In this document: positions 1 through 64,000 of the stretch, in pieces | Layout of the letters: the number at the start of each line of letters is the position of its first letter | How positions within the stretch are numbered: position 1 is the stretch's first letter | Source: Methanoregula formicica SMSP | GTDB lineage: Archaea; Halobacteriota; Methanomicrobia; Methanomicrobiales; Methanospirillaceae | Direction: 5' to 3' | Assembly: GCF_000327485.1 (NCBI RefSeq) | Contig: NC_019943.1 | Coordinates: forward strand, 744,001 to 808,000 | DNA length: 64,000 nt | The notes under the pieces: generated by a model | Seen by the model: only the letters and a program-made list of their open reading frames with translations | What the model was told of the DNA's origin: nothing | Databases searched by the model: none | Position numbers and translations under genes: made by a program

Positions 1-1114
1 TGAAGGTGCACCCCGGGCCCGGGATGATGGTCCCGGAAAAGACAATGGGCCAGGCCCGTTCGTCCGGGATCCTCACCACGCTCCCGCGTCCTGCCGCAAG
101 CTCGATGTTCCCGAACCGGCCGGGTTTCGCGGTGGCATGGAAGACCTCGATTTTGTCCCCGGCGGCCAGCGGGACGAGCGCATGGTCGCCCCAGAGCACA
201 ACATTCAGGTCATCGCTCCCGTCTGTAATTACGATATTTTTCACCCACGACGGGGTCCCGTTCCGCGCGGTAAACGACCGGGGCTGCTGCACCTGCTTCA
301 CTTCGCCCGTAACGGAATAGATCCCCTGGTCGCCCACCGAGCCCGGCGGTGTGAACGGGACAGATACCGCAAGGTCTGTGGGCACGACCGTGCTCTTCTC
401 GTCCAGGCTGTAACTCCGCCCCTCGTCGCGCTGATTCGGTTTTGCGCCCGTGATATGGAGGCAGGAGCCCGGCGACACGGAACGGAGGAGGTCCGGTGCC
501 CATGCAACAAGCCGTGCGGTCCCCGTAGCATCTGCGACAAGGGCTTCCACCATCTCCCCGGTCGATCCGTCGCGACGGGTATAGGTGCGGGGCTCCCCGC
601 GGAAAACCAAAAGAACGTCCAGCTCGACCGGCTCGTTCGAGAGGCTGGCGTTCCCGTTTTTCAGCACCGGGCCTGCGATCTCGATGCTGACTTTCCGTAA
701 CGCCAGTGCATAGATCTCCCGGGTATTCTTTCCCGGGTGGCGGCCGATGACCTCCAGGGCCTCCCCTGCCGTCACGTCCAGCGCGGCCCCTGCCTTCTCG
801 TCCCAGAGAACGACACGGGTAGTCCCGGTCTCGTCGCCAAGGAGGAGTGTTGCGACCCAGCCCTTCTCGCCATCGGCCCGGTCGAACTCCTTAGGTTCCG
901 TCTTGTCAACAACTTTCCCGAAAAAAGAGAAGAGGCTGGACTTTGCACAAAGCCCCTTGATCTTGACATGCTCCCGGCCCAGCTCTCCGACCACCATCAT
1001 CGCGGCGGTCGGCTCGTCCACGAGGTCCCCGCACTCGTCGATCTTCTTCTCAACGCGCTGTTCGAACTCCTCTTTTGTTATGAGGTCGTCGACCAGCGCA
1101 TAGTGGAAGAGCAC
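1..1114 (-). CDS. Replication protein A (RPA-like single-stranded DNA-binding protein), 3' end outside window
   Basis: The reverse strand is open without a stop from a GTG at 1114 to the left edge (371 codons visible). The GTG follows a GGAGG Shine-Dalgarno (1124-1129) and an in-frame TAG at 1130-1132. A helical N-terminus (about residues 1-50) is followed by three OB-fold-like units at about 60-150, 160-250 and 265-355, each with the alternating pattern of OB strands and recurrent VVLW, LVAW and VVLWGDH strand motifs. Euryarchaeal RPA proteins have several such OB folds and coat single-stranded DNA in replication and repair. The C-terminus, where some RPAs carry a zinc finger, lies outside the window. 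Family call good, exact paralogue uncertain. Confidence 0.8.
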   Translation of the reverse strand, partial: MLFHYALVDDLITKEEFEQRVEKKIDECGDLVDEPTAAMMVVGELGREHVKIKGLCAKSSLFSFFGKVVDKTEPKEFDRADGEKGWVATLLLGDETGTTRVVLWDEKAGAALDVTAGEALEVIGRHPGKNTREIYALALRKVSIEIAGPVLKNGNASLSNEPVELDVLLVFRGEPRTYTRRDGSTGEMVEALVADATGTARLVAWAPDLLRSVSPGSCLHITGAKPNQRDEGRSYSLDEKSTVVPTDLAVSVPFTPPGSVGDQGIYSVTGEVKQVQQPRSFTARNGTPSWVKNIVITDGSDDLNVVLWGDHALVPLAAGDKIEVFHATAKPGRFGNIELAAGRGSVVRIPDERAWPIVFSGTIIPGPGCTF

Positions 1115-1179
1115 AGGGCAGGTCCTCCGCTACTCGTGAATGGGATGGCCGCTCGTGATCGTGAGGAAGCGGTGGAGGT

Positions 1180-2328
1180 TCACAGCTGCATCTTCCGCAT
1201 GCGTTCGATAGCTTCCCGGATCCGTGCAACCGGGCGGGTGATGGCAAACCTGACATAGCCGTCCCCGCTTGCACCGAAACCGACGCCCGGCGTTGCAACG
1301 ATGCCTGCCTCGGTCAGGAGCCGGCCGGAGAATTCCATGCAGTCCTTTACCGGCACCCAGACATAGAAGGTCGCCTTCGGGACCGGCACATCGAAGCCGA
1401 GGTCTTGTAATCCCTCGCAGAGCACGTTCCGGCGCTCCTGGTAGATGGTACAGGCCTCCTTTACGCAGTCCTGCGGGCCGGAGAGTGCGGTGATGGCGGC
1501 GTGCTGCACGGCATCGAAGACGCCGGAGTCCACGTTCGTCTTGACCCTCCCGAGGCCCGCGATGACGTCGGCATTGCCGACCGCCATGCCGATCCGCCAG
1601 CCGGTCATGTTGTAGGTTTTCGAGAGCGAGTGCATCTCGATACCGATCTCCATGGCACCGGGAGTTTCAAGGAATGAGGGAGCCTTGTAGCCGTCAAAGG
1701 AGACCTCGGAGTACGCATTGTCCGAGACCACAACAATATCATTGTCGCGGGCAAAGTCCACGACTTCCTTGTAGAACCCGGCCGGGGCAATGGCACCGGT
1801 GGGATTGTTCGGGTAGTTGATGTACAGGATCTTTGCGGCTTTTGCCACGTTTTTCGGGATGTCGGAGAGGACGGGAAGGAAATTATTCTCCCGCAGGAGC
1901 GGCATCTCGTGCACCTTCCCCTCGGCAAAGAGGGTGCCGGTCCGGTACACCGGGTAGCCGGGGCTCGGGGCGAGGACATAGTCGCCGGGGTTGACGAACG
2001 CTTCGCCGATATGGGCGATGCCGTCCTTGGAGCCCATCAGGGCAACGACTTCTTTGTCAGCGTCGAGCGTGACACCGAACCGCTTCCTGTACCAGCCGGC
2101 AACGGCGTTCCGGTAGGCCGGCATGCCGGCATAGTCCGGGTAGTGGTGGTTCTTTGAGTCCTTTGCTGCCGCAATGAGGGAATCTACGATATGGGGCGGC
2201 GTTGCAAGGTCCGGATCGCCGACACCGAGGTCGATGAGATCGACACCTTTCTTCCGTTGTTCGGCTTTCATCGCGTCGATCCGTGCAAAAAGGTACGGCG
2301 GGAGATTGCTCATGCGTGATGCGTACAT
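1180..2328 (-). CDS. dapL: LL-diaminopimelate aminotransferase-like class I/II aminotransferase
   Basis: A 382-residue fold type I PLP aminotransferase. Visible motifs are the N-terminal substrate loop with LIDLGVGDPDLATP, the NYPNNPTGA motif, the D/Y pair in VVVSDNAYSEV, and the PLP lysine in HSLSKTYNMTGWRIG. Length and motifs match the archaeal DapL group, which converts tetrahydrodipicolinate plus glutamate to LL-diaminopimelate for lysine synthesis. Other class I aminotransferases (aspartate or aromatic) share most of these motifs, so the substrate is inferred. The first ATG is at 2328; a second in-frame ATG (MSNLPPY) is at 2313. There is no clear Shine-Dalgarno, and a TATA-like box about 30 bases upstream suggests a very short leader. 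Confidence 0.82.
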   Translation of the reverse strand: MYASRMSNLPPYLFARIDAMKAEQRKKGVDLIDLGVGDPDLATPPHIVDSLIAAAKDSKNHHYPDYAGMPAYRNAVAGWYRKRFGVTLDADKEVVALMGSKDGIAHIGEAFVNPGDYVLAPSPGYPVYRTGTLFAEGKVHEMPLLRENNFLPVLSDIPKNVAKAAKILYINYPNNPTGAIAPAGFYKEVVDFARDNDIVVVSDNAYSEVSFDGYKAPSFLETPGAMEIGIEMHSLSKTYNMTGWRIGMAVGNADVIAGLGRVKTNVDSGVFDAVQHAAITALSGPQDCVKEACTIYQERRNVLCEGLQDLGFDVPVPKATFYVWVPVKDCMEFSGRLLTEAGIVATPGVGFGASGDGYVRFAITRPVARIREAIERMRKMQL

Positions 2329-2356
2329 AGGTACCCACTATTTTGGCGCTGGACGC

Positions 2357-2369
2357 TATAGAATTTAAC
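2357..2369 (-). promoter_or_regulatory. Archaeal TATA-like promoter element for the aminotransferase gene
   Basis: On the reverse strand this reads GTTAAATTCTATA, an A/T-rich box centred about 35 bases upstream of the ATG at 2328. With the usual archaeal spacing of about 25 bases from TATA to start site, transcription would begin about 10 bases before the ATG. Confidence 0.4.
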
Positions 2370-2452
2370 TCCGTTCATGGAATGGATCTTCCTCCTGTGC
2401 CGCCCCCCCTCATGAACCATGCTTATCATCCTGCAGGAATAAGATCAGCGGC

Positions 2453-2794
2453 ATGGAGACAATGCAACAGGCTGAACCGGCAACAGGGATGTGCGTGATC
2501 TGGTCAACGGTGCCGCCATCGCGGTCGGAAGACCTGGCAAAACGGCTTCTTGATAAGGAGCTGGTTGCCTGTGTCAACATCACTCCCGTACGGTCGCTCT
2601 ATCGCTGGAAGGGAGAGGCATGCGATGACCGGGAACACCTGCTTATCATGAAGACAAAAAAGAGCCTTGCGGATCTGGTCATACGGGAATTAAAAGGCAT
2701 GCACCCGTACGAGGTTCCCGAGATCATTGTCCTGCCGGTCATCGCGGGACACCCGCCCTATCTCGCATGGGTGCAGGAAGAGACGCGGGACTAA
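2453..2794 (+). CDS. cutA: CutA1-family protein (divalent cation tolerance)
   Basis: A 113-residue protein with the CutA1 pattern: an N-terminal strand MCVIWSTVPP, the segment AKRLLDKELVACVNI, SLYRWKGE, MKTKKSL, and the C-terminal HPYEVPEIIVLPV followed by YLAWVQEET. CutA1 proteins form ferredoxin-fold trimers; a role in copper tolerance is proposed in bacteria but the molecular function is poorly defined. The annotated ATG at 2453 gives about a 12-residue extension ahead of the conserved core; in-frame ATG codons at 2462 and 2489 are alternatives. It is divergent from the upstream aminotransferase and probably a single-gene unit. Confidence 0.88.
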   Translation: METMQQAEPATGMCVIWSTVPPSRSEDLAKRLLDKELVACVNITPVRSLYRWKGEACDDREHLLIMKTKKSLADLVIRELKGMHPYEVPEIIVLPVIAGHPPYLAWVQEETRD

Positions 2795-2889
2795 ATCGCC
2801 TGCTGGCGGATGCCCGGGGGGTCCGGAATACACAAGCTTATTTCCCATGGACGGGCAACAAAAATACAGTAGTCCGGGACTGATTGACC

Positions 2890-3363
2890 GTGGCAGAAGG
2901 ACAGACACCGCAGCCAAAGACCGCCCTCCTTGTACTCGGGTGCCCGCAGGTACCGGTGCAGACCAGCATCGCGCTCTACCTGATCAACCGGCTGAAGAAG
3001 GCCGGGATATCTCCCGTTGTTGCCGGGAATAAGGCTGCAAACACCCTGCTTGTGGTTGCCGACCAGGACCGGCATTATCTCGGCGAGGTCATCGACCTCG
3101 ACCGGGCCATCGGCCTCATCACGGACGGGAAACGGACGTTCGATCTCTGCTTTGTCTTTATCCATAACGATGCCGGGGTCAGTTATGCCGCAACAATGGG
3201 CGCAATCTCGAAAGCAAAACTCTACGGGCTGGTATATGGCGAGCATTTCGAGGAGCAGGCAAAGAAGATCGACTTCCCCTGCACGGTGGTTGCGGCAAAA
3301 GCCGTCCACAACCCCCTGCCGTTAAAGAAGGCAATCGACGAGGTGGCACCATGGGCTGCGTAG
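2890..3363 (+). CDS. DUF1890 protein (methanogen-restricted, unknown function)
   Basis: About 157 residues. The core begins ALLVLGCPQVPVQTSIALYL and continues with a Rossmann-like alternation (TLLVVADQD, LCFVFIHNDAGVSYAATM), matching the DUF1890 family found in methanogens. The next gene is its usual partner, DUF1894, overlapping by 13 bases, so the two are almost certainly cotranscribed. The start is ambiguous: TTG at 2884 or GTG at 2890; GTG is preferred because a GGGA lies 10 bases upstream. No catalytic motif is apparent. Family call is confident, function unknown. Confidence 0.75.
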   Translation: MAEGQTPQPKTALLVLGCPQVPVQTSIALYLINRLKKAGISPVVAGNKAANTLLVVADQDRHYLGEVIDLDRAIGLITDGKRTFDLCFVFIHNDAGVSYAATMGAISKAKLYGLVYGEHFEEQAKKIDFPCTVVAAKAVHNPLPLKKAIDEVAPWAA

Positions 3364-3626
3364 AGTCGATGAATTACGAGATTGTTCTTCGGGATGCGAC
3401 CTTCAAGGAGTCCCGCGATTATATCCGGAGTCATTTCAGGGAATCGATTGATGTTCAGCCCGGATTCAAGGTCTTCGACGTCCACGTGATTGGCCTGCCC
3501 CCGATATCCATCGGCCTTGATGGCGATTTTGTGGTCTTCCCGTACACGAAACCCTGCCACGGGACGTTCCTCCTCCGGGTGGAAGACACGGCGGAAGCCG
3601 CCCGGCTCCGGGCACTGAAAAAGTAA
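3351..3626 (+). CDS. DUF1894 protein (methanogen-restricted, unknown function)
   Basis: A 91-residue protein with the DUF1894 pattern (NYEIVLRDATFKES, a YIRSHF helix, ending in short strands FVVFPYTKPCHGTFLLRV). The ATG at 3351 has a strong GAGGTGG Shine-Dalgarno 4 bases upstream, inside the 3' end of the DUF1890 gene; an internal ATG at 3369 is less well placed. The overlap with DUF1890 implies translational coupling. Both families are essentially confined to methanogens and lack an assigned role. Confidence 0.75.
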   Translation: MGCVESMNYEIVLRDATFKESRDYIRSHFRESIDVQPGFKVFDVHVIGLPPISIGLDGDFVVFPYTKPCHGTFLLRVEDTAEAARLRALKK

Positions 3627-3783
3627 CGGCCCGGTTGTTGTCCCGTTTACCCATTCTCTCCTGGTTGGGGGGAACCCGCATCCCGCATATCATGGAGGAC
3701 CGAAGGGTTGAGAACGAAGAGCCGTTTGGTATCCCCTATCGCTATATAGCAGGTAGATCAATAAGGAACTATACGGGGTGATC

Positions 3784-4170
3784 ATGGCCGGCAAAGCAAA
3801 GATCCTGCTGATGGACGACGAGCAGATCATTCTTGACGTGACAAACGAAGTCCTCGCGTTCCTTGGCTATGATGTCATGTTTGCTCAGGACGGGGCGGCA
3901 GCAGTCGAGCTGTACCGGCGCGAGAAGGAGGCCGGTGCCCCGTTCGATGCAGTCATCCTCGACCTTTCCGTCCCGGAAGGCATGGGCGGGAAGGAGGCGA
4001 TGCAGAAACTCCGGGAGTACGACCCCTCGGTAAAGGCCATCGTCTCCAGCGGATATGCAAATGACCCTGCGGTCACCGCGTATTCTGATTACGGGTTCTC
4101 CGCAAAGCTCACCAAGCCCTACAAGATCACGGACCTGAAGGCGACCCTTGAAGAGCTGCTGAAAAAGTAA
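3784..4170 (+). CDS. Single-domain response regulator (CheY-like receiver)
   Basis: About 128 residues forming one receiver domain: the acidic DDE near residue 10, the phospho-acceptor Asp in AVILDLSVP, a Thr/Ser-type switch in IVSSGYANDP and the conserved Lys in KLTKPYK. No output domain is attached. No histidine kinase lies beside it, so it probably accepts phosphate from a kinase elsewhere. The start at ATG 3784 follows GGGGTG; a GTG six bases earlier is also in frame. A TATATA sequence near 3742-3749 is a plausible promoter. Confidence 0.9.
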   Translation: MAGKAKILLMDDEQIILDVTNEVLAFLGYDVMFAQDGAAAVELYRREKEAGAPFDAVILDLSVPEGMGGKEAMQKLREYDPSVKAIVSSGYANDPAVTAYSDYGFSAKLTKPYKITDLKATLEELLKK

Positions 4171-4206
4171 CGGGATGCCGGCCCCGGGCGGACCCGTCCG
4201 GTCCCG

Positions 4207-5097
4207 TCAGCTGCCGCCTTTTTTCCCGATCTTTGCGATTGCATTGTCTGCTGCACGCCGGACGTACTCGTCCTTGTCACCGGCGAGTTCCCGAAGGGCA
4301 TCGAGCGCACGGGCATCGCCGATGTTGCCGAGGGCATCTGCGGCTCCCCAGCGCACGTACCAGTCGCCGCTCTTCAGGCACTGGATGAGGGTATCGACAG
4401 GGGCATCGCTCCCGAGCTTCCCGAGCGCCCAGGTGGCCGGGACCTGCACAAACGAGTCCGGCTCCTTGAGCGCCTTGGAGAGGCAGACTGCGGCCCGCTT
4501 GTCGCCGATCTTCCCGAGTGCGTCGGCAGCGCTCCAGCGCACGTACCAGTCCATGTCGTTCACCGATTGGATCAGCGGCTCGACAGCCCGCCTGTCGCCA
4601 ATCTCCCCGAGGGCCCAGGCCGCCCGCACCCGCACCCACCAGAGCGGGTCCTTAAGGGCAAGGATCAGCGGTTCCACGGCAGGTTCGCCGATGTTCGAAA
4701 GGACGTACGCGCTCCGCCACTGGGTGTCGCTGTCCTCGTCATGCAGGGCCGCTATCATGTGAGGGATCGCCACCTGCCCCATCCCGGCAAGAACCCGTGT
4801 CGCATGCCACCGGACATCGTGGTCCTCCTCGGACAATGCCCGGAGCAGCTGGGGGATCGCCCGCTCCCCGATATGGCCAAGGGCAAGCCCGGCCAGCCAC
4901 CGGACATCGTGGTCGTTCTCCCGCATGGCACGGATCAGGGGCTTTATTGCCGGTTCCCCGATGTCCCCGAGGGCAAGGGCCGCCCGCCACCGGATCCCGA
5001 GGTTCTGGTGCCGGATCGCCTTGATGAGCCCGTCCATGTCCATGCCGCTTGACGTATGGATGGAGTAGGCCTTCCTGTCGGTACCTGTATTCTGCAT
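4207..5097 (-). CDS. HEAT-repeat (PBS lyase-like) protein
   Basis: About 296 residues made almost wholly of roughly 31-residue helical repeats with the signature V-R-W-x-A-A-x-A-L-G-x-I-G-(D/E), at least eight copies, beginning near residue 20 (IRWRAALALGDIG) and ending at AIAKIGKKGGS. Such alpha-solenoids mediate protein-protein contacts or, in phycobilin lyase relatives, bilin handling; no enzymatic residues stand out. The ATG at 5097 is preferred because the upstream in-frame extension to 5238 has no repeat character. The gene is convergent with the response regulator. Confidence 0.85.
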   Translation of the reverse strand: MQNTGTDRKAYSIHTSSGMDMDGLIKAIRHQNLGIRWRAALALGDIGEPAIKPLIRAMRENDHDVRWLAGLALGHIGERAIPQLLRALSEEDHDVRWHATRVLAGMGQVAIPHMIAALHDEDSDTQWRSAYVLSNIGEPAVEPLILALKDPLWWVRVRAAWALGEIGDRRAVEPLIQSVNDMDWYVRWSAADALGKIGDKRAAVCLSKALKEPDSFVQVPATWALGKLGSDAPVDTLIQCLKSGDWYVRWGAADALGNIGDARALDALRELAGDKDEYVRRAADNAIAKIGKKGGS

Positions 5098-5265
5098 CTC
5101 CAGTCTGTTCACCCCTGTTCTGATGATTGGTTTCGTGCTATTTGAATATGCCGAAGGAACGGGATCCGGGGAAATCCGGGCAGGTTTCACATTTTTTGGC
5201 AGAGTTCCTGCAACCATCCCAATGTATATACGCACCATGGCAGCACCGTATCATGCGGAGATACC

Positions 5266-6936
5266 ATGGCAGAAGAACGGGAAGTGTCGGTCCTTGTCGG
5301 GGGGAGAGCAGGGGATGGGATCAACAATGCCGGTGCACTGGTGGCCCGGCTGCTCGGCCGGCTCGGGTACCGGATCTACCTCTATTTCGACTACCCTTCG
5401 CTCATCCGCGGGGGACATAACTTCGCCGTGGTCCGTGCCGCCAGTCGCGACGTGGGGACCTGTCGGGAGAAGGTGGATTTTGTCCTTGCCCTGAACCAGG
5501 AAACCGTGACCCGGCACCGGGGGATGGTCCATGACGGTACCGCCATTGTCTTCAACGCCGACGTGGTGAAATCCGAAGGCCAGGGTGTTCCGGTCAAAAC
5601 AATCCTTGCAGCAGAGCAGGCTCCCGAGATCATGGGGAACTCTGTCATGATCGGCGGGTTTGCAAAATCTGCCGGGATATCCTGGGAACTTGTCGAGGAC
5701 GTGTTCCGGGCAGCGCTTCCCCAGCGGACGGACCTGAACCTGAAGGTAGCAAAGAGGGCATACGACCAGCTTACCGTTGCCCGGGCAATCCCGGAACGCG
5801 GGAACCCTCCCCTTCCCCTGCTGACCGGGAACGAGGCGATCGGCCTCGGGTTCATCCGCGGCGGGCTGGACGCATATGTCTCCTACCCGATGACGCCCTC
5901 CTCAAGCCTGCTGCACTTCCTTGCCGGCGAGAAGGAGACGTTCGGGATCACCGTGGTCCACCCGGAGAACGAGATCGCCGTTGTCCTGATGGGGCTCGGG
6001 TTTGCCTATGCCGGGAAACGCGCTGCGGTCGGGACGTCAGGCGGTGGGTTCTGCCTGATGACCGAGGGTTTGTCCCTTGCCGGTATGGCCGAGCTGCCGC
6101 TTGTCTTCGTGGTCTCCCAGCGGGCCGGTCCTTCAACGGGTCTTCCCACGTACACCGGGCAGTCCGAGCTGGAGTTTATCCTGCATGCCGGGCAGGGAGA
6201 GTTTCCCCGGCTGATCGTTGCCCCTGGCGATGCCGGTGAGGCGCTTGCCTGGTCCGCCATTGCACTGGAGATCGCCTGGCAGTTCCAGGTCCCGGCATTC
6301 ATCCTCCCCGACAAGACCCTGTCGGAAGGGACCTGGAGCGTTGACACTGCTGCACTCCCCTTGCGGGAAGATGTACCTGCGGTTCCGGGCAGGACAGCAT
6401 CCGCATCGCTCCCGTACCGCCGCTATGCCGATATGCCCGATGGCGTCTCCCCACCTGCATTCCCCGGTACGCCGGGTGCAGTTGTGAAGGTGAACAGCTA
6501 TGCCCACGATGAAGACGGGTATACGACAGAAGAGGGTGACATGGTCTCCCTGATGACAGAAAAGCGGCTCCGGAAGCAGGAGGCGCTTGCCCGTGCGATG
6601 AACACCCTCCCGCAGGTCAATGTCCTTGGAACGGCCGATGCAGCGGTGGCCCTTCTCTGCTGGGGATCGACAAAGGGTGTCTGTGCTGAGGTGGGAGAGG
6701 CCCTCGGGCTCCGGGTGGTCCAGCCGGTTGTCCTCGAACCGTTCCCGGTGACCCAGCTCCGGGTTGCCCTTGCTGGCGCGACAAAACTCATCTGCGTTGA
6801 GGAAAACGCGACCGGCCAGCTCGCCGCCATCGCGTCAGAATACGGCATCACCGCTGATGAGGCGATCCTCCGGTACGACGGCCGCCCGTTCACGTACGAG
6901 AGTCTCCTTGGAAAAGTGCGGGAGGTGATCCCATGA
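5266..6936 (+). CDS. 2-oxoacid:ferredoxin oxidoreductase, fused gamma-alpha subunit
   Basis: A 556-residue fusion. Residues 1-180 are the gamma domain (VGGRAGDGINNAGALVARLL, SLIRGGHNF). About 185-556 are the alpha (pyrimidine-binding) chain, with GNEAIGLGFIRGGLDAYVSYPMTPSS cut into the usual domain I, PENEIAVVLMGLGFAYAGKRA and GTSGGGFCLMTEG. Gamma-alpha fusions occur in 2-oxoglutarate and broad-specificity archaeal oxidoreductases. These enzymes interconvert a 2-oxoacid plus CoA with an acyl-CoA, CO2 and reduced ferredoxin using TPP. The beta gene follows with a 4-base overlap. No delta (ferredoxin) subunit is adjacent. The substrate is not decidable by eye. Confidence 0.88.
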   Translation: MAEEREVSVLVGGRAGDGINNAGALVARLLGRLGYRIYLYFDYPSLIRGGHNFAVVRAASRDVGTCREKVDFVLALNQETVTRHRGMVHDGTAIVFNADVVKSEGQGVPVKTILAAEQAPEIMGNSVMIGGFAKSAGISWELVEDVFRAALPQRTDLNLKVAKRAYDQLTVARAIPERGNPPLPLLTGNEAIGLGFIRGGLDAYVSYPMTPSSSLLHFLAGEKETFGITVVHPENEIAVVLMGLGFAYAGKRAAVGTSGGGFCLMTEGLSLAGMAELPLVFVVSQRAGPSTGLPTYTGQSELEFILHAGQGEFPRLIVAPGDAGEALAWSAIALEIAWQFQVPAFILPDKTLSEGTWSVDTAALPLREDVPAVPGRTASASLPYRRYADMPDGVSPPAFPGTPGAVVKVNSYAHDEDGYTTEEGDMVSLMTEKRLRKQEALARAMNTLPQVNVLGTADAAVALLCWGSTKGVCAEVGEALGLRVVQPVVLEPFPVTQLRVALAGATKLICVEENATGQLAAIASEYGITADEAILRYDGRPFTYESLLGKVREVIP

Positions 6937-7784
6937 CCGGCCGGAACCTGATCACGGACGTCCAGAACACCTGGTGCCCGGGGTGCGGGAACTTCACTAT
7001 CCAGCACACACTCAAGGCACTTCTTGCCGAATGGGAGAAGGAAGGCCGGTTGCTTGACAATGTTGTCCTCGTCACAGGGATCGGTTGTCATGCGAAAATT
7101 GCCGATTATCTCAACATCAACAGTTTCTACTCCCTCCACGGCAGGACGATCCCGGTGGCGACCGGGATCAAACTGGCTAATCCCGACCTCACCGTTATCT
7201 GCTGCTGCGGCGACGGGGACTGTTACGCAGAAGGGCTCGATCACCTGGTCTTTGCCGCGAAACGGAACATCGACATCGCGGTCCTTGTCCACGACAACCG
7301 GGTGTATGGCCTTACCACAGGGCAGTACACGCCCACGTCCCCGCTGGGATTTAAGGGAAAGTCAACGCCTTCCGGCACGGCAGAGCTCCCGCTCAACCCG
7401 CTGGAACTGATGCTTGCCTGCGGGGCAACCTTCATCGCACGCGGGTACACGAAGAAGATGGACCAGCTCAGAACCCTGATCCGTGAGGGAGTTATGCACA
7501 AGGGATTCTCGTTCATTGACGTGCTCCAGATCTGTGCAACCTTCTTCCCGGCTGCCGATTATTATACCCCGCGGGTGTACGAACCGGCCGACCACGATCC
7601 CACGGATTTCGGGAAAGCCTGCCTGCTTGCCCGGGAATGGGACTACAACTCCGATGCCCGGATTGCGCTCGGAGTCCTGTACCGGAAGAGCATGCCGGGA
7701 TTTGGCGAACGGATTGCGGTGCCCATAAAGACGGCTTCAGAGAGGGAACAGGCCGTCCGGGATATCATTGCAGCACGGATTTAA
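6933..7784 (+). CDS. 2-oxoacid:ferredoxin oxidoreductase, beta (TPP-binding) subunit
   Basis: A 283-residue beta subunit. Visible features are the Fe-S cysteines in TWCPGCGNF near the N-terminus, GIGCHAKI, HGRTIPVATGIKLANP and the TPP motif GDGDCYAEG followed by HDNRVYGLTTGQYTPTSPLG. It pairs with the preceding gamma-alpha fusion (ATGA overlap) to give a minimal heteromeric enzyme. Further conserved cysteines (VLQICATFFP) match the beta family. This is probably a ferredoxin-linked step of anabolic CO2 fixation (pyruvate or 2-oxoglutarate synthesis) in a methanogen, by inference. Confidence 0.88.
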   Translation: MTGRNLITDVQNTWCPGCGNFTIQHTLKALLAEWEKEGRLLDNVVLVTGIGCHAKIADYLNINSFYSLHGRTIPVATGIKLANPDLTVICCCGDGDCYAEGLDHLVFAAKRNIDIAVLVHDNRVYGLTTGQYTPTSPLGFKGKSTPSGTAELPLNPLELMLACGATFIARGYTKKMDQLRTLIREGVMHKGFSFIDVLQICATFFPAADYYTPRVYEPADHDPTDFGKACLLAREWDYNSDARIALGVLYRKSMPGFGERIAVPIKTASEREQAVRDIIAARI

Positions 7785-7876
7785 CCCGGGCGGTTCCATG
7801 GATGAAAAGAGTGCCCTCGTCCGGAGATCCCGGGTTACCGCGAGGGCCGGGAATTGCCGGAAGAAGGGGAACGTTC

Positions 7877-8722
7877 GTGAGAACCAAGGAACATGACCGG
7901 AAGACCGGATCGGCCGGACAGCCCGTGTGCCCGCGGGACTGGATGCAGACTGTCACCGGCCGCCTGATCCTGCTTCCCCTCATCCTCTCCGGTGTCTGGA
8001 TCTTCGAGACCTTCCTCTTCCAGGGGTGGCCGCAGGTCTTCCTCTCTCCCCGGCCGTCCGGGCTTCTCTTCTATACCCTGATGACCTGTGTGTTTATCGG
8101 GATCCTTGTTCCCGTGTTCCTCATGCGGCAGGCATTCCTCCGCGGGGATGCCAACATGCACCAGCTCGGGTTCCGATCAGTACGCCGCACCGTCCTGATG
8201 ACCAGCCTTACCCTGCTGATCGTCTGGGTGGCGGTCGTTCTCCAGAATCCCTTTGGTACCGACCGCATGGCGTTTGTTTCAGTATATCTTCTCCTGCTGC
8301 CGACCGGCATCGCATCTGCCATGGTCTGCTGCGTCCTTGCCGGGACGCACGTGCAGGCGTTCGTCCGCGAGCGGGGGGCGCTCGTGGCCATCCTTGCCGG
8401 GACAGCAGTATCGGCGCTGCTCTTTGCCCTCTCCCTGACAGCGCACTTTCCTGACGCTGTGACCCCGGTATCCTTTCTCCGCTTCTTCTCGGCCGGAGCC
8501 CTCTCGGCCCTCTTCTTCTTTGCCGTGCGGGATGTCTGGGCGGTCTCGGTTGTCGTCACGGGGATCCTTGTCTGGCTCACGGACGGGTGGCTGGACCCTG
8601 CACAGGTCTTTTTGCAGTATCCCGCGGTCCTTGCCGCAGCCCTTCTTTGTGCAGGTACCCTTGCAGCCCTCCACTGGTACCTCTCCCGGCATTACATCAC
8701 CATCCCCGCCCCGCACGGGTAA
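7877..8722 (+). CDS. Polytopic membrane protein of unknown function
   Basis: About 281 residues with some six or seven hydrophobic helices spread over the whole length (for example LILLPLILSGVWIFETF, LLFYTLMTCVFIGILVPVF, TLMTSLTLLIVWVAVVL-like segment, SALLFALSL, LFFFAVRDVWAVSVVVTGIL). No transporter or enzyme motif is recognised. The GTG at 7877 is chosen because AAGGGGAA lies just upstream; an in-frame ATG at 7802 is possible but adds a charged, low-complexity extension. It follows the oxidoreductase beta gene by 92 bases and may be a separate unit. Confidence 0.6.
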   Translation: MRTKEHDRKTGSAGQPVCPRDWMQTVTGRLILLPLILSGVWIFETFLFQGWPQVFLSPRPSGLLFYTLMTCVFIGILVPVFLMRQAFLRGDANMHQLGFRSVRRTVLMTSLTLLIVWVAVVLQNPFGTDRMAFVSVYLLLLPTGIASAMVCCVLAGTHVQAFVRERGALVAILAGTAVSALLFALSLTAHFPDAVTPVSFLRFFSAGALSALFFFAVRDVWAVSVVVTGILVWLTDGWLDPAQVFLQYPAVLAAALLCAGTLAALHWYLSRHYITIPAPHG

Positions 8723-8842
8723 TCCCCGGGACGGTTGTGCAGAGAGGGGGGCCGTCACGCGTATCATGCGGCCCGCAGGGATTGCCTCCCGCGGGGATGG
8801 CCACCACAATCCTTAACAGGATACACCGGATATCCGGTAGTG

Positions 8843-9442
8843 ATGACGGGATCGTTCATCACCCCGGAAGTCTTTGCTTTCGTTATCGTACCTGTCCTGA
8901 TCTTCCTTGCCCGTGTCTGCGACATGAGTCTTGACACGATCCGGGTCATTTTTGTCTCAAAAGGGATCCGCTACCTCCCTGCCATTGTCGGGTTTTTCGA
9001 GGTCATCATCTGGCTCGTTGCCATCGGCCAGGTGATGAACAACCTCACCAATGTTGTCTGTTACCTTGCGTACGGTGCGGGTTTTGCCACCGGCACCATC
9101 ATCGGTATGGCCATTGAGGAGCGGCTCTCCCTCGGCCTTGCGACCGTCAGGATCATTACAGCAGAGGACCCGGCCGGGCTTATCCGGGTCCTGCGTTCGC
9201 ACGATTACGGGGTGACGGTTCTCGATGCAGAGGGTGGTAAGGGCAGGGTGAAAGTCATCTTCACTATTATCAAGCGGCAGGACCTCCAGCATGTCGTCTC
9301 CATTATCAAGGACTTCAATCCCGATGCTTTCTACTCGGTTGAGGACGTCAAGGCGGTGGCGGAAGGAGTATTCCCCTCTCACAACTCTCATGCACTCCTC
9401 CGCTGGGCAGATCTCTTAAACCTCCGCCCGAAAGGCAAGTGA
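8843..9442 (+). CDS. UPF0316 / DUF2179-type membrane protein
   Basis: About 199 residues: three N-terminal transmembrane helices (FAFVIVPVLIFLARVCDMSLDT, YLPAIVGFFEVIIWLVAI, LAYGAGFATGTIIG in part) followed by a soluble DUF2179 domain (about 110-190; VTVLDAEGGKGRVKVIFTII, HVVSIIKDFNPDAFYSVEDV). This architecture defines the UPF0316/YebE-like group found in bacteria and archaea, with proposed but unproven nucleotide-sensing roles. The ATG at 8843 immediately follows GTAGTG; upstream in-frame sequence is not conserved-looking. Function unknown. Confidence 0.82.
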   Translation: MTGSFITPEVFAFVIVPVLIFLARVCDMSLDTIRVIFVSKGIRYLPAIVGFFEVIIWLVAIGQVMNNLTNVVCYLAYGAGFATGTIIGMAIEERLSLGLATVRIITAEDPAGLIRVLRSHDYGVTVLDAEGGKGRVKVIFTIIKRQDLQHVVSIIKDFNPDAFYSVEDVKAVAEGVFPSHNSHALLRWADLLNLRPKGK

Positions 9443-9516
9443 GGCAGGCGTTGCCCTCCTTTTTTTGACCAATACCTTCTTTTTGTTCCAGGGTGACGAT
9501 GACACAGGGAGTGCAT

Positions 9517-10782
9517 ATGCCGATCCAGCAGATCCACGTGGAAAATTTCAAGAGTTTCTCCGAGCTCGACATCGACCTTGCACGGTTCAATGTCGTGATC
9601 GGGTCAAACGCGGCGGGGAAGTCCAACTTCATCAGTATCTTCCGGTTCCTGCGGGACATTGCCACCGCGGGAATCGTGAACGCGATTGCCATGCAGGGCG
9701 GTGCGGACTATCTCCGGAATGCGAAGATCGGCATATCACGCGACCTCGTTATCCGCGTCCGGTACGTTCCCGAGAGCACGCTCGAGTACGTGGAGAATAC
9801 GCGAGAGGGCCCGGCACTGCTGGGGATGCGGGCCTGCGAGTCCCAGTACGAGTTTGCGCTGCGGTTCACCGGCCACCAGGACGAATTTTCCATTGTCCGG
9901 GACCGGCTCGAGATCGGGTGTGATGTCTCGTCCTGCCGGCGTATCGGGGCAGGTGTTGTCGAGGACAGCCCTATCGGCAGGGGGAAGATTGCAATCGAGA
10001 GCGAGAACGGTAAAATCCGGTACTCGGTCACCATACCGCAGGGCTGCCCGCTCCGGGAGGAGGAGATCATTCCCATCTTCTTCCGGAACAAGCAGTTGCC
10101 GGAGAAGACGCTCCTGTTAGAAACCATCTACGGCTTTCCCCTCCCCCACCTCGACAAATTCTTTGACCGGATCGCAGTATACGACATCGACCCGAAACTC
10201 CCGAAGAAAGGAGCGGTCATCACCGGGAAGCGCGAACTGGACCCCGACGGGGGGAACCTCGCCCTCGTGCTCAAGCGGATCATCGAGGACCCCGAGAAGA
10301 AGCGGAAGTTCTCGAACCTCCTCCGGGACACCCTGCCATTCGTGGAGGAGTTCTCGGTCCAGAAGTTCATGGACGTCTCCCTCATCCTCACCCTCCGCGA
10401 ACGGTATGCAAAGGAGCGGGACCTCCCGGCCTCCTCGCTCTCCGACGGGACAATCGTCATCTTTGCCCTTATCATTGCGCTCTACTTCGAGGACAAGCCG
10501 TTCATCGTCATCGAGGAACCGGTCAGCCACATCCACCCGTTCCTGGTCGGGCGCCTGATCGCCATGATGAAGGAGGCCTCCGAAAAGAAGCAGATCCTCC
10601 TCACCACCCACAGTACCGAGGTGGTCCGGCACACCGGGCTTGACAACATCCTCCTCATCTCCCGGGACAGCGAGGGCTTCTCGATAATCTCCCGGCCGGC
10701 AGACAAGGAGGAAGTGCGGACGTTCCTCGAGAACGAGATCGGCATCGAGGAACTCTATATCCAGAACCTGCTGGGAATCTGA
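9517..10782 (+). CDS. AAA ATPase of the RecF/OLD-like (AAA_21/AAA_15) class
   Basis: About 421 residues with ABC/SMC-like ATPase motifs: N-terminal IHVENFKSF, Walker A GSNAAGKSN (about residues 30-38), a signature-like SLSDGT, Walker B FIVIEEPVSHIHP and the H-loop LLTTHSTEVV. The central part is variable, as in OLD-family and AriA-like ATPases. Start codons are possible at 9493 (GTG), 9499 (ATG) and 9517 (ATG); 9517 is preferred since GGGAG precedes it by 6 bases and MPIQQIHVENF is a typical N-terminus. It directly abuts a TOPRIM-like gene (stop and start adjacent), suggesting a two-protein ATPase/nuclease module, possibly anti-phage. Confidence 0.82.
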   Translation: MPIQQIHVENFKSFSELDIDLARFNVVIGSNAAGKSNFISIFRFLRDIATAGIVNAIAMQGGADYLRNAKIGISRDLVIRVRYVPESTLEYVENTREGPALLGMRACESQYEFALRFTGHQDEFSIVRDRLEIGCDVSSCRRIGAGVVEDSPIGRGKIAIESENGKIRYSVTIPQGCPLREEEIIPIFFRNKQLPEKTLLLETIYGFPLPHLDKFFDRIAVYDIDPKLPKKGAVITGKRELDPDGGNLALVLKRIIEDPEKKRKFSNLLRDTLPFVEEFSVQKFMDVSLILTLRERYAKERDLPASSLSDGTIVIFALIIALYFEDKPFIVIEEPVSHIHPFLVGRLIAMMKEASEKKQILLTTHSTEVVRHTGLDNILLISRDSEGFSIISRPADKEEVRTFLENEIGIEELYIQNLLGI

Positions 10783-11319
10783 ATGAAGAAGCGTCTGTTC
10801 ATCATGGTGGAGGGCGAGGACGATGTCCGGTTCTTCGGCCGGCTCATCAAACCCCTGATCGCCCCCCGCTATGATTCCATCGAGATCATCCCCTATGCCT
10901 GCATCAAGCGCGAGAAGGTGAACCGGTTCTTAAAAAGCGTCATCTTAATGAAGAACGACTACATCTTTGTCGCGGACATCGACAACGAACGGTCGGTACG
11001 GGACAAGAAGCAGATCCTGTACTACCGGTTCAGCGAGATCGACGGGGGAAAAATCGTGATCGTGATCCGCGAGATCGAGAGCTGGTACTATGCCGGGATC
11101 TCCGGTTCGCTTGCTCAGGAGCTGGGCATAACGGAGACCGGGAATACCGACGACCTGACAAAGGAGGACTTCAATGTGCGGATCCCGAGAAAATTCGATT
11201 CCCGGATCGATTTCATGTTCGAGATCCTCAAATCGTTCTCCCTTGATACGGCAGCAAAGAAGAACAGCTCGTTCCGGTTCTTCGTTGAGCGGTACCAGGT
11301 GTACGAGAATCCCGGCTGA
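10783..11319 (+). CDS. TOPRIM-like (DUF4435/DUF4276-like) putative nuclease partner
   Basis: A 178-residue protein. TOPRIM hallmarks are the Glu in LFIMVEGEDDVRFFGRL at residues 5-17 and the D-x-D in FVADIDNERS (about 64-70). The later segment ESWYYAG resembles small TOPRIM proteins encoded with AAA ATPases. The ATG follows the ATPase stop codon without a gap. In OLD, Gabija and PARIS defence systems an ABC-type ATPase works with a TOPRIM nuclease; the separate-gene arrangement here most resembles PARIS-type or related pairs. The defence role is inference; the domain call rests on two motifs. Confidence 0.65.
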   Translation: MKKRLFIMVEGEDDVRFFGRLIKPLIAPRYDSIEIIPYACIKREKVNRFLKSVILMKNDYIFVADIDNERSVRDKKQILYYRFSEIDGGKIVIVIREIESWYYAGISGSLAQELGITETGNTDDLTKEDFNVRIPRKFDSRIDFMFEILKSFSLDTAAKKNSSFRFFVERYQVYENPG

Positions 11320-11426
11320 TTCCGGAATTGTGTCTTTCTTTCCCAAAAAAGGGACTTAATGGCATCATCGAAACCATTTTTTAACGCGTGACGCCATTCT
11401 GTAATACCTGAATTGAGGTTTTTGCA

Positions 11427-11588
11427 ATGGACAAGTACGTTTGTACGATTTGCGGTCATGTCTATGACCCGGAGAGAGGGGAACCTCGCTTGGATCTTGC
11501 CCCCGGAAAGGATTTTGCCGAGCTCCCCGGTGACTGGCAGTGCCCGGTCTGTTTCGCTGAGAAGGACAAATTCGTGAAGGCGGGATGA
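11427..11588 (+). CDS. Rubredoxin
   Basis: A 53-residue open reading frame: CTICGHVYDP near the N-terminus and CPVCFAEKDKF near the C-terminus give the two C-x-x-C iron-binding knuckles, with the usual internal DLAPGKDFAELPGDW. Rubredoxin carries one electron on a single Fe(Cys)4 centre. It lies 4 bases upstream of the flavodiiron gene and is the expected electron donor for it and for desulfoferrodoxin. An AT-rich TTTTTTAACG about 45 bases upstream may be the operon promoter. Confidence 0.93.
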   Translation: MDKYVCTICGHVYDPERGEPRLDLAPGKDFAELPGDWQCPVCFAEKDKFVKAG

Positions 11589-11592
11589 TGCC

Positions 11593-12777
11593 ATGGTAGC
11601 ACGGGAGATTACAAAGGATGTTTTCTGGGTCGGGGCCCTGGACTTCGACCGGAGACTTTTTGACGAACTGATCCCCCTGCCGGAGGGGACGAGCTACAAT
11701 TCGTACCTTATCCGGGGGAGCGAGAAGACTGCGCTGATCGACACGGTCGACCCGAAGAAAGAGGAGGAACTCATCGTCAACCTCATCAAGCTCGGGATCG
11801 AGCAGATCGATTACATCATCATCAACCATGCCGAGCAGGACCATGCCGGCTCCCTCCCCATGGTACTGGAAATGTACCCAAGGGCAAAAGTCGTCACCAA
11901 CGAGAAGTGCCGCGACCTTCTCGTCGCCCTCCTCCAGATCCCGGCGGAGTCCGTCATGGTGATAAAGGACGGGGAAACACTCTCCCTCGGGAATAAGACC
12001 TTACAATTCCATCTCACGCCCTGGACCCACTGGCCGGAGACGCAAGTAACGTTCCTTGTCGAGGATCGCATCCTCTTCCCCTGCGACCTTTTCGGGTTCC
12101 ATCAGGCAACGAGCGAACTGTACATAACAAACGAGGCTGAGGCATACCGGTCCGCAAAACGGTATTTTGCCGAGATCATGATGCCGTTCCGGAACAGCAT
12201 CAGGGGGTACATCCCGAAGGTGAGGGACTTAAACCCGGCCATGATTGCACCGAGCCACGGCCCGATCAACAAGAACCCGAAGTTCATGCTCGATGCGTAC
12301 GAGGACTGGGTTTCGGACACTGTGAAGAACGTGGTCGTCCTGCCCTACGTATCCATGCACGGGAGCACGCAGATCCTGGTCGACCACCTGGTCGGGGCGC
12401 TCATCCAGCGGGGTGTTGAGGTCAAACCGTTCAATCTCTCGCACACGGATATCGGCGAACTGGCCTATGCCCTCGTGGACGCGGCAACAGTCGTTGTCGG
12501 GACACCGACTGTCCTCTTCGGGCCGCACCCCCAGGTGGTCTCTGCCACCTACCTTGCCAATGCCTTAAAACCGAAAATGCGGTTTGCGTCAGTGATCGGG
12601 TCCTATGGCTGGGGCGGGAAAGCGGCCGAGACGATCGTCAAGATGCTGGACCATGTCAAGGTGGAGGTGATTGAGCCGGTTGTTATCAAGGGACTCCCGG
12701 ACGAAGCTGCCGTTGTTGCCATCAACCGCCTTGCCGATGACATTGCAAAGAAACATAAAGAGATCGGTATAGTATAA
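11593..12777 (+). CDS. fprA: Flavodiiron protein (FprA-type oxygen/NO reductase)
   Basis: A 394-residue A-type flavoprotein. The N-terminal metallo-beta-lactamase-like domain has the diiron ligands HAEQDHAG (about 80-87), an SHGP histidine near 220 and TPWTHWPETQ. The C-terminal flavodoxin domain starts around residue 255 (VVVLPYVSMHGSTQILVDHL) and has VVGTPTVLFGPHP and SYGWGGKA. In methanogens this enzyme reduces O2 to water with F420H2 (FprA); elsewhere rubredoxin is the donor. The neighbouring rubredoxin and desulfoferrodoxin genes indicate oxygen and superoxide protection. Confidence 0.93.
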   Translation: MVAREITKDVFWVGALDFDRRLFDELIPLPEGTSYNSYLIRGSEKTALIDTVDPKKEEELIVNLIKLGIEQIDYIIINHAEQDHAGSLPMVLEMYPRAKVVTNEKCRDLLVALLQIPAESVMVIKDGETLSLGNKTLQFHLTPWTHWPETQVTFLVEDRILFPCDLFGFHQATSELYITNEAEAYRSAKRYFAEIMMPFRNSIRGYIPKVRDLNPAMIAPSHGPINKNPKFMLDAYEDWVSDTVKNVVVLPYVSMHGSTQILVDHLVGALIQRGVEVKPFNLSHTDIGELAYALVDAATVVVGTPTVLFGPHPQVVSATYLANALKPKMRFASVIGSYGWGGKAAETIVKMLDHVKVEVIEPVVIKGLPDEAAVVAINRLADDIAKKHKEIGIV

Positions 12778-12793
12778 CCGTGAGGAACAATCC

Positions 12794-13174
12794 ATGACAA
12801 AGATGCTTGAAGTGTACAAGTGCGGGGTCTGCGGGAATATCACGATGGTCGTGAGCCCGTCGGGAGGTACCCTTGTCTGCTGCGGCCAGCCGATGAACCT
12901 GCAGGCCGAGAAGAGAGAAGATGCAGGGAAGGAAAAACATGTCCCGGTCATCGGGAAGACGGCAAACGGGATCCGGGTGAAACTTGGGGCAGTCCCCCAC
13001 CCCATGGAGGAGAAGCACTACATCCAGTGGATCGAAGTGATCTCCGGGGATAACCTGTATGTCCACGGGCTGAAGCCCGGCCAGGCGCCGGAAGCAGAGT
13101 TTCCCGTCAGGGCCGACCATGTCAAGGTAAGGGCGTTCTGCAATGTCCACGGGCTCTGGACAAGCAGCCGGTAA
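12794..13174 (+). CDS. dfx: Desulfoferrodoxin (superoxide reductase)
   Basis: A 126-residue two-domain protein. The N-terminal desulforedoxin-like knuckle has KCGVCGNI and LVCCGQPM (Fe(Cys)4 centre I). The C-terminal superoxide reductase domain has KHVPVI, VPHPMEEKHYIQWIE and AFCNVHGLW, giving the His4Cys ligands of centre II. It reduces superoxide to peroxide without producing O2, using rubredoxin. The start follows GTGAGGA 8 bases upstream. Third gene of the rubredoxin-FprA-desulfoferrodoxin operon. Confidence 0.94.
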   Translation: MTKMLEVYKCGVCGNITMVVSPSGGTLVCCGQPMNLQAEKREDAGKEKHVPVIGKTANGIRVKLGAVPHPMEEKHYIQWIEVISGDNLYVHGLKPGQAPEAEFPVRADHVKVRAFCNVHGLWTSSR

Positions 13175-13233
13175 CTCCTCTTTTTTGCCCCCGCAGGCAA
13201 ATACTAATAGATTCCGGCGGTAACCCAATAGTA

Positions 13234-14691
13234 ATGCGCCGGCTCGAACACCTCTCGACGACCCTTGCCGACCTCGGGGATATCTTCACGTTCATTGCCC
13301 CGGTGACGTGCCTTCCCCTCCTTGTCTGCATCATCTTCTCCGAGTGGGAAATGTTTTTGCCCATGGCCTCCGTCCCGGCCGTCTTTCTTGTTGCCGGCCT
13401 CTTCTTCCGGCAGCTCCCCCGCAGTACCAAGGGGAGCAGGCTCTCGATGGCTATGTGTTCTGTCGCCCTCTTCTGGTTTGCCTGCGCTGTGGTGAGCGGG
13501 ATACCGTTCATGCTGGGCCTGCACATGAGTTTCACCGATGCTGTCTTCGAGGGGATGGCCGGGTGGACAGGCACGGCCTTCTCGATGATCCGGTCCGTGG
13601 ATACCGCCCCCTACACGCTCCTCTTCTGGCGGTCGTACATGCAGTGGATCGGGGGGATCGGGATCATCGCCTTCACGGTGGCGCTGGCCAGCAGCACAGG
13701 GCTGTTCCGGTCGCGGATCTTCCGGGACGAGAGCCGGGACGAATCCCTGATGCCCGCTGTTGCCGCTGCCGGCCGTTCGCTCTGGAAGATCTATGCAGTA
13801 CTCACCTTCTGTGCCATCGGCCTGATCCTTTTTACCGGCCTCTCGCTCTGGGAATCGGTGAATCTCGCCCTTTCGGCGATCTCCACCGGGGGATTCACCC
13901 TGCACGGGGGGGGAATCCTGTACTATGACAGTGTTGTCCTCCAGCTCCTCCTCATCCCGATCATGATCGCGGGTGCCCTGCCCTTCAAGCTCTATTTCCT
14001 GATCCTGGAGCACCGGCGCCTGAGCCTGTTCGGCGACGAGCAGGTCAGGATCTTCTTCCTCCTCCTCCTTGCCGGCACGGCGGTGCTGGTCTACGACATG
14101 GTCCTCTTCTCCGATACCGGCCTGCCTGCCGCAATCCTCCAGGGCCTGTTCATGTCAGCCTCGGCACTGACGACAACCGGGTTCCAGACCGTGAATCTCC
14201 AGACCTGGGCCGGTGTGACGATCCTCTTTCTCGCCATGCTGACCTTTATCGGGGGAGCTGCCGGCAGCACGGCCGGCGGGATCAAACTGGACCGGGTGGC
14301 CTTTGGCGTGCGGGCGCTCCTCTGGTGGTTCCGCCGGCTCTTTGTCAGCGGCAAGGTCCTTGTCCCGTTCCGGATAGAGGGAAGGGTCATCCCGCGGGAT
14401 ACAGCCGAGCTGGAGACGGCAAAGAACATGCTTGTCATCCTCCTCTCCGTTATCATCATCTTTATTGCCTCTCTTGCCGTCCTGCAGTACCACCTCACCA
14501 CGTTCTCCCTGACGGAGATCGTCTTCCAGGTGGTCTCGGCCTTCTCCACCTGCGGCATCAACACCGGGTACGTCATGCCCGATATGCCGGTCATCTCGAA
14601 ATGGATCTTCATCCTCGTGATGTGGATAGGGAGGCTTGAGGTCATCCCGGTCATCATCCTCTTCCTTTCCCTGGTCCGCGGCCCGGAATAA
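13234..14691 (+). CDS. trkH: TrkH/KtrB-family potassium transporter, membrane subunit
   Basis: A 485-residue integral membrane protein with about ten helices and four pore-loop repeats: MAGWTGTAFSM, SAISTGGFTLH, SALTTTGFQTV and SAFSTCGINTGY, each holding the selectivity-filter Gly (the first repeat has T-A-F instead of a canonical Gly). GGIGIIAF and GGAAGSTAGGIKLDR are further TrkH hallmarks. TrkH works with a cytoplasmic TrkA/KtrA NAD-binding subunit, which is not encoded beside it. It is separated from the upstream desulfoferrodoxin by 59 bases and ends 5 bases from the convergent membrane protein gene. Confidence 0.9.
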   Translation: MRRLEHLSTTLADLGDIFTFIAPVTCLPLLVCIIFSEWEMFLPMASVPAVFLVAGLFFRQLPRSTKGSRLSMAMCSVALFWFACAVVSGIPFMLGLHMSFTDAVFEGMAGWTGTAFSMIRSVDTAPYTLLFWRSYMQWIGGIGIIAFTVALASSTGLFRSRIFRDESRDESLMPAVAAAGRSLWKIYAVLTFCAIGLILFTGLSLWESVNLALSAISTGGFTLHGGGILYYDSVVLQLLLIPIMIAGALPFKLYFLILEHRRLSLFGDEQVRIFFLLLLAGTAVLVYDMVLFSDTGLPAAILQGLFMSASALTTTGFQTVNLQTWAGVTILFLAMLTFIGGAAGSTAGGIKLDRVAFGVRALLWWFRRLFVSGKVLVPFRIEGRVIPRDTAELETAKNMLVILLSVIIIFIASLAVLQYHLTTFSLTEIVFQVVSAFSTCGINTGYVMPDMPVISKWIFILVMWIGRLEVIPVIILFLSLVRGPE

Positions 14692-14695
14692 CCCG

Positions 14696-15037
14696 TCAGC
14701 CGAGGGAGAGGAACCGGCTGATGACGAGCACGGAGGCAAGCCAGATCCCATAGGCTCCCCCCAGGCTCTCCAAAAATCCCCACCGGCTGACAAGGAACCA
14801 GAGCGAGATGAGGAAGAGAAGCGACGGAATGGCAAAGAAGAAGGTCCCGAGGACCAGCTGGCGGGTTGTTTCGATCCCCGCTTCGCTGTACGTGAACAGG
14901 AACGCGATGGTGGTGATGATGGGTGCGGCAGCAAGGATGCCCCCGTATTTCGGGTTCACCTGCTGTGCAAGATACGTTACCCCGACAATGATGCTCCCGC
15001 CGGCAACGAACTTGATCAGGGTCTGCAGGTGATCCAT
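14696..15037 (-). CDS. Small four-helix membrane protein (DUF3147-like)
   Basis: A 113-residue protein with four hydrophobic helices: LIKFVAGGSIIVGVTYLA, ILAAAPIITTIAFLF, LVLGTFFFAIPSLLFLISLW and YGIWLASVLVISRFLSLG. The arrangement and size are like DUF3147-type proteins related to small exporters, but the match is loose. It is convergent with TrkH and divergent from the nitrogenase-like operon. No functional residues can be assigned. Confidence 0.6.
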   Translation of the reverse strand: MDHLQTLIKFVAGGSIIVGVTYLAQQVNPKYGGILAAAPIITTIAFLFTYSEAGIETTRQLVLGTFFFAIPSLLFLISLWFLVSRWGFLESLGGAYGIWLASVLVISRFLSLG

Positions 15038-15169
15038 GACACCTTATGGTCACCGTTCTTTCGCTTAATACCTGTGCCTCCCCACGGGGTTCCTGCGAGA
15101 CACATTGCCCAAAATTCGTTCACGCTCGCCAGTCCGGCGCAAGTGTACTTTTGTTAACATCAGGAGATC

Positions 15170-15179
15170 TAATATAAAT
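15170..15179 (+). promoter_or_regulatory. TATA box of the nitrogenase-like operon
   Basis: TAATATAAAT is centred about 25 bases before the ATG at 15200, so the predicted transcription start coincides with the start codon and the mRNA is probably leaderless. No Shine-Dalgarno is present before this ATG, which fits. Confidence 0.55.
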
Positions 15180-15199
15180 TGCCGTTCCACACTGTAGTA

Positions 15200-16012
15200 A
15201 TGAAACAGATCGCCCTGTACGGGAAAGGCGGGATCGGGAAGTCCACGACCTCAGCCAACCTCTCTGCCGCGCTCTCCCACCGGGATCTCTCCGTTCTCCA
15301 GATCGGGTGCGACCCCAAGCGCGACAGCACCCGGATGCTGATGCAGGGCCGGTTCATCCCCACGGTCATGGACCTTGTCCGGGTCCGGGGCGATGCCAAT
15401 GTCTCCCTTAAAGATGTCGTCTTCACCGGCTACAATGGCATCCGCTGCGTGGAGGCGGGCGGGCCCGAGCCGGGCGTGGGCTGTGCCGGCCGGGGGATCA
15501 TCGCCACCTTCCAGCTGCTCGAAAAGTTCGGGGCCCTTGACGGCGATGTCATCGTGTACGATGTCCTCGGCGACGTTGTCTGCGGGGGTTTTGCCATGCC
15601 GATGCGGGAGGGCTATGCGCAGGAGATCTATCTTGTCACCTCCGGCGAACTGATGTCCCTGTATGCGGCAAACAACATCTGCAAGGCAGTCCAGAGGCTG
15701 GCCTCGCGGGTGAAGAGCAAGTGCCGGCTTGGCGGTGTGATCTGTAATGCCAAGGGGCAGCCACGCGAAGAGGAACTGGTATCGGAGTTTGCCCGTCGCG
15801 TGAACAGCACGATGGTCCAGTACATCCCCCGGGACCATGTTGTCCAGCAGGCCGAGGTGAACCGGCAGACCGTGATCGAGTTTGCGCCCGACTCGCCCCA
15901 GGCCGGCCATTACCGTTCCCTTGCAGGAAGGATCGTGGAGAACACCAATCTTTCCATCCCTACTCCTCTGGAGACTGATGACCTCGAATCCCTTGCCCGC
16001 GAATTCCTCTAG
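15200..16012 (+). CDS. NifH-like reductase component (Fe protein homologue)
   Basis: A 270-residue Fe-protein homologue: P-loop [11 protein letters not shown] (residues 7-17), [11 protein letters not shown] (35-44), and the two inter-subunit [4Fe-4S] cysteines C95 in GVGCAGRG and C128 in [10 protein letters not shown]. It would be an ATP-driven homodimeric electron donor. The next two genes encode NifD- and NifK-like proteins, overlapping in series, so it belongs to a three-component nitrogenase-like enzyme. It is distinct in context from CfbC, the NifH homologue of F430 synthesis, which works with a single NifD homologue. The substrate is unknown; no NifB, NifE or NifN gene is nearby. Confidence 0.9.
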
Positions 16013-17021
16013 GCTCGGCGGCTGTACGCTCACGGGAGCGATCTCGGTGACCTCCCATCTCCGCGATACGGTCACCGTTGTCCACGGGCCGAAGGGGTGC
16101 AGCCATCACAATGTCTCCCTCCTCCATGCCAGCTGGCTTGACAACGACCATGCTGTCCTCCCCAGCCTCCTCTCCACGGGGCTCTCAGAAAAAGAGGTGA
16201 TCTTCGGGGGGGAGGATGCCCTCCGGAAGGCGATCGGATCCGCGGCGGGACAGGTGGGTGTCCGTGCGGTTGTTGTCCTCTCGACCTGCGTTGTCGGGAC
16301 GATCGGGGACGATGTCGGCGCTGTCTGTTCGGAGGAGTACCGCGTGCCGGTGATATCCATCCCCTCGGCGGGATTCCTCGGGGGCACGTTCCAGGACGGG
16401 ATGAACAATGCCCTCATCGCCCTTGCGGGGACGGCAGGGCCCTGCCAGAAAGACCGCGGTGTCAACATCATCGGGGAGATGAACCTCGAATTCGAGGTTG
16501 AGGAGAATTACCGGGAGATCGAACGGCTACTCTCACTCCTGCACCTCCCGGTGAACCTCCGGTTTGTCCACAACCTTTCGTGGGACCAGATTGCTCGGCT
16601 CGGGAGAGCAGAGCTCAATATCCTGCGGAGCCCGGCTCTTGTTCCCGTGGGAGAGTACCTGAAAAACCGGTTCGGCACCCCGTACATTGCCTCGTTCCCC
16701 CACGGGCTCTCTGCAACCCTCTCGTTCATTCGTGAGGTTGCAGTACTCTGCGGGGTCGACGGGCAGGAAGCGCTCAGGGAGGAGTGCCTGCGGCAGGAAG
16801 AGATGCTTGGCCAGTTCTCCGATCTCCGACAGGTGCCCGTCTCCTTCGACCGCGTCCACTCCGGAGAGGACGAACTCCTTGCTGCCGAGGAGCTGGCTGC
16901 TGCGCTGGACCTGGTGATGGGCACCCCGGGGACGTGTGCCCGGCTGCCGGTGAGCGCTGCTGTCGGGACCGCCGGGACACGGCGGATGCTCCACCGCTGG
17001 CGGAGGGCTGCCCATGCCTGA
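15978..17021 (+). CDS. NifD-like catalytic component of a nitrogenase-like enzyme
   Basis: About 347 residues, far shorter than NifD (about 480). The ATG at 15978 follows GGAG by 5 bases and overlaps the NifH-like gene by 35 bases. Three cysteines fall in nitrogenase P-cluster contexts: C16 in GGCTLTGA, C41 in [10 protein letters not shown] and C104 in [11 protein letters not shown]. No equivalents of the FeMo-cofactor Cys and His ligands could be seen. A bound Fe-S cluster shared with the NifK-like partner is therefore likely, but the active-site cofactor is open: a substrate bound directly (as in protochlorophyllide reductases) or a different metallocluster. Confidence 0.82.
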
Positions 17022-18135
17022 GTGCGACAATCCCCTCTGGCCATGCGCCATGACCGGTGCTGCCGCCTGCCTTGCCGGGTTCGACGGGATTGCGGTTGTC
17101 ATCCACGGTTCCAGCGGGTGTTATTACTATCCCACGACCCTCCTCCATGCCCCGCTCCATGGTACGTTCATCCTCGAGGACGACGTGATCTTCGGGTCGG
17201 AGGACCGGCTCCAGGAGGTGATCGGCAGCCTGTCGGGAACGGGAAAACGGATCGCAGTCATCACGACCTGCGTTCCCGCCCTCCTTGGGGAAGACATCCG
17301 CTCCATGCTCGCCGAGCACGATGTGATCCTTGTCGACAGCCCGGGCTTTGCCGGGGACGTCGAGACCGGCTATGCCCGCGCCCTTGCCATGCTTGAACCC
17401 CGGGTTGACCCGGAATCGGCCGGTGTCAACATTGACGGGACCTGTCTCTTCGACCCGTTTGCTGCCGGGAACGTCCAGGAGATCAGAAGGCTCCTTGGCA
17501 TGGCGGCAGTCCCCGTTGCATCGGTCTTTTCATCGGACCGGTACGACCGCGTGCACCATGCTGCCCCGTACACCATCGGAACCAACGGGGACTTCCCCTC
17601 CGGAGTCGGGGACAATCTTGGCGGAATGCTGGGTCTTGCGGGCATCCGTGAGACTTTCGCCCGGATTGGCGACACTGTTGATGGTGCCGACTGCGACCCG
17701 GTCTTTTCGGAACTGGAGCAGCAGGAGGAGCGCCTTGTCCGGGCCTGCGACAAGTTTCTCCAGCGGTACGATCCCCCGTCTGCTGCGATCTTTGCCGGCT
17801 TCTCGTATGCCCTCTTTGCCGCTGAAGCCCTCCATACCTACCTCGACGCGGAGATCTGCTGCATCGGGACCCGGAATGCACCCGGCGAGAGCCGTTTCAG
17901 GGCTGAGCAGGTATCCGGTCTCTCGCGGGTCCGCGACCTGATCGCGACCCATGACCCGGACCTCGTGATAGGGTCCTCGTTCGAACGCTCGCTTACAGGA
18001 GAGAAAGCATTTACCGGGATCATCCCCCCGCTCCGGGGCCGGGTCAGGATCTATCCTGCACCGCTCGCCGGCATCAACGGCACACTCTCGTTCATGGAAT
18101 CGGTGCTGAACTCCTGCATGGATAAAAAACCCTGA
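17014..18135 (+). CDS. NifK-like component of a nitrogenase-like enzyme
   Basis: A 373-residue protein overlapping the NifD-like gene by 8 bases. Cysteines in P-cluster-like settings are C11 in WPCAMTGA, C36 in HGSSGCYYYP and C86 in TTCVPALLGED. Having three in this chain, plus three in the partner, resembles nitrogenase and methylthio-alkane reductase rather than BchB/ChlB, where one ligand is Asp. The remainder has Rossmann-like repeats (GVNIDGTCLFDPF, AIFAGFSYALFAAEAL, LVIGSSFERSL, PLAGINGTLSF). CCCCG...CGGGG hairpin sequence follows the stop at 18181-18197. Confidence 0.8.
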   Translation: MPECDNPLWPCAMTGAAACLAGFDGIAVVIHGSSGCYYYPTTLLHAPLHGTFILEDDVIFGSEDRLQEVIGSLSGTGKRIAVITTCVPALLGEDIRSMLAEHDVILVDSPGFAGDVETGYARALAMLEPRVDPESAGVNIDGTCLFDPFAAGNVQEIRRLLGMAAVPVASVFSSDRYDRVHHAAPYTIGTNGDFPSGVGDNLGGMLGLAGIRETFARIGDTVDGADCDPVFSELEQQEERLVRACDKFLQRYDPPSAAIFAGFSYALFAAEALHTYLDAEICCIGTRNAPGESRFRAEQVSGLSRVRDLIATHDPDLVIGSSFERSLTGEKAFTGIIPPLRGRVRIYPAPLAGINGTLSFMESVLNSCMDKKP

Positions 18136-18199
18136 TTTGGTCTCGCATTCCCTCAACCCTCCGACGGTGTTTCACTTTCACCCCGCGCACGCCGGGGGG

Positions 18200-18207
18200 T
18201 TATATAT
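18200..18207 (+). promoter_or_regulatory. TATA box upstream of the 18249 gene
   Basis: TTATATAT about 45 bases before the ATG; predicted start near 18229 leaves a 20-base leader containing AAGGTGG. It indicates that the following gene is transcribed separately from the nitrogenase-like operon. Confidence 0.5.
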
Positions 18208-18248
18208 CGCCCGGATCAACGCCTGTATACGACAGAAGGTGGTCGTGT

Positions 18249-18659
18249 ATGATGGAAAAAGCAGGGTATCTCCAGGCAACAAGGTCGCAGGCAGTTGACA
18301 GCGATGGCATCCCCCACGGGATTGTCGAGCTCCACATCCTCGGGAACCGGTACGCAATCCGCCGCTCCGACCTGATCCGGGCCGTCAGTGGCAGGGTCCA
18401 CGTCCAGGTCGAGGACCTTACCCGGAACTGGGGCGATTTCCTGGGCCAGACCCGGGGCCTTGCGCAGGTCTCGGCATCCGGAAAGGCCCTGAACATCGAC
18501 CTGTTCGGGCTGGGCAGTTATACCCTCTCGCTGTCATCGCTCAAGGCCGTGCTCTACGGCAAGGAACGCCTTGCGGTCATCGTCCGCATCCCCGAAGCCC
18601 CGCTGGTCAGGATCCGAAGGGTAACGGATGGCCAGCAGACCATTGGCGCCGCAGTCTGA
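18249..18659 (+). CDS. Unrecognised 136-residue soluble protein
   Basis: I do not recognise this protein. It is soluble-looking and beta-rich: GIVELHILGNRYAIRRSDLI, then VHVQVEDLTRNWGDFLGQ, ALNIDLFGLGSYTLSLSSLKAVL and LAVIVRIPEAPLVRIRRV. There are no cysteines or obvious catalytic motifs. It has its own TATA box and a GGTGG ribosome site 6-10 bases before the first of two adjacent ATGs. It lies 113 bases after the NifK-like gene, but a functional link is not shown. Confidence 0.6.
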   Translation: MMEKAGYLQATRSQAVDSDGIPHGIVELHILGNRYAIRRSDLIRAVSGRVHVQVEDLTRNWGDFLGQTRGLAQVSASGKALNIDLFGLGSYTLSLSSLKAVLYGKERLAVIVRIPEAPLVRIRRVTDGQQTIGAAV

Positions 18660-18811
18660 ATACCTCGCCATTTTTCCCTCTCCCCACACTCCTCTTTTAC
18701 GGCGGTAAGCGTGCAACATTAATAGTTCTGCGACAGATGATCATGCGTGAGTGAAGCCCACCAGTCCCGACGGTTCCGGGAGTGGTCCGGCACGGGCAGA
18801 AGGGTTCGGGT

Positions 18812-19750
18812 ATGGATACCATGGATGCGGATTACCGGGAGCTTGTTGAGAACCAGCAGGATCTCATTGTGCAGTTCAATCTCGAAGGGCGTCTCCTTTT
18901 TGTCAACGCGGCCTACTGCGCAATTGCAGGAAAGACCCGGGAGGAACTGAACAACAGCGTCTTCATGCCGGTGACCGGGGAGCGGTACTCCGATGTTGTC
19001 GCAACGCAGATGACCAAGCTCTTCCGTCCCCCCTATGCCTGCATTGTCGAACAGTGGCTCCCGACAAAGACGGGGCTGCGCTGCATCAGCTGGTCGGCCC
19101 GGTCCGTGCTTGGCCCCGACAACACGGTTGTCTCCATTGTTGCCACGGGGCGGGATGTCACCCCGCTGAAAAACGAGCAGAAAGCGATCCGGAAACGCGA
19201 TGCCGAGCTCATGGTCCTTCTTGAGAGCGGGGCGCAGATGTACTATACCCATACCCCCGACCACCGGATGGTCTTTGTCAGCCCGCGGATCCGCGACATG
19301 CTCGGGTGCCGCCCGGGCGAAGGAAAACGCCTCTGGACCGACTACCTGACCGACCACCCGATGAACGCTTCGGGTCTTGAACGGACGATCCGTGCCATCG
19401 CGTCCGGGAGACGGGAACCCCCCTACCGGCTGGAGATGGGAACCCGCGACGGGCGGAAAATCTGGGTCGAGGCAAACGAGGTCCCGGTGGTGAAAAACGG
19501 GAAGACGGTTGCGGTTGCCGGGTCCCTGACCGATGTCACCGACAGGATGCTGGTGGAAGAAGGCCTTGAAGAGGCAGGGCACCTCATCCCTGATTACACC
19601 GGTGACGAGCAGGTGAACGAGTACCGTGCCCGGATTGCCGGGAAACAGGCAAAGCGTCCTGCCGGGGTCTTCCGGGCGCTCTTTTCAAAGTCGTCCGATA
19701 CGGATGACGATGGCGATGCACCTGCGCTTTCGCAGGATGGCCCGAAATAA
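18812..19750 (+). CDS. Two-PAS-domain signalling protein without output domain
   Basis: About 312 residues. PAS 1 (about 10-125) has LVENQQDLIVQFNLEGRLLFVNAAYC and ends VSIVATGRDVTPLKNEQ. PAS 2 (about 130-255) has MVFVSPRIRDMLGCRP, a PAC-like ending GSLTDVTDRMLVEEGLEE, and is followed by a short disordered acidic tail. There is no histidine kinase, cyclase or HTH domain, so it probably acts as a sensor or adaptor. The ATG at 18812 is preferred; GTG at 18782 would add ten residues. Small PAS-only proteins are common in Methanomicrobiales. Confidence 0.8.
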   Translation: MDTMDADYRELVENQQDLIVQFNLEGRLLFVNAAYCAIAGKTREELNNSVFMPVTGERYSDVVATQMTKLFRPPYACIVEQWLPTKTGLRCISWSARSVLGPDNTVVSIVATGRDVTPLKNEQKAIRKRDAELMVLLESGAQMYYTHTPDHRMVFVSPRIRDMLGCRPGEGKRLWTDYLTDHPMNASGLERTIRAIASGRREPPYRLEMGTRDGRKIWVEANEVPVVKNGKTVAVAGSLTDVTDRMLVEEGLEEAGHLIPDYTGDEQVNEYRARIAGKQAKRPAGVFRALFSKSSDTDDDGDAPALSQDGPK

Positions 19751-19776
19751 TCCTCTGTCTTTTGGTATAGATGTGA

Positions 19777-19987
19777 TCGGACGGTGTACGTATTGTTCTA
19801 TCCGGACCGGCCTGTTTTCGTAGCTAACGTCGATATGTTATTGTATTTCTGCCGAATTTTTCCAACCGGTTCGTTTAGTACACCGTCCGACCCCCCGCAC
19901 TCTTTCGCTGATAGCTGCATTATTTCATAGGATTACGACGGGGATGGGCACCCAGACACGGATTTGCGGGGGGGTCGGGCGGTGTAC
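19777..19987. repeat. Three-copy 13-bp repeat, two inverted, in intergenic region
   Basis: TCGGACGGTGTAC occurs at 19777-19789, its exact reverse complement at 19878-19890, and a 12/13 copy (TCGGGCGGTGTAC) at 19975-19987. For the last two the similarity extends through the adjacent G-run, giving an imperfect inverted repeat of about 22 bp around some 75 bp of unique sequence. The stretch 19751-20358 has no supported gene; it holds these repeats and the structured element that follows. Confidence 0.7.
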
Positions 19988-20100
19988 ATATCTCCAGTAA
20001 GACAAATGAGTGAAAAGATTGAATGCGAAACCATATTGGGTATTTTAGTGGGGATGATTAGCCTGGAAAAATATGTTCAGATGAAATCTTCTCTCGCATA

Positions 20101-20250
20101 GATGGGGGCTGATGCCCCCATACCCCCGGTTGTGATGAACGGCCGCCGAAGTCGAAGAACGCTTCGCGTTCTTCTCCCATCTCACCTCAGTGAGGTTCGA
20201 TGTCCCGTAGGGCGCCCCGCGAGGGAGCCTGAGGCGGGGAGCTCTCACTC
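20101..20250. repeat. Dispersed structured repeat, copy A (multi-hairpin)
   Basis: The first 48 bases (20101-20148) are identical to 46621-46668. Hairpins are GGGGGC-TGAT-GCCCCC (20104-20119), GAAGAACGC-TTC-GCGTTCTTC (20154-20174) and ACCTCA-G-TGAGGT (20184-20196). The hairpin flanks GTCGAA and TTCTC recur in the other copies with different stems. It is intergenic between the PAS gene and the leuB-type gene. No convincing open reading frame runs through it. Confidence 0.75.
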
Positions 20251-20358
20251 ATACTCAAAGTGCAGGTGTCTTACAATGTCCCGGTGTGAATCCGATCCTT
20301 GACATACGTTTCAACAGATCGGAAAAAAGAAAAACTAGATTCGTGAAGAAGAACCCGG

Positions 20359-21480
20359 TCAGCAGCCCTTCTTCACGCACTCTGCTATATACGAGCCGGC
20401 CTTCGAGGTGCTGACCGCCTTCCCGCCAAGATCCCGGGTCACCATACCATCGCGGATACTCGCTTCGATAGCCTTTACCACTGCCGCTGCCGCCTCGTGC
20501 TCGCCAAGGTGGTCGAGGAGGAGCGATCCCGCCCAGATGGTGGCAATGGGGTTTGCCACTCCCCTGCCCTTGTATTTCGGTGCCGAGCCGTGGATCGGCT
20601 CGAACATGGAGGTGCCCTTCGGGTTGATGTTCCCGCCCGGGGCGAGGCCGAGCCCGCCCTGGATCATGGCGCCGAGGTCGGTGATGATATCCCCGAACAT
20701 GTTGGGGGTGACAACGACATCGAACCACTCGGGGTTTTTGACAAACCACATGGTGACGGCGTCCACGAAGTTGAACTCGGTAGTAACGCCCGGGTAGTTC
20801 TTTGCGGTATCCAAAAAGACATCGCGCCAGAGACCGTACACGTCCGAGAGGACGTTTGCCTTGTCCACCGAGGTGAGCTTCTTCTTCCGCTGCATCGCGA
20901 GGTTGAAGGCATAGGTCTGGACCCGGCGTGCACCCTCGCGGGTGATGACGCCGATCTGGTAGGCAATCTCTTCTGCGTCGCTCGTGACGTCCAGCCCGAA
21001 CTTCACGTTGTAGATGTCGCGGACAACGTCGAGCTCGATTGTCTGGTGCTTCCTGAACCGGGAGCCGATACCGACATAGAAGTCCTCGGTGTTCTCCCGC
21101 ACTACCACGAAGTCGATGTCCTTTGGCCCCTTGCCGGCAAGGGGGGTCTCGACGCCGTCAAGGAGTTTGATGGGGCGGAGGTTGACGTACTGGTCGAAGT
21201 GGAACCGGAGCGCGAGGAGGATGCCTTTCTCTAAGATCCCCGGTTTCACCCGGTCGTCGCCGATGGAACCGAAGTAGATGGCCTTGAACTTCTTCAGTTC
21301 GGCAAGGTCATCCTCAGTGACCAGCTTCTTCGTTGCAAGGTAACGGTCCGCCCCGATATCGAAGTCGGTCCACTCGATAGCGAAGTTGAACTTCTCCCCT
21401 GCTGCTTCCAGTACTTTCTTTCCCTCGGCCACGATCTCCGGGCCGATCCCGTCTCCACCGATTGATGCTATCTTGTACAT
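20359..21480 (-). CDS. leuB: Isopropylmalate/isocitrate dehydrogenase family protein
   Basis: A 373-residue beta-decarboxylating dehydrogenase: N-terminal [14 protein letters not shown], the substrate region [25 protein letters not shown], metal-binding [20 protein letters not shown] and the coenzyme loop [10 protein letters not shown]. It overlaps the leuD-type gene by 13 bases and lies third after leuC and leuD, so it is most likely 3-isopropylmalate dehydrogenase for leucine. The methanogen homoisocitrate dehydrogenase AksF (coenzyme B synthesis) is the main alternative; the two are not separable by eye. Confidence 0.87.
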
Positions 21481-22022
21481 GCGGGTGTCTCCTTGAGTCC
21501 TTTTGCATATTCCACGAGCCCGCCGGCATCGATGATGCCCTGCATGAACTCCGGTACCGGTTCAATGGCGTACTTCTTGTTGTCCGCCTCAATGAACCCC
21601 TCTTTGATGTCCAGCCGGATCGCTGCCCCGTCGGCAATCTTGTCCGCATCCGGGCAGACCACCGGGAGCACGCCGACATTGACGGAGTTGCGGAAGAAGA
21701 TCCGGGCAAACGACTGTGCCACCACGACCTTCACCCCTCCCCCCACGAGGGCGAGCGGGGCGTGTTCGCGGGAGGAGCCGCAACCGAAATTGCGACCCCC
21801 GACGATGACATCCCCCGGCTTCACCTTCTTTGCATACTCGTCCCTCGTTCCTTCGAACGCATGCTTTGCCAGTTCGTCCGGGTTGTTGATGGTCAGGAAC
21901 CGGCCGGGGATGATCGCATCGGTATCGATATCGTCACCGAACTTCCAGGTCCGGGCATTCTTCGCCACCGGGCCCGACTCCGGTGCGATCTTCCTGACCG
22001 GGATGCTCTTCTTTGCCGCCAT
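21468..22022 (-). CDS. leuD: 3-isopropylmalate dehydratase / homoaconitase small subunit
   Basis: A 184-residue LeuD-type swivelling domain with an approximately 20-residue extension at the N-terminus. Conserved segments are [42 protein letters not shown] and [16 protein letters not shown]. The substrate loop after IIPG reads RFLTIN. In Methanocaldococcus homoaconitase this loop is YLRT and in isopropylmalate isomerase YLVY, so the specificity Arg of homoaconitase is absent here. That favours leucine synthesis, though the loop matches neither type. Translationally coupled with leuC, whose stop is 2 bases upstream. Confidence 0.88.
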
Positions 22023-22023
22023 G

Positions 22024-23274
22024 TCAGACCTCCCGCGGGTCGGTGATCTCGCCCGTGATCGCGCTCGCAGCCGCCGTTGCCGGCGAGCAGAGATAGACCT
22101 TCCCGTCCGTGCTCCCCTGCCTGCCTTTGAAGTTCCGGTTCGAAGTCGAGAGCGAGACTTCGCCCGGGGCGATCAGGCCGAACGCCCCGCCCATGCAGGG
22201 CCCGCAGCAGGGGGCCTCGACAAGGGCGCCTGCCTTCACGAACTTCTCGATGAGTCCTGCTTTTAAGGTCTTGAGGTACTCGTCCCGTGACGCCGGGATG
22301 ATGATGGTCCGGATCTTCGGGGAGAACTTCTTCTTGCCCAGCACCTCCGCAGCCTCCTTGAGGTCCTCGAACCTGCCGTTGGTGCAGGAGCCGATGAAGA
22401 CCTGGTGGACATGCGTCCCTGCCACTTTGCTCACAGGGACGCCGGTATCGACATTGTGCGGCACGGCGACCTGCGGTTCGAGGTCAGAGACATCATAGGA
22501 GCGCTTCTCCGCAAATGTTGCATCCGGGTCGCTGTCCAGTTCGAAGGGCTTCATCTTCCGGCGCCCTTTCATGTACTCCCACGTGACCTTGTCCGGGGCA
22601 ACGATGCCTGCCTTGCCGCCCATCTCGATGGCCATGTTGCAGAGCGTCATCCTGCCGGCCATGTCGAGTTTCCTGACGGTTTTCCCGGTGAACTCGATGG
22701 CCTTGTAGGTGGCCCCGTCAGCGCCGATATCGTGGGCGATCGCGAGGATGAGGTCCTTTGCCCCCACGCGCCGGGGGAATTTCCCCGATACCTCGGCACG
22801 GATCGTCTCGGGAACCTTGAAGTAGAGGGCCCCGAACTTCAGGGCAAAGCCCATGTCTGTGGAGCCGATACCGGTGGCAAATGCCCCTGCCGCCCCGTAC
22901 ATGCAGGTATGGGAGTCGGCCCCGACAACGATCTCGCCCGGGGCAGCCCGGCCCTTCTCGATCGTTACCTGGTGGCAGACCCCTTCGTTGATGTCATAGT
23001 TATGGATGTCCTGCTCAAAAGCGAACTTCCGCATGTAGACATGGTTGTTTGCCGCCTCGATGGAGTCCGCCGGGATCTGGTGGTCGAAGAGCATGATGAC
23101 ACGTTTCGGGTCAAAGACCTTCTTCCCGCCCATCTCGTAGAACTTCTGGATGGCAAGCGGGCCCGTGATGTCGTGGATCATCGCCCCGTCGAGGGGGGCC
23201 ATGACCACTTCGCCCGCCCTGATCTCCCTGCCACACTTTTTTGAGAATATCTTCTCCACGATTGTCGCTGCCAT
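22024..23274 (-). CDS. leuC: 3-isopropylmalate dehydratase / homoaconitase large subunit
   Basis: About 416 residues of the aconitase superfamily. The Fe-S ligands are in [11 protein letters not shown] (first Cys) and CCGPCMGG (two Cys), with [27 protein letters not shown] and [12 protein letters not shown] as further hallmarks, and [11 protein letters not shown] near the end. It isomerises 2-isopropylmalate to 3-isopropylmalate (or homocitrate to homoisocitrate) with the small subunit. ATG 23274 is preferred over TTG 23280. First gene of the leuC-leuD-leuB-like operon. Confidence 0.9.
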
Positions 23275-23413
23275 GCTCAATCGTCTCTACTATTGACACG
23301 CACTGCTCATGTAGTTTCTGTGCACCACGTTTCGTGCACCGCCATGACTGCGACCGGGTTCGCAGTCAAAGTAAGGTTTAATCCCGTTTCTGGCCAAGGA
23401 TTATGCGAATACC

Positions 23414-24154
23414 ATGATGCGAAGACTGAACTTCCTCTGTATTGCGCTCGCCATCCTCATGGTGGCCGCGGTAGGCACCGTTGCTGCGGCAACGGGAGAT
23501 TCGTCAACAGACAAGGTCATCCATGCCCAGGGAAGCGGCAATATCATCGGGACGCCCGACCGGGCGCAGGTGACGTTGTCCGTCCAGACCGAGAATTCCG
23601 ATGTCAAGGTGGCCCAGGAACAGAACGCCGCCAAGATGACCAAGGTCATCGACGCCCTTGTGGCGGCCGGGATCCCCCGCGACGCCCTCAAGACAACCGG
23701 GTACAACATCTATGCCACGTACGACGACTCGGCCAAGGGATTCCTTGACCCCAAGGTCAAGTCCTACCGGGTGACCAATACCCTGACTATCACGCTCCAT
23801 GATGTCAGCAAGACCGGAGAAGTGATCGATCTTGCCGTTGCAAACGGCGCAAACCAGGCAGATTCCATCCAGTTCATGCTCTCTGATGCACAGGCCCTCC
23901 TGCTCCGGAACGAGGCCCTCAAGAAGGCCGTAGTTAATGCCAGGGCAGATGCTGAGGCGGTTGCCGGTGCCATGGGTGTCAACATCACCGGAACAGGAAC
24001 TGTCGAGATCTACCAGGGCTACATGCCGGTTGTGTACTCCAACTATGCACAGGATGCAGGAGGCAGGCTGGAGAAATCTGCAACCACCACTCCCATCCAG
24101 TCCGGTGACATTACGGTCAATGCGCAGGTCTCCGTGACCTACACCTACCAGTAA
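23414..24154 (+). CDS. Secreted SIMPL (DUF541) domain protein
   Basis: A 246-residue exported protein. A signal peptide (FLCIALAILMVAAVGTVAAA, about residues 7-26) precedes a SIMPL domain with IHAQGSGNIIGTPDRAQVTLSV, LKTTGYNIYATYDD, YRVTNTLTITL and AVVNARADAEAVAGAMGV, ending in VNAQVSVTYTYQ. SIMPL/BP26-like proteins form periplasmic or surface assemblies of unclear role. It is divergent from leuC; GGTTTAATCCC about 45 bases upstream may hold the promoter. Two adjacent ATGs (23414, 23417) are possible starts. T-rich sequence after the stop could terminate it. Confidence 0.88.
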   Translation: MMRRLNFLCIALAILMVAAVGTVAAATGDSSTDKVIHAQGSGNIIGTPDRAQVTLSVQTENSDVKVAQEQNAAKMTKVIDALVAAGIPRDALKTTGYNIYATYDDSAKGFLDPKVKSYRVTNTLTITLHDVSKTGEVIDLAVANGANQADSIQFMLSDAQALLLRNEALKKAVVNARADAEAVAGAMGVNITGTGTVEIYQGYMPVVYSNYAQDAGGRLEKSATTTPIQSGDITVNAQVSVTYTYQ

Positions 24155-24314
24155 TCTCCTTTTTTCTCCTCCGCTGCACGCTCTTCACAATGTTTTTAAT
24201 TTTGCAGCGTGATCATTTCATAAAACCCGCATGTGTGCCGGTCATTTCCGGTATACGATACAAAAAATCTCGAATATCCATCAATCAGCGGATACAATAG
24301 GATTGATTTTCACA

Positions 24315-24758
24315 ATGGAGCGCACGATCGGTTTTAAGGAGCGAAGGTATATTGAAGAGCTGCGGATCCTCACCAAGGCAACCGCCCTTGACTGCGTCAT
24401 CGATGACCGGTTCGACCGGGTCATCTACGTGATCCGGCAGGGCGACATGGGTCTTGCGATCGGGAAGAAAGGGGACAACATCAGGCGGCTGCAGAATGTT
24501 CTCGGGAAACGGATCGAGATGGTCGAATTCGCCGATACACCGGATGCGTTCATCGCCAATATCTTCAAACCGGCCGAGGTTTTGAGGGTGGAACGCCCGT
24601 CCCCGGACGCCCCGGTGAATGTTCTCGTCCGCCAGAGGAGCGACCTGGGGATCGCCATCGGGAAAGCCGGGTGCAATATCGAGAAGGCCCGGATCCTCAC
24701 CCGGCGGTTCTACAACACCGAGGTCGGGGAAGTCCTGCTCGAAAAGGAGGAAGCATGA
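24315..24758 (+). CDS. nusA: Archaeal NusA-like protein (two KH domains)
   Basis: A 147-residue protein with two KH domains: RVIYVIRQGDMGLAIGKKGDNIRRL (first GxxG) and VNVLVRQRSDLGIAIGKAGCNIEKA (second). This is the short archaeal NusA homologue lacking the S1 and RNA polymerase-binding domains. It is presumed to bind RNA and affect elongation or termination. In many euryarchaea the gene sits in the rpo-rps operon; here it precedes hisE with an ATGA overlap. ATG 24315 starts the conserved sequence; the open frame extends further upstream without conserved features. Confidence 0.9.
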   Translation: MERTIGFKERRYIEELRILTKATALDCVIDDRFDRVIYVIRQGDMGLAIGKKGDNIRRLQNVLGKRIEMVEFADTPDAFIANIFKPAEVLRVERPSPDAPVNVLVRQRSDLGIAIGKAGCNIEKARILTRRFYNTEVGEVLLEKEEA

Positions 24759-25057
24759 AGACGAATGTTGACCCGAAGGTCCTTGCCGAGCTCTGGGAGA
24801 TCATCTGCGACCGTGCGGATCACCCGAAGGAGGGGTCCTATACCACCCGGCTTCTGGCGGATGAGAAGGGGATCGACAAGGTGCTGGAGAAGGTGGGCGA
24901 GGAGTCCACGGAGTTCATCCTTGCCGTCAAGAACGGCGTTCCCGAGCGGACGGCGAGCGAGGCTGCCGACCTGTTCTTCCACGTACTCGTCGCACTCCGT
25001 GCCTCGGGCGTGAGCCTTGCGGACGTGATGGAAGAACTGGAACACCGCCGGAAATGA
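24755..25057 (+). CDS. hisE: Phosphoribosyl-ATP pyrophosphatase
   Basis: A 100-residue alpha-helical MazG-type hydrolase: LWEIICDRADHPKEGSYTTRLL, then GIDKVLEKVGEESTEFILAV with the EExxE metal-binding pattern, and SEAADLFFHVLVAL. It catalyses the second step of histidine synthesis, hydrolysing phosphoribosyl-ATP to phosphoribosyl-AMP. AAAGGAGG lies 4 bases before the ATG, and the ATG overlaps the nusA stop, implying coupling. Confidence 0.93.
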   Translation: MKTNVDPKVLAELWEIICDRADHPKEGSYTTRLLADEKGIDKVLEKVGEESTEFILAVKNGVPERTASEAADLFFHVLVALRASGVSLADVMEELEHRRK

Positions 25058-25081
25058 TTTGGGCCCGGCCCGTCCTCTCCC

Positions 25082-25534
25082 CTATTTCTGGAGAAATGCC
25101 ATAAGGTCGACCACCTGCGGGAGGTCCTCGTTTTTCTGTGCTGCCGTGGCAAGGACAGTCTCTTCCACAAAGATCGGAACGTCCCCGCGAAGCGCCAGCG
25201 CAATCCCGTCGCTCGGGCGGCAGTCCAGGTATTCCTCATGACGGTTGTTCACAAACACGAGCTGCGCATAGTAGACCCCGTCCTCAACGCTGTCGATCTG
25301 GAGGGAGCGCAGGGTGATGGAGAACTTTGCGCAGAGGTCTAAAAAGAGGTCGTGGGTGAACGGGCGGGGCAACACCTCCCGGTTCTTTGCGCTGTTGATG
25401 GAGACTGCCTCCCAAATCCCGATGAAGATCGGGAGGAATCGGTCGGAACCGTCCGTGAGGATCACCAGGGGGATTGTGGCGGTCTCCCCGGTTGCCATGA
25501 AAACGCCTTTGACCTCGCAACGAACCTGTGTCAT
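25082..25534 (-). CDS. DUF151 / bifunctional nuclease-domain protein
   Basis: A 150-residue DUF151 protein: LVILTDGSDRFLPIFIGIWEAVSI, RPFTHDLFLDLCAKF, VEDGVYYAQLVF and the signature LDCRPSDGIALALRGDVPIFVEE. A plant member has DNase and RNase activity; in archaea and bacteria the role is not established. Convergent with hisE and upstream of, but transcribed in the same direction as, nothing closely coupled (the flippase-like gene ends 38 bases before its start). Confidence 0.88.
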   Translation of the reverse strand: MTQVRCEVKGVFMATGETATIPLVILTDGSDRFLPIFIGIWEAVSINSAKNREVLPRPFTHDLFLDLCAKFSITLRSLQIDSVEDGVYYAQLVFVNNRHEEYLDCRPSDGIALALRGDVPIFVEETVLATAAQKNEDLPQVVDLMAFLQK

Positions 25535-25572
25535 GCCAGTGCACAGTGATTGCTGTCAACCGAGATAAGGGT

Positions 25573-26622
25573 TCAGGTGGGCGGTGGCGGGCAGTTCCCC
25601 TCTTCGAGACAGGCACGTGCCTCCCGCCGGACAATGATGATGCTTGAGAGGATGCCGAGCGCGATATTGAAGTAATAGAGGACAATGCGCCAGAGCACGA
25701 CAAAGATCCCGACAACCCCGGCCGGGAGGAAGAGGGCGTACATGGACGTGGCGCCGACCTCTGCAATGCCCGAGCTCCCCGGGGTTAAGGGGAGCATCAT
25801 CAGGATTGCGAGGATGAGCTGGATGACGAACGACTCCAGGATGAGCGGGGGTTGTCCGAGCCCCACGAGGATGAGGGATGCGGTGATGATCTCGGAGACC
25901 CAGTAGAGGAGGGTGAAGAGCATGCCCCAGACAAGCCCTCCTTTTGCCGTGTGGACAAACCGGATCGTTGATCCCTGAAAATTATCAATTTCCTTGTCCG
26001 CCCGCACCAGCAGCGACTCGACACGGGAATTCTCCCACGTACGGGTCAGCCACCGCGTGCAGCGCGCCACGACCCGCTTCACCACATCCGGGCGCCGTAT
26101 GGCCAGGTAGAAGAGGAAGAGGCACCCGGCAACGAAGATCCAGGTGACAAAGACCATGATCTCCGAGACCGTTCCGAGCTGCTTCCACTGGTCGGTTAGG
26201 ACAATCATGGAGAATGCGGCCAGAGCTGCAAGGGCGATCCCATCGAGGACCCGTTCCATGATGACGACCGCAGTGGCATCCCCGAGAGGGACATTTGCCT
26301 TGTAGAGTTCGTGGACCCGGACCGGTTCCCCCCCGGCCTGTGCCGGTGTGATTGCTGAAGCGAGGAGGTTTGCAAAGACCAGGTTCAGGCTGTACCAAAA
26401 TCCGACGCGGTAGCCAAGCGAACCCGCCATCATCTTAACCCGCATGGCCCAGAAGCACATGGTCAGGAGGTGGGTGAGGAATGCAAGGAGGAGGAACCAG
26501 GGATTGATCTGGGTGAGGTAGGTGATGGTGTTCTCGTTGATGGTGAGGAGGAGGATAACCACGAGGACGGCAAGGGAGAAGCCGACGGAAATATAGAGCC
26601 ATTTCAATTGAGACTTGTCCAT
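25573..26622 (-). CDS. Lysylphosphatidylglycerol synthase TM region/flippase-like (UPF0104) membrane protein
   Basis: A 349-residue protein with about seven or eight helices. Motifs of the UPF0104/LPG_synthase_TM family are seen in FLTHLLTMCFWAMRVKMMAG, SLNLVFANLLASAITPAQAGGEPVRVHEL (cut here for reading), DATAVVIMERVLDGIALA and PLTPGSSGIAEVG. The family is associated with lipid or polyprenyl-linked intermediate flipping and with aminoacyl-lipid synthases; the soluble synthase domain is absent. Near a cluster that includes no sugar-transfer genes, so the substrate is open. Confidence 0.83.
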   Translation of the reverse strand: MDKSQLKWLYISVGFSLAVLVVILLLTINENTITYLTQINPWFLLLAFLTHLLTMCFWAMRVKMMAGSLGYRVGFWYSLNLVFANLLASAITPAQAGGEPVRVHELYKANVPLGDATAVVIMERVLDGIALAALAAFSMIVLTDQWKQLGTVSEIMVFVTWIFVAGCLFLFYLAIRRPDVVKRVVARCTRWLTRTWENSRVESLLVRADKEIDNFQGSTIRFVHTAKGGLVWGMLFTLLYWVSEIITASLILVGLGQPPLILESFVIQLILAILMMLPLTPGSSGIAEVGATSMYALFLPAGVVGIFVVLWRIVLYYFNIALGILSSIIIVRREARACLEEGNCPPPPT

Positions 26623-26707
26623 TGACGAACCCCGGGAATATCTGGAACGGTCAGTCTAACAGGTTATTGGGCAAAGTATTTACTCTTTCTTTCGCCGTCC
26701 AGCCGTT

Positions 26708-27289
26708 TTAGTCCACGGTGAAGATCCCGCGGTTTGCATGGATCGCAAAGAAGCCGGACTCAGCCCCGGCATCGAGCCAGCCATGCCCGTAACTGAAGCA
26801 GGATAACGCGGTTTCCGTCCTTCCCGCCGAAACCTCGCGTTCTCCGTTCTGCAGGTAGACCCCGGCAATGAACAGCACCTGATCTGCAAAATTATAAGCG
26901 TGTGTCCCCGGGGCCGGTGCAGGGGTAACCGAGGCAAGGGCCGTTTTGAGGAGCCGCGCATACCGTTTGGTCTTCTCGTCCAGTTTCAGGAAGTGGGAGG
27001 TCGGCACATTCTCCACCGGAGCTGCAAACGGGCATTGGGGATTTTTTTCGGAACAAACCAGCAGGCCGGACGCGATGCCGCAATGGAGCCAGCCCAGGCC
27101 GTACAGGAAGGCTGCAAGGGCGTTGACCGGGTCATCGCCGGAAAGGAATGTTTTCCCGTCGCTCTCGTATGCAGACGCCATCCGGAGCACGGCCTGCCCG
27201 GTCCGCCAGAGCGGTGTCCCCTCCGGTGCACTGCACGTTGCCCGTGCAAGGGCCGATGCAAGCACTGTTGCGCATTCTGCGATCCTCAT
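26708..27289 (-). CDS. DUF357-family protein
   Basis: A 193-residue all-helical archaeal protein with two similar halves: [21 protein letters not shown]-type ([16 protein letters not shown]) and [20 protein letters not shown] with [16 protein letters not shown]. The repeat of an aromatic-G-x-G-W-L-(H/D)-(C/A)-G pattern is the DUF357 hallmark. Its start overlaps the dphB stop by 4 bases, so it is cotranscribed with diphthine synthase. No enzymatic role is known. Confidence 0.78.
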
Positions 27290-28035
27290 AGGCCGGCGAA
27301 CATCTCCAGGTACTCCCGCTCCATGTCGTGCAGTTCCGCTGGCACGATCAGGATATGGAGGGGCGGGCCGAAGTCGCAGGCCCTCACCAACTCTCCCGGC
27401 CCTGCCCGGACCACCGGCTCGTCGGATCCCGCCCGGGCAATGCCCACGTACAGCGGGATTTTTTCCTTCCGTGCAGCTGCCATCTCCTCCAGCAGGGCGA
27501 CGGCTTCCGGGACGGTCATGTACCGGTCGTCCTGGATATCGAGATAGACCAGCGTATGGAGCCGCTGGGACAGGTTTGCGAGGATGACGTCAAGGGGAGT
27601 GGTCGGGAACCAGTTCTTCTGCGGGAAGGGAAGGGAACAGGACTTCCCGAACCGGTAGTTCTGGAGCCCGGAGAGGCCGCAGACGGCGCTTGCGATGGAT
27701 GCGGCATGGATGATCGCTGTCGGTATCCCGCGGGACGCTGCCCGAATCCGGAGATCGGCATGGGTCGTCGAGACCATCGGGTCTCCCGCGCAGAGGAATA
27801 CCACGTCCTTTGTCGTGGCCTCTTCGAGCATAGCATCGGGGTCCTGTTCCACATCGGACCGGTACAGCGGAGTAACCGGCCGCCTGTAATACTGCTCGAG
27901 GCCCTCCCGTGTCGCACCCATGAGGCGCGAGGTGTAGCACTCAAGATAGACCCGGTCAGCGTTCCGGATGCGGGAGAGCCCTTTTTCCGATACGTCAGTT
28001 TTATCAAAGAGGCCAAGGCCGATGAAAGTCAGCAT
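27286..28035 (-). CDS. dphB: Diphthine synthase
   Basis: A 249-residue tetrapyrrole-methylase-fold enzyme: [50 protein letters not shown] and the SAM-site [21 protein letters not shown]. It trimethylates the 3-amino-3-carboxypropyl-histidine of translation elongation factor 2 on the way to diphthamide, a reaction confined to archaea and eukaryotes. It lies 17 bases downstream of the RecA-like/GTPase gene and is the third gene in a probable four-gene unit. Confidence 0.93.
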
Positions 28036-28051
28036 GCGTTCTTTGCCCCGG

Positions 28052-29218
28052 TCAGTACCTGAACTGCGTTATCGAATCCACAAGCGATTCAAGAACAAAA
28101 TTCACATCCGATTTCCGTATTGCCGAGATCTGGTAGAGGGGGATCTCGTCACCGATCGCGAGGGACCTCCTGATAAGGCCTGGATCGAGGGTTCCCGGAA
28201 GGTCGCTCTTGTTTGCCGCAACGGCAAACGGGATCCGCCGCCGTGCAATCATCTCGATCAGGAGGCGTGCACGGGGGAGCTGGTCTGCGTTTGTTGCATC
28301 GATGACAAGGAGTGCCCCCATCGCGTGCCCGAGATATGATGGCAGGAGAGAATCGAACCGCTCCTGCCCGGGCGTCCCGTACAGCGTGATGTCGAAGTCC
28401 TTCCACCGGATCCAGCCGAAATCCAGCGCAACCGTTGTCATGCTCCCCTCCTGTGCCATCCGGTCGACAGAGTGCCCGTCATCCGCGGCATTGAGGACAA
28501 ACGTTGATTTTCCCGACGAAGCCGGGCCCGTGACCACGATGCGGGGGATGTAGGGAATGACCCTCCCCTCGCCAATGATGAACGGGACCGAGCGGGCGGG
28601 CAGATCTGCCCACGAGGTATGGACGAGGGTGAAATAATTGAACTGCGGGAAGGGCCGGAACGATGAGCGGATGGCAAGGACGAGGTCAAAGTTCAGGTCC
28701 CTGATGACATGGTCGAGGAGCTGTTCCCCTTCCAGGTTCAGGTGCTCGATGACAAGCGTGATCTTCTTCTCCCTCTCCTGGGCCGAGGTGAAGATCGCGG
28801 CTGCGGCATCGGTCCCGAACTCCTCGTTCAAGAGATCGAAATAGACAAAGATGACGTCCACGTCATGCTCGCGGCAGAGTTTCCGGATCCGTGCCTGTAG
28901 TTCGCGTGCCCTGCCTTCCGGTGACTTGCTGCCCTTCTGGATCCGTTCCCAGTCAACAGAATCGAAGAAGGTGACCGGTGCCAGGGCAAGGTCGGGCCGG
29001 GCCCCGTACATCCTCTGTACATCGTTCCGGAATGCATCGACCGTTGTATTCGGCAGGACGACAAGGCAGGGGCGTTTCTTTGCCAGTGCACAGGACAGGG
29101 TTGAGATCATGAAAAGCTGGCCGTCGACCCCGGGCTCGAGGCTGTACAGGATCCTGCTGCCATCTGGAATGCCGCTTCCCAGCATCTCGTCAAGGCCGTT
29201 TATCCCGGTCGAGATCAT
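28052..29218 (-). CDS. RecA/KaiC-like pseudo-ATPase fused to a CvnD/Ras-like small GTPase
   Basis: A 388-residue fusion. Residues 1-220 resemble a KaiC lobe ([18 protein letters not shown]), but the P-loop position reads [10 protein letters not shown], without the GKT lysine. Residues 225-388 form a small GTPase: G1 GPASSGKST (231-239), G2-like TTVALDFG (261-268), G3 YGTPGQERF (280-288), G4 NKSD (336-339) and G5 SAI (365-367). The TTVALDFG and TPGQERF motifs are most like CvnD/MglA-type GTPases of prokaryotes. Its ATG overlaps the stop of the preceding RecA-like gene, giving a coupled pair. A regulatory switch is inferred. Confidence 0.85.
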
Positions 29219-29922
29219 GGGAGGATGGTCACCTGTCCCTTGGAGACGGAGAATTTCATCCAGTCCCCCGGCACGCCGGAAAGCCCGCGGATACGCATCA
29301 GGTTGATATTCTGCTCGACCTTGACCTCGATGACACAGGTCATCAGCTGCTTGATTAAGGAGAGTGTCTTTTCATCGAAGGATTCGCTGTTGAGGATGTA
29401 GACCCCCACACCTTCGATCTTCTTCAGTTTTGCCGTGAGCACGTGCAGGAACTGGTACAGGACTTCGAGCCTGCGGTACATCAGGAGGGTGGAGATGGAA
29501 TTGACACAGAAGCGTATCGGCGGCGGGAACAGGCCGGTCTCGCCGTCGGCAAAATTCCCCTCGAAAATCGTCTCTACCATGTTCGAGAACTTGATCCCGA
29601 TACCGGTCAGGTCCGTGGGACTGGAAACGAACATCAGCCGGGCGGTATCGGTGATGCCCGGTGTCGAGCTCTTGGTGATGGCATCGATTACCCCGGTGAA
29701 CCGCTTGTCGGCCCCGGCTACCTTGAATGCGTCGACCACTTCGGCAGCGCGTTCATTGGTCGAGAGGACGATGGCGTACTCGCCCGGTACCGGTTTTGTC
29801 AGTGCATAGGCCAGCTGGTCGGCGGCACTCATGGGCGGAGCCAGGATCAGGATATTGGTGCCGGCATCAAAACCGCCGGATGCCTCGTCTATCTGCGCAA
29901 TTCCCGACTTATAGGTATACAT
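29215..29922 (-). CDS. RecA/KaiC-like protein with degenerate P-loop
   Basis: A 235-residue single RecA-like domain: TYKSGIAQIDEASGGFDAGTNILILAPP matches the KaiC N-terminus in pattern, but APPMSAADQLAY replaces the Walker A GKT. Later segments (GEYAIVLSTNERAAEVVDAF, IRFCVNSISTLLMYRRLEVLYQFLHVL, VGVYILNSESFDEKTLSLI) follow GvpD/KaiC-like halves. It is first in a unit with the RecA-GTPase fusion, dphB and DUF357. Nucleotide hydrolysis is unlikely; a scaffolding or sensing role with the partner is inferred. The ATG follows TATA-like sequence at about 29945. Confidence 0.78.
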   Translation of the reverse strand: MYTYKSGIAQIDEASGGFDAGTNILILAPPMSAADQLAYALTKPVPGEYAIVLSTNERAAEVVDAFKVAGADKRFTGVIDAITKSSTPGITDTARLMFVSSPTDLTGIGIKFSNMVETIFEGNFADGETGLFPPPIRFCVNSISTLLMYRRLEVLYQFLHVLTAKLKKIEGVGVYILNSESFDEKTLSLIKQLMTCVIEVKVEQNINLMRIRGLSGVPGDWMKFSVSKGQVTILP

Positions 29923-30027
29923 TTATCGATTGATCATTTTATCAGAAGACTTATTAATCTCTCCTGTCGGGCCGGGCAGCGAAGATACCGTGTGAACGGG
30001 TGGAGCCGCTCCCTGATCCGGCCATTT

Positions 30028-30041
30028 TTAGGCATTCCGAA
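30028..30041 (+). promoter_or_regulatory. Imperfect DtxR-type operator half (upstream site)
   Basis: TTAGGCATTCCGAA matches the downstream palindrome in its left arm (TTAGG) and in 3 to 4 of 5 positions of the right arm. The two sites start 25 bases apart, about two and a half helical turns. Confidence 0.45.
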
Positions 30042-30052
30042 ATATTTTAACA

Positions 30053-30066
30053 TTAGGTAAGCCTAA
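30053..30066 (+). promoter_or_regulatory. DtxR-type palindromic operator
   Basis: TTAGGTAAGCCTAA has perfect 5-base arms (TTAGG/CCTAA) around 4 bases and ends 10 bases before the regulator ATG. This is the typical shape of an iron- or manganese-dependent DtxR/IdeR/MntR site, so the DtxR-FeoA-FeoB operon is probably autoregulated by metal. Confidence 0.65.
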
Positions 30067-30075
30067 AAATACTGG

Positions 30076-30792
30076 ATGGCGTCAGAGCAGCTGGAAGAAT
30101 ATCTTGAGAGTATCCTTGACATCGAGGAGAAGCACGGGATCGCGCGGACATCGGCGATCGCCAAATGCGTCAAGGTGGCACCTGCAAGCGTGACCGAAGC
30201 ACTCCAGGTGCTCTCCGACAAGGGCTTTGTGAAGTATGAGCCCTACAAGGGGGCAACCCTGACAGAGCAGGGCCGGGAGATGGCGCGGAAGGTGAAGCGC
30301 CGGCACCGTCTCCTCGAGGTCTTCTTAACCGATGTGCTCCATATCACGAGGGAAAATGTCCACGACGAAGCCTGTAAAATGGAGCACACGCTCTCGGATG
30401 AGACGGAGTGTGCGCTCTGTAAGCTGCTCAATGCCCCGGCCCGGTGCCCCCACGGCAGCCTGATCGAGGCCTGCGACCGGAAGGTGGAGAGCTGCTCGGC
30501 CTGTCTCGATGAAGGGCAGGCCCCGCCCGCGAGCGCCCGAAAAGAACCACTTCTTCCCGTCACCACTCTTGCTCCCGGTCAGAAAGGGACCATTGCATTC
30601 ATCCGGGGAGATACCGGTGTTGTCCAGCGGCTGACGGACCTTGGGCTCACCCTCAAAACCGAGGTCCAGCTCGTCAGGAAAGCCCCCCTTCTCGGGCCTG
30701 TCGAGATTGCAGTCCGGAAGACGAGACTTGCCATCGACCACGCTATCGCCGATCACATCTTTGTCACTCCCTGCGGAGAGAAGAGTAAATGA
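30076..30792 (+). CDS. DtxR/MntR-family metal-dependent repressor with FeoA-like C-terminal domain
   Basis: A 238-residue regulator. The winged helix (about 1-65) has EYLESILDIEEKHG, SVTEALQVLSDKGFVKYE. The metal-binding dimerisation domain (about 66-140) has HRLLEVFL, EACKMEHTLSDETECALCKLL and CPHG. A Cys-rich linker (CDRKVESCSACLDEG, about 133-148) follows, then an SH3-like FeoA domain (VTTLAPGQKGTIAFIRGDTG to the end). The gene overlaps feoB by 4 bases. Fe(II) as effector is inferred from that and from the two operator-like sites upstream; the linker cysteines might bind an additional metal or cluster. Confidence 0.9.
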   Translation: MASEQLEEYLESILDIEEKHGIARTSAIAKCVKVAPASVTEALQVLSDKGFVKYEPYKGATLTEQGREMARKVKRRHRLLEVFLTDVLHITRENVHDEACKMEHTLSDETECALCKLLNAPARCPHGSLIEACDRKVESCSACLDEGQAPPASARKEPLLPVTTLAPGQKGTIAFIRGDTGVVQRLTDLGLTLKTEVQLVRKAPLLGPVEIAVRKTRLAIDHAIADHIFVTPCGEKSK

Positions 30793-32771
30793 GCGGGTGC
30801 GAAGACTGCAGCGGGTGCGACCTCCTGCACCTGCCCGTGGACACAAAGGCGGAATACGTGGTGGCCCTTGCCGGCAATGCCAATGTCGGGAAGAGCGCGA
30901 CCTTCAACCAGCTCACCGGCGTTGACCAGGATATCGGCAACTGGCCGGGCAAGACGGTGGAACGGGCCGAGGCCCTCCTCCAGCACCGGGGCAGGCGGAT
31001 CCGCGTCATCGACCTCCCGGGCATCTACTCGATAAACGCGCTCTCGACAGAAGAGCAGGTGTCCCGCGAGTTCATTGCCCACGACCACCCGGACGTTGTC
31101 GTAAACGTCCTGGACTCATCAGCGCTCGAACGCAACCTCTTCTTCACGCTCCAGCTCACGGAACTGGAAAGCCCGCTCGTGATTGCTTTAAACCAGGCGG
31201 ACCTTGCGGCAAAGAAGGGTATTATCCTCGATGCAGGGAAACTCTCCGCAATTCTTGGCGTCCCAGTCATCCCGACTGTGGCGATCCAGGGAAAGGGGAT
31301 AGCTGAACTCTCGGATGCAATTGTCCGTGCAACCTGCTCCCGGCCCCGCCCGAAGACCATCCGGTACGGGAAAGAGGTCGAGGACCGAATCGCCCGGATC
31401 CTGGCCCTGCTTCCCGAGGGATCCGGGGGCTACCCGTCCCGCTGGACGGCAATCAAGCTGCTGGAAGGCGATCCTGACACGGTCTGGGAAGTCCGGCAGC
31501 ATTCTCCCGGCGTGGCAGCCGCTGCCCTTGAGTCCGGCCGCGAACTGGAGAAGATACACGGGGAGCCGGCAGCAACGGTCATGAGTGCAGAGCGGTACCA
31601 TGCTGCTGAAGAACTGGCCGCAGCGGTCATGGAGATCCGGTCGCCGGGGGACAACGAGATCACCCTCACCGAGAAGGTCGACCGCATCGCGCTCCACCCC
31701 GTTCTGGGGTACCTCCTCCTTGCCGCCACGCTCGGCGGGCTGCTTGTCTGGACGTTTGTCATCGGTGCCTGGATCTCCGGCGTCCTGATGGAGTTTTTGT
31801 CGGGCATCGCCCCGGTCGAACCCCTGATCACGGGATCCCTTCCGGATATCATCTTCAACGGTGCATGGACGGGTTTTGTCGCCGCCCTCACGCTTATCGT
31901 GCCTTACGTCATCCCCTTCTACCTCGTCCTTGCCCTGATCGAGGACTCCGGGTTCCTCACCCGCTTCTCCCTCATGCTCGACAAGGGGATGCACCGCATG
32001 GGGCTGCACGGCAAGGCCATCATCCCGCTCGTGCTCGGGTTTGGCTGCACCGTGCCGGCCTGCCTCTCGTGCCGGATCATCGAATCCCCCAAGCAGAAAC
32101 TGATCGCGGCATTCCTGGTCACGCTCATCCCCTGCTCGGCCCGGACCATCGTGATTCTCGGCGTTGTTGCCGTGTTTGTGAATATCTGGTGGGCACTTTT
32201 CCTGTACCTGCTTGTTTTTGTCCTGATCGTGGTCCTCGGGCGGCTCGCATTCCGGCTGCTGCCCGGGGAATCGGTGGGCATGATCATGGAGATGCCGGAC
32301 TACCATGTCCCCCACGTAAAAGGGGTGCTCGGCCAGACCTGGCAGCGGACCCGGTCGCTCATCGGGATCGTGCTTCCGGCCTACATTATCGGGAGCATCG
32401 TCATCACTGGGGCCTATGCCGCCGGGCTCCTTGAACCCATCAACGCGGCACTCTATCCCGTCACCGTGATCCTGCTGGGCCTCCCGGCCATGACCGGCGT
32501 TGTGTTCATCTTCGGCATCATCCGGAAGGAGATGACCATCCTCGCCCTTGCGGCGATTCTCGGGACAACCGTCTTCTCAGACGTCCTCACCCCGGTCCAG
32601 ATCATCGTCTTCGGGCTCGTGACCCTGCTCTACGCCCCGTGCATCTCCACGATCCTCGCGCTGGCAAAGGAGTTCGGCTGGAAGGCGGCGCTCTCGATCA
32701 CAGCGCTCGAGACCAGCCTTGCAATCGCACTCGGCGCACTTCTGTTCCACCTCATCGGCCCCTTCCTCTGA
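30789..32771 (+). CDS. feoB: Ferrous iron transporter FeoB
   Basis: A 660-residue GTPase-membrane fusion. The N-terminus has an extra CxxC-type cluster (CEDCSGCDLLHL). The G domain follows: G1 GNANVGKSATFNQ, G3 DLPGIYS and G4 NQAD, with the typical GNWPGKTVE switch. From about residue 295 there are some eight transmembrane helices, including PLVLGFGCTVPACLSCRI and the second Gate motif SARTIVILGVVAVF. FeoB imports Fe(II). It follows the DtxR-FeoA gene with an ATGA overlap. The G4 motif is NQAD rather than NKxD, as in many FeoB proteins with relaxed specificity. Confidence 0.94.
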   Translation: MSGCEDCSGCDLLHLPVDTKAEYVVALAGNANVGKSATFNQLTGVDQDIGNWPGKTVERAEALLQHRGRRIRVIDLPGIYSINALSTEEQVSREFIAHDHPDVVVNVLDSSALERNLFFTLQLTELESPLVIALNQADLAAKKGIILDAGKLSAILGVPVIPTVAIQGKGIAELSDAIVRATCSRPRPKTIRYGKEVEDRIARILALLPEGSGGYPSRWTAIKLLEGDPDTVWEVRQHSPGVAAAALESGRELEKIHGEPAATVMSAERYHAAEELAAAVMEIRSPGDNEITLTEKVDRIALHPVLGYLLLAATLGGLLVWTFVIGAWISGVLMEFLSGIAPVEPLITGSLPDIIFNGAWTGFVAALTLIVPYVIPFYLVLALIEDSGFLTRFSLMLDKGMHRMGLHGKAIIPLVLGFGCTVPACLSCRIIESPKQKLIAAFLVTLIPCSARTIVILGVVAVFVNIWWALFLYLLVFVLIVVLGRLAFRLLPGESVGMIMEMPDYHVPHVKGVLGQTWQRTRSLIGIVLPAYIIGSIVITGAYAAGLLEPINAALYPVTVILLGLPAMTGVVFIFGIIRKEMTILALAAILGTTVFSDVLTPVQIIVFGLVTLLYAPCISTILALAKEFGWKAALSITALETSLAIALGALLFHLIGPFL

Positions 32772-32822
32772 CCGGGTCACCATCAGGCCTAATTACCTTG
32801 GGCAGGCTATACCTAAGTGAGA

Positions 32823-33452
32823 ATGATCTACTGGCTCTATGCGCAGCTGCTTAGGCGGCAGATTGTGGACCTGCCGGAACAGGTCTGTTTCATGATCAGC
32901 GGGGAGGACCTTGCCGGAGCGCCCGAATCGCTCTTTGCTGTCACCTCGTGGTGCAACGCGATCTCGGCCTACGTGACAGCGCACGGCCCGGCTGGCGCAC
33001 ACGGGATACGTCACCTGATGTTCCACATCGCCGCACCGGACCCGGAGCAGATCGATTCGCTCCTTCCGGCCATCCGGAAGATCGGCACGATTGCACACGT
33101 AAGCCTCCATGCCGGCAGCCGCGAAGAGACCGGCGGGAGCGGGATGGATGTTGTCGTTGCCGTGGGCAAGAGCGGGAGGGAAGAGATCACGGAGTGCATC
33201 CGGAAGATGGCACGGGACAATGTTCCTCCGGAGACCGTGGACGAGAAGGTGATCGAGTCCTACCTGACCTTCCAGTACGCCCCCGATGTCGTGATCAAGA
33301 GCGGCGGGGACCACCTCACGGATTTTTTGATCTGGCAGTCCGTGTACTCGGAGCTCTTCTTCTCGGACGTGAACTGGGCGCACTTCCGCGAGGTGGATTT
33401 CCTCCGGATCCTGCGGGACTACCAGGCGCGTGTCCGCCGGTTCGGGAAATAA
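32823..33452 (+). CDS. Divergent cis-prenyltransferase homologue lacking the catalytic Asp (NgBR/Nus1-like)
   Basis: About 209 residues. The C-terminal part YAPDVVIKSGGDHLTDFLIWQ followed by LFFSDVNW and ending in RDYQARVRRFGK aligns with the C-terminal R-T-(S/G)-G region of undecaprenyl diphosphate synthases. The N-terminal motif that should read IMDGNRR is FMISGEDL instead, so the catalytic Asp is replaced by Ser. Eukaryotic NgBR/Nus1 subunits show the same loss and pair with an active subunit. A canonical UppS lies 0.8 kb away on the opposite strand. ATG 32823 chosen; GTG 32817 possible. Confidence 0.68.
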   Translation: MIYWLYAQLLRRQIVDLPEQVCFMISGEDLAGAPESLFAVTSWCNAISAYVTAHGPAGAHGIRHLMFHIAAPDPEQIDSLLPAIRKIGTIAHVSLHAGSREETGGSGMDVVVAVGKSGREEITECIRKMARDNVPPETVDEKVIESYLTFQYAPDVVIKSGGDHLTDFLIWQSVYSELFFSDVNWAHFREVDFLRILRDYQARVRRFGK

Positions 33453-33462
33453 TCCCGCCTCA

Positions 33463-34155
33463 TCACCGGAGCCGGATGTTAATCCAGGCCGGTTCCCCGT
33501 CCAGCGTCTTCTCTTTTACGGCGAACTGGTTCTTGAGGGCAATGGTGACAGTTTTTTTCTCCGGAACCGACGTGATCCGGTGCTCGCGGCACCACCGGAC
33601 GAATGCCTGGTAGAGCGCCTCTTTTGTCACATGGTCGTCTTCGGTATCCCCGCGAATGGTCGCCTCGGCGATGAACTGTTTCAGTGCCTGCCCCTTTCCG
33701 GTCTTTGCCGGTTTTTTCCGTGCCGGTATTTTCTCTTTTTTCCGGGGAGCACTGGCAGGAAGGGACCGGGCTGCCGGGGGCTTCTCCTGTATCGGGGCCC
33801 TGCCGGGCAATGCTGTGGGAACGTTCCTTTTGGCCGGCCGCGGCACCTGTTTTACCGCGGAAGCGGCACGGGGGTCGTCTGCGTTGATGACCGGGTGGAT
33901 TCCATCGGGGGATGCTGACAACGCAGCACCTGATGTCCTCGCGGCGGCCCCGTCCTTTGCAACGATAACGGGAGCGGGGGGTTCGACCGGTTCCGGCCTC
34001 ATGGGGTCATACGGGATTCCGGTTGCGCTGGCAAGCGCCCTGTTGCAGATCTCCGTGATGTCAAGGCCGGATACCAGCGCCTGTCTCAGGATATCCTGCC
34101 GGATGGCGATACCGGTCAGGCCCCCTGTAGGATCCTCTCCCTTCTTTCCCGTCAT
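33463..34155 (-). CDS. Putative DNA-binding protein: CcdA-like N-terminus and D5/primase-type winged helix C-terminus
   Basis: A 230-residue protein in three parts. Residues about 15-50 (RQDILRQALVSGLDITEICNRAL) look like a CcdA-antitoxin-type ribbon-helix segment. A Pro/Ala/Lys-rich disordered linker covers about 52-150. Residues about 155-230 (DHVTKEALYQAFVRWCREHRI, VTIALKNQFAVKEK) resemble the winged helix at the end of P4/D5 plasmid-phage primases. No toxin or helicase gene is beside it. DNA binding is inferred; the biological role is unknown. Confidence 0.5.
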   Translation of the reverse strand: MTGKKGEDPTGGLTGIAIRQDILRQALVSGLDITEICNRALASATGIPYDPMRPEPVEPPAPVIVAKDGAAARTSGAALSASPDGIHPVINADDPRAASAVKQVPRPAKRNVPTALPGRAPIQEKPPAARSLPASAPRKKEKIPARKKPAKTGKGQALKQFIAEATIRGDTEDDHVTKEALYQAFVRWCREHRITSVPEKKTVTIALKNQFAVKEKTLDGEPAWINIRLR

Positions 34156-34230
34156 GAGCGATCAGTTCCTGATCTGTTGTTCAAGATAGATAGAGTTCGC
34201 GATTGCGGACACGATTGGTGTGCTGTAGTT

Positions 34231-34998
34231 TCAGGCGCTTTTTGCAGCACACCGCTGGTCGTAGATCCGGATGGCCCGCAGCAGGTCGATCTTCCGGAAG
34301 AGCGGCCAGTAGGGAGCGCAGAAGTAGACCGCAGACTCGTGCCCTGCCGCAAGCCAGGGAAGGAAGTTCGAGGTCCGGCACTCGTTGCCCGTCCTGATGA
34401 TCAGGTCAACGGGAGGGATTCCTTTTCCGTGGTGGAGGTGCTCCTCGACCATGCTGACATCGATGGTATCGGGGTCGGCACCATTCTTCCGGACGGTTTC
34501 CAGGATGTCCCGGGCGGCAAGGACGATCTCGTTCCTCCCGCCGTAGGCGAGGGCGATGTTGAGGAAGAAGCCGGTATGCTCCTTTGTAGCCTCCTCCGCT
34601 GCAAGGACCGCCTCCCTAAGGTCGTCCGGAAGCATCGACGGGTCGCCGACCATCTGGACGCGGATCCGGTACTTCTTCACCCGTTCGTCGGTGAGGACGC
34701 TCAGGAACTTCTCCTTGAACATGGCAAAGAGATACCCGACCTCGTTCTTCTCCCGCGAGAAGTTCTCCGTTGAGAACGTGTAGAGGGTGACGTGCCGGAT
34801 GCCCAGTTCATGTGCCCAGTCCAGCATCTTCTCCGTCTTGTCGGCACCTGCACGATGGCCGGATGCCGTATCCAGCCCGAGCATCTTTGCGTACCGCCGG
34901 TTGCCGTCCATGATGATGGCAACGTGGTTGGGGATGTGCCGGCACTGTCTCAAAAGCCGCTGCTCGTACAGGGGTTCGAGAATGCCCTGCAGGTTCAT
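34231..34998 (-). CDS. uppS: Undecaprenyl/polyprenyl diphosphate synthase (cis-prenyltransferase)
   Basis: A 255-residue cis-prenyltransferase with the catalytic AIIMDGNRRYAKM (Asp at residue 31), GHRAGADK, LYTFSTENFSRE, the helix LAYGGRNEI and the C-terminal VDLIIRTGNECRTSNFLPW. It condenses isopentenyl diphosphate into the polyprenol carrier for glycan assembly. ATG 34998 overlaps the radical SAM stop (ATGA); the longer frame to 35094 lies inside that gene and is rejected. The near neighbour at 32823-33452 may be its regulatory subunit. Confidence 0.92.
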   Translation of the reverse strand: MNLQGILEPLYEQRLLRQCRHIPNHVAIIMDGNRRYAKMLGLDTASGHRAGADKTEKMLDWAHELGIRHVTLYTFSTENFSREKNEVGYLFAMFKEKFLSVLTDERVKKYRIRVQMVGDPSMLPDDLREAVLAAEEATKEHTGFFLNIALAYGGRNEIVLAARDILETVRKNGADPDTIDVSMVEEHLHHGKGIPPVDLIIRTGNECRTSNFLPWLAAGHESAVYFCAPYWPLFRKIDLLRAIRIYDQRCAAKSA

Positions 34999-36053
34999 AG
35001 CGGAGTCATCTCCACGACCATGCCCCGGTTGGGGTAGCGCTCGATCACGCACTTTTTCCCGGGCATCCCGTCTTTGTGCTCTTCGAGGAGCCACCAGGCC
35101 ATCTCGATGCCATCCGCCGATTCCTCGAAACTGTCCGGGTCCAGCCGTTCACGGCAGAACTGCAGAACGGCCTCCCGCTCTCCAACCTCCGGCTCGACAA
35201 TACCGTACACGATGGTGCCGTCATCGGTGATCTCGTCGAACGGGCGGGCAGTGTTCTCTGCGATCCGCTTCAGGCGCTCCCGGAGCTGGACCGAGTCCTT
35301 GAATCCCGAGGAGCACCAGTGCACCTTGTCATGCTTCAGGAGTTCCCCTGCCCATTCGCGGGCGCCGTGGATGGCATTGTGGAGTTCGTCGGCAAGCTCG
35401 TAGCCCCGCTCCCGCATGGCGTACGCATTGGTCTCCCCCCATTCGAGCTCGTTGATGTTCAGGAAGTCAAGGTACGGGAGCGCAGGGATGAGGAGTTCAA
35501 GCCCGGGGAGGGCCGGCACCTCGATCCCGATATCGAAACCCATCTCTTTTGCCCGCTGTGCGGAACGGATGAAGTCCGAGTCCAGGATCGTGTCCCAGCA
35601 CTCGCGGGGAGGATGGAGCCGGATCTCGTCCACGAGCCCCTGCATCTCCGCAAGTTCGCTGTCTGACGGGGCCTTTGCCGTGTAGAGGTGGATCTGGTGT
35701 TCCGTCCCGAAATGATCCTTGAGCATCCGGCAGTACTCCGTCACCTTCTCAAGGCAGAGGAGCGGTTCGCCGCCTGTGACCCCGGTGCCGAGTGCGCTCA
35801 TGGTCTCGGCTACTTCGATGATCTGCGACGGGACATCGATAGGGACTTCATTGGCATAGACAGTGTCCGTCCCTTTCCGCTCCGATGAGAGCGGGCAGTA
35901 CCAGCAGGAACGGTGGCAGCGTCCCGTGACGAAGAGGACCATCTTTGCGCCCTGGTGGCAGAGAACACAACCGTCTGAGAGTGTCATGGAGTGCATCCTG
36001 TCCGCGATCCCGGCAGGGACCGGTACCTGAAATGTGATCTTAGTATTAGGCAA
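34995..36053 (-). CDS. Radical SAM protein of unknown function
   Basis: A 352-residue radical SAM enzyme. The cluster motif is CHRSCWYC (about residues 46-53), preceded by an extra CxxC (SDGCVLCHQGAK). GVTGGEPLL is the GGE motif, HLYTAKAPSD and IRLHPPRECWDT follow. The C-terminal part has WCSSGFKDSVQLRERLKRIAENTARP-type helices. It resembles archaeal pyruvate-formate-lyase-activase-like proteins but no substrate can be named. The start appears to be TTG at 36053, with the next ATG at 35996. Its stop overlaps uppS, so a link to polyprenyl or lipid metabolism is plausible. Confidence 0.8.
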   Translation of the reverse strand: MPNTKITFQVPVPAGIADRMHSMTLSDGCVLCHQGAKMVLFVTGRCHRSCWYCPLSSERKGTDTVYANEVPIDVPSQIIEVAETMSALGTGVTGGEPLLCLEKVTEYCRMLKDHFGTEHQIHLYTAKAPSDSELAEMQGLVDEIRLHPPRECWDTILDSDFIRSAQRAKEMGFDIGIEVPALPGLELLIPALPYLDFLNINELEWGETNAYAMRERGYELADELHNAIHGAREWAGELLKHDKVHWCSSGFKDSVQLRERLKRIAENTARPFDEITDDGTIVYGIVEPEVGEREAVLQFCRERLDPDSFEESADGIEMAWWLLEEHKDGMPGKKCVIERYPNRGMVVEMTPL

Positions 36054-36090
36054 TATGCATTCAAAACCCTTCTTCTGTGGCAGAACTATC

Positions 36091-36098
36091 TTTATAAG
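36091..36098 (+). promoter_or_regulatory. TATA box of the pilin operon
   Basis: TTTATAAG centred about 30 bases before the ATG at 36125. No Shine-Dalgarno precedes the ATG, so a very short leader or leaderless transcript is likely. The region also serves the divergent radical SAM gene. Confidence 0.55.
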
Positions 36099-36124
36099 TC
36101 AAGCAAGACACGAGTTAATAGATT

Positions 36125-37072
36125 ATGAGAGCCGGTACAACGGGGCAGAACAGGGATCATGCTCTTTCTGAAGTAATTGGTTTTGTCCTCCTCCTGGCCC
36201 TGGTGGTTGCTGCTGTATCTCTCTGGACTATCTATATCGTTCCCGTCAACGGCAGGGAGGCAGAGATCGTCCAGATGAACAGTGTCAAGGACCGGTTCAC
36301 GGATTACAAATTCACCCTGGACTCGCTCTGGATCAACAACCAGTCCGGTGTAACGACCTCGACATCCTTCAACCTCGGGACCGGACAGGGCGTTACGGAA
36401 GCAGGCGGTCTCTTTCTGCCCCTGCTCAACCCGATACCCTCCTCCGCGGTCCTTTCAGTGAAGGACGATGGCGACAGACTGGTGGTCAATTCCAGTACCC
36501 TCCCGGAAGGAAAGGTATTCAATCTCTCCGTGCTGGAATACCAGTCCGGCAATAATTACTGGGTCCAGCAGCGGTACTATTACCAGACCGGGGGTGTCTT
36601 CCTCAAACAGGATAACGGGTCCATCTGCCGGATCTCTCCCTCCTTTACCCTTGCACGGACCTCCAGCGGCACCAGCGAGTTCGCATCGGTTACCCTTATC
36701 CCGATCCAGGTGCTGGGGGGCAGTTCGATTGGCGGAAAGGGGCCGGTACGGGTTGATTCGCAGTTACGGACTCCCGTAAAGCTTGCCACGCAGGAGCAGA
36801 ACAGTTATGTGAGTATCCGGGTCGATGTTGCCGACAAACCCACGGCCCTGATGTGGATGAATGTCTTAAACGAGACACGCGTGCGCGGGGGTATCACGTC
36901 CGGTTCCTGGTATTCCTTTTCTGTTACCGAAAACCCGGTGACCAAACGGGGCACGGCATTCATGAACATCACCGGTCCTTCTGTTTCAGGTTCCACCCAG
37001 GACATCATCTTCACGCTCCAGTCTGTCGATTATGCCGTGACGATCAATAACATTGCATCGGGTATTACATGA
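36125..37072 (+). CDS. Archaeal type IV pilin-like protein (large)
   Basis: A 315-residue protein with a class III (prepilin) signal: a short basic leader, then HALSEVIGFVLLLALVVAAVSLW (cleavage expected before the hydrophobic helix, near residue 15). The remainder is a beta-rich extracellular part with several NxS/NxT sequons and no recognised domain. Processing would be by a PibD/EppA-like peptidase. First of three consecutive genes with SEV(I/F)G signals: 4-base overlap with the second. No pilus ATPase or platform gene is in the window. Confidence 0.82.
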   Translation: MRAGTTGQNRDHALSEVIGFVLLLALVVAAVSLWTIYIVPVNGREAEIVQMNSVKDRFTDYKFTLDSLWINNQSGVTTSTSFNLGTGQGVTEAGGLFLPLLNPIPSSAVLSVKDDGDRLVVNSSTLPEGKVFNLSVLEYQSGNNYWVQQRYYYQTGGVFLKQDNGSICRISPSFTLARTSSGTSEFASVTLIPIQVLGGSSIGGKGPVRVDSQLRTPVKLATQEQNSYVSIRVDVADKPTALMWMNVLNETRVRGGITSGSWYSFSVTENPVTKRGTAFMNITGPSVSGSTQDIIFTLQSVDYAVTINNIASGIT

Positions 37073-38229
37073 TGATCCAAAAGACTGGCAGGATGCGGGG
37101 ACAGGCCACTCATGGAACGGGGGATGGTGATGGCGTATCCGAGGTCATCGGCGCGGTCCTGCTGATCTCCCTCGTCGTGACCGCAGTTGCGCTGGTTGCC
37201 GTATTCGTGAACTCACAGGCCACTCCCCGGAATATCCCGGATGTGAACTTTATGGTGGGCAGTGACAACAGGAACCCGCTCACCCTCTACCTCACCCACA
37301 ACGGGGGCGACATTCTCCCCCTCGGGTCATTCTCGGTGTATGTTGATGGTACGATGAGGGCGTACTCGCTCTCCGGTGGGGGAAATGAATGGTCGCTTGG
37401 CAAGAACCTCGTAGTGCCGCTGTCATCCGGAGAGAAACCCGGTACAATCATCCTGGTGTACAATGCAACAGGATCCGGGGGCTCCGTGATCGGGTCTGCC
37501 TCGGCCGATGTATCCGTGCCCTCCGTGACCGCTGCCCCGGAGATCATCATCCCCCCCTCCGTCTGCGTGAATATCACCGACCCGCAGATCGTGCTCTCCG
37601 TTGTCCTGAACAACGTATCGGTTATCGGCGATGCTATGAACCAGTCCCCCTCGACAGTCGGGCCGGTGATTGCAAACGTGGTCGGCGCCAATTCGATCAG
37701 TTTTTACCGGGAAGGTAAAGCAACGATCGACCCGAATACTCACCTCTCGTTGAATATTACCGGGGCAGGATCGACCATCTCGTATGGAACGACCACCTCG
37801 AAGAGCCTGGGAATTGGGGATATCCTTGTGGTAACGCTCTCGAAAAGCAGCCCCGGGTCCTGGAAGATCTTCGGCCTTGGCAACCAGATCTGGGAATTTT
37901 CGGCCGCTGACAGCTCGAAAGTAGTTGATATCAGCTGGAAACACAAGAGTAACGGAACCTGGACAAATACTTCGGCCACCCAGTTGTTTCATACCTGGAT
38001 TACCGGATACCAGGATGTAGGATCAACCCTGACCGTGCGGTCAACCGGCGGATCGTATTACACGGCCCTTGCGGTTAACGGTACAATGGTAATCGATGGG
38101 GTAAATTCAAGTACTGTTGTTATCCAGAACATCCGACCGGTGGGGGTCGGGTTGTTTGTCCTGGAATATGACCCCAACTCAGACAGCATGTATTTCGTCG
38201 GGAACGCACAGAGCGTGAGCGTGACATAA
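37069..38229 (+). CDS. Archaeal type IV pilin-like protein
   Basis: A 386-residue protein. The N-terminal prepilin segment is GVSEVIGAVLLISLVVTAVALVAVF (about residues 22-46), followed by TPRNIPDVNFMVGS and the DUF1628-like beta segment LTLYLTHNGGDILPLGSFSVYVDG. The distal two-thirds is beta-rich and Ser/Thr-rich with sequons, ending LGIGDILVVTLSK and IDGVNSSTVVIQNI. The leader before the cleavage site is long (about 21 residues). It overlaps its upstream neighbour and is 2 bases from the third pilin gene. Confidence 0.82.
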   Translation: MMIQKTGRMRGQATHGTGDGDGVSEVIGAVLLISLVVTAVALVAVFVNSQATPRNIPDVNFMVGSDNRNPLTLYLTHNGGDILPLGSFSVYVDGTMRAYSLSGGGNEWSLGKNLVVPLSSGEKPGTIILVYNATGSGGSVIGSASADVSVPSVTAAPEIIIPPSVCVNITDPQIVLSVVLNNVSVIGDAMNQSPSTVGPVIANVVGANSISFYREGKATIDPNTHLSLNITGAGSTISYGTTTSKSLGIGDILVVTLSKSSPGSWKIFGLGNQIWEFSAADSSKVVDISWKHKSNGTWTNTSATQLFHTWITGYQDVGSTLTVRSTGGSYYTALAVNGTMVIDGVNSSTVVIQNIRPVGVGLFVLEYDPNSDSMYFVGNAQSVSVT

Positions 38230-38231
38230 CC

Positions 38232-40040
38232 ATGGTATGTGAGTACGGCCCGCATTCTCTGCACCACTGCCTCTACGACGATTCCGGTGTTTCCGAAGTG
38301 TTCGGCGCGGTAATACTTATCACAATCATTGCAGCTGCAGTTGGCCTTGTTGCTGTCTCTGTATTCTCACAACCTCCCCCTGAGAAGATCCCTGCGGTGA
38401 ATTTTCTCTTCGCTTCCAAAGGCAACATTATCACCATTCACCACAACGGGGGCGATCCCCTTCCGGAGGGTAATTACCAGATCCTGGTGAACAGCTATCC
38501 AGTCCCCTCCGGTTCGATAACAAAATTCCCGTCTCCTGCCGGCAACTGGGTGATAGGAGATACGCTCACCATACAGATGAACGACCTGTCGCCATCATCC
38601 TATGTCCAGGTGGTCTACCTGGACGGATCTGCATCCTATGTCCTGGCTTCGAACAGTACACCGGGAGGGGCTGGAGGACCCTATGCTCCCGTTGCATCAT
38701 TCATTACCGATGTTTCGTCAGGCATTGCCCCGCTGGACGTGCAGTTTACCGATACCTCGGAATACAGTCCTGACTCATGGGTATGGGAATTTGGCGATGG
38801 ATCGATATCTTTCACCCAGCACCCGGTACACACATTCACTTCAGCGGGGACTTATACCGTCAGGCTTACCGCTGAAAACAGCCTTGGCAGCAGCACGGCA
38901 ACAAGGATTATTACTGTATCCGGCGCCCCCGTGCCTGTGGCCAATTTTACCGCCAATGTAACATCCGGTATCGTTCCATTGACTGTGCAGTTCACGGATC
39001 TCTCGGAGAATAATCCGACCTCATGGTCATGGGTGTTTGGCGATGGGAATGTTTCTTATCAGCAGAATCCGCAGCACACGTTCGTATCTGTTGGGAATTA
39101 CACCGTAAGTCTGAACGCGACAAATTCTGCGGGCTCCAATTCTATGACAAGGACAGAGTATATCCAGGTTTCTTCGGTCCCCTTTGTAAACTATGTTATC
39201 GAAGAGAATGTCTTCGTCTATGGAAGTCAGTTACGCTTCTCCGGTGCGAAGGTTGCCGGACCTGATGCTACCGTTGTCATCACGGAATCCTTATCAACCA
39301 GCGACCTTAATCGAGGTGCCTCCATCGCAGTCAACACCCTCTACATTGACGGGGATGTAACCCTTGACGGAGGGAGTGCAGGACTTGGTTCGGCGGTCAA
39401 TCCGGGAAATATTTATGTCACCGGTGACATGAACCTGCTGAGTGGAACGCGGGATATCTATGGCGATGTCTATGTCCGGGGAAATCTCCGGCTGAAAGAC
39501 GCACGGATTCATGGAAATGTGTACGTTGACGGCGATGTTACCCTGTACTGGACACCCTGGCTTGCTCCAGGTTCACACATCTATTATACCGGGACGCTCA
39601 GCGCCCCTGCATATTACAACCAGGGAATCCTGGACAAATGCATCCATCAGGCAACCGTTCCGGGATTTGCCATGCCGGATACAGCACTGCCCTCGGTAAA
39701 ATCTTCCGGTTGGTATGCAGCGCGTGGATATGTCTCGTCCGGACCTTTGACCGATAACCTGAAAATATTTGCCCCCGGTTATTCCTCCAGTTCCTGGACT
39801 TCTACAGTCAATGATGTTGTCATTATCGCAAGTGCCGGCGACATCTCAATTACCGGCCTTGGCGGCAGTGGATTCCGGGGTGTGTTGTTTGCGCCAAATG
39901 GAAAGGCTACCTTTAGTGGAGGATTCTTCGAGGGGGTTGTCATTGCCCGGGATGGTTTCGATGTCATCAGTGGAGGGACTACGGTAACCTTCAAAAACCT
40001 TGAGACGTATTTCACCAGCCCTGATGATTATCCATTCTGA
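38232..40040 (+). CDS. Type IV pilin-anchored protein with two PKD domains and a bactofilin-like beta-solenoid
   Basis: A 602-residue protein. The prepilin helix SGVSEVFGAVILITIIAAAVGLVAV lies near residues 18-42 and a DUF1628-like segment (ITIHHNGGDPLPEGNYQI) follows. PKD domains are at about 150-232 and 233-316 (VQFTDTSE, WVWEFGDG; VQFTDLSE, WSWVFGDG). The C-terminal 320-602 is a regular beta-solenoid of short repeats (IYGDVYVRGNLRL, IHGNVYVDGDVTL) resembling polymer-forming cytoskeletal/DUF7305 domains. Placing such modules on a pilin helix suggests an adhesive tip or minor pilin; this is inference. Confidence 0.82.
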   Translation: MVCEYGPHSLHHCLYDDSGVSEVFGAVILITIIAAAVGLVAVSVFSQPPPEKIPAVNFLFASKGNIITIHHNGGDPLPEGNYQILVNSYPVPSGSITKFPSPAGNWVIGDTLTIQMNDLSPSSYVQVVYLDGSASYVLASNSTPGGAGGPYAPVASFITDVSSGIAPLDVQFTDTSEYSPDSWVWEFGDGSISFTQHPVHTFTSAGTYTVRLTAENSLGSSTATRIITVSGAPVPVANFTANVTSGIVPLTVQFTDLSENNPTSWSWVFGDGNVSYQQNPQHTFVSVGNYTVSLNATNSAGSNSMTRTEYIQVSSVPFVNYVIEENVFVYGSQLRFSGAKVAGPDATVVITESLSTSDLNRGASIAVNTLYIDGDVTLDGGSAGLGSAVNPGNIYVTGDMNLLSGTRDIYGDVYVRGNLRLKDARIHGNVYVDGDVTLYWTPWLAPGSHIYYTGTLSAPAYYNQGILDKCIHQATVPGFAMPDTALPSVKSSGWYAARGYVSSGPLTDNLKIFAPGYSSSSWTSTVNDVVIIASAGDISITGLGGSGFRGVLFAPNGKATFSGGFFEGVVIARDGFDVISGGTTVTFKNLETYFTSPDDYPF

Positions 40041-40264
40041 TATTTTTTGTAATCTGTAAGTGATTCCCGTATCCGTGACATTGGATCGGGAAAAAGGCAA
40101 CCTGACTCTACATAACGGGATTTCCCTGAACGTCATCCCAAAAAGAATGGGATCCCTGATGATGAGAACTGTTGTGAACCGGGAATTGGTTGTTACATTC
40201 TGAATCCGTTGAACAATACCGTATTGGCACGTTTTGCTGAGTGTATTATCCAATAGTACTCATA

Positions 40265-41647
40265 TCATATGCTCGTGTGGATCTCGACAACGCCATAGGG
40301 GATTGACGTATCGGCGGATGTGACCATATTCCCGTTCTTGTACACTTCCACCAGGATATTCCGCACTGATCCATCCCCTTTCTCAAGGAAAGCATCGATG
40401 TTCCCTACGGCCATAGAGAGCTGGAAGATCTGTTCCCCGGAACTGTTTACCGCCCGCTCAAAGCCGTTTGCCGAGATAGTCCCGGTATACTGTCCCGGGT
40501 AGAGAACCCGGACAAAAACCCCGGTTGAAGGTACGGGAGACGCTCCAGAAGGTGCGACCGTCTCAGGGATAGTTGTCACAACAAGCGGCCCGACGGGTGT
40601 AGCATTTCGGATGATTGCAGGCCCCACAGGAACATGCATCTCGAGTGCTCCCCGCGGCCTGCTTGTCACATCGCTCTCAACAACCTCTCCTCCATTATAC
40701 ACGCCAATCTCCAGAGCTTCCCCGGAGCCGTCCCCTTTCTCGACAAAGATATCGATGACTGTGTCGTGTACCGGCATCTGGTAGATCTGGGTTCCGGAAC
40801 TGTTCACATCAATCTGGAGGCCACCGGCAGAGAGCGTTCCTGCGTAGTATCCCTGATATGCAATCTTTACCCAGATCCCGTTCCCCGGAACAGCACCGGG
40901 GGGAAGGGTTGCCTCAGCTACAGAATCTGGTATCGTCTGTCCCGGCTCATGAGCAATATTCGAAACGGCTGCGGCCGGTGCGGACACCGGTGCAGGCGTC
41001 GGCGTTGCAGTGACCCCTGCCTTTGCTGCGGCCGCCTTCTCCCAGTGCTGGAGCCCCGGTTCCGGTATCGGGGAGACCATGGCCACGAGCAGGATGGCTG
41101 CAAGGAGGACGATGGCAACAAGGGTGAAAGCCGGGGATACCGGTTTCGGCTCGTCAGGGAGGGCCTGCCGGGTGCCCTGTGCGGGGCCGTATACCGTCCA
41201 TTCCGGGACGGCCGGACGGCCGGTGGGTGCAGCGGTATCCAGCGTTCCCGCGTCCATCCTCTCGCGCCGGGCGCGGGAATAGTAATCTGCAGGTGTGGGA
41301 TCGGGCCGGACCGGTACTCCCTGCTTTTCGAGAACGGTAAGGCACCGGTCGCGGTTCTGGATGTTCTTCCCTGCGGCAAGGAAGATGAAGATCAGCTCGA
41401 TCCCGCGCATACCCCCGTCGGCGGTACCGTAGGTGATCCGGATCACCGGTTCCCGCAGCCGGTTGGTCTCCGCGGAAGCAAGCGTGATGTCCTGATAGGG
41501 GATCTCCAGCCGGGGCTTTCCTGCATCCTCGCAAACCAGGACTAGCCGCCCCTCGAGAAAGACGGCTTCGTAGCCGATACCGTTGATGATCAGCCGTTGT
41601 GTCCTGTGGATGACCGCATCCCCGCTCTCATTGCCCGGAGTATCCAT
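40265..41647 (-). CDS. Membrane protein: N-terminal PH-like domain, TM helix, two C-terminal beta repeats
   Basis: A 460-residue protein without a recognised name. Residues about 12-115 resemble a short PH-like domain (GIGYEAVFLEGRLVLVCEDAG). After a charged linker comes one helix (FTLVAIVLLAAILLVAMV, about 173-190) and a Pro/Ala-rich spacer. Two homologous repeats follow, at about 255-340 (GIWVKIAYQGYYAGTLSAGG, DIFVEKGDGSG) and 370-460 (GVFVRVLYPGQYTGTISANG, DAFLEKGDGS). The gene at 51857 has the same order of parts, and its C-terminal unit is clearly related. Possibly a signal-sensing or cell-envelope adaptor. Confidence 0.72.
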   Translation of the reverse strand: MDTPGNESGDAVIHRTQRLIINGIGYEAVFLEGRLVLVCEDAGKPRLEIPYQDITLASAETNRLREPVIRITYGTADGGMRGIELIFIFLAAGKNIQNRDRCLTVLEKQGVPVRPDPTPADYYSRARRERMDAGTLDTAAPTGRPAVPEWTVYGPAQGTRQALPDEPKPVSPAFTLVAIVLLAAILLVAMVSPIPEPGLQHWEKAAAAKAGVTATPTPAPVSAPAAAVSNIAHEPGQTIPDSVAEATLPPGAVPGNGIWVKIAYQGYYAGTLSAGGLQIDVNSSGTQIYQMPVHDTVIDIFVEKGDGSGEALEIGVYNGGEVVESDVTSRPRGALEMHVPVGPAIIRNATPVGPLVVTTIPETVAPSGASPVPSTGVFVRVLYPGQYTGTISANGFERAVNSSGEQIFQLSMAVGNIDAFLEKGDGSVRNILVEVYKNGNMVTSADTSIPYGVVEIHTSI

Positions 41648-41727
41648 GGTCCCCTGCCGGAGTATACCAGTAGTTACTGTACCGCTTCACCCTAATAATC
41701 TCTGCAGTATTTCAGGGGCTGGCAGCA

Positions 41728-43248
41728 TCATTCCCCGTGCCTGTCAGGTTCGCGCACCTCCGTGTTCCGGTTTACGAGCAGGTTCCAGGCATCGTGGGCC
41801 CGGTTGTACCGGACAAGCACGCCTCTGAGTTCCAGTACGGTGCCGTAGCCGGCAGAAAGCAGCGCCTCGTTTTCCGCTGTTTTGTGAAATGCCGGCAGGA
41901 CGGCATAGACCGGGGCTTTTGCGGTGCCATCGCAGACCTTGAAGAGGCGGGTCTTTGCATCGCCGAGTTCACCGCTCATCTTTGCAACCATGGTGTTCAC
42001 CCGCTTTCCCACGTGCAGGTGCAGTTTCGAGAGCTGGAGGAACTTTGCCGCGGAGGAAAGCCGTAAGCCGTCGCGGGGTATTGCGGCCCGCCGGAGGACT
42101 GCATAGCTGTACTTGATGTCCGTGTTGATGTACCGGTACGGCTCATCACACCGGGCAAGGGTCTCCATCAGACGCGTGGGGCGGATGGCCGGTGCGGTGG
42201 CAAAACTCCAGCACCGCGGAGCTTTGCAGGCAGTGCCCCGGAACAGCGGGCAGGGGGAATGCACGACAAGCCCGGCAGGCTCAAGGCCGGCGGCAAGCGT
42301 CCGCATGCGGGTTGAATTAATCTCGTCTGCCGGCTCGATAATGAGAATGGCGCCATCGGGAGACAGCCGCTCCGCGAACCGTCCGACAATTCCGGCCCGC
42401 GGGTCTCCCGACCGGTCCGCGAGTTCCCCGAGGACATTGGAGAAGACGATGAGGTCGAACCGTTCCGGCAGGCCTGCAGGGAGCGGGTCGCGGATGTCCG
42501 CCTGTTTGGGGGGCTTGACCGAGACCGGCCCGCCCCGCGGCACGAATGCGTCCCTGAGAGAGAGGAACGCCTCGATATGCTCCTCCGACTGCTCGATAGC
42601 GTAAACTGAGGCCTTTACCCCGTCAAGCCGGGAGAAGAAGTCCGCGATGGCGAGCGGGACAACCCCCGGCCCGGTCCCGGCATCCAGGATTGTCATCGAC
42701 TTTTTCAGGAACCCTTCCTCGAAAAGCCGCAGGAGCAGGTGTTCTGTCTGCATGAAGTAGACCGGGAAATGGTAGGCAAGGTACCCGAGCACGCTGTAGC
42801 CTTTCGTGTACCGGAGCGAACGCTTGTGCAGGGGCTTCCAGTAGTCGTCTTTCTGGGCCGTGATCGCCTTCCGGAGCCGTTCGGCCGTGACCGGGTCATC
42901 CCAGGGCTTCCCGACCTTCTTTGTGATGTACTCCTCAATGGCAGTTGCAAGAACCGGGGGCAGTTCCCTCTTCTCAAGGAATGTGCTGGTGCGTCCCCGC
43001 CCGCCATCGCCCGGGAGCAGTCTGTTGATCTCGACATCCCCGCCCCGCCGCGTTGCCGCAAGGCCGAGGCGGGGCAGTTCCGGTGCAATCGCCCGGTAGA
43101 TCTCGTCGACAGTCATTGGTGCGTCGAGGTACCGAATAATCTCCGAAAGCAAAAACGAGGACCGGGTCCCGGCAACGTACTGTATCGTGGAGATCAGGGG
43201 ATTTCCGGCCATAACCTGCCGGATAGTAGGGTGACAGCCCACATACAT
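41728..43248 (-). CDS. Rsm22-like SAM-dependent methyltransferase
   Basis: A 506-residue protein. The Rossmann methyltransferase core starts at about residue 185 with ILDAGTGPGVVPLAIADF and has SNVLGELADR and ILIIEPADEINS. A later cysteine group, SPCPLFRGTACKAPRCWSF, matches the Rsm22/METTL17 family, where such cysteines bind Zn or a [4Fe-4S] cluster. Rsm22 homologues act on small ribosomal subunits. The C-terminal part contains an OB-like strand region (VLELRGVLVRYN). ATG 43248 or 43212 may be the start. The 80 bases downstream hold no gene. Confidence 0.8.
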   Translation of the reverse strand: MYVGCHPTIRQVMAGNPLISTIQYVAGTRSSFLLSEIIRYLDAPMTVDEIYRAIAPELPRLGLAATRRGGDVEINRLLPGDGGRGRTSTFLEKRELPPVLATAIEEYITKKVGKPWDDPVTAERLRKAITAQKDDYWKPLHKRSLRYTKGYSVLGYLAYHFPVYFMQTEHLLLRLFEEGFLKKSMTILDAGTGPGVVPLAIADFFSRLDGVKASVYAIEQSEEHIEAFLSLRDAFVPRGGPVSVKPPKQADIRDPLPAGLPERFDLIVFSNVLGELADRSGDPRAGIVGRFAERLSPDGAILIIEPADEINSTRMRTLAAGLEPAGLVVHSPCPLFRGTACKAPRCWSFATAPAIRPTRLMETLARCDEPYRYINTDIKYSYAVLRRAAIPRDGLRLSSAAKFLQLSKLHLHVGKRVNTMVAKMSGELGDAKTRLFKVCDGTAKAPVYAVLPAFHKTAENEALLSAGYGTVLELRGVLVRYNRAHDAWNLLVNRNTEVREPDRHGE

Positions 43249-43339
43249 CTTTCGTCAGGGCGATACTGCTGCTCCTCCATCGTATCGGACGAGTGATCCG
43301 CACCTTTTTGGGTTTACCGGACAGAGAGGCTATCATCCC

Positions 43340-44113
43340 ATGATCACTCTGCCTTCCGGTGATGTCTCTCACGATGACATCGGACGTTTCTTCGCAGGCC
43401 GGAATATCGATGCATTCTGCATTGCGGATGCAGACAGGATATTGGCACCATCGGGACGGCACCCCCGTGATCTTCTCCCGGGCTGCAGGACGGTGATCCT
43501 CTATGGCGCATTCATGACAGATCGCCTCTTTTCCGGCACGGATGAGGAACGGGCTGAAGAGACCGGGCGTACTAAAGCAGTTCTCGAATCAGCAGCCGTC
43601 GCTCTGCGGGACCGGTTCACGCAGTCCGGATCTGCGGCGGAAGCGATCCTTCCCTCATTTCCCCTGAAGGTCGAAGGGGGCCGGTTGCAGGGCAGGCTCT
43701 CGCTCAAACACTGTGCAGCGGATGCGGGATTTGGTAGAATCGGGGAGAACACGCTCCTCATCCATCCCGGGTATGGCAACCGCCTGGCGCTGGCGGCCGT
43801 GATAACGGAACAGCAGATCGTCCCGTCACCCGCACCCGGTGTCCTCCCGTCCTGCACGCATTGTCACCGGTGTGCAACGGTCTGCCCCGAAAAGGCGATC
43901 CATGACGGGATCGTTGACCAGAAACGGTGCCGGAACCTGACGGAGTACGTGCCCCCTGTTCTTCGCCCGCTGACATGGCGGCTGATGCGGGGACGGTGGA
44001 GTGCCTGTTTTGTTACCGCCCTCGTGAACAGTGCCGGGACGCACCTTGCGATCAGCTCCCCGTGTGTTGCCTGCATGACGGTGTGCCCGCACTTCAATAA
44101 GGAAAGACGGTGA
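43340..44113 (+). CDS. QueG-like 4Fe-4S protein (epoxyqueuosine reductase family, short)
   Basis: A 257-residue protein similar to the N-terminal and Fe-S portions of epoxyqueuosine reductase: GCRTVILYGAFM, HCAADAGFGRIGENTLLIHPGYG and two cluster motifs, PSCTHCHRCATVCPEKAI and SSPCVACMTVCPH. The corrinoid-binding tail and HEAT-like end of full QueG are absent. Related short proteins in methanogens may be activators of corrinoid methyltransferases. Function inferred only to family level. It is followed 9 bases later by a small zinc-ribbon gene. Confidence 0.78.
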   Translation: MITLPSGDVSHDDIGRFFAGRNIDAFCIADADRILAPSGRHPRDLLPGCRTVILYGAFMTDRLFSGTDEERAEETGRTKAVLESAAVALRDRFTQSGSAAEAILPSFPLKVEGGRLQGRLSLKHCAADAGFGRIGENTLLIHPGYGNRLALAAVITEQQIVPSPAPGVLPSCTHCHRCATVCPEKAIHDGIVDQKRCRNLTEYVPPVLRPLTWRLMRGRWSACFVTALVNSAGTHLAISSPCVACMTVCPHFNKERR

Positions 44114-44122
44114 CTATTGTAC

Positions 44123-44383
44123 ATGCTCGACCACTGCCCCGGTGCCGCAAACCTCCGCACACCGACGCTCGCCATCAAAAAGTGCCCCCGGTGCGGTGAC
44201 GAGGTTGAACTCTTCTCAAACGATGTCTCCGTGAAGTGCAGCACCTGCGGTTTTGAGGTGTATAACGACACCATCTCCTGCGTCCAGTGGTGCAAGTACG
44301 CAAAGGAGTGCGTGGGCGAGGAGACCTACCATAAAGTGATGGCGCAGCTGAAGGCACAGGAGAACGCACACAAAAAACCGTGA
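44123..44383 (+). CDS. Small zinc-ribbon protein
   Basis: About 86 residues with KKCPRCGDEVELF and VKCSTCGFEVY forming a classic zinc ribbon at about 20-45, and a second Cys pair (SCVQWCKYAKECVGEETY) towards the C-terminus. An ATG at 44123 is the likely start; a TTG at 44117 is in frame. It lies 9 bases after the QueG-like gene, so probably cotranscribed. I do not recognise a named family beyond zinc ribbon. Confidence 0.68.
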   Translation: MLDHCPGAANLRTPTLAIKKCPRCGDEVELFSNDVSVKCSTCGFEVYNDTISCVQWCKYAKECVGEETYHKVMAQLKAQENAHKKP

Positions 44384-44389
44384 CCGCCC

Positions 44390-45310
44390 TTACGGCAGGG
44401 CCAGCATCCGTTCGATCGCGCCCCGTGCCCTGGCAGCTACATCGTCCGGCACGGTGACGCGGGGTTGGAGCGTCAGCAGGGCGTCGCGCACCTTTTTGAG
44501 ATCTGTCTTCTTCATATTCCGGCAGATGCCCTTCTCATCGAGCGGGAAGCACGCCTTGTCCGGGCATTCTTTTTTCAGCCGGTAAAGGATGCCGATCTCC
44601 GTTCCGATGATGAATTCCTTCTTCTTTGAGGCTGCAACCTCGCGGATGATCCCCGAGGTGCTTGCCACGTGGTCGGCAAGGTCGATGACCTCCGGCCGGC
44701 ACTCGGGGTGGACGAGCAAAACGGCATCCGGGTGGGCTTTTCGTGCTGCCATCACCTGCGATGGCGTGATCCGGTCGTGGACAATGCAGAACCCTTCCCA
44801 CGGCATGACCTTCTTCTTCGTGAACCGCTGGGCGTACCGCCCGAGGTTCCGGTCGGGGACGAAGATGATCTCGTCCTCCTTTACGGAGTTGACCACCTTC
44901 ACGGCGTTCGAGGACGTGCAGCAGATGTTGCTCTCGGCCTTGACCTCCGCGCTGGTGTTGACATAGCAGACCACGGCAGCATCAGGATGCCGCTCCTTTG
45001 CAAGCCTCAGCTCGGGAGCGCTGATCATCTGCGCCATGGGGCAGCAGGCATCCTCCGCGGGCAACAGGACGGTCTTTTCGGGAGAGAGGATCGCTGCGGT
45101 TTCGGCCATGAAATCCACGCCGCAGAAGACGATGACCCCCTCCTCCCGTGTGGCTGCCGCCCGGGAGAGTTCGAGCGAGTCCCCCGTGATATCCGCGATA
45201 TCCTGTATCTCATCGGGCTGGTAGTTGTGGACAAGGAGGATCGCGTCCTGTTCCTCCTTCAGCCGTTGGATCTCCGCTCCGATCTCCGCGGAACCTGCTA
45301 ACCTGTCCAT
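44390..45310 (-). CDS. nadA: Quinolinate synthase
   Basis: A 306-residue NadA: VHNYQPDEIQDIADITGDSLELSR, VFCGVDFMAETA (first cluster Cys), VCYVNTSAEVKAE, NICCTSSNAVKVV (second) and ECPDKACFPLDEKGICRNM (third). The [4Fe-4S] enzyme condenses iminoaspartate with dihydroxyacetone phosphate to quinolinate for NAD. Convergent with the zinc-ribbon gene (6 bases between stops). nadB or aspartate dehydrogenase and nadC are not in the window. Confidence 0.95.
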   Translation of the reverse strand: MDRLAGSAEIGAEIQRLKEEQDAILLVHNYQPDEIQDIADITGDSLELSRAAATREEGVIVFCGVDFMAETAAILSPEKTVLLPAEDACCPMAQMISAPELRLAKERHPDAAVVCYVNTSAEVKAESNICCTSSNAVKVVNSVKEDEIIFVPDRNLGRYAQRFTKKKVMPWEGFCIVHDRITPSQVMAARKAHPDAVLLVHPECRPEVIDLADHVASTSGIIREVAASKKKEFIIGTEIGILYRLKKECPDKACFPLDEKGICRNMKKTDLKKVRDALLTLQPRVTVPDDVAARARGAIERMLALP

Positions 45311-45411
45311 AATCCTGTATCCTGTTCATCGCAGATTCCTATTAAACCGATGCTCCCGGCCGGCACACCCGGATATTTATGCATCCGGCCCGCCCAGTAC
45401 CTCACAAGGTT

Positions 45412-45606
45412 ATGAAGATCCTCCTTCCGGATAAAAGCTGCCGCGATGCCGGGCCCGGTCCCGTGACCGTGGACGCCCTCCTTGCAAAGCTCGGGTTTGA
45501 CCCTGTTGACGTGATCGTCTCGCGGAACGGAACGCTCGTGACGGAAGATGCGGTTGTCGGGAACGATGATGAGATCCGGATCATCCGGATTGCCCATGGA
45601 GGATGA
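45412..45606 (+). CDS. Ubiquitin-like sulfur carrier (MoaD/ThiS/SAMP-like)
   Basis: A 64-residue beta-grasp protein ending in HGG. Other features are VTVDALLAKLGFDPVDVIVSRNG and a DDEIRIIRI strand, matching MoaD/ThiS/SAMP folds, and the diglycine end needed for thiocarboxylation. The next gene is NcsA/TtuA, which uses such a carrier for tRNA 2-thiolation. Its last codons contain the GGAGG used as the Shine-Dalgarno of that gene. ATATTTAT about 35 bases before the ATG is a probable TATA box. Protein-modifier use (SAMP) cannot be excluded. Confidence 0.85.
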   Translation: MKILLPDKSCRDAGPGPVTVDALLAKLGFDPVDVIVSRNGTLVTEDAVVGNDDEIRIIRIAHGG

Positions 45607-45609
45607 GCG

Positions 45610-46542
45610 GTGGGGCACTCCGTAGGACCCGGCACGACTCCCCGCTGCGATACCTGCGGAGAACCCGCAGTCTACCGGGAGAGAAGGACCGGCCGCCATC
45701 TCTGCCGGGACCATTTTATCGCGGATGTGGAAGGGCGTGTCCTTGAGACCATCTGTTCGCGGAACCTGATCGCCCCGGGCGACCATGTTGCCATCGCCCT
45801 GAGCGGCGGCAAGGACAGCACCGCCCTCCTGATGATCCTCTCCCGGGTTCTGCCATCCCTTGGGACCATCCGGCTCTCCGCGATCACCATCGATGAAGGG
45901 ATTGCCGGCTATCGCGAGGATACCGTCCGCTCGGCCGATATGCTGGTCGCCCGCTTCAGTATCCCGCACCTGACGGTCTCGTTCCCGGAACTCTTCGGCG
46001 GCACGCTCGATACGTTCCTTGCGGGAAGGGAACCGGAGGCGTGCAGCGTCTGCGGGATCCTGCGGCGGAAGGCGCTGAATGTTGCAGCGGAGCGGGCCGG
46101 TGCAACGAAACTTGCTACGGGGCATAACCTTGACGACGAGGCCCAGTCGGTCTTCATGAACGTGCTCCGGGGCGACCTGCCCCGGCTCGTCCGGGACTCG
46201 GGCAGCGATTCGCAGGGCCGGTTCATCCCCCGCATCAAGCCCCTGATGTTCATTTCAGAGAAGGAGATTGCTGTCTACCTCATGCTCCACGGGATGTGGG
46301 CAGACCTTCCCGAGTGCCCGTACGCGGTGCATGCCCTCCGCGGCGAGGTGCGGCGCATGCTTGCCACGTTCGAGTCAAAGCACCCGGGCACGATGCTGAA
46401 CCTCATGAAGAGCAAGGCGAAGATTGAGGCGCGGTGTGGCGGGCTCCTGATGAAAGAGACCGTTCACCACTGTCGGGAATGCGGCGATCCGTGCAGCGGG
46501 GAAATCTGCCAGTTGTGCAAGCTGAAGAAGACACTGAGATAA
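45610..46542 (+). CDS. ncsA: NcsA/TtuA-family tRNA 2-thiolation enzyme
   Basis: A 310-residue PP-loop ATPase of the TIGR00269 group. An N-terminal zinc finger (CDTCGEPAVYRERRTGRHLCRDHF) is followed by the ATP loop ALSGGKDSTALLM, then CSVCGILRRKAL (active/cluster Cys pair), GHNLDDEAQSVFMNVLRGD, and a C-terminal zinc finger (CRECGDPCSGEICQLCKL). These enzymes thiolate U34 or U54 of tRNA using thiocarboxylated carrier proteins and a [4Fe-4S] cluster. GTG start at 45610, 3 bases after the sulfur-carrier stop, with GGAGG about 8 bases upstream. Confidence 0.9.
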   Translation: MGHSVGPGTTPRCDTCGEPAVYRERRTGRHLCRDHFIADVEGRVLETICSRNLIAPGDHVAIALSGGKDSTALLMILSRVLPSLGTIRLSAITIDEGIAGYREDTVRSADMLVARFSIPHLTVSFPELFGGTLDTFLAGREPEACSVCGILRRKALNVAAERAGATKLATGHNLDDEAQSVFMNVLRGDLPRLVRDSGSDSQGRFIPRIKPLMFISEKEIAVYLMLHGMWADLPECPYAVHALRGEVRRMLATFESKHPGTMLNLMKSKAKIEARCGGLLMKETVHHCRECGDPCSGEICQLCKLKKTLR

Positions 46543-46620
46543 ACTCCGTGTCTCAAGAGAAAGGGACTATTTTGATCATTCTGTCACCGATCTGCACGCT
46601 AAAATCTGGATTAGTTAGAT

Positions 46621-46701
46621 GATGGGGGCTGATGCCCCCATACCCCCGGTTGTGATGAACGGCCGCCGCCCCGTGGGGCGACGTCGAAGGTTGAAACCTT
46701 C
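46621..46701. repeat. Dispersed structured repeat, copy B
   Basis: 46621-46668 is identical to 20101-20148. It is followed by CGCCCC-GT-GGGGCG (46667-46680), a hairpin not in copy A, and GAAGGTT-GA-AACCTTC (46686-46701). The last hairpin sits between the same flanks (GTCGAA and TTCTC) as the unrelated-stem hairpin of copy A, so structure is kept while sequence changes. The gene-free stretch 46543-46987 consists mainly of this element and the next. Confidence 0.72.
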
Positions 46702-46800
46702 TCCCGTCAATTCTCGCTGATGCGATGACTGACTCCCCGCGGCGGCATCAATTCCTTTTATGAAAATAACTCTTTGTCGAAGTATCCCTTTCAGGTAATG

Positions 46801-46900
46801 CGGAGGCATCGCATGCGCCCCCGAGTCGAAGAACGCATCCGCGTTCTTCTCATCCTCCTGGTTTTTCAAACCCGTCGGAGGCGCAAGGGGGGGCGATCAT
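46801..46900. repeat. Related structured repeat fragment (copy C)
   Basis: GAAGAACGC-ATCC-GCGTTCTTC (46828-46849) preserves the copy A stem with a different loop, again with GTCGAA ahead and TTCTC after. GGAGGCATCGCATGCGCCCCC precedes it and GGAGGCGCAAGGGGGG follows, G-rich like the other copies. AT-rich sequence follows to the FdhD stop. Confidence 0.6.
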
Positions 46901-46987
46901 ATACGCTGAAAATGGTTTTTCTTCTTAGGATCCAGAGAAAACGAATCTAAAAAGGAATTTTCTGGTTTTCATCACTGGAGAAATAAA

Positions 46988-47782
46988 TCACTGCGGGGCG
47001 GATGCAGCGCCGGTGATCCGCTCCGTATGCGTGTAGACCACCATCTTGCTGCTCCGGGCAAACCCGACAACGGTGAGGCCGGTCTTCTCTGCGGTTTCGA
47101 CGGCAAGCGTTGTCGTTGCCCCGCGGGAGACGATGATGGGGATGCCCGCGATCAGGCACTTCCTGACCATTTCTGACGATATCCGTCCCGATACGATCAC
47201 CCAGGTCTTCGAAAGGTCGATCCCGTTCCGGAGTGCGTGCCCGATGACGCGGTCGAGGGCATTGTGCCGCCCGATATCCTCGGAAACGGCAAGGACCCTC
47301 TGCCGGTCCAGCAGGGCAACGATATGGATGCCTCCCGTTGTTATGTGGAGCTCGGAGTTCAGGACGGCTTTGACGGACGTCCAGATATCTGCCGTGCTGA
47401 TGGAATAGTCAGAGCAGACCTTCGGCAGCTTCTCAGTATCGATATACGACGTGCTCCCGCCGCATCCCGAGAGGATGGTCTTTTTGGGGCCCAGCACCTT
47501 GAAGAGGTTCTTGGTGATAACGCTCATCCGGTTCTTCTCGATCTTAATGGACTCGATCTCATCGATGTTTTTGATGATCTGCTCGGTGTAGAGATACCCG
47601 GTCACGAAGTCCTCGAGCTGGACCGGGCTCATCATTGCCGTCATGGCGTGCCGCCCGTTCACGAACAGGGCGAGCGGGACCTCCTCGATGACCTCGTGGA
47701 GGTCCTTTCTTGTCTTCTCCCCGTCGACCTTGATACAGCCGAGTCTCCTGTACATATCGGCGGGCTGGTGTGGTTTTGTCAT
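46988..47782 (-). CDS. fdhD: FdhD sulfurtransferase (formate dehydrogenase accessory)
   Basis: A 264-residue FdhD: EVPLALFVNGRHAMTAMMSP, LEDFVTGYLYTEQII, SGCGGSTSYID with the sulfur-carrying Cys, ITTGGIHIVALLD, EDIGRHNALDRVIGHAL and SGRISSEMVRKC. It delivers sulfur from a cysteine desulfurase to the bis-MGD cofactor of formate dehydrogenase. Only one of the usual CxxC cysteines is seen (SGCGGST), which some archaeal members show. It lies 16 bases after larE, in the same direction. The Fdh enzyme itself is not in the window. Confidence 0.92.
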   Translation of the reverse strand: MTKPHQPADMYRRLGCIKVDGEKTRKDLHEVIEEVPLALFVNGRHAMTAMMSPVQLEDFVTGYLYTEQIIKNIDEIESIKIEKNRMSVITKNLFKVLGPKKTILSGCGGSTSYIDTEKLPKVCSDYSISTADIWTSVKAVLNSELHITTGGIHIVALLDRQRVLAVSEDIGRHNALDRVIGHALRNGIDLSKTWVIVSGRISSEMVRKCLIAGIPIIVSRGATTTLAVETAEKTGLTVVGFARSSKMVVYTHTERITGAASAPQ

Positions 47783-47797
47783 CGGTATGCTGCTCCT

Positions 47798-48598
47798 TTA
47801 TCCCAGCACTTCGTCCATGCTGCCGCTGCGGTAGCCCGCAAGGTCGAGCGTGATGTAGGCGATCCCAAGGGAGCGGAGGTATTCCACAACGGGATCCTTC
47901 TCCTCAAGTATTCGCGCCATATCCTCTTTATGTACTTCGATCCGCGCAATGGTCCCGTGGAGCCGCACGCGGAACTGGGAGAACCCGCGGGCAAAAAGGA
48001 ACTCTTCCGCTTTCCCGATGATCCGGAGTTTTTCCGGTGTAATCCTGTCACCGTACGGGATGCGCGAGGAGAGGCAGGCTGCCGATGGCTTCTGCCAGAC
48101 CGGAAGTCCCATCTCCCGGGCGATGTCCCGGATGTCCTGTTTCGTGCATCCGGTCTCGATGAACGGGTGGACGATTCCCTCCTCGGTGGATGCCCGGAGC
48201 CCCGGGCGGTGCTCTTTCGTATCGGAGATGTTGACGCCGTCGGCTATGCAGGCAAGACCGAGTTCACCGGCCTTTTTCCTGAGGCAGGTTGCCGAGATTT
48301 TCCTGCAGTGGTAGCACCGGTCCTCCGGGTTGCTGCAGAAGGTCCCATCCTCAAGAAGGGGTACCGGGATGACATCCAGAGCAAGGCCGAGGCTGGCGGC
48401 GATCTTCTTTGCCTCTTCCACCTCCGCCGTCGGGATGAGCGGGCTGTCGAGCAGCACCAGGCGGCACTTCTCTCCCAGCGCATCTTTTGCCAGGGCCGCG
48501 AGGAGGGTACTGTCGACGCCCCCGGAGAAGGAGATAAGCATCGGGCCATGGTTGCGGAGGTTTTCGATAAGATCGTGCTTTTTCCCTGGAACCGTCAT
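47798..48598 (-). CDS. larE: LarE-family ATP-dependent sacrificial sulfur transferase
   Basis: About 266 residues. Motifs are the PP-loop LISFSGGVDSTLLA, RLVLLDSPLIP, the Cys-containing EDRCYHCRK (equivalent of the sacrificial Cys of LarE), DGVNISDTKEHRPG and CLSSRIPYG. LarE makes the sulfur groups of the nickel-pincer cofactor in lactate racemase maturation. ATG 48598 with GGTGA upstream is preferred; the frame to 48679 overlaps the HTH gene. LarB and LarC are not nearby, so a different sulfur acceptor is possible in this archaeon. Confidence 0.87.
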   Translation of the reverse strand: MTVPGKKHDLIENLRNHGPMLISFSGGVDSTLLAALAKDALGEKCRLVLLDSPLIPTAEVEEAKKIAASLGLALDVIPVPLLEDGTFCSNPEDRCYHCRKISATCLRKKAGELGLACIADGVNISDTKEHRPGLRASTEEGIVHPFIETGCTKQDIRDIAREMGLPVWQKPSAACLSSRIPYGDRITPEKLRIIGKAEEFLFARGFSQFRVRLHGTIARIEVHKEDMARILEEKDPVVEYLRSLGIAYITLDLAGYRSGSMDEVLG

Positions 48599-48644
48599 GG
48601 TTGTATCACCGACCGGAATAAGAGCATAGTCCCTGTGGCAGGAT

Positions 48645-48983
48645 TCAACGGCACTGCTCCCCGAAGGCAGAGGGAGCATTGCATGGGCTCTCCTCTTCGC
48701 CCCTCAGCTGCCGGCAGATGTCGCAGGTGCGCTCCACCAGGTTGAGGTCCTTTTTGTTCTGCAGGTCCTGTGCCAGCTGGCCGATCGATTTTTTCACGTC
48801 GTCATCGAACTCGATGCGGTACCCGCGTTTCCCGGAGAGGTACTGGGATACTGCCGAAGGCGCCATCTCCAGCACCCGTGCTGCTTCGACCTGCGACATG
48901 CCGCAGCGGACCAGTTCCGCGGCGATGGCTGCACGGATGGCCGGAAGCACATTCCACACAATCTTCTGGCAGGGAGATTCCAT
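48645..48983 (-). CDS. XRE-family transcriptional regulator with C-terminal cysteines
   Basis: About 112 residues. The HTH region is MSQVEAARVLEMAPSAVSQYLSGKRG (two helices, about 28-55), with IAAELVRCG before it. The C-terminal part has a CDICRQLRGEE motif, then Cys at SPCNAP and EQC, together four cysteines that could hold an Fe-S cluster or zinc. This archaeal regulator type (COG2522-like) is short. ATG 48983 preferred; TTG 48992 in frame. Encoded between moaE and larE, so probably controls a sulfur or molybdopterin gene. Confidence 0.78.
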   Translation of the reverse strand: MESPCQKIVWNVLPAIRAAIAAELVRCGMSQVEAARVLEMAPSAVSQYLSGKRGYRIEFDDDVKKSIGQLAQDLQNKKDLNLVERTCDICRQLRGEEESPCNAPSAFGEQCR

Positions 48984-49098
48984 GATACACAACCGCCGGG
49001 TTTTCCGTCTAAAGAGAGATGGTCGTTACCATTGTGATTGTGTTGCAGCGCACCATATAGGTTGGCTCACTGGAAGTTTGGCAGGTGCCGGCGTGCGA

Positions 49099-49527
49099 TC
49101 AGTGCTCCGGCTTCCCCGCACCGTGGGCATGATCCCCGGGGACCCAGCGGCCGCCGTCTTTTGTCAGTTCCTTTTTCCAGATCGGCACGCTCTTCTTGAT
49201 CTCCTCGATGATATGGCGCGAGCCGGCATAGGCTTCCTCCCGGTGGCCGGCGCTGACAACGATGATGAGGATGTTCTCGCCTACCGAGAGTCGGCCGATA
49301 CGGTGGATGATGTCGACATGCAGGAGCCCGTGCATACGGGTTGCATCGGCTGCGATCTTTTCCATTTCGGCAACCGCAACTTCCTCGTATGCCTCAAGTT
49401 CCATCTCGGTAATATCGTCGTCGCGCACGATTCCGTCAAAGACAACGACCGCCCCGGACCCGGGCTTTTTTGCAGCAGTGATGAGCGCCCCGATATCCAC
49501 GTCCTCGTTCTGGATCCTTACAACCAT
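49099..49527 (-). CDS. moaE: Molybdopterin synthase catalytic subunit MoaE
   Basis: A 142-residue MoaE: GSGAVVVFDGIVRDDD, TEMELEAYEEVAVAEMEKI, LLHVDIIHRIGRLSVGEN-type core, ILIIVVSAGHREEAYAGSRHIIEEIK and VPIWKKELTKDGGRWV. Catalytic Lys residues are in the IWKKE segment. With MoaD thiocarboxylate it converts cyclic pyranopterin monophosphate to molybdopterin. It starts 7 bases after moaD and ends with a His-rich tail. Confidence 0.93.
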   Translation of the reverse strand: MVVRIQNEDVDIGALITAAKKPGSGAVVVFDGIVRDDDITEMELEAYEEVAVAEMEKIAADATRMHGLLHVDIIHRIGRLSVGENILIIVVSAGHREEAYAGSRHIIEEIKKSVPIWKKELTKDGGRWVPGDHAHGAGKPEH

Positions 49528-49533
49528 GATTGC

Positions 49534-49812
49534 CTACCCTCCCGCAACCGGCGGAAATACCGCGACCTCGTCGCCATCCATGACAGGAGTCGTCCCGGCA
49601 TCGGCAGTCTCGACCCGTTTCCCGTTCCTCATGACGATCACGAACTCGCGGAATGAGCCCTGCTTATCGAAGATCGCTTCGTACCCTTCCCGGTTCTTCT
49701 TTGCAATCTCCGCGACAAGTGTGGTAAGCGATGTGCCAGCCGCTGGTTCTGTCATGATATCCGTCCCGAGCAGTTCGCGGAACTGTGCAAAAAACCGTAC
49801 CTTTACGCTCAT
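49534..49812 (-). CDS. moaD: Molybdopterin synthase sulfur carrier MoaD
   Basis: A 92-residue beta-grasp protein: VKVRFFAQFRELLGTD, LTTLVAEIAKKN and DGDEVAVFPPVAGG with the terminal Gly-Gly that becomes the thiocarboxylate. ATG 49812 follows GGGAGAAGAAGA and overlaps the moeB stop by 4 bases. Second in the moeB-moaD-moaE operon. Confidence 0.92.
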   Translation of the reverse strand: MSVKVRFFAQFRELLGTDIMTEPAAGTSLTTLVAEIAKKNREGYEAIFDKQGSFREFVIVMRNGKRVETADAGTTPVMDGDEVAVFPPVAGG

Positions 49813-50567
49813 TTCTTCTTCTCCCGTGGCTGCTCCGATGCAGGGGCCGTACCGCACGCCGGGCATGCCGGGTTTTTCTCAATAACAATCTCCTCGGCAG
49901 CAGCACACAGGCCGTCCCACGTGAAGAGCCGGCCGGCAAGGAGCGTTCCCTTTCCGGTCAGGTACTTGATCACCTCGTTTGCCTGGACTGCCCCGATCAC
50001 TCCTGCGGTTGCCCCGATCACGGGAAAGACCTCCGGTGGCGGGGCTCTCGGGAAGATACATTCGAGGCAGGCGGTCTTCTCCGGGATGATAGTGGTTGCC
50101 TGCCCGTAGAACCCGCGGATGGCGCCATGGAAGAACGGGATGTTCTTCTCCAGCGCAACCCGGTTCAGCAGGTACCGGGCCGGGTAATTGTCCAGCGCGT
50201 CCACGATCCCGTCAGCAGCACCAACAAGCCCGCGGGCATTATCGGCCGTGATGGTGGCGTCAATGGCATTGACGGTTATATCGGCGTTATATTCGCGGAG
50301 CGTCTCAAGCGCTGAGACCGTCTTCTTCATACCGATATCCCGGTCGGAATGGAGGATCTGCCGGTTCAGGTTGCTCAGATCAACTGTGTCCTTGTCCACG
50401 ATCGTGATCGTCCCCACACCGGCAACCGCAAGGTAGATGGCAACGGGCGAGCCGAGTCCCCCTGCACCGGCAATGAAGATATGCGCCTTTTTCAGGCACT
50501 CCTGCGCATCGTCACCGAAGAGAAGGATTTGCCTCCTGTACCGCTCGCGTTCACGTTTCGATACCAT
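49809..50567 (-). CDS. moeB: MoeB/ThiF-family E1-like adenylyltransferase
   Basis: A 252-residue E1-like enzyme: YRRQILLFGDDAQECLKKA, GAGGLGSPVAIYLA (ATP site), DKDTVDLSNLNRQ, the catalytic Asp in IVDALDNYPARYLLN, and a Cys-x-x-Cys zinc site (ACLECIFPRAP and CPACGTAP). It adenylates the C-terminal Gly of MoaD, or of other ubiquitin-like sulfur carriers (there is one at 45412). No rhodanese domain is attached. First gene of the moeB-moaD-moaE operon. Confidence 0.9.
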   Translation of the reverse strand: MVSKRERERYRRQILLFGDDAQECLKKAHIFIAGAGGLGSPVAIYLAVAGVGTITIVDKDTVDLSNLNRQILHSDRDIGMKKTVSALETLREYNADITVNAIDATITADNARGLVGAADGIVDALDNYPARYLLNRVALEKNIPFFHGAIRGFYGQATTIIPEKTACLECIFPRAPPPEVFPVIGATAGVIGAVQANEVIKYLTGKGTLLAGRLFTWDGLCAAAEEIVIEKNPACPACGTAPASEQPREKKK

Positions 50568-50783
50568 GGTCCCTGTAGTCCTGTCCTGTATCTGGGTTTT
50601 GTGCCGGCAGGTCGCTCCTTGTACCTGATATGTTCGCTGGTTGTCTGATTATTCTTTTCATTTCCCGGGGGGAATCCTGTAGGGCAGCATTGAATCCGTT
50701 ATGCCAGACGGTCCTGGCGTGTGAGGGTCCTGTTCCGGCACGTTTATCACCGCGCCCATCGTGAAGAAGCATGAGGGCCTCCC

Positions 50784-50930
50784 ATGAAACGCGTTGCCAT
50801 CAATGCCCTTGTTGCTATCGGCTGTCTCATCACGTTCATCCTCCCGCTCATCACCGGCATTGTCCTGTACGTTTTCCTGCCCTCCGGAACCGGGCGGGAG
50901 CTGGGTCACCGGGACGGGGATCACCCGGAC
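50784..50930 (+). pseudogene. 5' fragment of a small membrane-protein gene (DUF4405-like), truncated
   Basis: The first 38 codons (KRVAINALVAIGCLITFILPL, GIVLYVFLPSGTGRE) resemble the first helix of DUF4405/cytochrome-b-like membrane proteins. After about 50900 the frame enters proline- and arginine-rich low-complexity sequence encoded by G/C tracts and has no further membrane helix, although it stays open to 51104. The gene looks interrupted by the hairpin-rich region; a remnant, not a functional protein. Confidence 0.5.
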
Positions 50931-51230
50931 ACCCCCTCCCCCTTTTGCGTTCCATATCGATCACACCCCCCTGCCCCGTGGGAGGGGGGTGTCCGTGATA
51001 CCCCTCCCCCCGTTTGCCGGAAGAGACCCCCCGTTCCCTGGTTTGGGGAGGGTTACGCTGCCATCTCTCCGCCGGAGGTCTGGTCCGGAAAAACCGTGCA
51101 ATAATGCACGTCTCCCATTTTTGAGGTGGGGGGTATCCGGCATACCTCCCCCCCATGTTACGCTGCAAACCGATCATACCCCCCACCCATGGCCAGGGGG
51201 GGTAGGTGAGAGACCCCCGGCTGCGACCGG
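50930..51230. repeat. GC-rich hairpin cluster (degenerate repeats)
   Basis: A run of G/C-tract hairpins: CACCCCCC/GGGGGGTG (50964-50971 with 50984-50991), TACCCCCC/GGGGGGTA (51177-51184 with 51197-51204) and a GGGGGGTAT/ATACCTCCCC stem near 51127-51154. Short direct similarities recur (CGATCAYACCCCC at about 50958 and 51171; GTTACGCTGC at about 51050 and 51157). No coding sequence is convincing. The gene-free stretch continues to 51856 with AT-richer sequence. Confidence 0.6.
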
Positions 51231-51433
51231 AAATTGCGCGAAACGGGGGGCTGCCGGGCGGTCGTATTGCTGTGGTTTTACGTCGGGAGGACCTGCTGAT
51301 GGAGGGGCACAGGGCCGGGACCGGTTGGCGGGGGGTGTGCGGGAGACCCCCCCCTATTGGTGCGAAGTTGGGTGGGGCCCTGGTGCGGGAAAATTGAGGA
51401 TAATTAGTATTTTTGGATTATAGTACGGCTTTT

Positions 51434-51452
51434 GCCTGTATCAGGCTTTTTT
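51434..51452 (+). terminator. Hairpin followed by T-run
   Basis: GCCTG-TAT-CAGGC followed by TTTTTT resembles an intrinsic terminator, though archaeal termination relies mainly on the T-run. A second hairpin, GGTGCC-TTTTT-GGCACC, follows at 51472-51488. No obvious gene ends just upstream. Confidence 0.35.
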
Positions 51453-51856
51453 GCACTTTTCGCTCGTAAATGGTGCCTTTTTGGCACCGCCAGTCTTGAG
51501 CTTCGATGAAAGATTGTGGATGTGCGGTGGGGGTGAGAATGCAGCAATGCTGCCGCCACAGAGATCTCGTCTGGAATGTGGCAGCAGCTCCGCAGAATCG
51601 GTGCTCCCGGTGATTTGCAGTTATTGGCGAGTACTACAAAATGGAAAATTTTTAAGAATATTTCTGAAAATTCGCAACAACCATTTCCAGAGAGTGCATG
51701 GTGTTTCAGCGATGGTATTGGTGCGGTCATGAAGATTACTAATGAGGTGAGTGGTTTGGACAGTGTCACGTTTTGTGCCGTTAAAAACCAAATTTTTGTA
51801 ATAATAAAATTTTATTATGTATTACTTAATAAAACAAGATACAGAACACGTGCGTT

Positions 51857-53227
51857 ATGGATCTGCCGGCATTACAACAGGGGGAGCAATGGCGGGTGAA
51901 ATCACCGGGAGTCTATGTCAAGTCCGTACCTTACCATGCGTTCCTGACAGACCGCCGGCTGATCCTGAAGAGCCCCAACGACCCGCTCATGCCGGACCGC
52001 GACCTTGCTCTCGACCGGATCGAAGGGGTCGAGCCATACCTGAACGGGGCAGGCGAACCCGTGCTGGCAATCCAGGCCAGGACGGGCCGGGGCGAGAGCC
52101 GGAAGCTTGTCCTGACCTTTGCCGGGAAGCCCGGCAACCGGTCCCGGGTGGGCGAGCTGGAGGAGTGGGTCCACAATCTCCCGGTATTTCCTGTCCCCCG
52201 GGGATTAGGAACAGACGCTCCCCTGCCGAAGGCCCGACAGCAGGTCCCTCCCGGTCCGGATAAACTGACGTTCAGCCCGGGCCTTCACGACACCGGAAGC
52301 AGCGGCACCGCGTCCCGGAAGGGGAGGGCGAACCCTGCTGCACGGGAGAATTACCGGGGAGATTCTGCCCCGCGGTTCCCGGTCCGCGACCGGGAGGTAC
52401 CGGCGGCTGCCGCAGGTGCTCTCTCTCCTCCCGGCTCCTTGCCGGAAGACCTCCCGTTCTTCTGCACAACGTGCGGGAACCGTGGCCGTCCCGGCTCGCG
52501 CTTCTGTGACCAGTGCGGGGCTGCCGTCATTCCTCCCGATCCGGCAGCGATCCTTATGCCTCTGCGGAACCGTGGCTTCCCTGTCCGCGAGGAGCCGGTC
52601 TTTTCCCCGCCGCCGGTAAGGCTCTTCCGGCCTTCTCCCCCGCCACCCTGTTACCGGGAGGAGTCCGGCCCCTTGCGGGATCCGGGGACTGCTGCCGGTA
52701 TTGCGCGGGGACGTAAAAATCCGGCACATCGTCCCTGGTCACGGCGTGCCACGGCCATTGCGACGCTCTGCCTTGTTGCAGCGGTTGTTGCAGGATTAGC
52801 ATTCCTTCTCATGCCGGAGGAATCCTCCGGCATTCTCTTTGGCGCTGCTTCGCTTCCCGGGGGGAATTTCTCCTTCTTCCCCGCCGCCGGGAACGCTTCT
52901 GTCACCCCTGCAGCGGACCGTGCCGGGATAACCAGCATCGGGAATGCAGTTGCATCCCTTCCCTCAACGGGGGTTTATGTGAAAGTCACCTATACCGGCT
53001 CATGGTCCGGATCCTATGGCATGCAGGATGCCATGCAGGCGGTCAGCGACAAGGGCGATAAGATCTTTCCGGTCGAGGATGCTGCGGACTTGGTGACGGC
53101 GATCATCCGGAAAGGGGACAGCACTAAGGGAAAACTCACTGTCGAGCTCTACCGTGACGGGAAGATGATTGCGACCGGCCATACCACGGACCCCGGGGGC
53201 GAAGTGGTGGTCAGCGGTCCGGTCTGA
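51857..53227 (+). CDS. Membrane protein: N-terminal PH-like domain, zinc ribbon, TM helix, C-terminal beta domain
   Basis: A 456-residue protein. Residues about 1-115 resemble a PH-like domain (SPGVYVKSVPYHAFLTDRRLIL, DLALDRIEGVEPY). A disordered linker follows, then a zinc ribbon FCTTCGNRG/RFCDQCGAAV (about 200-225), one helix (TAIATLCLVAAVVAGLAFLL, about 297-316) and a C-terminal domain at about 370-456 (TGVYVKVTYTGSWSGSYG, AIIRKGDSTKGKLTVELYRDG). The last unit is homologous to the C-terminal repeats of the 40265-41647 protein. Start ATG 51857. Neighbours give no functional clue. Confidence 0.75.
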   Translation: MDLPALQQGEQWRVKSPGVYVKSVPYHAFLTDRRLILKSPNDPLMPDRDLALDRIEGVEPYLNGAGEPVLAIQARTGRGESRKLVLTFAGKPGNRSRVGELEEWVHNLPVFPVPRGLGTDAPLPKARQQVPPGPDKLTFSPGLHDTGSSGTASRKGRANPAARENYRGDSAPRFPVRDREVPAAAAGALSPPGSLPEDLPFFCTTCGNRGRPGSRFCDQCGAAVIPPDPAAILMPLRNRGFPVREEPVFSPPPVRLFRPSPPPPCYREESGPLRDPGTAAGIARGRKNPAHRPWSRRATAIATLCLVAAVVAGLAFLLMPEESSGILFGAASLPGGNFSFFPAAGNASVTPAADRAGITSIGNAVASLPSTGVYVKVTYTGSWSGSYGMQDAMQAVSDKGDKIFPVEDAADLVTAIIRKGDSTKGKLTVELYRDGKMIATGHTTDPGGEVVVSGPV

Positions 53228-53385
53228 CAGCCGGAAACGGAAGAGCCGGCCTGCCATGCATGTTTCGCACTCCGGGTTCTCCGGCAGGTACTGGGTGAGG
53301 CACACCTGGTTCCGGGAATCATGATACGCGGATTTATGAGAGAACCCGGTAAACAGGATTGTTTAAGGAGCTGGTTGCAGCAAAT

Positions 53386-53843
53386 ATGAATATTTACCTT
53401 GACGTATGCTGCCTTTGCCGGCCGTTCGACAACCAGACCGTTCCCCGGATCAGTATCGAGACTAAGGCAGTCGTTGCAATTTTAAGCCGCTGTTCCTGGG
53501 ACTGGAACCTTGTTGACAGCCGGGTGCTCCGGTATGAGATTGAAAAAATCAGCGATGACCGAAAAGAGACGGTATAGAGAAAATGCTCATGATAGCCCGC
53601 GAATATGTTGCGTATGATAAGGAAATCCTTGGACGGGCGGAAGAATGGGAGAATGCTGGGGTCAAAGGTCTTGATTCACTGCATCTTGCATGTGCTGAGA
53701 GGGCCGGGGCGGTATTTCTTACCACGGATTCCCGTCTCGTATAGATTATGATGCGAAATGAAGATAGATATAGGATATCAGTTGATAATCCGGTCTCATG
53801 GCTCATGGAGGTGAACGATGATGAAAACAAGAACGCTCTCTGA
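53386..53843 (+). pseudogene. PIN-domain toxin gene, broken by a frameshift and an in-frame stop
   Basis: The N-terminal part (MNIYLDVCCLCRPFDNQT) reads from ATG 53386 until a TAG at 53575-53577. The C-terminal part (EKMLMIAREYVAYD, GLDSLHLACAERAGAVFLTTDSRL) continues in another frame, shifted by one base near 53570, and reaches a TAG at 53742-53744. The same frame then reads VDNPVSWLMEV to a TGA at 53841. Together these give a whole PIN protein with its Asp-containing core and typical tail. Two independent lesions mark it as decayed. Confidence 0.78.
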
Positions 53844-54021
53844 AGTGCATAATGCGGGAATGTCTGCCCTTCTCAAGACTCTCGGGCCTGTCGACATGAT
53901 CCGGTTCCTCCAGATGTTTGGCCATGGAACCGGTGATTACACGAAAGAACGCAGGAAACTTTTAAAGAAAAGCGCCCGGGAGATCGGCCGGGAAATAGAG
54001 ACAAAGGATCGCCAGTCCTGA
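53818..54021 (+). CDS. Small antitoxin-like partner of the PIN gene
   Basis: A 67-residue protein starting within the tail of the PIN pseudogene (ATG 53818 or 53821, GAGGTG upstream). Visible pattern: LSEVHNAGMSALLKTLGPVD, MIRFLQMFGHGTGDYTKERR, followed by a basic helix. Small archaeal proteins with this G-x-G-D-Y-T-x-E-R motif are commonly encoded beside PIN toxins of this type. Its frame is intact while the toxin is broken. Antitoxin function is inferred from position and pattern. Confidence 0.55.
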   Translation: MMKTRTLSEVHNAGMSALLKTLGPVDMIRFLQMFGHGTGDYTKERRKLLKKSAREIGREIETKDRQS

Positions 54022-54165
54022 GAACGGAAGTATCCCCTCTTTCTTTTCGCCATGCGGATTTCCGGCATCGTGGAAAGATCCTGATCGCTGGTTTCCGGGT
54101 CCCTTGTGCGAACTGCGATTGTTGGCCCCTGCCGTTGTTCCGGTCCGAAAAAAATGAAGGGATGG

Positions 54166-57100
54166 TTATGGCCGGGTCTTCCTTCTTCCCCGGTACACGT
54201 GCACCAGCCCGGCGCACCCTGCAACGACAAGGACGCCGGCAACGATGGTTGCGATGCCCGTGCCCGGTGCGGATTGGGAAGCCGGGCCCTGCGATGCCTC
54301 ACCGGGAGCTGCCCCGGCGGGAACACCCTGCCCAGTCCCTGGGGGCGATGCGGCTGCTGCACCGGTACCGGAAGCGGGTCTGACTGCAAGGAGGATGAAC
54401 GTGCAGAGGCCGTCCGGGGACTCGGCCCGGAAGGTCAGGTACCCGGTCTCGTGGTCGTACCCGCTGAATGCGGTGGAGAGGAGTCCTGCGCTCCCGTCGT
54501 TGCCGATGCGGAAGATCTTCACCTGGTTTATCCCGCCGTTTTCGGAGACCCACGCTTGCGGTGCGGTCATCTCGATGACGCCGTCCTTCGTTGTGCCGAT
54601 CCTGTCGTCCTCCTCGACATTCATGGCATAGGCAACCGATGCGATCTCGAGCGAGCGCGGGGATAAGGCCGTGTTGTAGGACGATATCGCGGATGCAGGG
54701 ATTTCCGTGGCAAGGCTTGTCGAGATCCTGCCGCCGCCGTCAGGGTCGCTGACGATCTCGGCGCTCCACTTCGCCTTTGCTTCCGGCATGGTTGCGGACA
54801 GTTCTGCCTTCATGGGGGTGATGGAGACCCGGCCTTTCGACGATATGGCCGTTGTCTGGTACGCACCGTTGGACTGGAGCGGTGCCCTCAGGGAGTAATC
54901 GTAGATCTTTCCTTTCTGCACGTCGCCCGACGATCGGCTTCCGCTGGAAGAGCCAGTGTACGAGTAACTGTCGCTGCCGCCAGAGGGGGTGCTGCTTGTT
55001 GGCGATGGTGTCGGTGTGGGCACGGGAGACCCGGCACCGATGATGAAGATCGAGAGCCCGTCTGGCGAGAGTGCCGAGAACTTATCATTACCGCGACCGT
55101 CCGTGCCAAGATACGTGACGTCGAGGAATGTGGTATCACCGCTGTCAGGTTTGCGCATGATGACAATCTTATCCCTGCCGCCATGGTCGGCGACCCAGGT
55201 CGAGTTGATGGCGAAGTAGACCGTTGCATTGCGGATGGTGCCTCCGTTTGCAGCATTCTCGAGCCCGCCGTTCTTCTGGAAGTTGACGGTATACCCGATA
55301 TCGAGTTGTTTTCCGTCATTGGATGCAGCGATCGTGAACGAGCTGCTGGCGTTTGTGTCCGGGTCCTTTGTTATGGTCTGGGTGATACCCTGCGTTGACT
55401 CCGGCAGCTCGTCAAGCGCCAGTTCGACATGTATCGTGGGCGAACCCACCGCAGGGATCGGGACCGTGATCTCCTCGCCGACCGCGACAACGGTCGACAC
55501 GATACCGTTGACGGTCTCGTTCACGACATCGGGAGTGTCGGTCATGATCAGGTTGAGGCTGGACCAGCCGTTACCGACACTGGTGAGAGCGACCGTGTTA
55601 CCGGAAATCGCGGTCGTTACCTGTGACGTGTTGACGGATACGTTCTGGCCGGTGCCGGTACTGACGGTTGCCACCCCGGTGAGGTTGAATGCGGTATCGA
55701 CGACCTTCTTTGCATTGACGCTGATATACCCGGATTTCGTCTCGCTGTCGCTGCCCGCGCTGTTTGTCACGGCCAGGGATACGGAGTATGTCCCTGAGCC
55801 CTCAAACGTGTGCACCGGGTCCTTTTCTTTCGATGTTCCGCCATCGCCGAAGTCCCAGGCCCATGTCTCCGGGCCGCCCGTTGATGTGTCGGTGAACTGG
55901 ACGGCGAGCGGGGTGTCGCCGGCGGTCTTGTTGGCGGTGAAGGAAGCCTTCGGCGGGGCGAGGGTGGCGGTGATGTGGTTGGTTTTCACGGTTTTGTTGG
56001 AGCCGATTCCGTTAGTGGCCGTGAGGCTGACGGTGTACGTTCCGGGCGAGGTGTAGGTGTGGGTCGGGCTCTGGTTGGTATCGTCAATGGAGCCGTCGTT
56101 GTCGAAGTCCCAGGCCCAGCTGGTCGGGATGCCGCTTGAGCGATCCCGGAACTTCACGGTAAGCGGGATGGTACCGGTGGTGGTGTTGGCATCAAAGGCA
56201 GCAGTAGGGGCGGTGGGTTCGGCCGGTTTGTATTCGACGACCAGGATCTGCTGGAGGGCGACCATGCCGCCGGAGTTCGTGCCCTGGATGCCGGCCTCGT
56301 TGCCGGTTGCGGAGAGGTAGGGCTTGACATTGAAGACCGAGGCATTCGCCGTGTTCAATGTTCCCTGCCATGCTTTTGTCCCGATCTTGTTCCCGTTGAA
56401 GAACAGGTTCCCCTCCTTCGGCCCGGCACTTCCGGCGAAACTGTAAAGGGCTGCATTAGTAACATTGCCCGTATCGATAGTCAATTCGGTAAACGGCGCG
56501 TACGCGATCGTCTCATTGAGCGATGTCCCGTACGCGGTCTCGCCCAGCAGGAGTTCGTCGCATTCCTCGTTGATGAAGATCTGTTTCCGGGTTGCCGATG
56601 AGTTGCGGTAGATGACGACCAGCGTGCTCGGGTAGAGTGCCTGTTTGTTTCCGGTGCCCGGACTCATCACGAGCGTGTTCTCCCCTCCTTTGACAAAGTG
56701 GGTTGTTACGTCGATGGCGGGATACAGACCGTACTCATAGTCGGGATAGCTGCCGAAGTTCGCAATATCGGTATACGGTGTGCCCAATGGGAGATTATGA
56801 CTGTTGAATGTGGCAGTCATTATGGGGAATCCTCCGGGAGTCTGGTCCCAGTTGTAGGAGATAAAGAGCAGGGCGTATTCCACCGTTGCATCGGACGGCA
56901 GGGGAAGTTCTGCCCCGGTCCAGGTCTCAGTCCTCGAAGACCATCCGACACCTTTGTATGTGCTTTCCGGCTGGGTGAAGGACACAATATCCCCGTTCAG
57001 GTCGTAATACTTCTTTGTTGTGATATTACTGCCGCCTTTCCAGTAGATGCCTTTGCCTTTATACCCGTTGAACTTGACCGGTTTTACTTCACCGGTCATT

Positions 57101-60100
57101 TCATTGTTGGCCTCATTTGTCTCGGAAATAAGGTTGGCCGGGTCCACCACCACCTTATACGTGACCGTCCCGCCCTGTGTGTCCCTGATGGTCGGGTCGC
57201 TGATGGTCACGCTTGTGGTCCCGGATCCGGCAATGGATGCGATAGTGGCCGTGTTGACCGGCACCGTGCTGCTGACATCGCTTGCATACAATGCCACCAC
57301 GACGTTTGTGATAGGAGTTGATCCGATGTTCCTTATGTTAGTGATTGTTACCGGGTTCTCTTCGCGTGCAAAGACCGTCTCGTTGACAACGGTGTTGACA
57401 ACCGATGTGGCAAGGCTCAGGTCGCTGGTCGGTGTGCCGCCGCTGCTGACGGTGATATACGCGGTCTTGTTCTCGAAGTCGCTTCCTGCCGTGTTGGCTG
57501 CGGTCAGGTTGACAAAGTATGTCCCGGCGTTTATGTAGGTGTGGACCGGGTTCTGCACAGTCGCGTTGGTGGTGTCACCGTCGCCGAAGTCCCAGAGCCA
57601 GCCGGTCGGGGCATTGGTCGAAGTGTCGGTGAAGGTCACGGTTAACGGTGCGGTACCGGTGGTTGCACTGGCACTGAACGCGGCGACCGGGGCGGTACCC
57701 GATGAACTCGCCGTGACATACCCGGTCTTCGTTTCGTTGTCGCTGCCTCCTGCGTTGGTTGCAGTCAGCCGGATATCGTAAGTTCCAGTCGTTGTGAATG
57801 TATAGGTCGGGTTCTGTTCTGTCGAGAACTGCGTCCAGGTGCTGTTAGCGGTTATCCGGTGTTCCCATTTCCATGATGCAGGGGTATTGGTGGACGTGTC
57901 CGTGAACTGGACCATGAGCGGAGCGGGTCCGGAAGCAGGATTGATGTTGGTAAGGAAGTCCGCGACCGGTGCCGACGGGGGCACGCCTCCGCCCGGGTAT
58001 TTCACGGCAAGGGTGGCGAGCGTGGTCTTGAATGAAGTGCCGACAGCGGTGAACCCGAGCGTGTTTGCGGAACCAGCAATCAGGGAATCGGTTACGTTGA
58101 ATGAATTATATTTCCAATACGAGCTTGTTCCCAGTATGTTCTTTGCAGGGCTGCTGGATGATGTCGGGAATGTGTAAGCAGCATCTTTGCCGGAGAAGGC
58201 AACGCTTGTCAGTGTGGCATTTTCCCATCCGGCCGCGAGCGGTGTTACATCGAATGTGGTCGCACTGCCGGCACCGGCGGGCCCCATCCAGTTGTTCCCG
58301 TGGTTCACCCAGTACTTAACGATTTCACTGTCACCATCGTTGTACGCGAGTACGAGAGTGATTCCCTTGATCCTGCCGTCAAACAGATATCCGTCGACTT
58401 TCGAATTTGTGACCGCGACTACCGGTCGGGCCGAAGTGATCCTGCCGGTCACATCATACCATGCTTCGTAGTCTGCGTACACCTTCATGACATGGTCGTT
58501 GACCGGATATGCGTTCCCGTTCTTTTCCGATTCGATATTGAGAATCTCTGTTCCCAGAACGGTACCGTCAAGAGTGACGACAGAACTCGTGTTGTAACTG
58601 CTGTTGGGTGTTGCCGTATACGTTGTGACATACAACCGGGCCCAGGTGATGTTGTTCACTGCTGCATCCGGCAGTTCAAATGTTGTGGTATTTGTCGTGC
58701 TCCAGGGGCTCACGGAGTTCACGTAGAGATCCCCACTGACGGTACCGCTGGTAACGGTGGTTAACGGGTCCGGCCCTGCAGAAACTGCGATGAGATTTGG
58801 CTTTATGAGCGTGCTGCTGCCGCTCGCATTGGTGACAGTCAGGTTAACCGTATACCTGCCGGCCGAACTGAAGATATAGATCGGGTTCTGGTCGGAACTG
58901 TCCGTGATGCCATCATTGTTGAAGTCCCATGCCCATTTCGTTGGGTTGGTTGCGGATTGATCCGTGAAAGCGACGGTCAGCGGGGATGGTCCTACCACGA
59001 CATCCGTGAGGAAAATCGCTTCCGGTGATGACCCCCCGCCGGCCGATGTCACGGTGATATACCCGGTCTTGTTCTCGAAGTCGCTGCCCGCCGCGTTGGT
59101 TGCGGTCAGGTTGACAAAGTAGGTCCCGGCATTCGCATAGGTGTGGACCGGGTTCTGCTTTGTGGCGTTGGTGGTGTCGCCGTCGCCGAAATCCCAGAGC
59201 CAGCCGGTTGGGGAGTTTGTCGAGCTGTCCGTGAATGTCACCGTCAGCGGTGCGGTGCCGGATGCAGGCACTCCGGAGAATGCGGCAACCGGGGCGGATG
59301 CGCCGCTGCCGGGATACGTGGCTGCCAGCGTTGCAAGGCAGATCTTGAACGACGGGTCACCGGCAGTGTACCCGAACGTGTTGGACGATGCCGGGACGAG
59401 CCGGTCGGTCACATTGAACGTATTGTACTTGTAGTAATTGTTTGAACCGAGAGTGGTATTCGCGATGCCTGCGCCGTTTAAGGTATAGGTTGCGTCTTTG
59501 CTGGAGAAGGCAACGCTTGTCAGCGTGGCATTCGACCACCCGCCGGCAAACGATCCCGCATTGAATGCCGACGATGAACTGGTGTCTTTCACCCGCCAGT
59601 CATTCCCGTGATTCACGATGTATTTCACCTGGTCGGTGTCGCCGTCGTTGTATGCGACCACGAGGGTGACCGCCTTGATCCTGCCGTCGAAACCGTCATC
59701 CGATCCCACCGGTGCGCCGATATCGGACGATGTCACGCGGATCTTCGGATTGGCCGAGGTGATCAGGCCGGTCACATCGTACCATGCCTCGTAGTCCGAG
59801 TAGACCTTGGTGACGTGATCGTTGAGCGGGTAGACGAAGGGCCGGTAGACTCCGGATTCCTTGTCGGTCTCGGACTGGATGTCGCAGTCCTCGGCACCGA
59901 GCGTGGTCTCGAACGTGCCGTCGCCATCGGCGTCGAACTCTGTGGTCAACCGGAACGGGAAATTACCGGATCCCGAGCCGGAGTAATCGTTGACAAAGAC
60001 CCGGGCCCATACGATAGTGCTCCCGGATGCCGGCAGGGTATACGAATAGGTAACGGTCGTGGCGGGCCACGGGGACCGGGAGTCCACGAAGAGGCCGCCG

Positions 60101-62859
60101 GAGACGGTGCCGTTCGTGATGGTGGCCACGGGGTCGTCCGGCACGCCTGCGGTAAAGGCATGCGCAATGGTCTTGTTGCTGCTGCCGGTGGTGGCGTTGG
60201 TGACGGTGAGCCGGATGTCGTAGGTGCCGGCATCGGAGAATACAATACTGGCGGGGTTCTTTGCACCGTCCCCGAATGCCGTCCAGACCGCGCTATTGTA
60301 GTTCCGGTATTCCCAGAGGTAGGTGTCAATCGTCCCGGCGGAAGCGTCCGTGAACGAGACCGTGACCGGTGCCTGCCCGTGCGGCATCTTGTCTTCGCCG
60401 TTGAGGGCAACAGTGAAGCCGGCAACCACTGAATTACCCGGGGACGATGCGGTGATGTAGCTGGACTGGATCTTAGTATTACTGCCATACCCGTTCGCGG
60501 CAGTGAGATTCACGGTGTAGGTGTCGGCATTGTCATAGGTGTAAACCGGGTTCTTTTCGGTACTGTCTACCGTGCCGTCATTGTCGAAGTCCCACTGCCA
60601 GCCGGTTGCGCCGTACGAGAGATCGGTGAACTGGACGGTGAGCGGTGCATACCCGGACGTCACGTTCGTCTTGAACGAGACTTCTGGAGGCATCCCGTAG
60701 GTGAGCTCCAGGATCGCGGCGGCGAGGTTCATGTACCCATCTTGGGTAACGGCCAGTTCGTTGGTTCCGTCCTGCAGGGCGCTTGTGACATCGTAGTACT
60801 TGAACCCGGGATCCTGAGCCTCGTTTGATCCTTCAGCGCCAGCGATGGGAATACTTTGGGAATTAAAAGCGACCGTGCTCTGTGCGTTATCTGCGCCTGA
60901 GGGCAGGATCGTTGAAAGCCTGGCATATCCCAGCGAGCTCGTGGTCACATTGTTGAACATCGCGTATCCGGTCCCGCCGCCATAGAGGAGGCTGTCGCAT
61001 CCCTCGTCAAGCCAGATCCTCCGGAACGGCTCGCCGTCACGCTCATACACAACGACAAGAACCGTGGCGTAGAGGCCGCCTTGCGGGGCCTCTGCGGTGA
61101 TGATGGCTGTGTTACCGGTCTTGCTGAAGTAGGGTGTCACGTCCCAGATTACCTGACCGTTGAAGTCATCGTACGTGGAGTATATATTGGCAAGCCCGTC
61201 ACCATAGAATGCTGCCTGCTTGACAGTATTCCCGTTGAACTGGGCAGCGATCCTGGGGTCACCATTGGAACTCCATGTGTAGGACTGGTAGAGCCGGGCC
61301 GCTTTGACCGTTGCATCAGCCGGGATTGGCAGATCGGCAGCAGTCCACTGGACGGTCGTGGAAGGCCACGCGCCATTTTTGATATACCCGGAATCTCCCC
61401 ACGAGTGGAGCAGGGCCACATTTCCCTCGGTATAGTTCCCGGTCTCTATGTCGTGGCCCGTGTAGTACCTGCCGCCCGAGTAATAACTCGTGCCCCTGAC
61501 AACTGTTGCCGGTGTGGAATACGTGTTGTTGGTCTCGCAGGTCTCAGCGATCGCATTCTGTGTATCGAGTTCGATGGAAAGCGGGATGGTATCGCCCAGT
61601 ACCCGGGAAGTAATCGGGTCGGTAACGCTGATCGTTGTGTAGCCTCCTGACGCAAGCGACGGGATGTCGAACGCAGTTGTGGATCCATTCAGCGTGAAGT
61701 TGGCCTTGAACGCACCGGCATCTGCCGTACCCTGGTTCATGATGGTGGCGGTCACGGTGTTGGCGGTGCGGGGAACGAGGGAGCTGACGGAATTGACCGT
61801 GAGGTCAACGGTTGGTGCCGTGGCTCCTGGTTCGTTCACGGGCGGTTCGCTGTCGGCAAGCTGCCGCACGAAGATCCAGTCGTAGTAACCGGTTGAGGAT
61901 GACTGGGACTCCAAATATATAGGCAATGTTGCGGTCAGAGCGTCTTGTTTGGGAGCGATTGGATTTACCCCATCCGTAACTGCAACGTGGGTTGCGTTCC
62001 AAAAGAGTTCTCCCGTTTGATATCGATCACCCGACCAGTACCCGGGATTAATGAATGATGTCTCTGAATTGATCTTTGTGTAAAAATATTCATACCCATC
62101 ACCCGAAGTCACCTTAAAATAGACCCTATTGACCGTATCGGCATCATCTTCAAAACCAATTGTTTGGGTATATCCCCACAGGTTTCCACGAAACCTCAGT
62201 GATGCATTATGGTTGAAATTTATTTTTGACTGGATTACGGTATTTTTCAGGATTAACTGCGAATTGCTGATCGAAATACCCCCCGCATTGTAAACTACAG
62301 TCCATTTGGTCGTATCCAGCGACGATCCATTGAAATCGTCGAAGAGGGCAAACGTTGCTGCGCCGTCCGCACCGCTGCTGATTGTTGCACTGCCGTAATA
62401 GATATCCACAGGGATGGTGTTCGCATATCCCGCCGGAATCGACGGCACTTTGATCCAGAAGGTGGCGTTGTCGATTCCCGCCGGGGTCTCCATCCAGTAG
62501 TTCAGCGGTGTACCGTCAGAGAGCGCGAACCGGACATCGTCAAAGTCCGGCTGGGCGATGCCCGGCAGGTGGATGTTCTCCGAGGAGTCCGTACCGGTTA
62601 CGTTGTACAGGACGAACTTTACCTGGTAATCCGAGAGATCGGTTGCGGCGCCGTGGATATACGCTTGGGTGTGGCCGGTGAAATCGGCCGGGGTCCAGTC
62701 GGCAGCGGAGACTGCTGCCGTACACGCCAGCAGAACGCAGGCCAGGACGAGAAAAGACTTCCGTACGGACGCGTTTTTCTGCCATTCGCGGGAATACGGC
62801 CCACCCTCCAACGGTCTCCGGTAATCATTGTTATGTACAACAAAAAAATTTGGCTGCAT
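54166..62859 (-). CDS. Giant cell-surface protein with DUF2341, CARDB, DUF3344 and eight PKD domains
   Basis: About 2897 residues. After an unusually long N-terminal region a signal peptide (FLVLACVLLACTAAVSAA) precedes a DUF2341 domain, a CARDB domain, then DUF3344-type modules and eight PKD domains interleaved (two around 730-890, two around 1190-1370, two around 1630-1820, two around 2215-2395, numbering approximate). Two PGF-pre-PGF-like domains (WVADHGGRDKIVIMRKPD, WVSENGGINQVKIFRIGND) and a C-terminal TM helix with a basic tail (GVLVVAGCAGLVHVYRGRRK) anchor it. ATG 62859 (GTGGAG 6 bases upstream) preferred over ATG 62916. PKD 3 and 6 are nearly identical, consistent with internal duplication. 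Confidence 0.88.
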   Translation of the reverse strand: MQPNFFVVHNNDYRRPLEGGPYSREWQKNASVRKSFLVLACVLLACTAAVSAADWTPADFTGHTQAYIHGAATDLSDYQVKFVLYNVTGTDSSENIHLPGIAQPDFDDVRFALSDGTPLNYWMETPAGIDNATFWIKVPSIPAGYANTIPVDIYYGSATISSGADGAATFALFDDFNGSSLDTTKWTVVYNAGGISISNSQLILKNTVIQSKINFNHNASLRFRGNLWGYTQTIGFEDDADTVNRVYFKVTSGDGYEYFYTKINSETSFINPGYWSGDRYQTGELFWNATHVAVTDGVNPIAPKQDALTATLPIYLESQSSSTGYYDWIFVRQLADSEPPVNEPGATAPTVDLTVNSVSSLVPRTANTVTATIMNQGTADAGAFKANFTLNGSTTAFDIPSLASGGYTTISVTDPITSRVLGDTIPLSIELDTQNAIAETCETNNTYSTPATVVRGTSYYSGGRYYTGHDIETGNYTEGNVALLHSWGDSGYIKNGAWPSTTVQWTAADLPIPADATVKAARLYQSYTWSSNGDPRIAAQFNGNTVKQAAFYGDGLANIYSTYDDFNGQVIWDVTPYFSKTGNTAIITAEAPQGGLYATVLVVVYERDGEPFRRIWLDEGCDSLLYGGGTGYAMFNNVTTSSLGYARLSTILPSGADNAQSTVAFNSQSIPIAGAEGSNEAQDPGFKYYDVTSALQDGTNELAVTQDGYMNLAAAILELTYGMPPEVSFKTNVTSGYAPLTVQFTDLSYGATGWQWDFDNDGTVDSTEKNPVYTYDNADTYTVNLTAANGYGSNTKIQSSYITASSPGNSVVAGFTVALNGEDKMPHGQAPVTVSFTDASAGTIDTYLWEYRNYNSAVWTAFGDGAKNPASIVFSDAGTYDIRLTVTNATTGSSNKTIAHAFTAGVPDDPVATITNGTVSGGLFVDSRSPWPATTVTYSYTLPASGSTIVWARVFVNDYSGSGSGNFPFRLTTEFDADGDGTFETTLGAEDCDIQSETDKESGVYRPFVYPLNDHVTKVYSDYEAWYDVTGLITSANPKIRVTSSDIGAPVGSDDGFDGRIKAVTLVVAYNDGDTDQVKYIVNHGNDWRVKDTSSSSAFNAGSFAGGWSNATLTSVAFSSKDATYTLNGAGIANTTLGSNNYYKYNTFNVTDRLVPASSNTFGYTAGDPSFKICLATLAATYPGSGASAPVAAFSGVPASGTAPLTVTFTDSSTNSPTGWLWDFGDGDTTNATKQNPVHTYANAGTYFVNLTATNAAGSDFENKTGYITVTSAGGGSSPEAIFLTDVVVGPSPLTVAFTDQSATNPTKWAWDFNNDGITDSSDQNPIYIFSSAGRYTVNLTVTNASGSSTLIKPNLIAVSAGPDPLTTVTSGTVSGDLYVNSVSPWSTTNTTTFELPDAAVNNITWARLYVTTYTATPNSSYNTSSVVTLDGTVLGTEILNIESEKNGNAYPVNDHVMKVYADYEAWYDVTGRITSARPVVAVTNSKVDGYLFDGRIKGITLVLAYNDGDSEIVKYWVNHGNNWMGPAGAGSATTFDVTPLAAGWENATLTSVAFSGKDAAYTFPTSSSSPAKNILGTSSYWKYNSFNVTDSLIAGSANTLGFTAVGTSFKTTLATLAVKYPGGGVPPSAPVADFLTNINPASGPAPLMVQFTDTSTNTPASWKWEHRITANSTWTQFSTEQNPTYTFTTTGTYDIRLTATNAGGSDNETKTGYVTASSSGTAPVAAFSASATTGTAPLTVTFTDTSTNAPTGWLWDFGDGDTTNATVQNPVHTYINAGTYFVNLTAANTAGSDFENKTAYITVSSGGTPTSDLSLATSVVNTVVNETVFAREENPVTITNIRNIGSTPITNVVVALYASDVSSTVPVNTATIASIAGSGTTSVTISDPTIRDTQGGTVTYKVVVDPANLISETNEANNEMTGEVKPVKFNGYKGKGIYWKGGSNITTKKYYDLNGDIVSFTQPESTYKGVGWSSRTETWTGAELPLPSDATVEYALLFISYNWDQTPGGFPIMTATFNSHNLPLGTPYTDIANFGSYPDYEYGLYPAIDVTTHFVKGGENTLVMSPGTGNKQALYPSTLVVIYRNSSATRKQIFINEECDELLLGETAYGTSLNETIAYAPFTELTIDTGNVTNAALYSFAGSAGPKEGNLFFNGNKIGTKAWQGTLNTANASVFNVKPYLSATGNEAGIQGTNSGGMVALQQILVVEYKPAEPTAPTAAFDANTTTGTIPLTVKFRDRSSGIPTSWAWDFDNDGSIDDTNQSPTHTYTSPGTYTVSLTATNGIGSNKTVKTNHITATLAPPKASFTANKTAGDTPLAVQFTDTSTGGPETWAWDFGDGGTSKEKDPVHTFEGSGTYSVSLAVTNSAGSDSETKSGYISVNAKKVVDTAFNLTGVATVSTGTGQNVSVNTSQVTTAISGNTVALTSVGNGWSSLNLIMTDTPDVVNETVNGIVSTVVAVGEEITVPIPAVGSPTIHVELALDELPESTQGITQTITKDPDTNASSSFTIAASNDGKQLDIGYTVNFQKNGGLENAANGGTIRNATVYFAINSTWVADHGGRDKIVIMRKPDSGDTTFLDVTYLGTDGRGNDKFSALSPDGLSIFIIGAGSPVPTPTPSPTSSTPSGGSDSYSYTGSSSGSRSSGDVQKGKIYDYSLRAPLQSNGAYQTTAISSKGRVSITPMKAELSATMPEAKAKWSAEIVSDPDGGGRISTSLATEIPASAISSYNTALSPRSLEIASVAYAMNVEEDDRIGTTKDGVIEMTAPQAWVSENGGINQVKIFRIGNDGSAGLLSTAFSGYDHETGYLTFRAESPDGLCTFILLAVRPASGTGAAAASPPGTGQGVPAGAAPGEASQGPASQSAPGTGIATIVAGVLVVAGCAGLVHVYRGRRKTRP

Positions 62860-62916
62860 GTCTGACTCCACATATGGATCGTGCCTTACCGATCGCGATA
62901 CCGGGTAGTGCACCAT

Positions 62917-63259
62917 ACCTCAGAATTATAACCGGGGAGTCCGGCCACCGGGGTATAAGAACAGCCCCTTTTTAGGGTTTGATCGTTTGGCAATACCGAT
63001 CCATTCTTATCAACTGATATCATTTTATTAAAAATTTATACTCTTTTAATTTTAATTATATTTAGTATGAAAATTATTTAATTTTGTAATACGTAAAAGG
63101 ATACATCTGTTGAGATTTCCGGTTGGTGAATCCTCAGCAGGGAACCTCCATACGCTACTGCCAGATCTCACGGCCTGATCCGGATACCGGTGTCTGTTGC
63201 ATGAATTCTCGCGGGATATCCTGAAACCAGCGGGGATTGCCTGTAAAAAAAGGGTGGGA
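62917..63259. other. AT-rich intergenic region, no gene seen
   Basis: Between the giant gene and the next surface-protein gene. About 63000-63100 is strongly AT-rich (runs such as TTTTAATTTTAATTAT), in contrast to the GC-rich surroundings, and probably contains the promoter of the leftward giant gene. No open frame with protein-like features is present. Confidence 0.5.
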
Positions 63260-64000
63260 TTAATAGATGAGTTTCAGGATAACCGTAGCAATACGATAGT
63301 AGGTGCCGCTTCGGTCATACCGGAAGTCGTTATCTCCGCTGACAGTACTGTTATTGATGAAGAACCTGTTGATTCGGGCATAACTGTTCGATGCTATGGT
63401 TGTCGGGGTGAGTGAAACTCCATTCCAACCGTACAAACCGTTTGACGATGAGATGTCATTCGTATACAACGTTGCATTCATGACATATCGATAATCGGGG
63501 ATTCCATCGAACCGTGAATGTCCAACATATGCATCATCAAAGCTGGTGCTCGGGTCGTGTCCAATGTTGATCCAGTACCGGGTCTTTGTCGGGGTGCCGC
63601 TAGTGACATTCCAGCCATAGATCAGCGTGGCCTCCTTGACCCGGCCGTCGAACCGATCAGTGACGTTCCCCGTCAGGACTGATACATTAATCCTCTTGGT
63701 GGTGATGTAGTCCTTGACATCGAAGTATGAGACGTAATCGCTCATGACGCGGCATAATCCGTTTCTCTGGGATATGAACGGAGGAGCCGAGATGGATGTG
63801 TTGCATACCATTCCGCTGGAGGAATTAACATAATTCAGATTCAGCGGTTCATAGTTTGCAAGGGTCTCAACGGTTCCGCCATGATCCAGCTTGATCGTCT
63901 CGTTCCCTTGCCAGTTGGCAGTGTTATTTGCAGTATATACAACGACCTTCAGCACGGCGAATTTGATTTCCACGTTGGAGGGATCGACTGCCAGCGTCAG
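63260..64000 (-). CDS. DUF3344-type secreted protein, 5' end outside window
   Basis: The reverse-strand frame is open from the right edge to a stop at 63260, about 246 residues visible. The sequence (FAVLKVVVYTANNTANWQGNE, FDGRVKEATLIYGWNV, TKTRYWINIGHDPS, YRIATVILKLIY) matches the internal DUF3344 modules of the giant protein (compare DGRIKAVTLVVAYNDG and KYIVNHGNDW there). It ends without a membrane anchor, so the product is probably secreted or held by other means. The N-terminus and any signal peptide lie beyond the window. Confidence 0.78.
   Translation of the reverse strand: MTLAVDPSNVEIKFAVLKVVVYTANNTANWQGNETIKLDHGGTVETLANYEPLNLNYVNSSSGMVCNTSISAPPFISQRNGLCRVMSDYVSYFDVKDYITTKRINVSVLTGNVTDRFDGRVKEATLIYGWNVTSGTPTKTRYWINIGHDPSTSFDDAYVGHSRFDGIPDYRYVMNATLYTNDISSSNGLYGWNGVSLTPTTIASNSYARINRFFINNSTVSGDNDFRYDRSGTYYRIATVILKLIY

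Follow-up and report, generated by a model that had tools for sequence, protein, structure and literature searches.

The window analyzed here, a stretch of 64,000 nucleotides from the methanogen Methanoregula formicica SMSP (NC_019943.1, positions 744,001 to 808,000), comes from a complete genome of 2,820,858 bases in a single contig. It contains three overlapping genes, H, D and K, preceded by a TATA-like box (Table 1). In Pfam, the product of H was assigned to Fer4_NifH (360 bits) and those of D and K to Oxidored_nitro (187 and 118 bits, respectively). Reading frames and Pfam assignments agree with the initial annotation, which had described overlapping NifH-, NifD- and NifK-like genes at these places and had pointed out how short the D and K chains are. 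It had also proposed one leaderless promoter for all three. The spacing between the TATA-like box and the start codon of H fits a leaderless message, as predicted from the sequence, and a TATA-like element lies at equal distance before H in the close relatives L054, L055, L056 and L061. The element is absent from some families.

Table 1. Genes and promoter element of the H-D-K locus (positions are those of the window)
Feature	Position	Strand	Remarks
H	15200..16012	+	270 aa; ATG at 15200, stop at 16012
D	15978..17021	+	347 aa; 35-nt overlap with H
K	17014..18135	+	373 aa; 8-nt overlap with D
TATA-like box taatataaat	15170..15179	+	21-30 nt upstream of the H ATG

Purifying selection acts on both D and K: against near relatives, dN/dS was 0.08-0.19 for D, 0.13-0.17 for K and, for comparison, 0.00-0.07 for H. 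AlphaFold2 models of D and K, built on 22-sequence alignments, reached pLDDT values of 87.7 and 90.5, respectively. Their best matches among solved structures were NifEN, NifDK and BchB chains, and the K model aligned to the BchB structure with a TM score of 0.83.

Residues that could hold metal clusters are strictly conserved in all three proteins. H has a P-loop, and its two cluster cysteines, C95 and C128, are invariant in the H alignment. C16, C41 and C104 of D and C11, C36 and C86 of K fall in the P-cluster columns of NifD/NifK, and all six are invariant in 22 homologues of each chain, in line with what had been read from the single locus. One further cysteine per chain, C117 in D and C4 in K, is invariant in the same homologues. 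When 104 nitrogenase-type chains were aligned, D, K, NifD, NifE and NifK showed C/C/C at the P-cluster columns, CfbD S/C/C, NifN S/C/A and BchB P/D/C.

In NifD, Cys275 holds FeMo-co or the L-cluster. The corresponding column is occupied by cysteine in NifD, NifE, the Mar-like alpha chains and a single-chain family (“X”). It is occupied by arginine (R217) in all 15 aligned D proteins and falls in a gap in K. Furthermore, D lacks the stretch around His442 as well as most of domain III, so that the lack of FeMo-co ligands noticed initially holds for both chains. Since the P-cluster columns read C/C/C and since Cys275 and His442 are both lost, D-K can provide a site for a P-cluster-type relay, the cluster itself being predicted from these residues, and would house no carbide cluster of a known kind.

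When the complete genome was searched with PF00142, H was the sole NifH-type protein (360 bits). The runners-up scored at most 36 bits, which is typical of distant P-loop relatives. At least 11 further Methanomicrobiales genomes (G140, G103, G120, G121, G085, G088, G043, G046, G052, G056 and G189), almost all of which are one-contig assemblies, likewise gave a single NifH-type match. The Methanomicrobiales with a single NifH-type protein all need F430, and CfbD was present in those of these genomes that were checked. H passed the NCBI CfbC model NF033200 (415 bits, cut-off 402) and stayed narrowly below the cut-off of the NifH model (392 bits, cut-off 394).

The source genome encodes CfbD elsewhere (504 bits against TIGR03282, cut-off 268), next to CfbB (662 bits, above its cut-off), a CfbE-like frame and a branched-chain aminotransferase. 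In the syntenic cfb cluster of L133, CfbA and CfbE are above the NCBIfam cut-offs. No NifH-type gene was found at the cfb cluster of the source genome. A cfbC gene adjoins cfbD in 71 of the 80 cfbD loci of Methanosarcinales, whereas it does so in none of the nine loci of Methanomicrobiales. Additionally, H stays at the same locus in the absence of D-K in Methanospirillum (seven near-complete genomes) and in G130, where CfbD is present; the retained H has FprA in its vicinity and is followed by a small conserved gene. Because H is the sole NifH-type protein, because the cfb cluster lacks cfbC and because H is kept where D-K have been lost, we infer from H being the only candidate that it is very probably the CfbC of Methanomicrobiales, powering CfbD as well as D-K. 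As the only NifH-type protein and one that passes the CfbC model, H would thus also serve CfbD in F430 synthesis. The initial annotation had presented H-D-K as a separate reductase. This was correct in that the system is distinct, but for the same two reasons it does not appear to be simply self-contained.

In the phylogenetic tree, H formed a clade of its own (99/97), outside the canonical CfbC clade (100/100) and leaning to NifH. Constraining H and CfbC to one clade was 10.7 log units worse and was not rejected by the AU test (p 0.10); the corresponding value for H with NifH was p 0.51. A replacement of CfbC by H is therefore proposed with caution. H may be a CfbC that has diverged strongly, or else a paralogue that has assumed its role.

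The initial annotation had spoken of a reductase in a methanogen, and the system turned out to be a trait of the whole order. Among 135 Methanomicrobiales genomes that were at least 90% complete, H was found in 129, the six misses being fragmented assemblies, and D in 124. The genomes without D were seven of the Methanospirillum type, G130 and three fragmented ones. The overlap between H and D is conserved order-wide. In a sample of the phylum Halobacteriota (393 genomes), full-length K was found in 81 genomes, all of them Methanomicrobiales; K matches in 19 other genomes of the sample reached at most 107 bits and covered the first domain alone. On plasmids, K gave only partial matches, of the NifK/NifN type. 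In family f4, K is displaced by 2-5 kb from H-D, at times on the opposite strand, yet it is kept. The genes lying between H-D and K in this family are unrelated and were thus not counted as partners.

A survey of conserved neighbours, suggested in the initial annotation, was carried out on 18 loci in six families. It identified a KtrB/TrkH-type transporter, FprA, desulfoferrodoxin, a phosphoribulokinase-like protein and LeuCDB/Aks-like proteins as conserved neighbours of H-D-K. These are all housekeeping genes and gave no functional lead, and the earlier statement that no cofactor-assembly genes stand alongside is in agreement with this survey. No corrinoid, F430 or tetrapyrrole gene lay beside H-D-K in the 18 loci read. 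Within the source genome, the only PF00148 proteins are D, K and CfbD, and neither nifEN nor other structural nif genes were found; NifB alone is present. A nitrogenase could be ruled out, given the lack of cofactor ligands and of nifEN in the genome. A NifEN-like cofactor scaffold was rejected as the main reading because the L-cluster cysteine is replaced.

Trees of 108 and 56 chains placed D and K in separate clades (support 99-100), apart from NifDKEN, the Mar-like group IV, CfbD and Bch. The three chains thus do not fall together inside one characterized clade, and the system stands as distinct, as first proposed. However, its description as group IV-like could not be maintained. In a concatenated H+D+K tree of 33 systems, Nif and the Mar-like group IV formed one clade (100/98), and H-D-K (100/100) lay outside it, with an H::E-N fusion system as its sister (95/89). 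Support for this sistership was uneven among the single chains (96 for D with the fusion E, 74 for K with the fusion N and 68/17 for H with the fusion H). The deep placement of D is not fixed by the single-chain AU tests, which rejected neither D with CfbD (p 0.30) nor D with NifD/E (p 0.23).

The fusion system, a fused nifH-nifE-like gene together with a nifN-like gene, was mentioned in Methanomicrobiales by Dos Santos et al. in 2012 (PMC3464626). In all six fusion loci examined, the operon lies among tetrapyrrole- or corrinoid-type genes. Taken together, these loci encode a CobN/ChlH-type chelatase, ChlI/VWA subunits, CbiZ, CbiK, BtuR and FecCD/Peripla_BP_2 (BtuF-type) transport proteins, and the chelatase reached 950 bits against the CobN model (cut-off 822). 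Judging from these neighbours, the substrate of the fusion system is likely a tetrapyrrole or a corrinoid, and by extension, less certainly, so is that of H-D-K. The two systems are alike in that neither E nor D has a cysteine at the 275 position (two of the five E chains have an arginine there). They differ in that H and E are fused in one system and encoded separately in the other, and in that the N chain inspected, whose P-cluster columns read D/C/P, lacks two of the three P-cluster cysteines. Furthermore, H-D-K is without the CobN, chelatase-like, CbiZ and B12-type transport genes of the fusion operon.

H-D-K resembles CfbC/CfbD in that H exceeds the CfbC cut-off, in that the catalytic chains are compact (about 350 aa; CfbD has 354 aa) and in that there is no site for a carbide cluster. 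Unlike CfbC, however, H lies outside the canonical clade and is unlinked to cfbD. CfbD is a homodimer with two cysteines in the P-cluster columns, whereas D-K would be a heteromer with three per chain, and both D (46 bits) and K (39 bits) stay below the cut-off of the CfbD model TIGR03282 (268). With NifDK/NifEN, D-K shares the fold, the NifH-type reductase and, as in NifDK, three P-cluster cysteines per chain, but not the Cys275 and His442 equivalents or most of domain III of the D chain. The group IV NflHDK systems (MarHDK and IsrHDK) have the same three-gene order and the six P-cluster cysteines; their alpha chains, however, keep Cys275, where D has arginine, and group with Nif. Finally, BchLNB is likewise a reductase with a P-site only and without a carbide cluster, and K structurally matches BchB. 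The BchLNB site nevertheless relies on ligation by three cysteines and one aspartate instead of the C/C/C pattern of D and K, and Bch forms a separate clade.

Taken together, these observations suggest a model in which H is the CfbC that serves both CfbD and D-K, and in which D-K is a P-cluster-only reductase, likely of a tetrapyrrole-type macrocycle. We give this model as a whole slightly less than an even chance. H would be the cell's single MgATP-dependent [4Fe-4S] iron protein, passing on low-potential electrons singly, and it would have two partners. The first would be CfbD, encoded elsewhere, which needs them to carry out the reductive cyclisation in F430 synthesis. The second would be the putatively co-transcribed D-K, probably a (DK)2-type heterotetramer. 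At each D-K interface, the six cysteines may hold a P-cluster-type relay, either [8Fe-7S] or 4Fe. H with MgATP would dock at this interface, as it presumably docks to CfbD, and feed the P-cluster-type site. D-K would carry neither an L- nor an M-cluster, and the third domain of D, which would close the cavity, is largely missing, so that the cleft may be open. The absence of a carbide cluster and the open cleft of D make it probable that the substrate is large and that its reduction takes place beside the P-cluster site. The most likely candidate is a bulky organic macrocycle, namely a tetrapyrrole, intact or damaged, belonging to the F430/corrinoid family, which would take its electrons straight from that site in the manner of BchNB and CfbD.

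The F430/corrinoid family is the best-supported class of substrate in view of the sharing of H with CfbD and of the corrinoid loci that house the sister system. Since Methanospirillum makes F430 and lacks D-K, these proteins are dispensable for F430 itself; a modified, salvaged or repaired tetrapyrrole would be the natural guess. The initial annotation had left the substrate as unknown, and a tetrapyrrole-type compound is the candidate proposed here. The absence of tetrapyrrole genes beside H-D-K and the position of H outside the CfbC clade, leaning to NifH, count against the model. We propose more tentatively, and would sooner expect it to fail than to hold in full, that H-D-K is a hitherto unrecognized branch of the nitrogenase superfamily: a P-cluster-only, heteromeric enzyme, restricted to Methanomicrobiales, that reduces or repairs an F430- or corrinoid-type tetrapyrrole, with a NifH-derived iron protein that replaced CfbC and powers two components. 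A role in F430 repair, that is, re-reduction of oxidized F430, was considered on account of the nearby FprA and desulfoferrodoxin genes; this link is weak because FprA flanks H also in Methanospirillum, in the absence of D-K.

Other functions have to be weighed against this model. D-K could be an accessory to the F430 step, sharing the six-electron reductive cyclisation with H and CfbD or feeding electrons to CfbD. The common reductase and the CfbD-like lengths of D and K (347 and 373 versus 354 aa) speak for it, but CfbD is fully conserved in the order, Methanospirillum and G130 cope with H and CfbD alone, and the D-K genes never adjoin cfbD in the loci read, which makes such a role unlikely. 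We consider it distinctly unlikely that D-K acts as an electron relay or cluster handler in the activation of methyl-coenzyme M reductase (MCR). The MCR activation complex carries [8Fe-9S-C] clusters, and NifB without a nitrogenase is what would be expected if L-clusters were made for this complex (PMC12176620); low-potential, ATP-coupled electron delivery would also suit H. However, D-K has no L-cluster ligands, and no mcr or activation gene was recognized near H-D-K. Moreover, activation is needed by all methanogens, whereas full-length K is restricted to one order in the phylum sample and is absent from several genera of that order.

That D-K reduces a small molecule, either a sulfur compound in the style of the methylthio-alkane and isethionate reductases or another compound with a C-X bond, appears improbable. 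Mar and Isr show that the scaffold is capable of C-S cleavage (PMC12552129, PMC11423573), and all six P-cluster cysteines are common to D-K and the Mar-like pairs. Nevertheless, the Mar-like D chains keep the equivalent of Cys275 and clade with Nif, while D-K is devoid of cofactor ligands, and neither radical SAM genes of the Mar/Isr type nor sulfur genes were recognized nearby. It is very improbable that an unrelated reductase serves CfbD and that H works with D-K alone. The separate clade of H and its distance from cfbD would agree with this, but H passes the CfbC model and persists after the loss of D-K, and the complete genomes contain no other NifH-type protein.

If the proposed model is true, a whole order of methanogens that are major ones in wetlands and the rumen uses, for F430 synthesis, a reductase unlike the characterized one, and has a second, unstudied enzyme run by this reductase. 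D-K would be a natural P-cluster site without a carbide cluster and as such relevant to the debate on the sequence in which nitrogenases acquired their clusters (PMC12176620, PMC12552129). In addition, many “nifH” reads from methanogen-rich sites would stem from an F430-type reductase and not from nitrogen fixation.

In the open-access papers we found no account of this operon, of H as the sole CfbC candidate or of the loss of D-K with H kept; prior notice is possible. The methanogen NflH/NflD were first proposed to act in F430 synthesis and were afterwards shown to be CfbC/CfbD (PMC3087415, PMC7242693). Passages of PMC9391474 and PMC12176620 name group VI of Meheust et al., consisting of putative tetrapyrrole cofactor genes, whose cluster content is debated according to the 2025 paper on MCR activation (PMC12176620). 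Dos Santos et al. also described archaeal nitrogenase-like pairs without FeMo-co ligands (PMC3464626), among which those of Methanocorpusculum have two plus one cysteines, unlike the six-cysteine pattern of D-K.

The FprA, desulfoferrodoxin and potassium transporter genes preceding H, the NifH-type gene, are retained in many relatives, and these surroundings are an oxygen-defence neighbourhood. The gene of the small protein that follows K is found in Methanospirillum 3' of a lone H, and its homologue in one locus (L056) had no match in an NCBIfam search. Two H-D-K copies are present in a single genome (G182), on separate contigs (C28 and C32), and their H proteins share about 80 to 82% identity with the window H.

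Coordinates and loci of the features described
Feature	Location	Remarks
FprA-type flavodiiron protein, desulfoferrodoxin, KtrB/TrkH-type potassium transporter	window 11593-14691	immediately upstream of H
Small conserved protein, 136 aa	window 18249-18659	immediately downstream of K
X family members	L133:7427-8617, L134:7450-8703, L137:6855-8129	further members in L135, L138-L141
NifB	G000:C1:2489805-2490617 (M. formicica)	score above model cut-off
NifH-NifE fusion and NifN-like gene	L279-L284	genomes G197, G201, G207 (twice), G112, G114

In families f4 and f6, a gene for a single NifD/E-like chain of about 390 to 425 aa (X family) lies immediately 3' of cfbD-cfbB-ilvE. This chain retains three P-cluster cysteines and the L-cluster cysteine (275 column), and a conserved MHG motif lies near the His442 region. 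X could be a homomeric carbide-cluster protein linked to F430 or MCR. M. formicica encodes NifB yet has no nitrogenase, as expected if L-clusters were produced for MCR activation.

In family f7, the sole NifH-type protein found in two incomplete genomes (L177 in G259, L178 in G232) belongs to a different clade (Hs), and its gene adjoins a D-like gene (440 to 484 aa). This is possibly a second instance of a replaced canonical CfbC. While cfbC adjoins cfbD in 71 of 80 Methanosarcinales loci, loci on ANME-2c-like and other Methanosarcinales contigs, some of them short, harbor cfbD without adjoining cfbC (L271-L278).

Finally, the operons of the NifH-NifE fusion and NifN-like gene hold CobN, ChlI/VWA, CbiZ, CbiK, BtuR and B12-type ABC transport genes, making this pair a candidate nitrogenase-like reductase for salvaged corrinoid or another tetrapyrrole.

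Follow-up and report, generated by a model that had tools for sequence, protein, structure and literature searches.

Our analysis suggests that two adjoining genes of Methanoregula formicica SMSP, here called A and B, are probably the version found in Methanomicrobiales of an ancient archaeal GTPase cassette, B - A - Roadblock/LC7 (with V4R in one family), that has been losing parts. The genes lie in a window of 64,000 nucleotides (NC_019943.1, positions 744,001 to 808,000), by which we mean the whole stretch of DNA that was analysed. An initial annotation of the sequence had described A and B as overlapping by four bases upstream of dphB and DUF357, and this was confirmed by the reading frames and by NCBIfam and Pfam matches. 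The DtxR-FeoA/feoB pair upstream of B was not mentioned there. We consider dph5 to be probably context and not part of the module, and DUF357 to be context as well.

Table. Features of the A/B locus, with positions counted from the first nucleotide of the window; "order" is Methanomicrobiales and "outgroup" the related families outside it
Feature	Position	Strand	Remarks
Gene B, 235 aa, KaiC-fold protein without Walker A (Pfam DUF7504)	29215..29922	-	235-codon frame
Gene A, 388 aa, P-loop-less KaiC lobe and MglA-type small GTPase	28052..29218	-	open 388-codon frame
Overlap of B stop and A start, 4 nt, ATGA	29215..29218	-	
dph5/dphB (diphthine synthase), constant downstream neighbour	27286..28035	-	NCBIfam TIGR00522, 1.3e-85
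DUF357 gene, next after dph5 downstream	26708..27289	-	Pfam, 7e-48
DtxR-FeoA and feoB, divergent, directly upstream of the pair	30076..32771	+	
Site of lost Walker A in B, residues 28-38, APPMSAADQLA	29809..29841	-	
N-terminal pseudo-KaiC lobe of A, residues 1-222	28553..29218	-	
Site of lost Walker A in A, residues 25-36	29111..29146	-	alignment
Small GTPase domain of A, residues 224-385	28064..28549	-	
G1 P-loop GPASSGKST, residues 231-239	28502..28528	-	intact in 50/50 order and 39/39 outgroup
G3 GTPGQ (GTPGQERF), residues 281-285	28364..28378	-	Gln in 40/50 order and 38/39 outgroup
G4 NKSD, residues 336-339	28202..28213	-	NKxD in 39/50 order and 39/39 outgroup

Both RecA-like domains had been said to lack the Walker A GKT. 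This was borne out, and models computed from the window proteins aligned with named relatives point to a KaiC fold in each. The A model had a pLDDT of 86.5, and its first 225 residues matched KaiC with Z 22.6 and rmsd 2.5 over 207 aligned residues; Pfam KaiC matched residues 2-117 weakly (20.3, under the cut-off of 26.6). The B model (pLDDT 92.8) matched PH0284 with Z 23.2 and rmsd 2.4 over 212 aligned residues. At the level of profiles, B belonged to DUF7504 (94.3 bits, cut-off 27), and Pfam KaiC was reached at an E value of 0.018 only. When B and the A lobe were compared by hhalign, close paralogy received a probability of 15% over 36 columns, so we claim a shared fold alone.

The A lobes were compared in 50 full-length proteins of the order (loci L001-L050; L051-L056 were dropped as the same places again) and in 39 outgroup loci from 37 genomes, some rows of family f9 being near-identical. 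GK[ST] was found at the Walker A site in none of the 50 order lobes and none of the 39 outgroup lobes (0/89). In its place the outgroup lobes carry a PGVEGDVF-type loop. The replacing loop is conserved in both sets, at Pro29 (47/50 order, 38/39 outgroup), Gly33 (49/50 and 33/39) and Phe36 (45/50 and 39/39). Such conservation would be expected if the lobe were not dead and still formed a pocket for ATP or another ligand with an unusual loop (PGVxGxxF), but GK[ST] is absent from all 89 lobes and we consider this reading very improbable. Most likely, judging from the alignments, the A lobe lost its P-loop before the order and the outgroup families split.

The history of B is different. None of the 67 aligned order B proteins has the Walker A GK (the broken or cut B of L075, L086 and L089 were dropped from this set). 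Since the motif is missing from every A lobe as well, its loss is not a matter of chance or error. Outgroup B proteins read GPPLVGKS or GPPMSGKE at this site. Among the 33 that could be assessed, with L214 set aside at a contig end, 12 carry the canonical GxxxxGK[ST] together with the Walker B Asp, and in 18 the residue after GK is a different one, in most cases Glu or Asp; GK is thus kept in 30 and absent in three. All 12 canonical proteins come from family f9. The PCNA of this family matches PDB 1rwz, which we take to be from Archaeoglobus fulgidus, along its whole length, and f9 is therefore probably Archaeoglobaceae. Because outgroup B often keeps its P-loop, the loss of the motif from B in Methanomicrobiales is derived. 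B most likely descends, on this sequence comparison, from a P-loop protein that lost nucleotide binding by steps, and the B of the window is a probable non-binding partner. Conservation of the Walker A loss, which the initial annotation had suggested checking by alignment, thus holds for all A lobes compared and, for B, for the aligned proteins of the order. In four genomes of the survey, B contains a stop, is broken or is fragmentary (G037, loci L075/L094; G113, L086; G016, L088; G003, L089).

The GTPase domain has retained more. Residues 226-384 of A, a GTPase of Ras/Roc/Arf type, matched Pfam Ras (38.6 bits, cut-off 21.6), the modelled domain matched Arl2 with Z 20.8 and rmsd 2.3 over 150 aligned residues, and its PDB matches were Rab, Arf/Arl and MglA. 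G1, the TPGQERF of G3 and the NKSD of G4 are all present in A, as had been reported. GTPG of G3 was found in 46/50 order and 38/39 outgroup proteins; the G3 Gln is missing in 10/50 order proteins versus 1/39 in the outgroup, and NKxD in 11/50 versus 0/39, so that 17 of the 50 order proteins lack one or the other. Since the window protein has kept all GTPase motifs, it probably still switches on GTP. In a tree of 17 of the 50 order proteins, 20 of the 39 outgroup proteins and 15 stand-alone archaeal GTPases, the fused GTPases formed one side of a branch (SH-aLRT 95), which fits a single origin of the fusion.

Beyond the order, a profile built from just the A lobe retrieved 390-aa proteins elsewhere in the phylum that are the same fusion. 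A full-length A profile reached 92 of 392 genomes at 1e-25, many of them through stand-alone GTPases, and 39 loci with the full-length fusion, from 12 families, were selected for study. In 34 of these, B was the gene immediately upstream, on the strand of A. In the remaining five, there was no B (L206), the contig ended (L230) or the locus belonged to a paralogous set (L224-L226). This set, in family f29, has a second A-type fusion with a Roadblock gene upstream and a 229-aa KaiC-like gene downstream instead of B; in L225 the latter matched Pfam KaiC at 1.7e-30 and has an intact GPPKCGKS.

A Roadblock/LC7 gene adjoined A in 37 of the 39 outgroup loci (32 directly downstream, five upstream). 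One further locus, L223, encodes a single 546-aa protein made of KaiC (Pfam, 31-163), GTPase and Robl (434-520), and from this fusion contact between A and Roadblock is predicted. Roadblock is thus linked or fused in 38/39 loci, and the 39th stretch ends 85 nt past A. The cassette Roadblock proteins have about 121-137 aa and match Pfam Roadblock/LC7 (3.1e-18); their PDB relatives include CvnB5 and MglB, and the Asp-Gly pair is present in 34/39 rows. In family f9, a V4R gene (Pfam, 3.1e-13) followed Roadblock in 14 of 15 loci with profile E values of 1e-78 or better; at the fifteenth, L214, the profile matched weakly (9e-7) at a distance of 970 nt. Of the loci later found, 10 had served to train the Roadblock profile and 4 the V4R profile, and those matches are by construction. 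An independent Pfam check recovered Roadblock in L193, L211, L225 and L223 and V4R in L211 and L199.

Within the order, the pair was traced in 149 relatives and in 69 named loci from one scan with B, which include Methanoregula, Methanolinea, Methanoculleus, Methanocalculus, Methanospirillum, Methanofollis and others. In 40 of the 69, A comes after B, with an overlap of 4 nt in 37 and 1 nt in three, and wherever A exists B is directly upstream (40/40). Together with the 34/39 outgroup loci, this shows that the genes are not separate and unlinked in most relatives that have A; the pair is conserved, and the earlier idea of a signalling module was supported. A is missing from 28/69 loci, where dph5 begins 5-196 nt past B, and one locus is cut off. 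A trace of such a loss is seen in Methanoregula sp. PtaB.Bin085 (L101, the same as L074), where an 83-aa frame matching residues 1-38 of A remains between B and dph5. The sole match of the named scan outside Methanomicrobiales was a B relative without A in the haloarchaeon Candidatus Halobonum tyrrellensis (L160, 31% identity). A profile search of the order loci examined, the window included, found no Roadblock close to A or B. Involvement in an anti-phage system was considered and rejected, as neither A nor B had a PADLOC match.

Upstream of B in the order, feoB is on B's strand in 49/69 named loci, divergent in six, absent in 10 (each with at least 2.5 kb of upstream sequence) and unknowable in four; downstream, dph5 is next in nearly all. 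The order pair therefore lies mostly between an iron-uptake operon and dph5. Two feoB types share the place upstream of B (L091-L159), possibly through in-place replacement: one is 63-95% identical and stands divergent or at about 145 nt from B, and the other (about 35%) is mostly 2-19 nt upstream on B's strand.

This arrangement gives rise to the main rival explanation, in which B is the working part in Methanomicrobiales, with a job of its own as an accessory to either the ferrous iron (Feo) operon or diphthamide synthesis, and A would be a passenger in decay. It would account for the 46/69 loci in which 2-19 nt separate B from the end of a feoB gene on its own strand, for the constancy of dph5, for the 28 loci in which B is kept without A, and for the 17/50 A proteins with a lost G3 Gln or NKxD. 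Indeed, the loci without A indicate that B has to serve some purpose independent of this GTPase. However, 10 of the 69 loci have no feoB next to B, and in the outgroup the sequence retrieved around the pair contained no feoB and no dph5. Moreover, G1 of A is intact in 50/50 order proteins, so A is not simply decaying. On balance we regard this explanation as unlikely, and retain the reading of a cassette that is losing parts. Downstream of some outgroup cassettes we observed a siroheme decarboxylase (L211 and L216, both f9), an NAD_binding_7 (Pfam) protein that is presumably precorrin-2-dehydrogenase-like (L211) and a radical SAM-SPASM protein (L205 of f37, L193 of f19). These genes and the feoB of the order may reflect an iron or heme theme, or plain synteny.

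The initial annotation had raised the possibility that the two proteins form a complex with a scaffold of two pseudo-ATPase lobes and with GTP as the sole nucleotide switch; we take this scaffold as a fixed one. As a description of the motifs in the window and in the Methanomicrobiales that contain A, this is accurate as they stand, and the lobes are indeed pseudo-KaiC lobes. As a general model it is improbable. The scaffold of two dead lobes is a derived state, B having kept GK in most outgroup proteins; because the loss in A is old and that in B is not, the symmetrical picture is a late one. A single GTP switch agrees with the window but does not hold as a general rule, given the motif losses in A and the loci that lack A altogether. 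The two-protein complex also omitted the regulator, Roadblock, that accompanies the outgroup pair in all but one locus.

The Roadblock belonging to the pair may have moved about 190 kb away in the genome of the window. Three Roadblock genes are present in this genome, none of them within the window, and the member of Roadblock family I (C1:1000341-1000700) is the candidate. Family I is present in 112 of the 149 relatives, in 76/81 genomes with B versus 36/68 without B (Fisher 6.7e-9, a value that ignores relatedness). Five B genomes are without it: four are fragmented or incomplete (G014, G054, G055 and G065), and in G003 B itself is a fragment. In all 11 loci examined, family I is followed by a REC-type response regulator, with an overlap of 1-4 nt. 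In the window genome (L231:2965-4729, C1:1000341-1002105) it overlaps a REC-MetOD2 gene, a second REC-MetOD2 gene adjoins, and a MinD-like ATPase gene is divergent upstream; MetOD2 is the Pfam output domain of both regulators. According to the available part of PMC5847659, MetOD2 occurs only in Methanocellales and Methanomicrobiales and is guessed to be a nucleic-acid-binding HTH module.

We keep orthology of family I with the cassette Roadblock as a lead only. A first quick tree nested family I inside the cassette set; in a careful tree without long branches, the two were weakly grouped (75/82), and the alternative was not rejected (p-AU 0.25). This tree left out L205, L209, L222, L223, L227, L228, L239 and L243, the second L199 copy and five second family II copies. 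Stand-alone GTPases are present in the same genomes as family I and could be its partner. Should family I nevertheless serve A, a response regulator would feed the GTPase by analogy with Myxococcus, where RomR, according to the part of the literature available, feeds MglA.

Based on these observations, we predict that the A lobe and B would together make up a single KaiC-fold platform carrying the GTPase. A Roadblock dimer would set the GTP/GDP state of A, as MglB does for MglA, with a sensor feeding in (V4R in one family, perhaps the REC-MetOD2 response regulator in the order), and GTP-bound A would then act on a target. In Methanomicrobiales, the P-loop of B is gone and Roadblock is unlinked (moved or lost). 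A is, by its sequences, eroding or gone in several lineages. More tentatively, and with somewhat less than even confidence, we propose that a complex of this kind predates the split of many families of the phylum: a Ras-like GTPase on a dead KaiC lobe together with a living or dying KaiC-like ATPase, regulated by Roadblock and, in one family, V4R, co-encoded, and dismantled stepwise in Methanomicrobiales.

If so, the co-encoded regulators would be related to Ragulator/MglB and to the TRAPP core subunit Bet3, and archaeal KaiC signalling proteins would be tied to GTPase control of the MglA/Rab type. Archaeal KaiC-like proteins have been called signalling hubs, mostly without known partners, and the cassette gives them a concrete partner set. 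It does the same for archaeal Group 4 MglA, for which the available part of PMC4316618 describes no conserved neighbours. If V4R acts on the GTPase, the f9 set would amount to a compact prokaryotic equivalent of control by GTPase, Roadblock and a Bet3-like protein. Furthermore, the graded loss of A and of the B P-loop lets one ask which parts need which. We found no account of the fusion or the cassette in the literature titles, abstracts and passages available, and Makarova et al. 2017 (mBio) may hold one.

Among known systems, MglA/MglB Groups 2-5, which include CvnD/CvnB, are similar to the cassette in several respects. According to the available text of PMC4316618, these groups are marked by GTPGQ in G3 (instead of DxxGQ) and by a coupled MglB with an Asp-Gly pair. 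A shares the first feature, in support of the initial assignment to CvnD/MglA-like GTPases, and the outgroup cassette shares the second. Groups 2-5 also have Thr-Thr in the G2 region, one Thr replacing the Arg of Group 1; the window protein has T261-T262, with T262 in 44/50 order and 39/39 outgroup proteins. In contrast, the MglA family is single-domain (150-240 aa, sequences above 240 aa having been left out of PMC4316618), whereas A has 388 aa with a KaiC lobe. The coupled MglB gene is likewise absent from the order loci but present in 38/39 outgroup loci, and B is a constant neighbour, unlike anything the same text gives for archaeal Group 4 MglA. We have not filed A as an MglA because it exceeds the size limit of these families and, in the window, lacks their gene linkage; nevertheless, A probably works like MglA, whose partner MglB is called both GAP and GEF in Myxococcus (PMC11016934, as far as available). 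The actinobacterial conservon CvnABCD (CvnA kinase, CvnB Roadblock, CvnC and CvnD) differs from the window pair, which has no adjoining Roadblock and whose called neighbours are dph5, DUF357 and feo genes.

The lobes resemble RecA-fold ATPases of the KaiC/PH0284 type in their modelled fold (Z 20-23), but they lack Walker A and there is no second KaiC domain. Both fit the known idea of inactivated KaiC-like proteins. Like the A lobe and B, iKaiC (PMC5847659, in its available part) has a KaiC fold with lost catalytic motifs and is linked to a signalling domain; in A the joined domain is a GTPase, a word not present in the main text of that paper, and the pair comes with Roadblock. Finally, the V4R of f9 belongs to a family related to the TRAPP subunit Bet3 (PMC2253512, available part), and the Asgard GTPase-Roadblock-TRAPPC3 sets (PMC10933270) likewise place a small GTPase, Roadblock and V4R (a Bet3/TRAPPC3 relative) in one archaeal cell. 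The Asgard genes are, in the available part of that paper, generally not in operons, whereas the f9 genes are neighbours and are accompanied by KaiC-fold parts.
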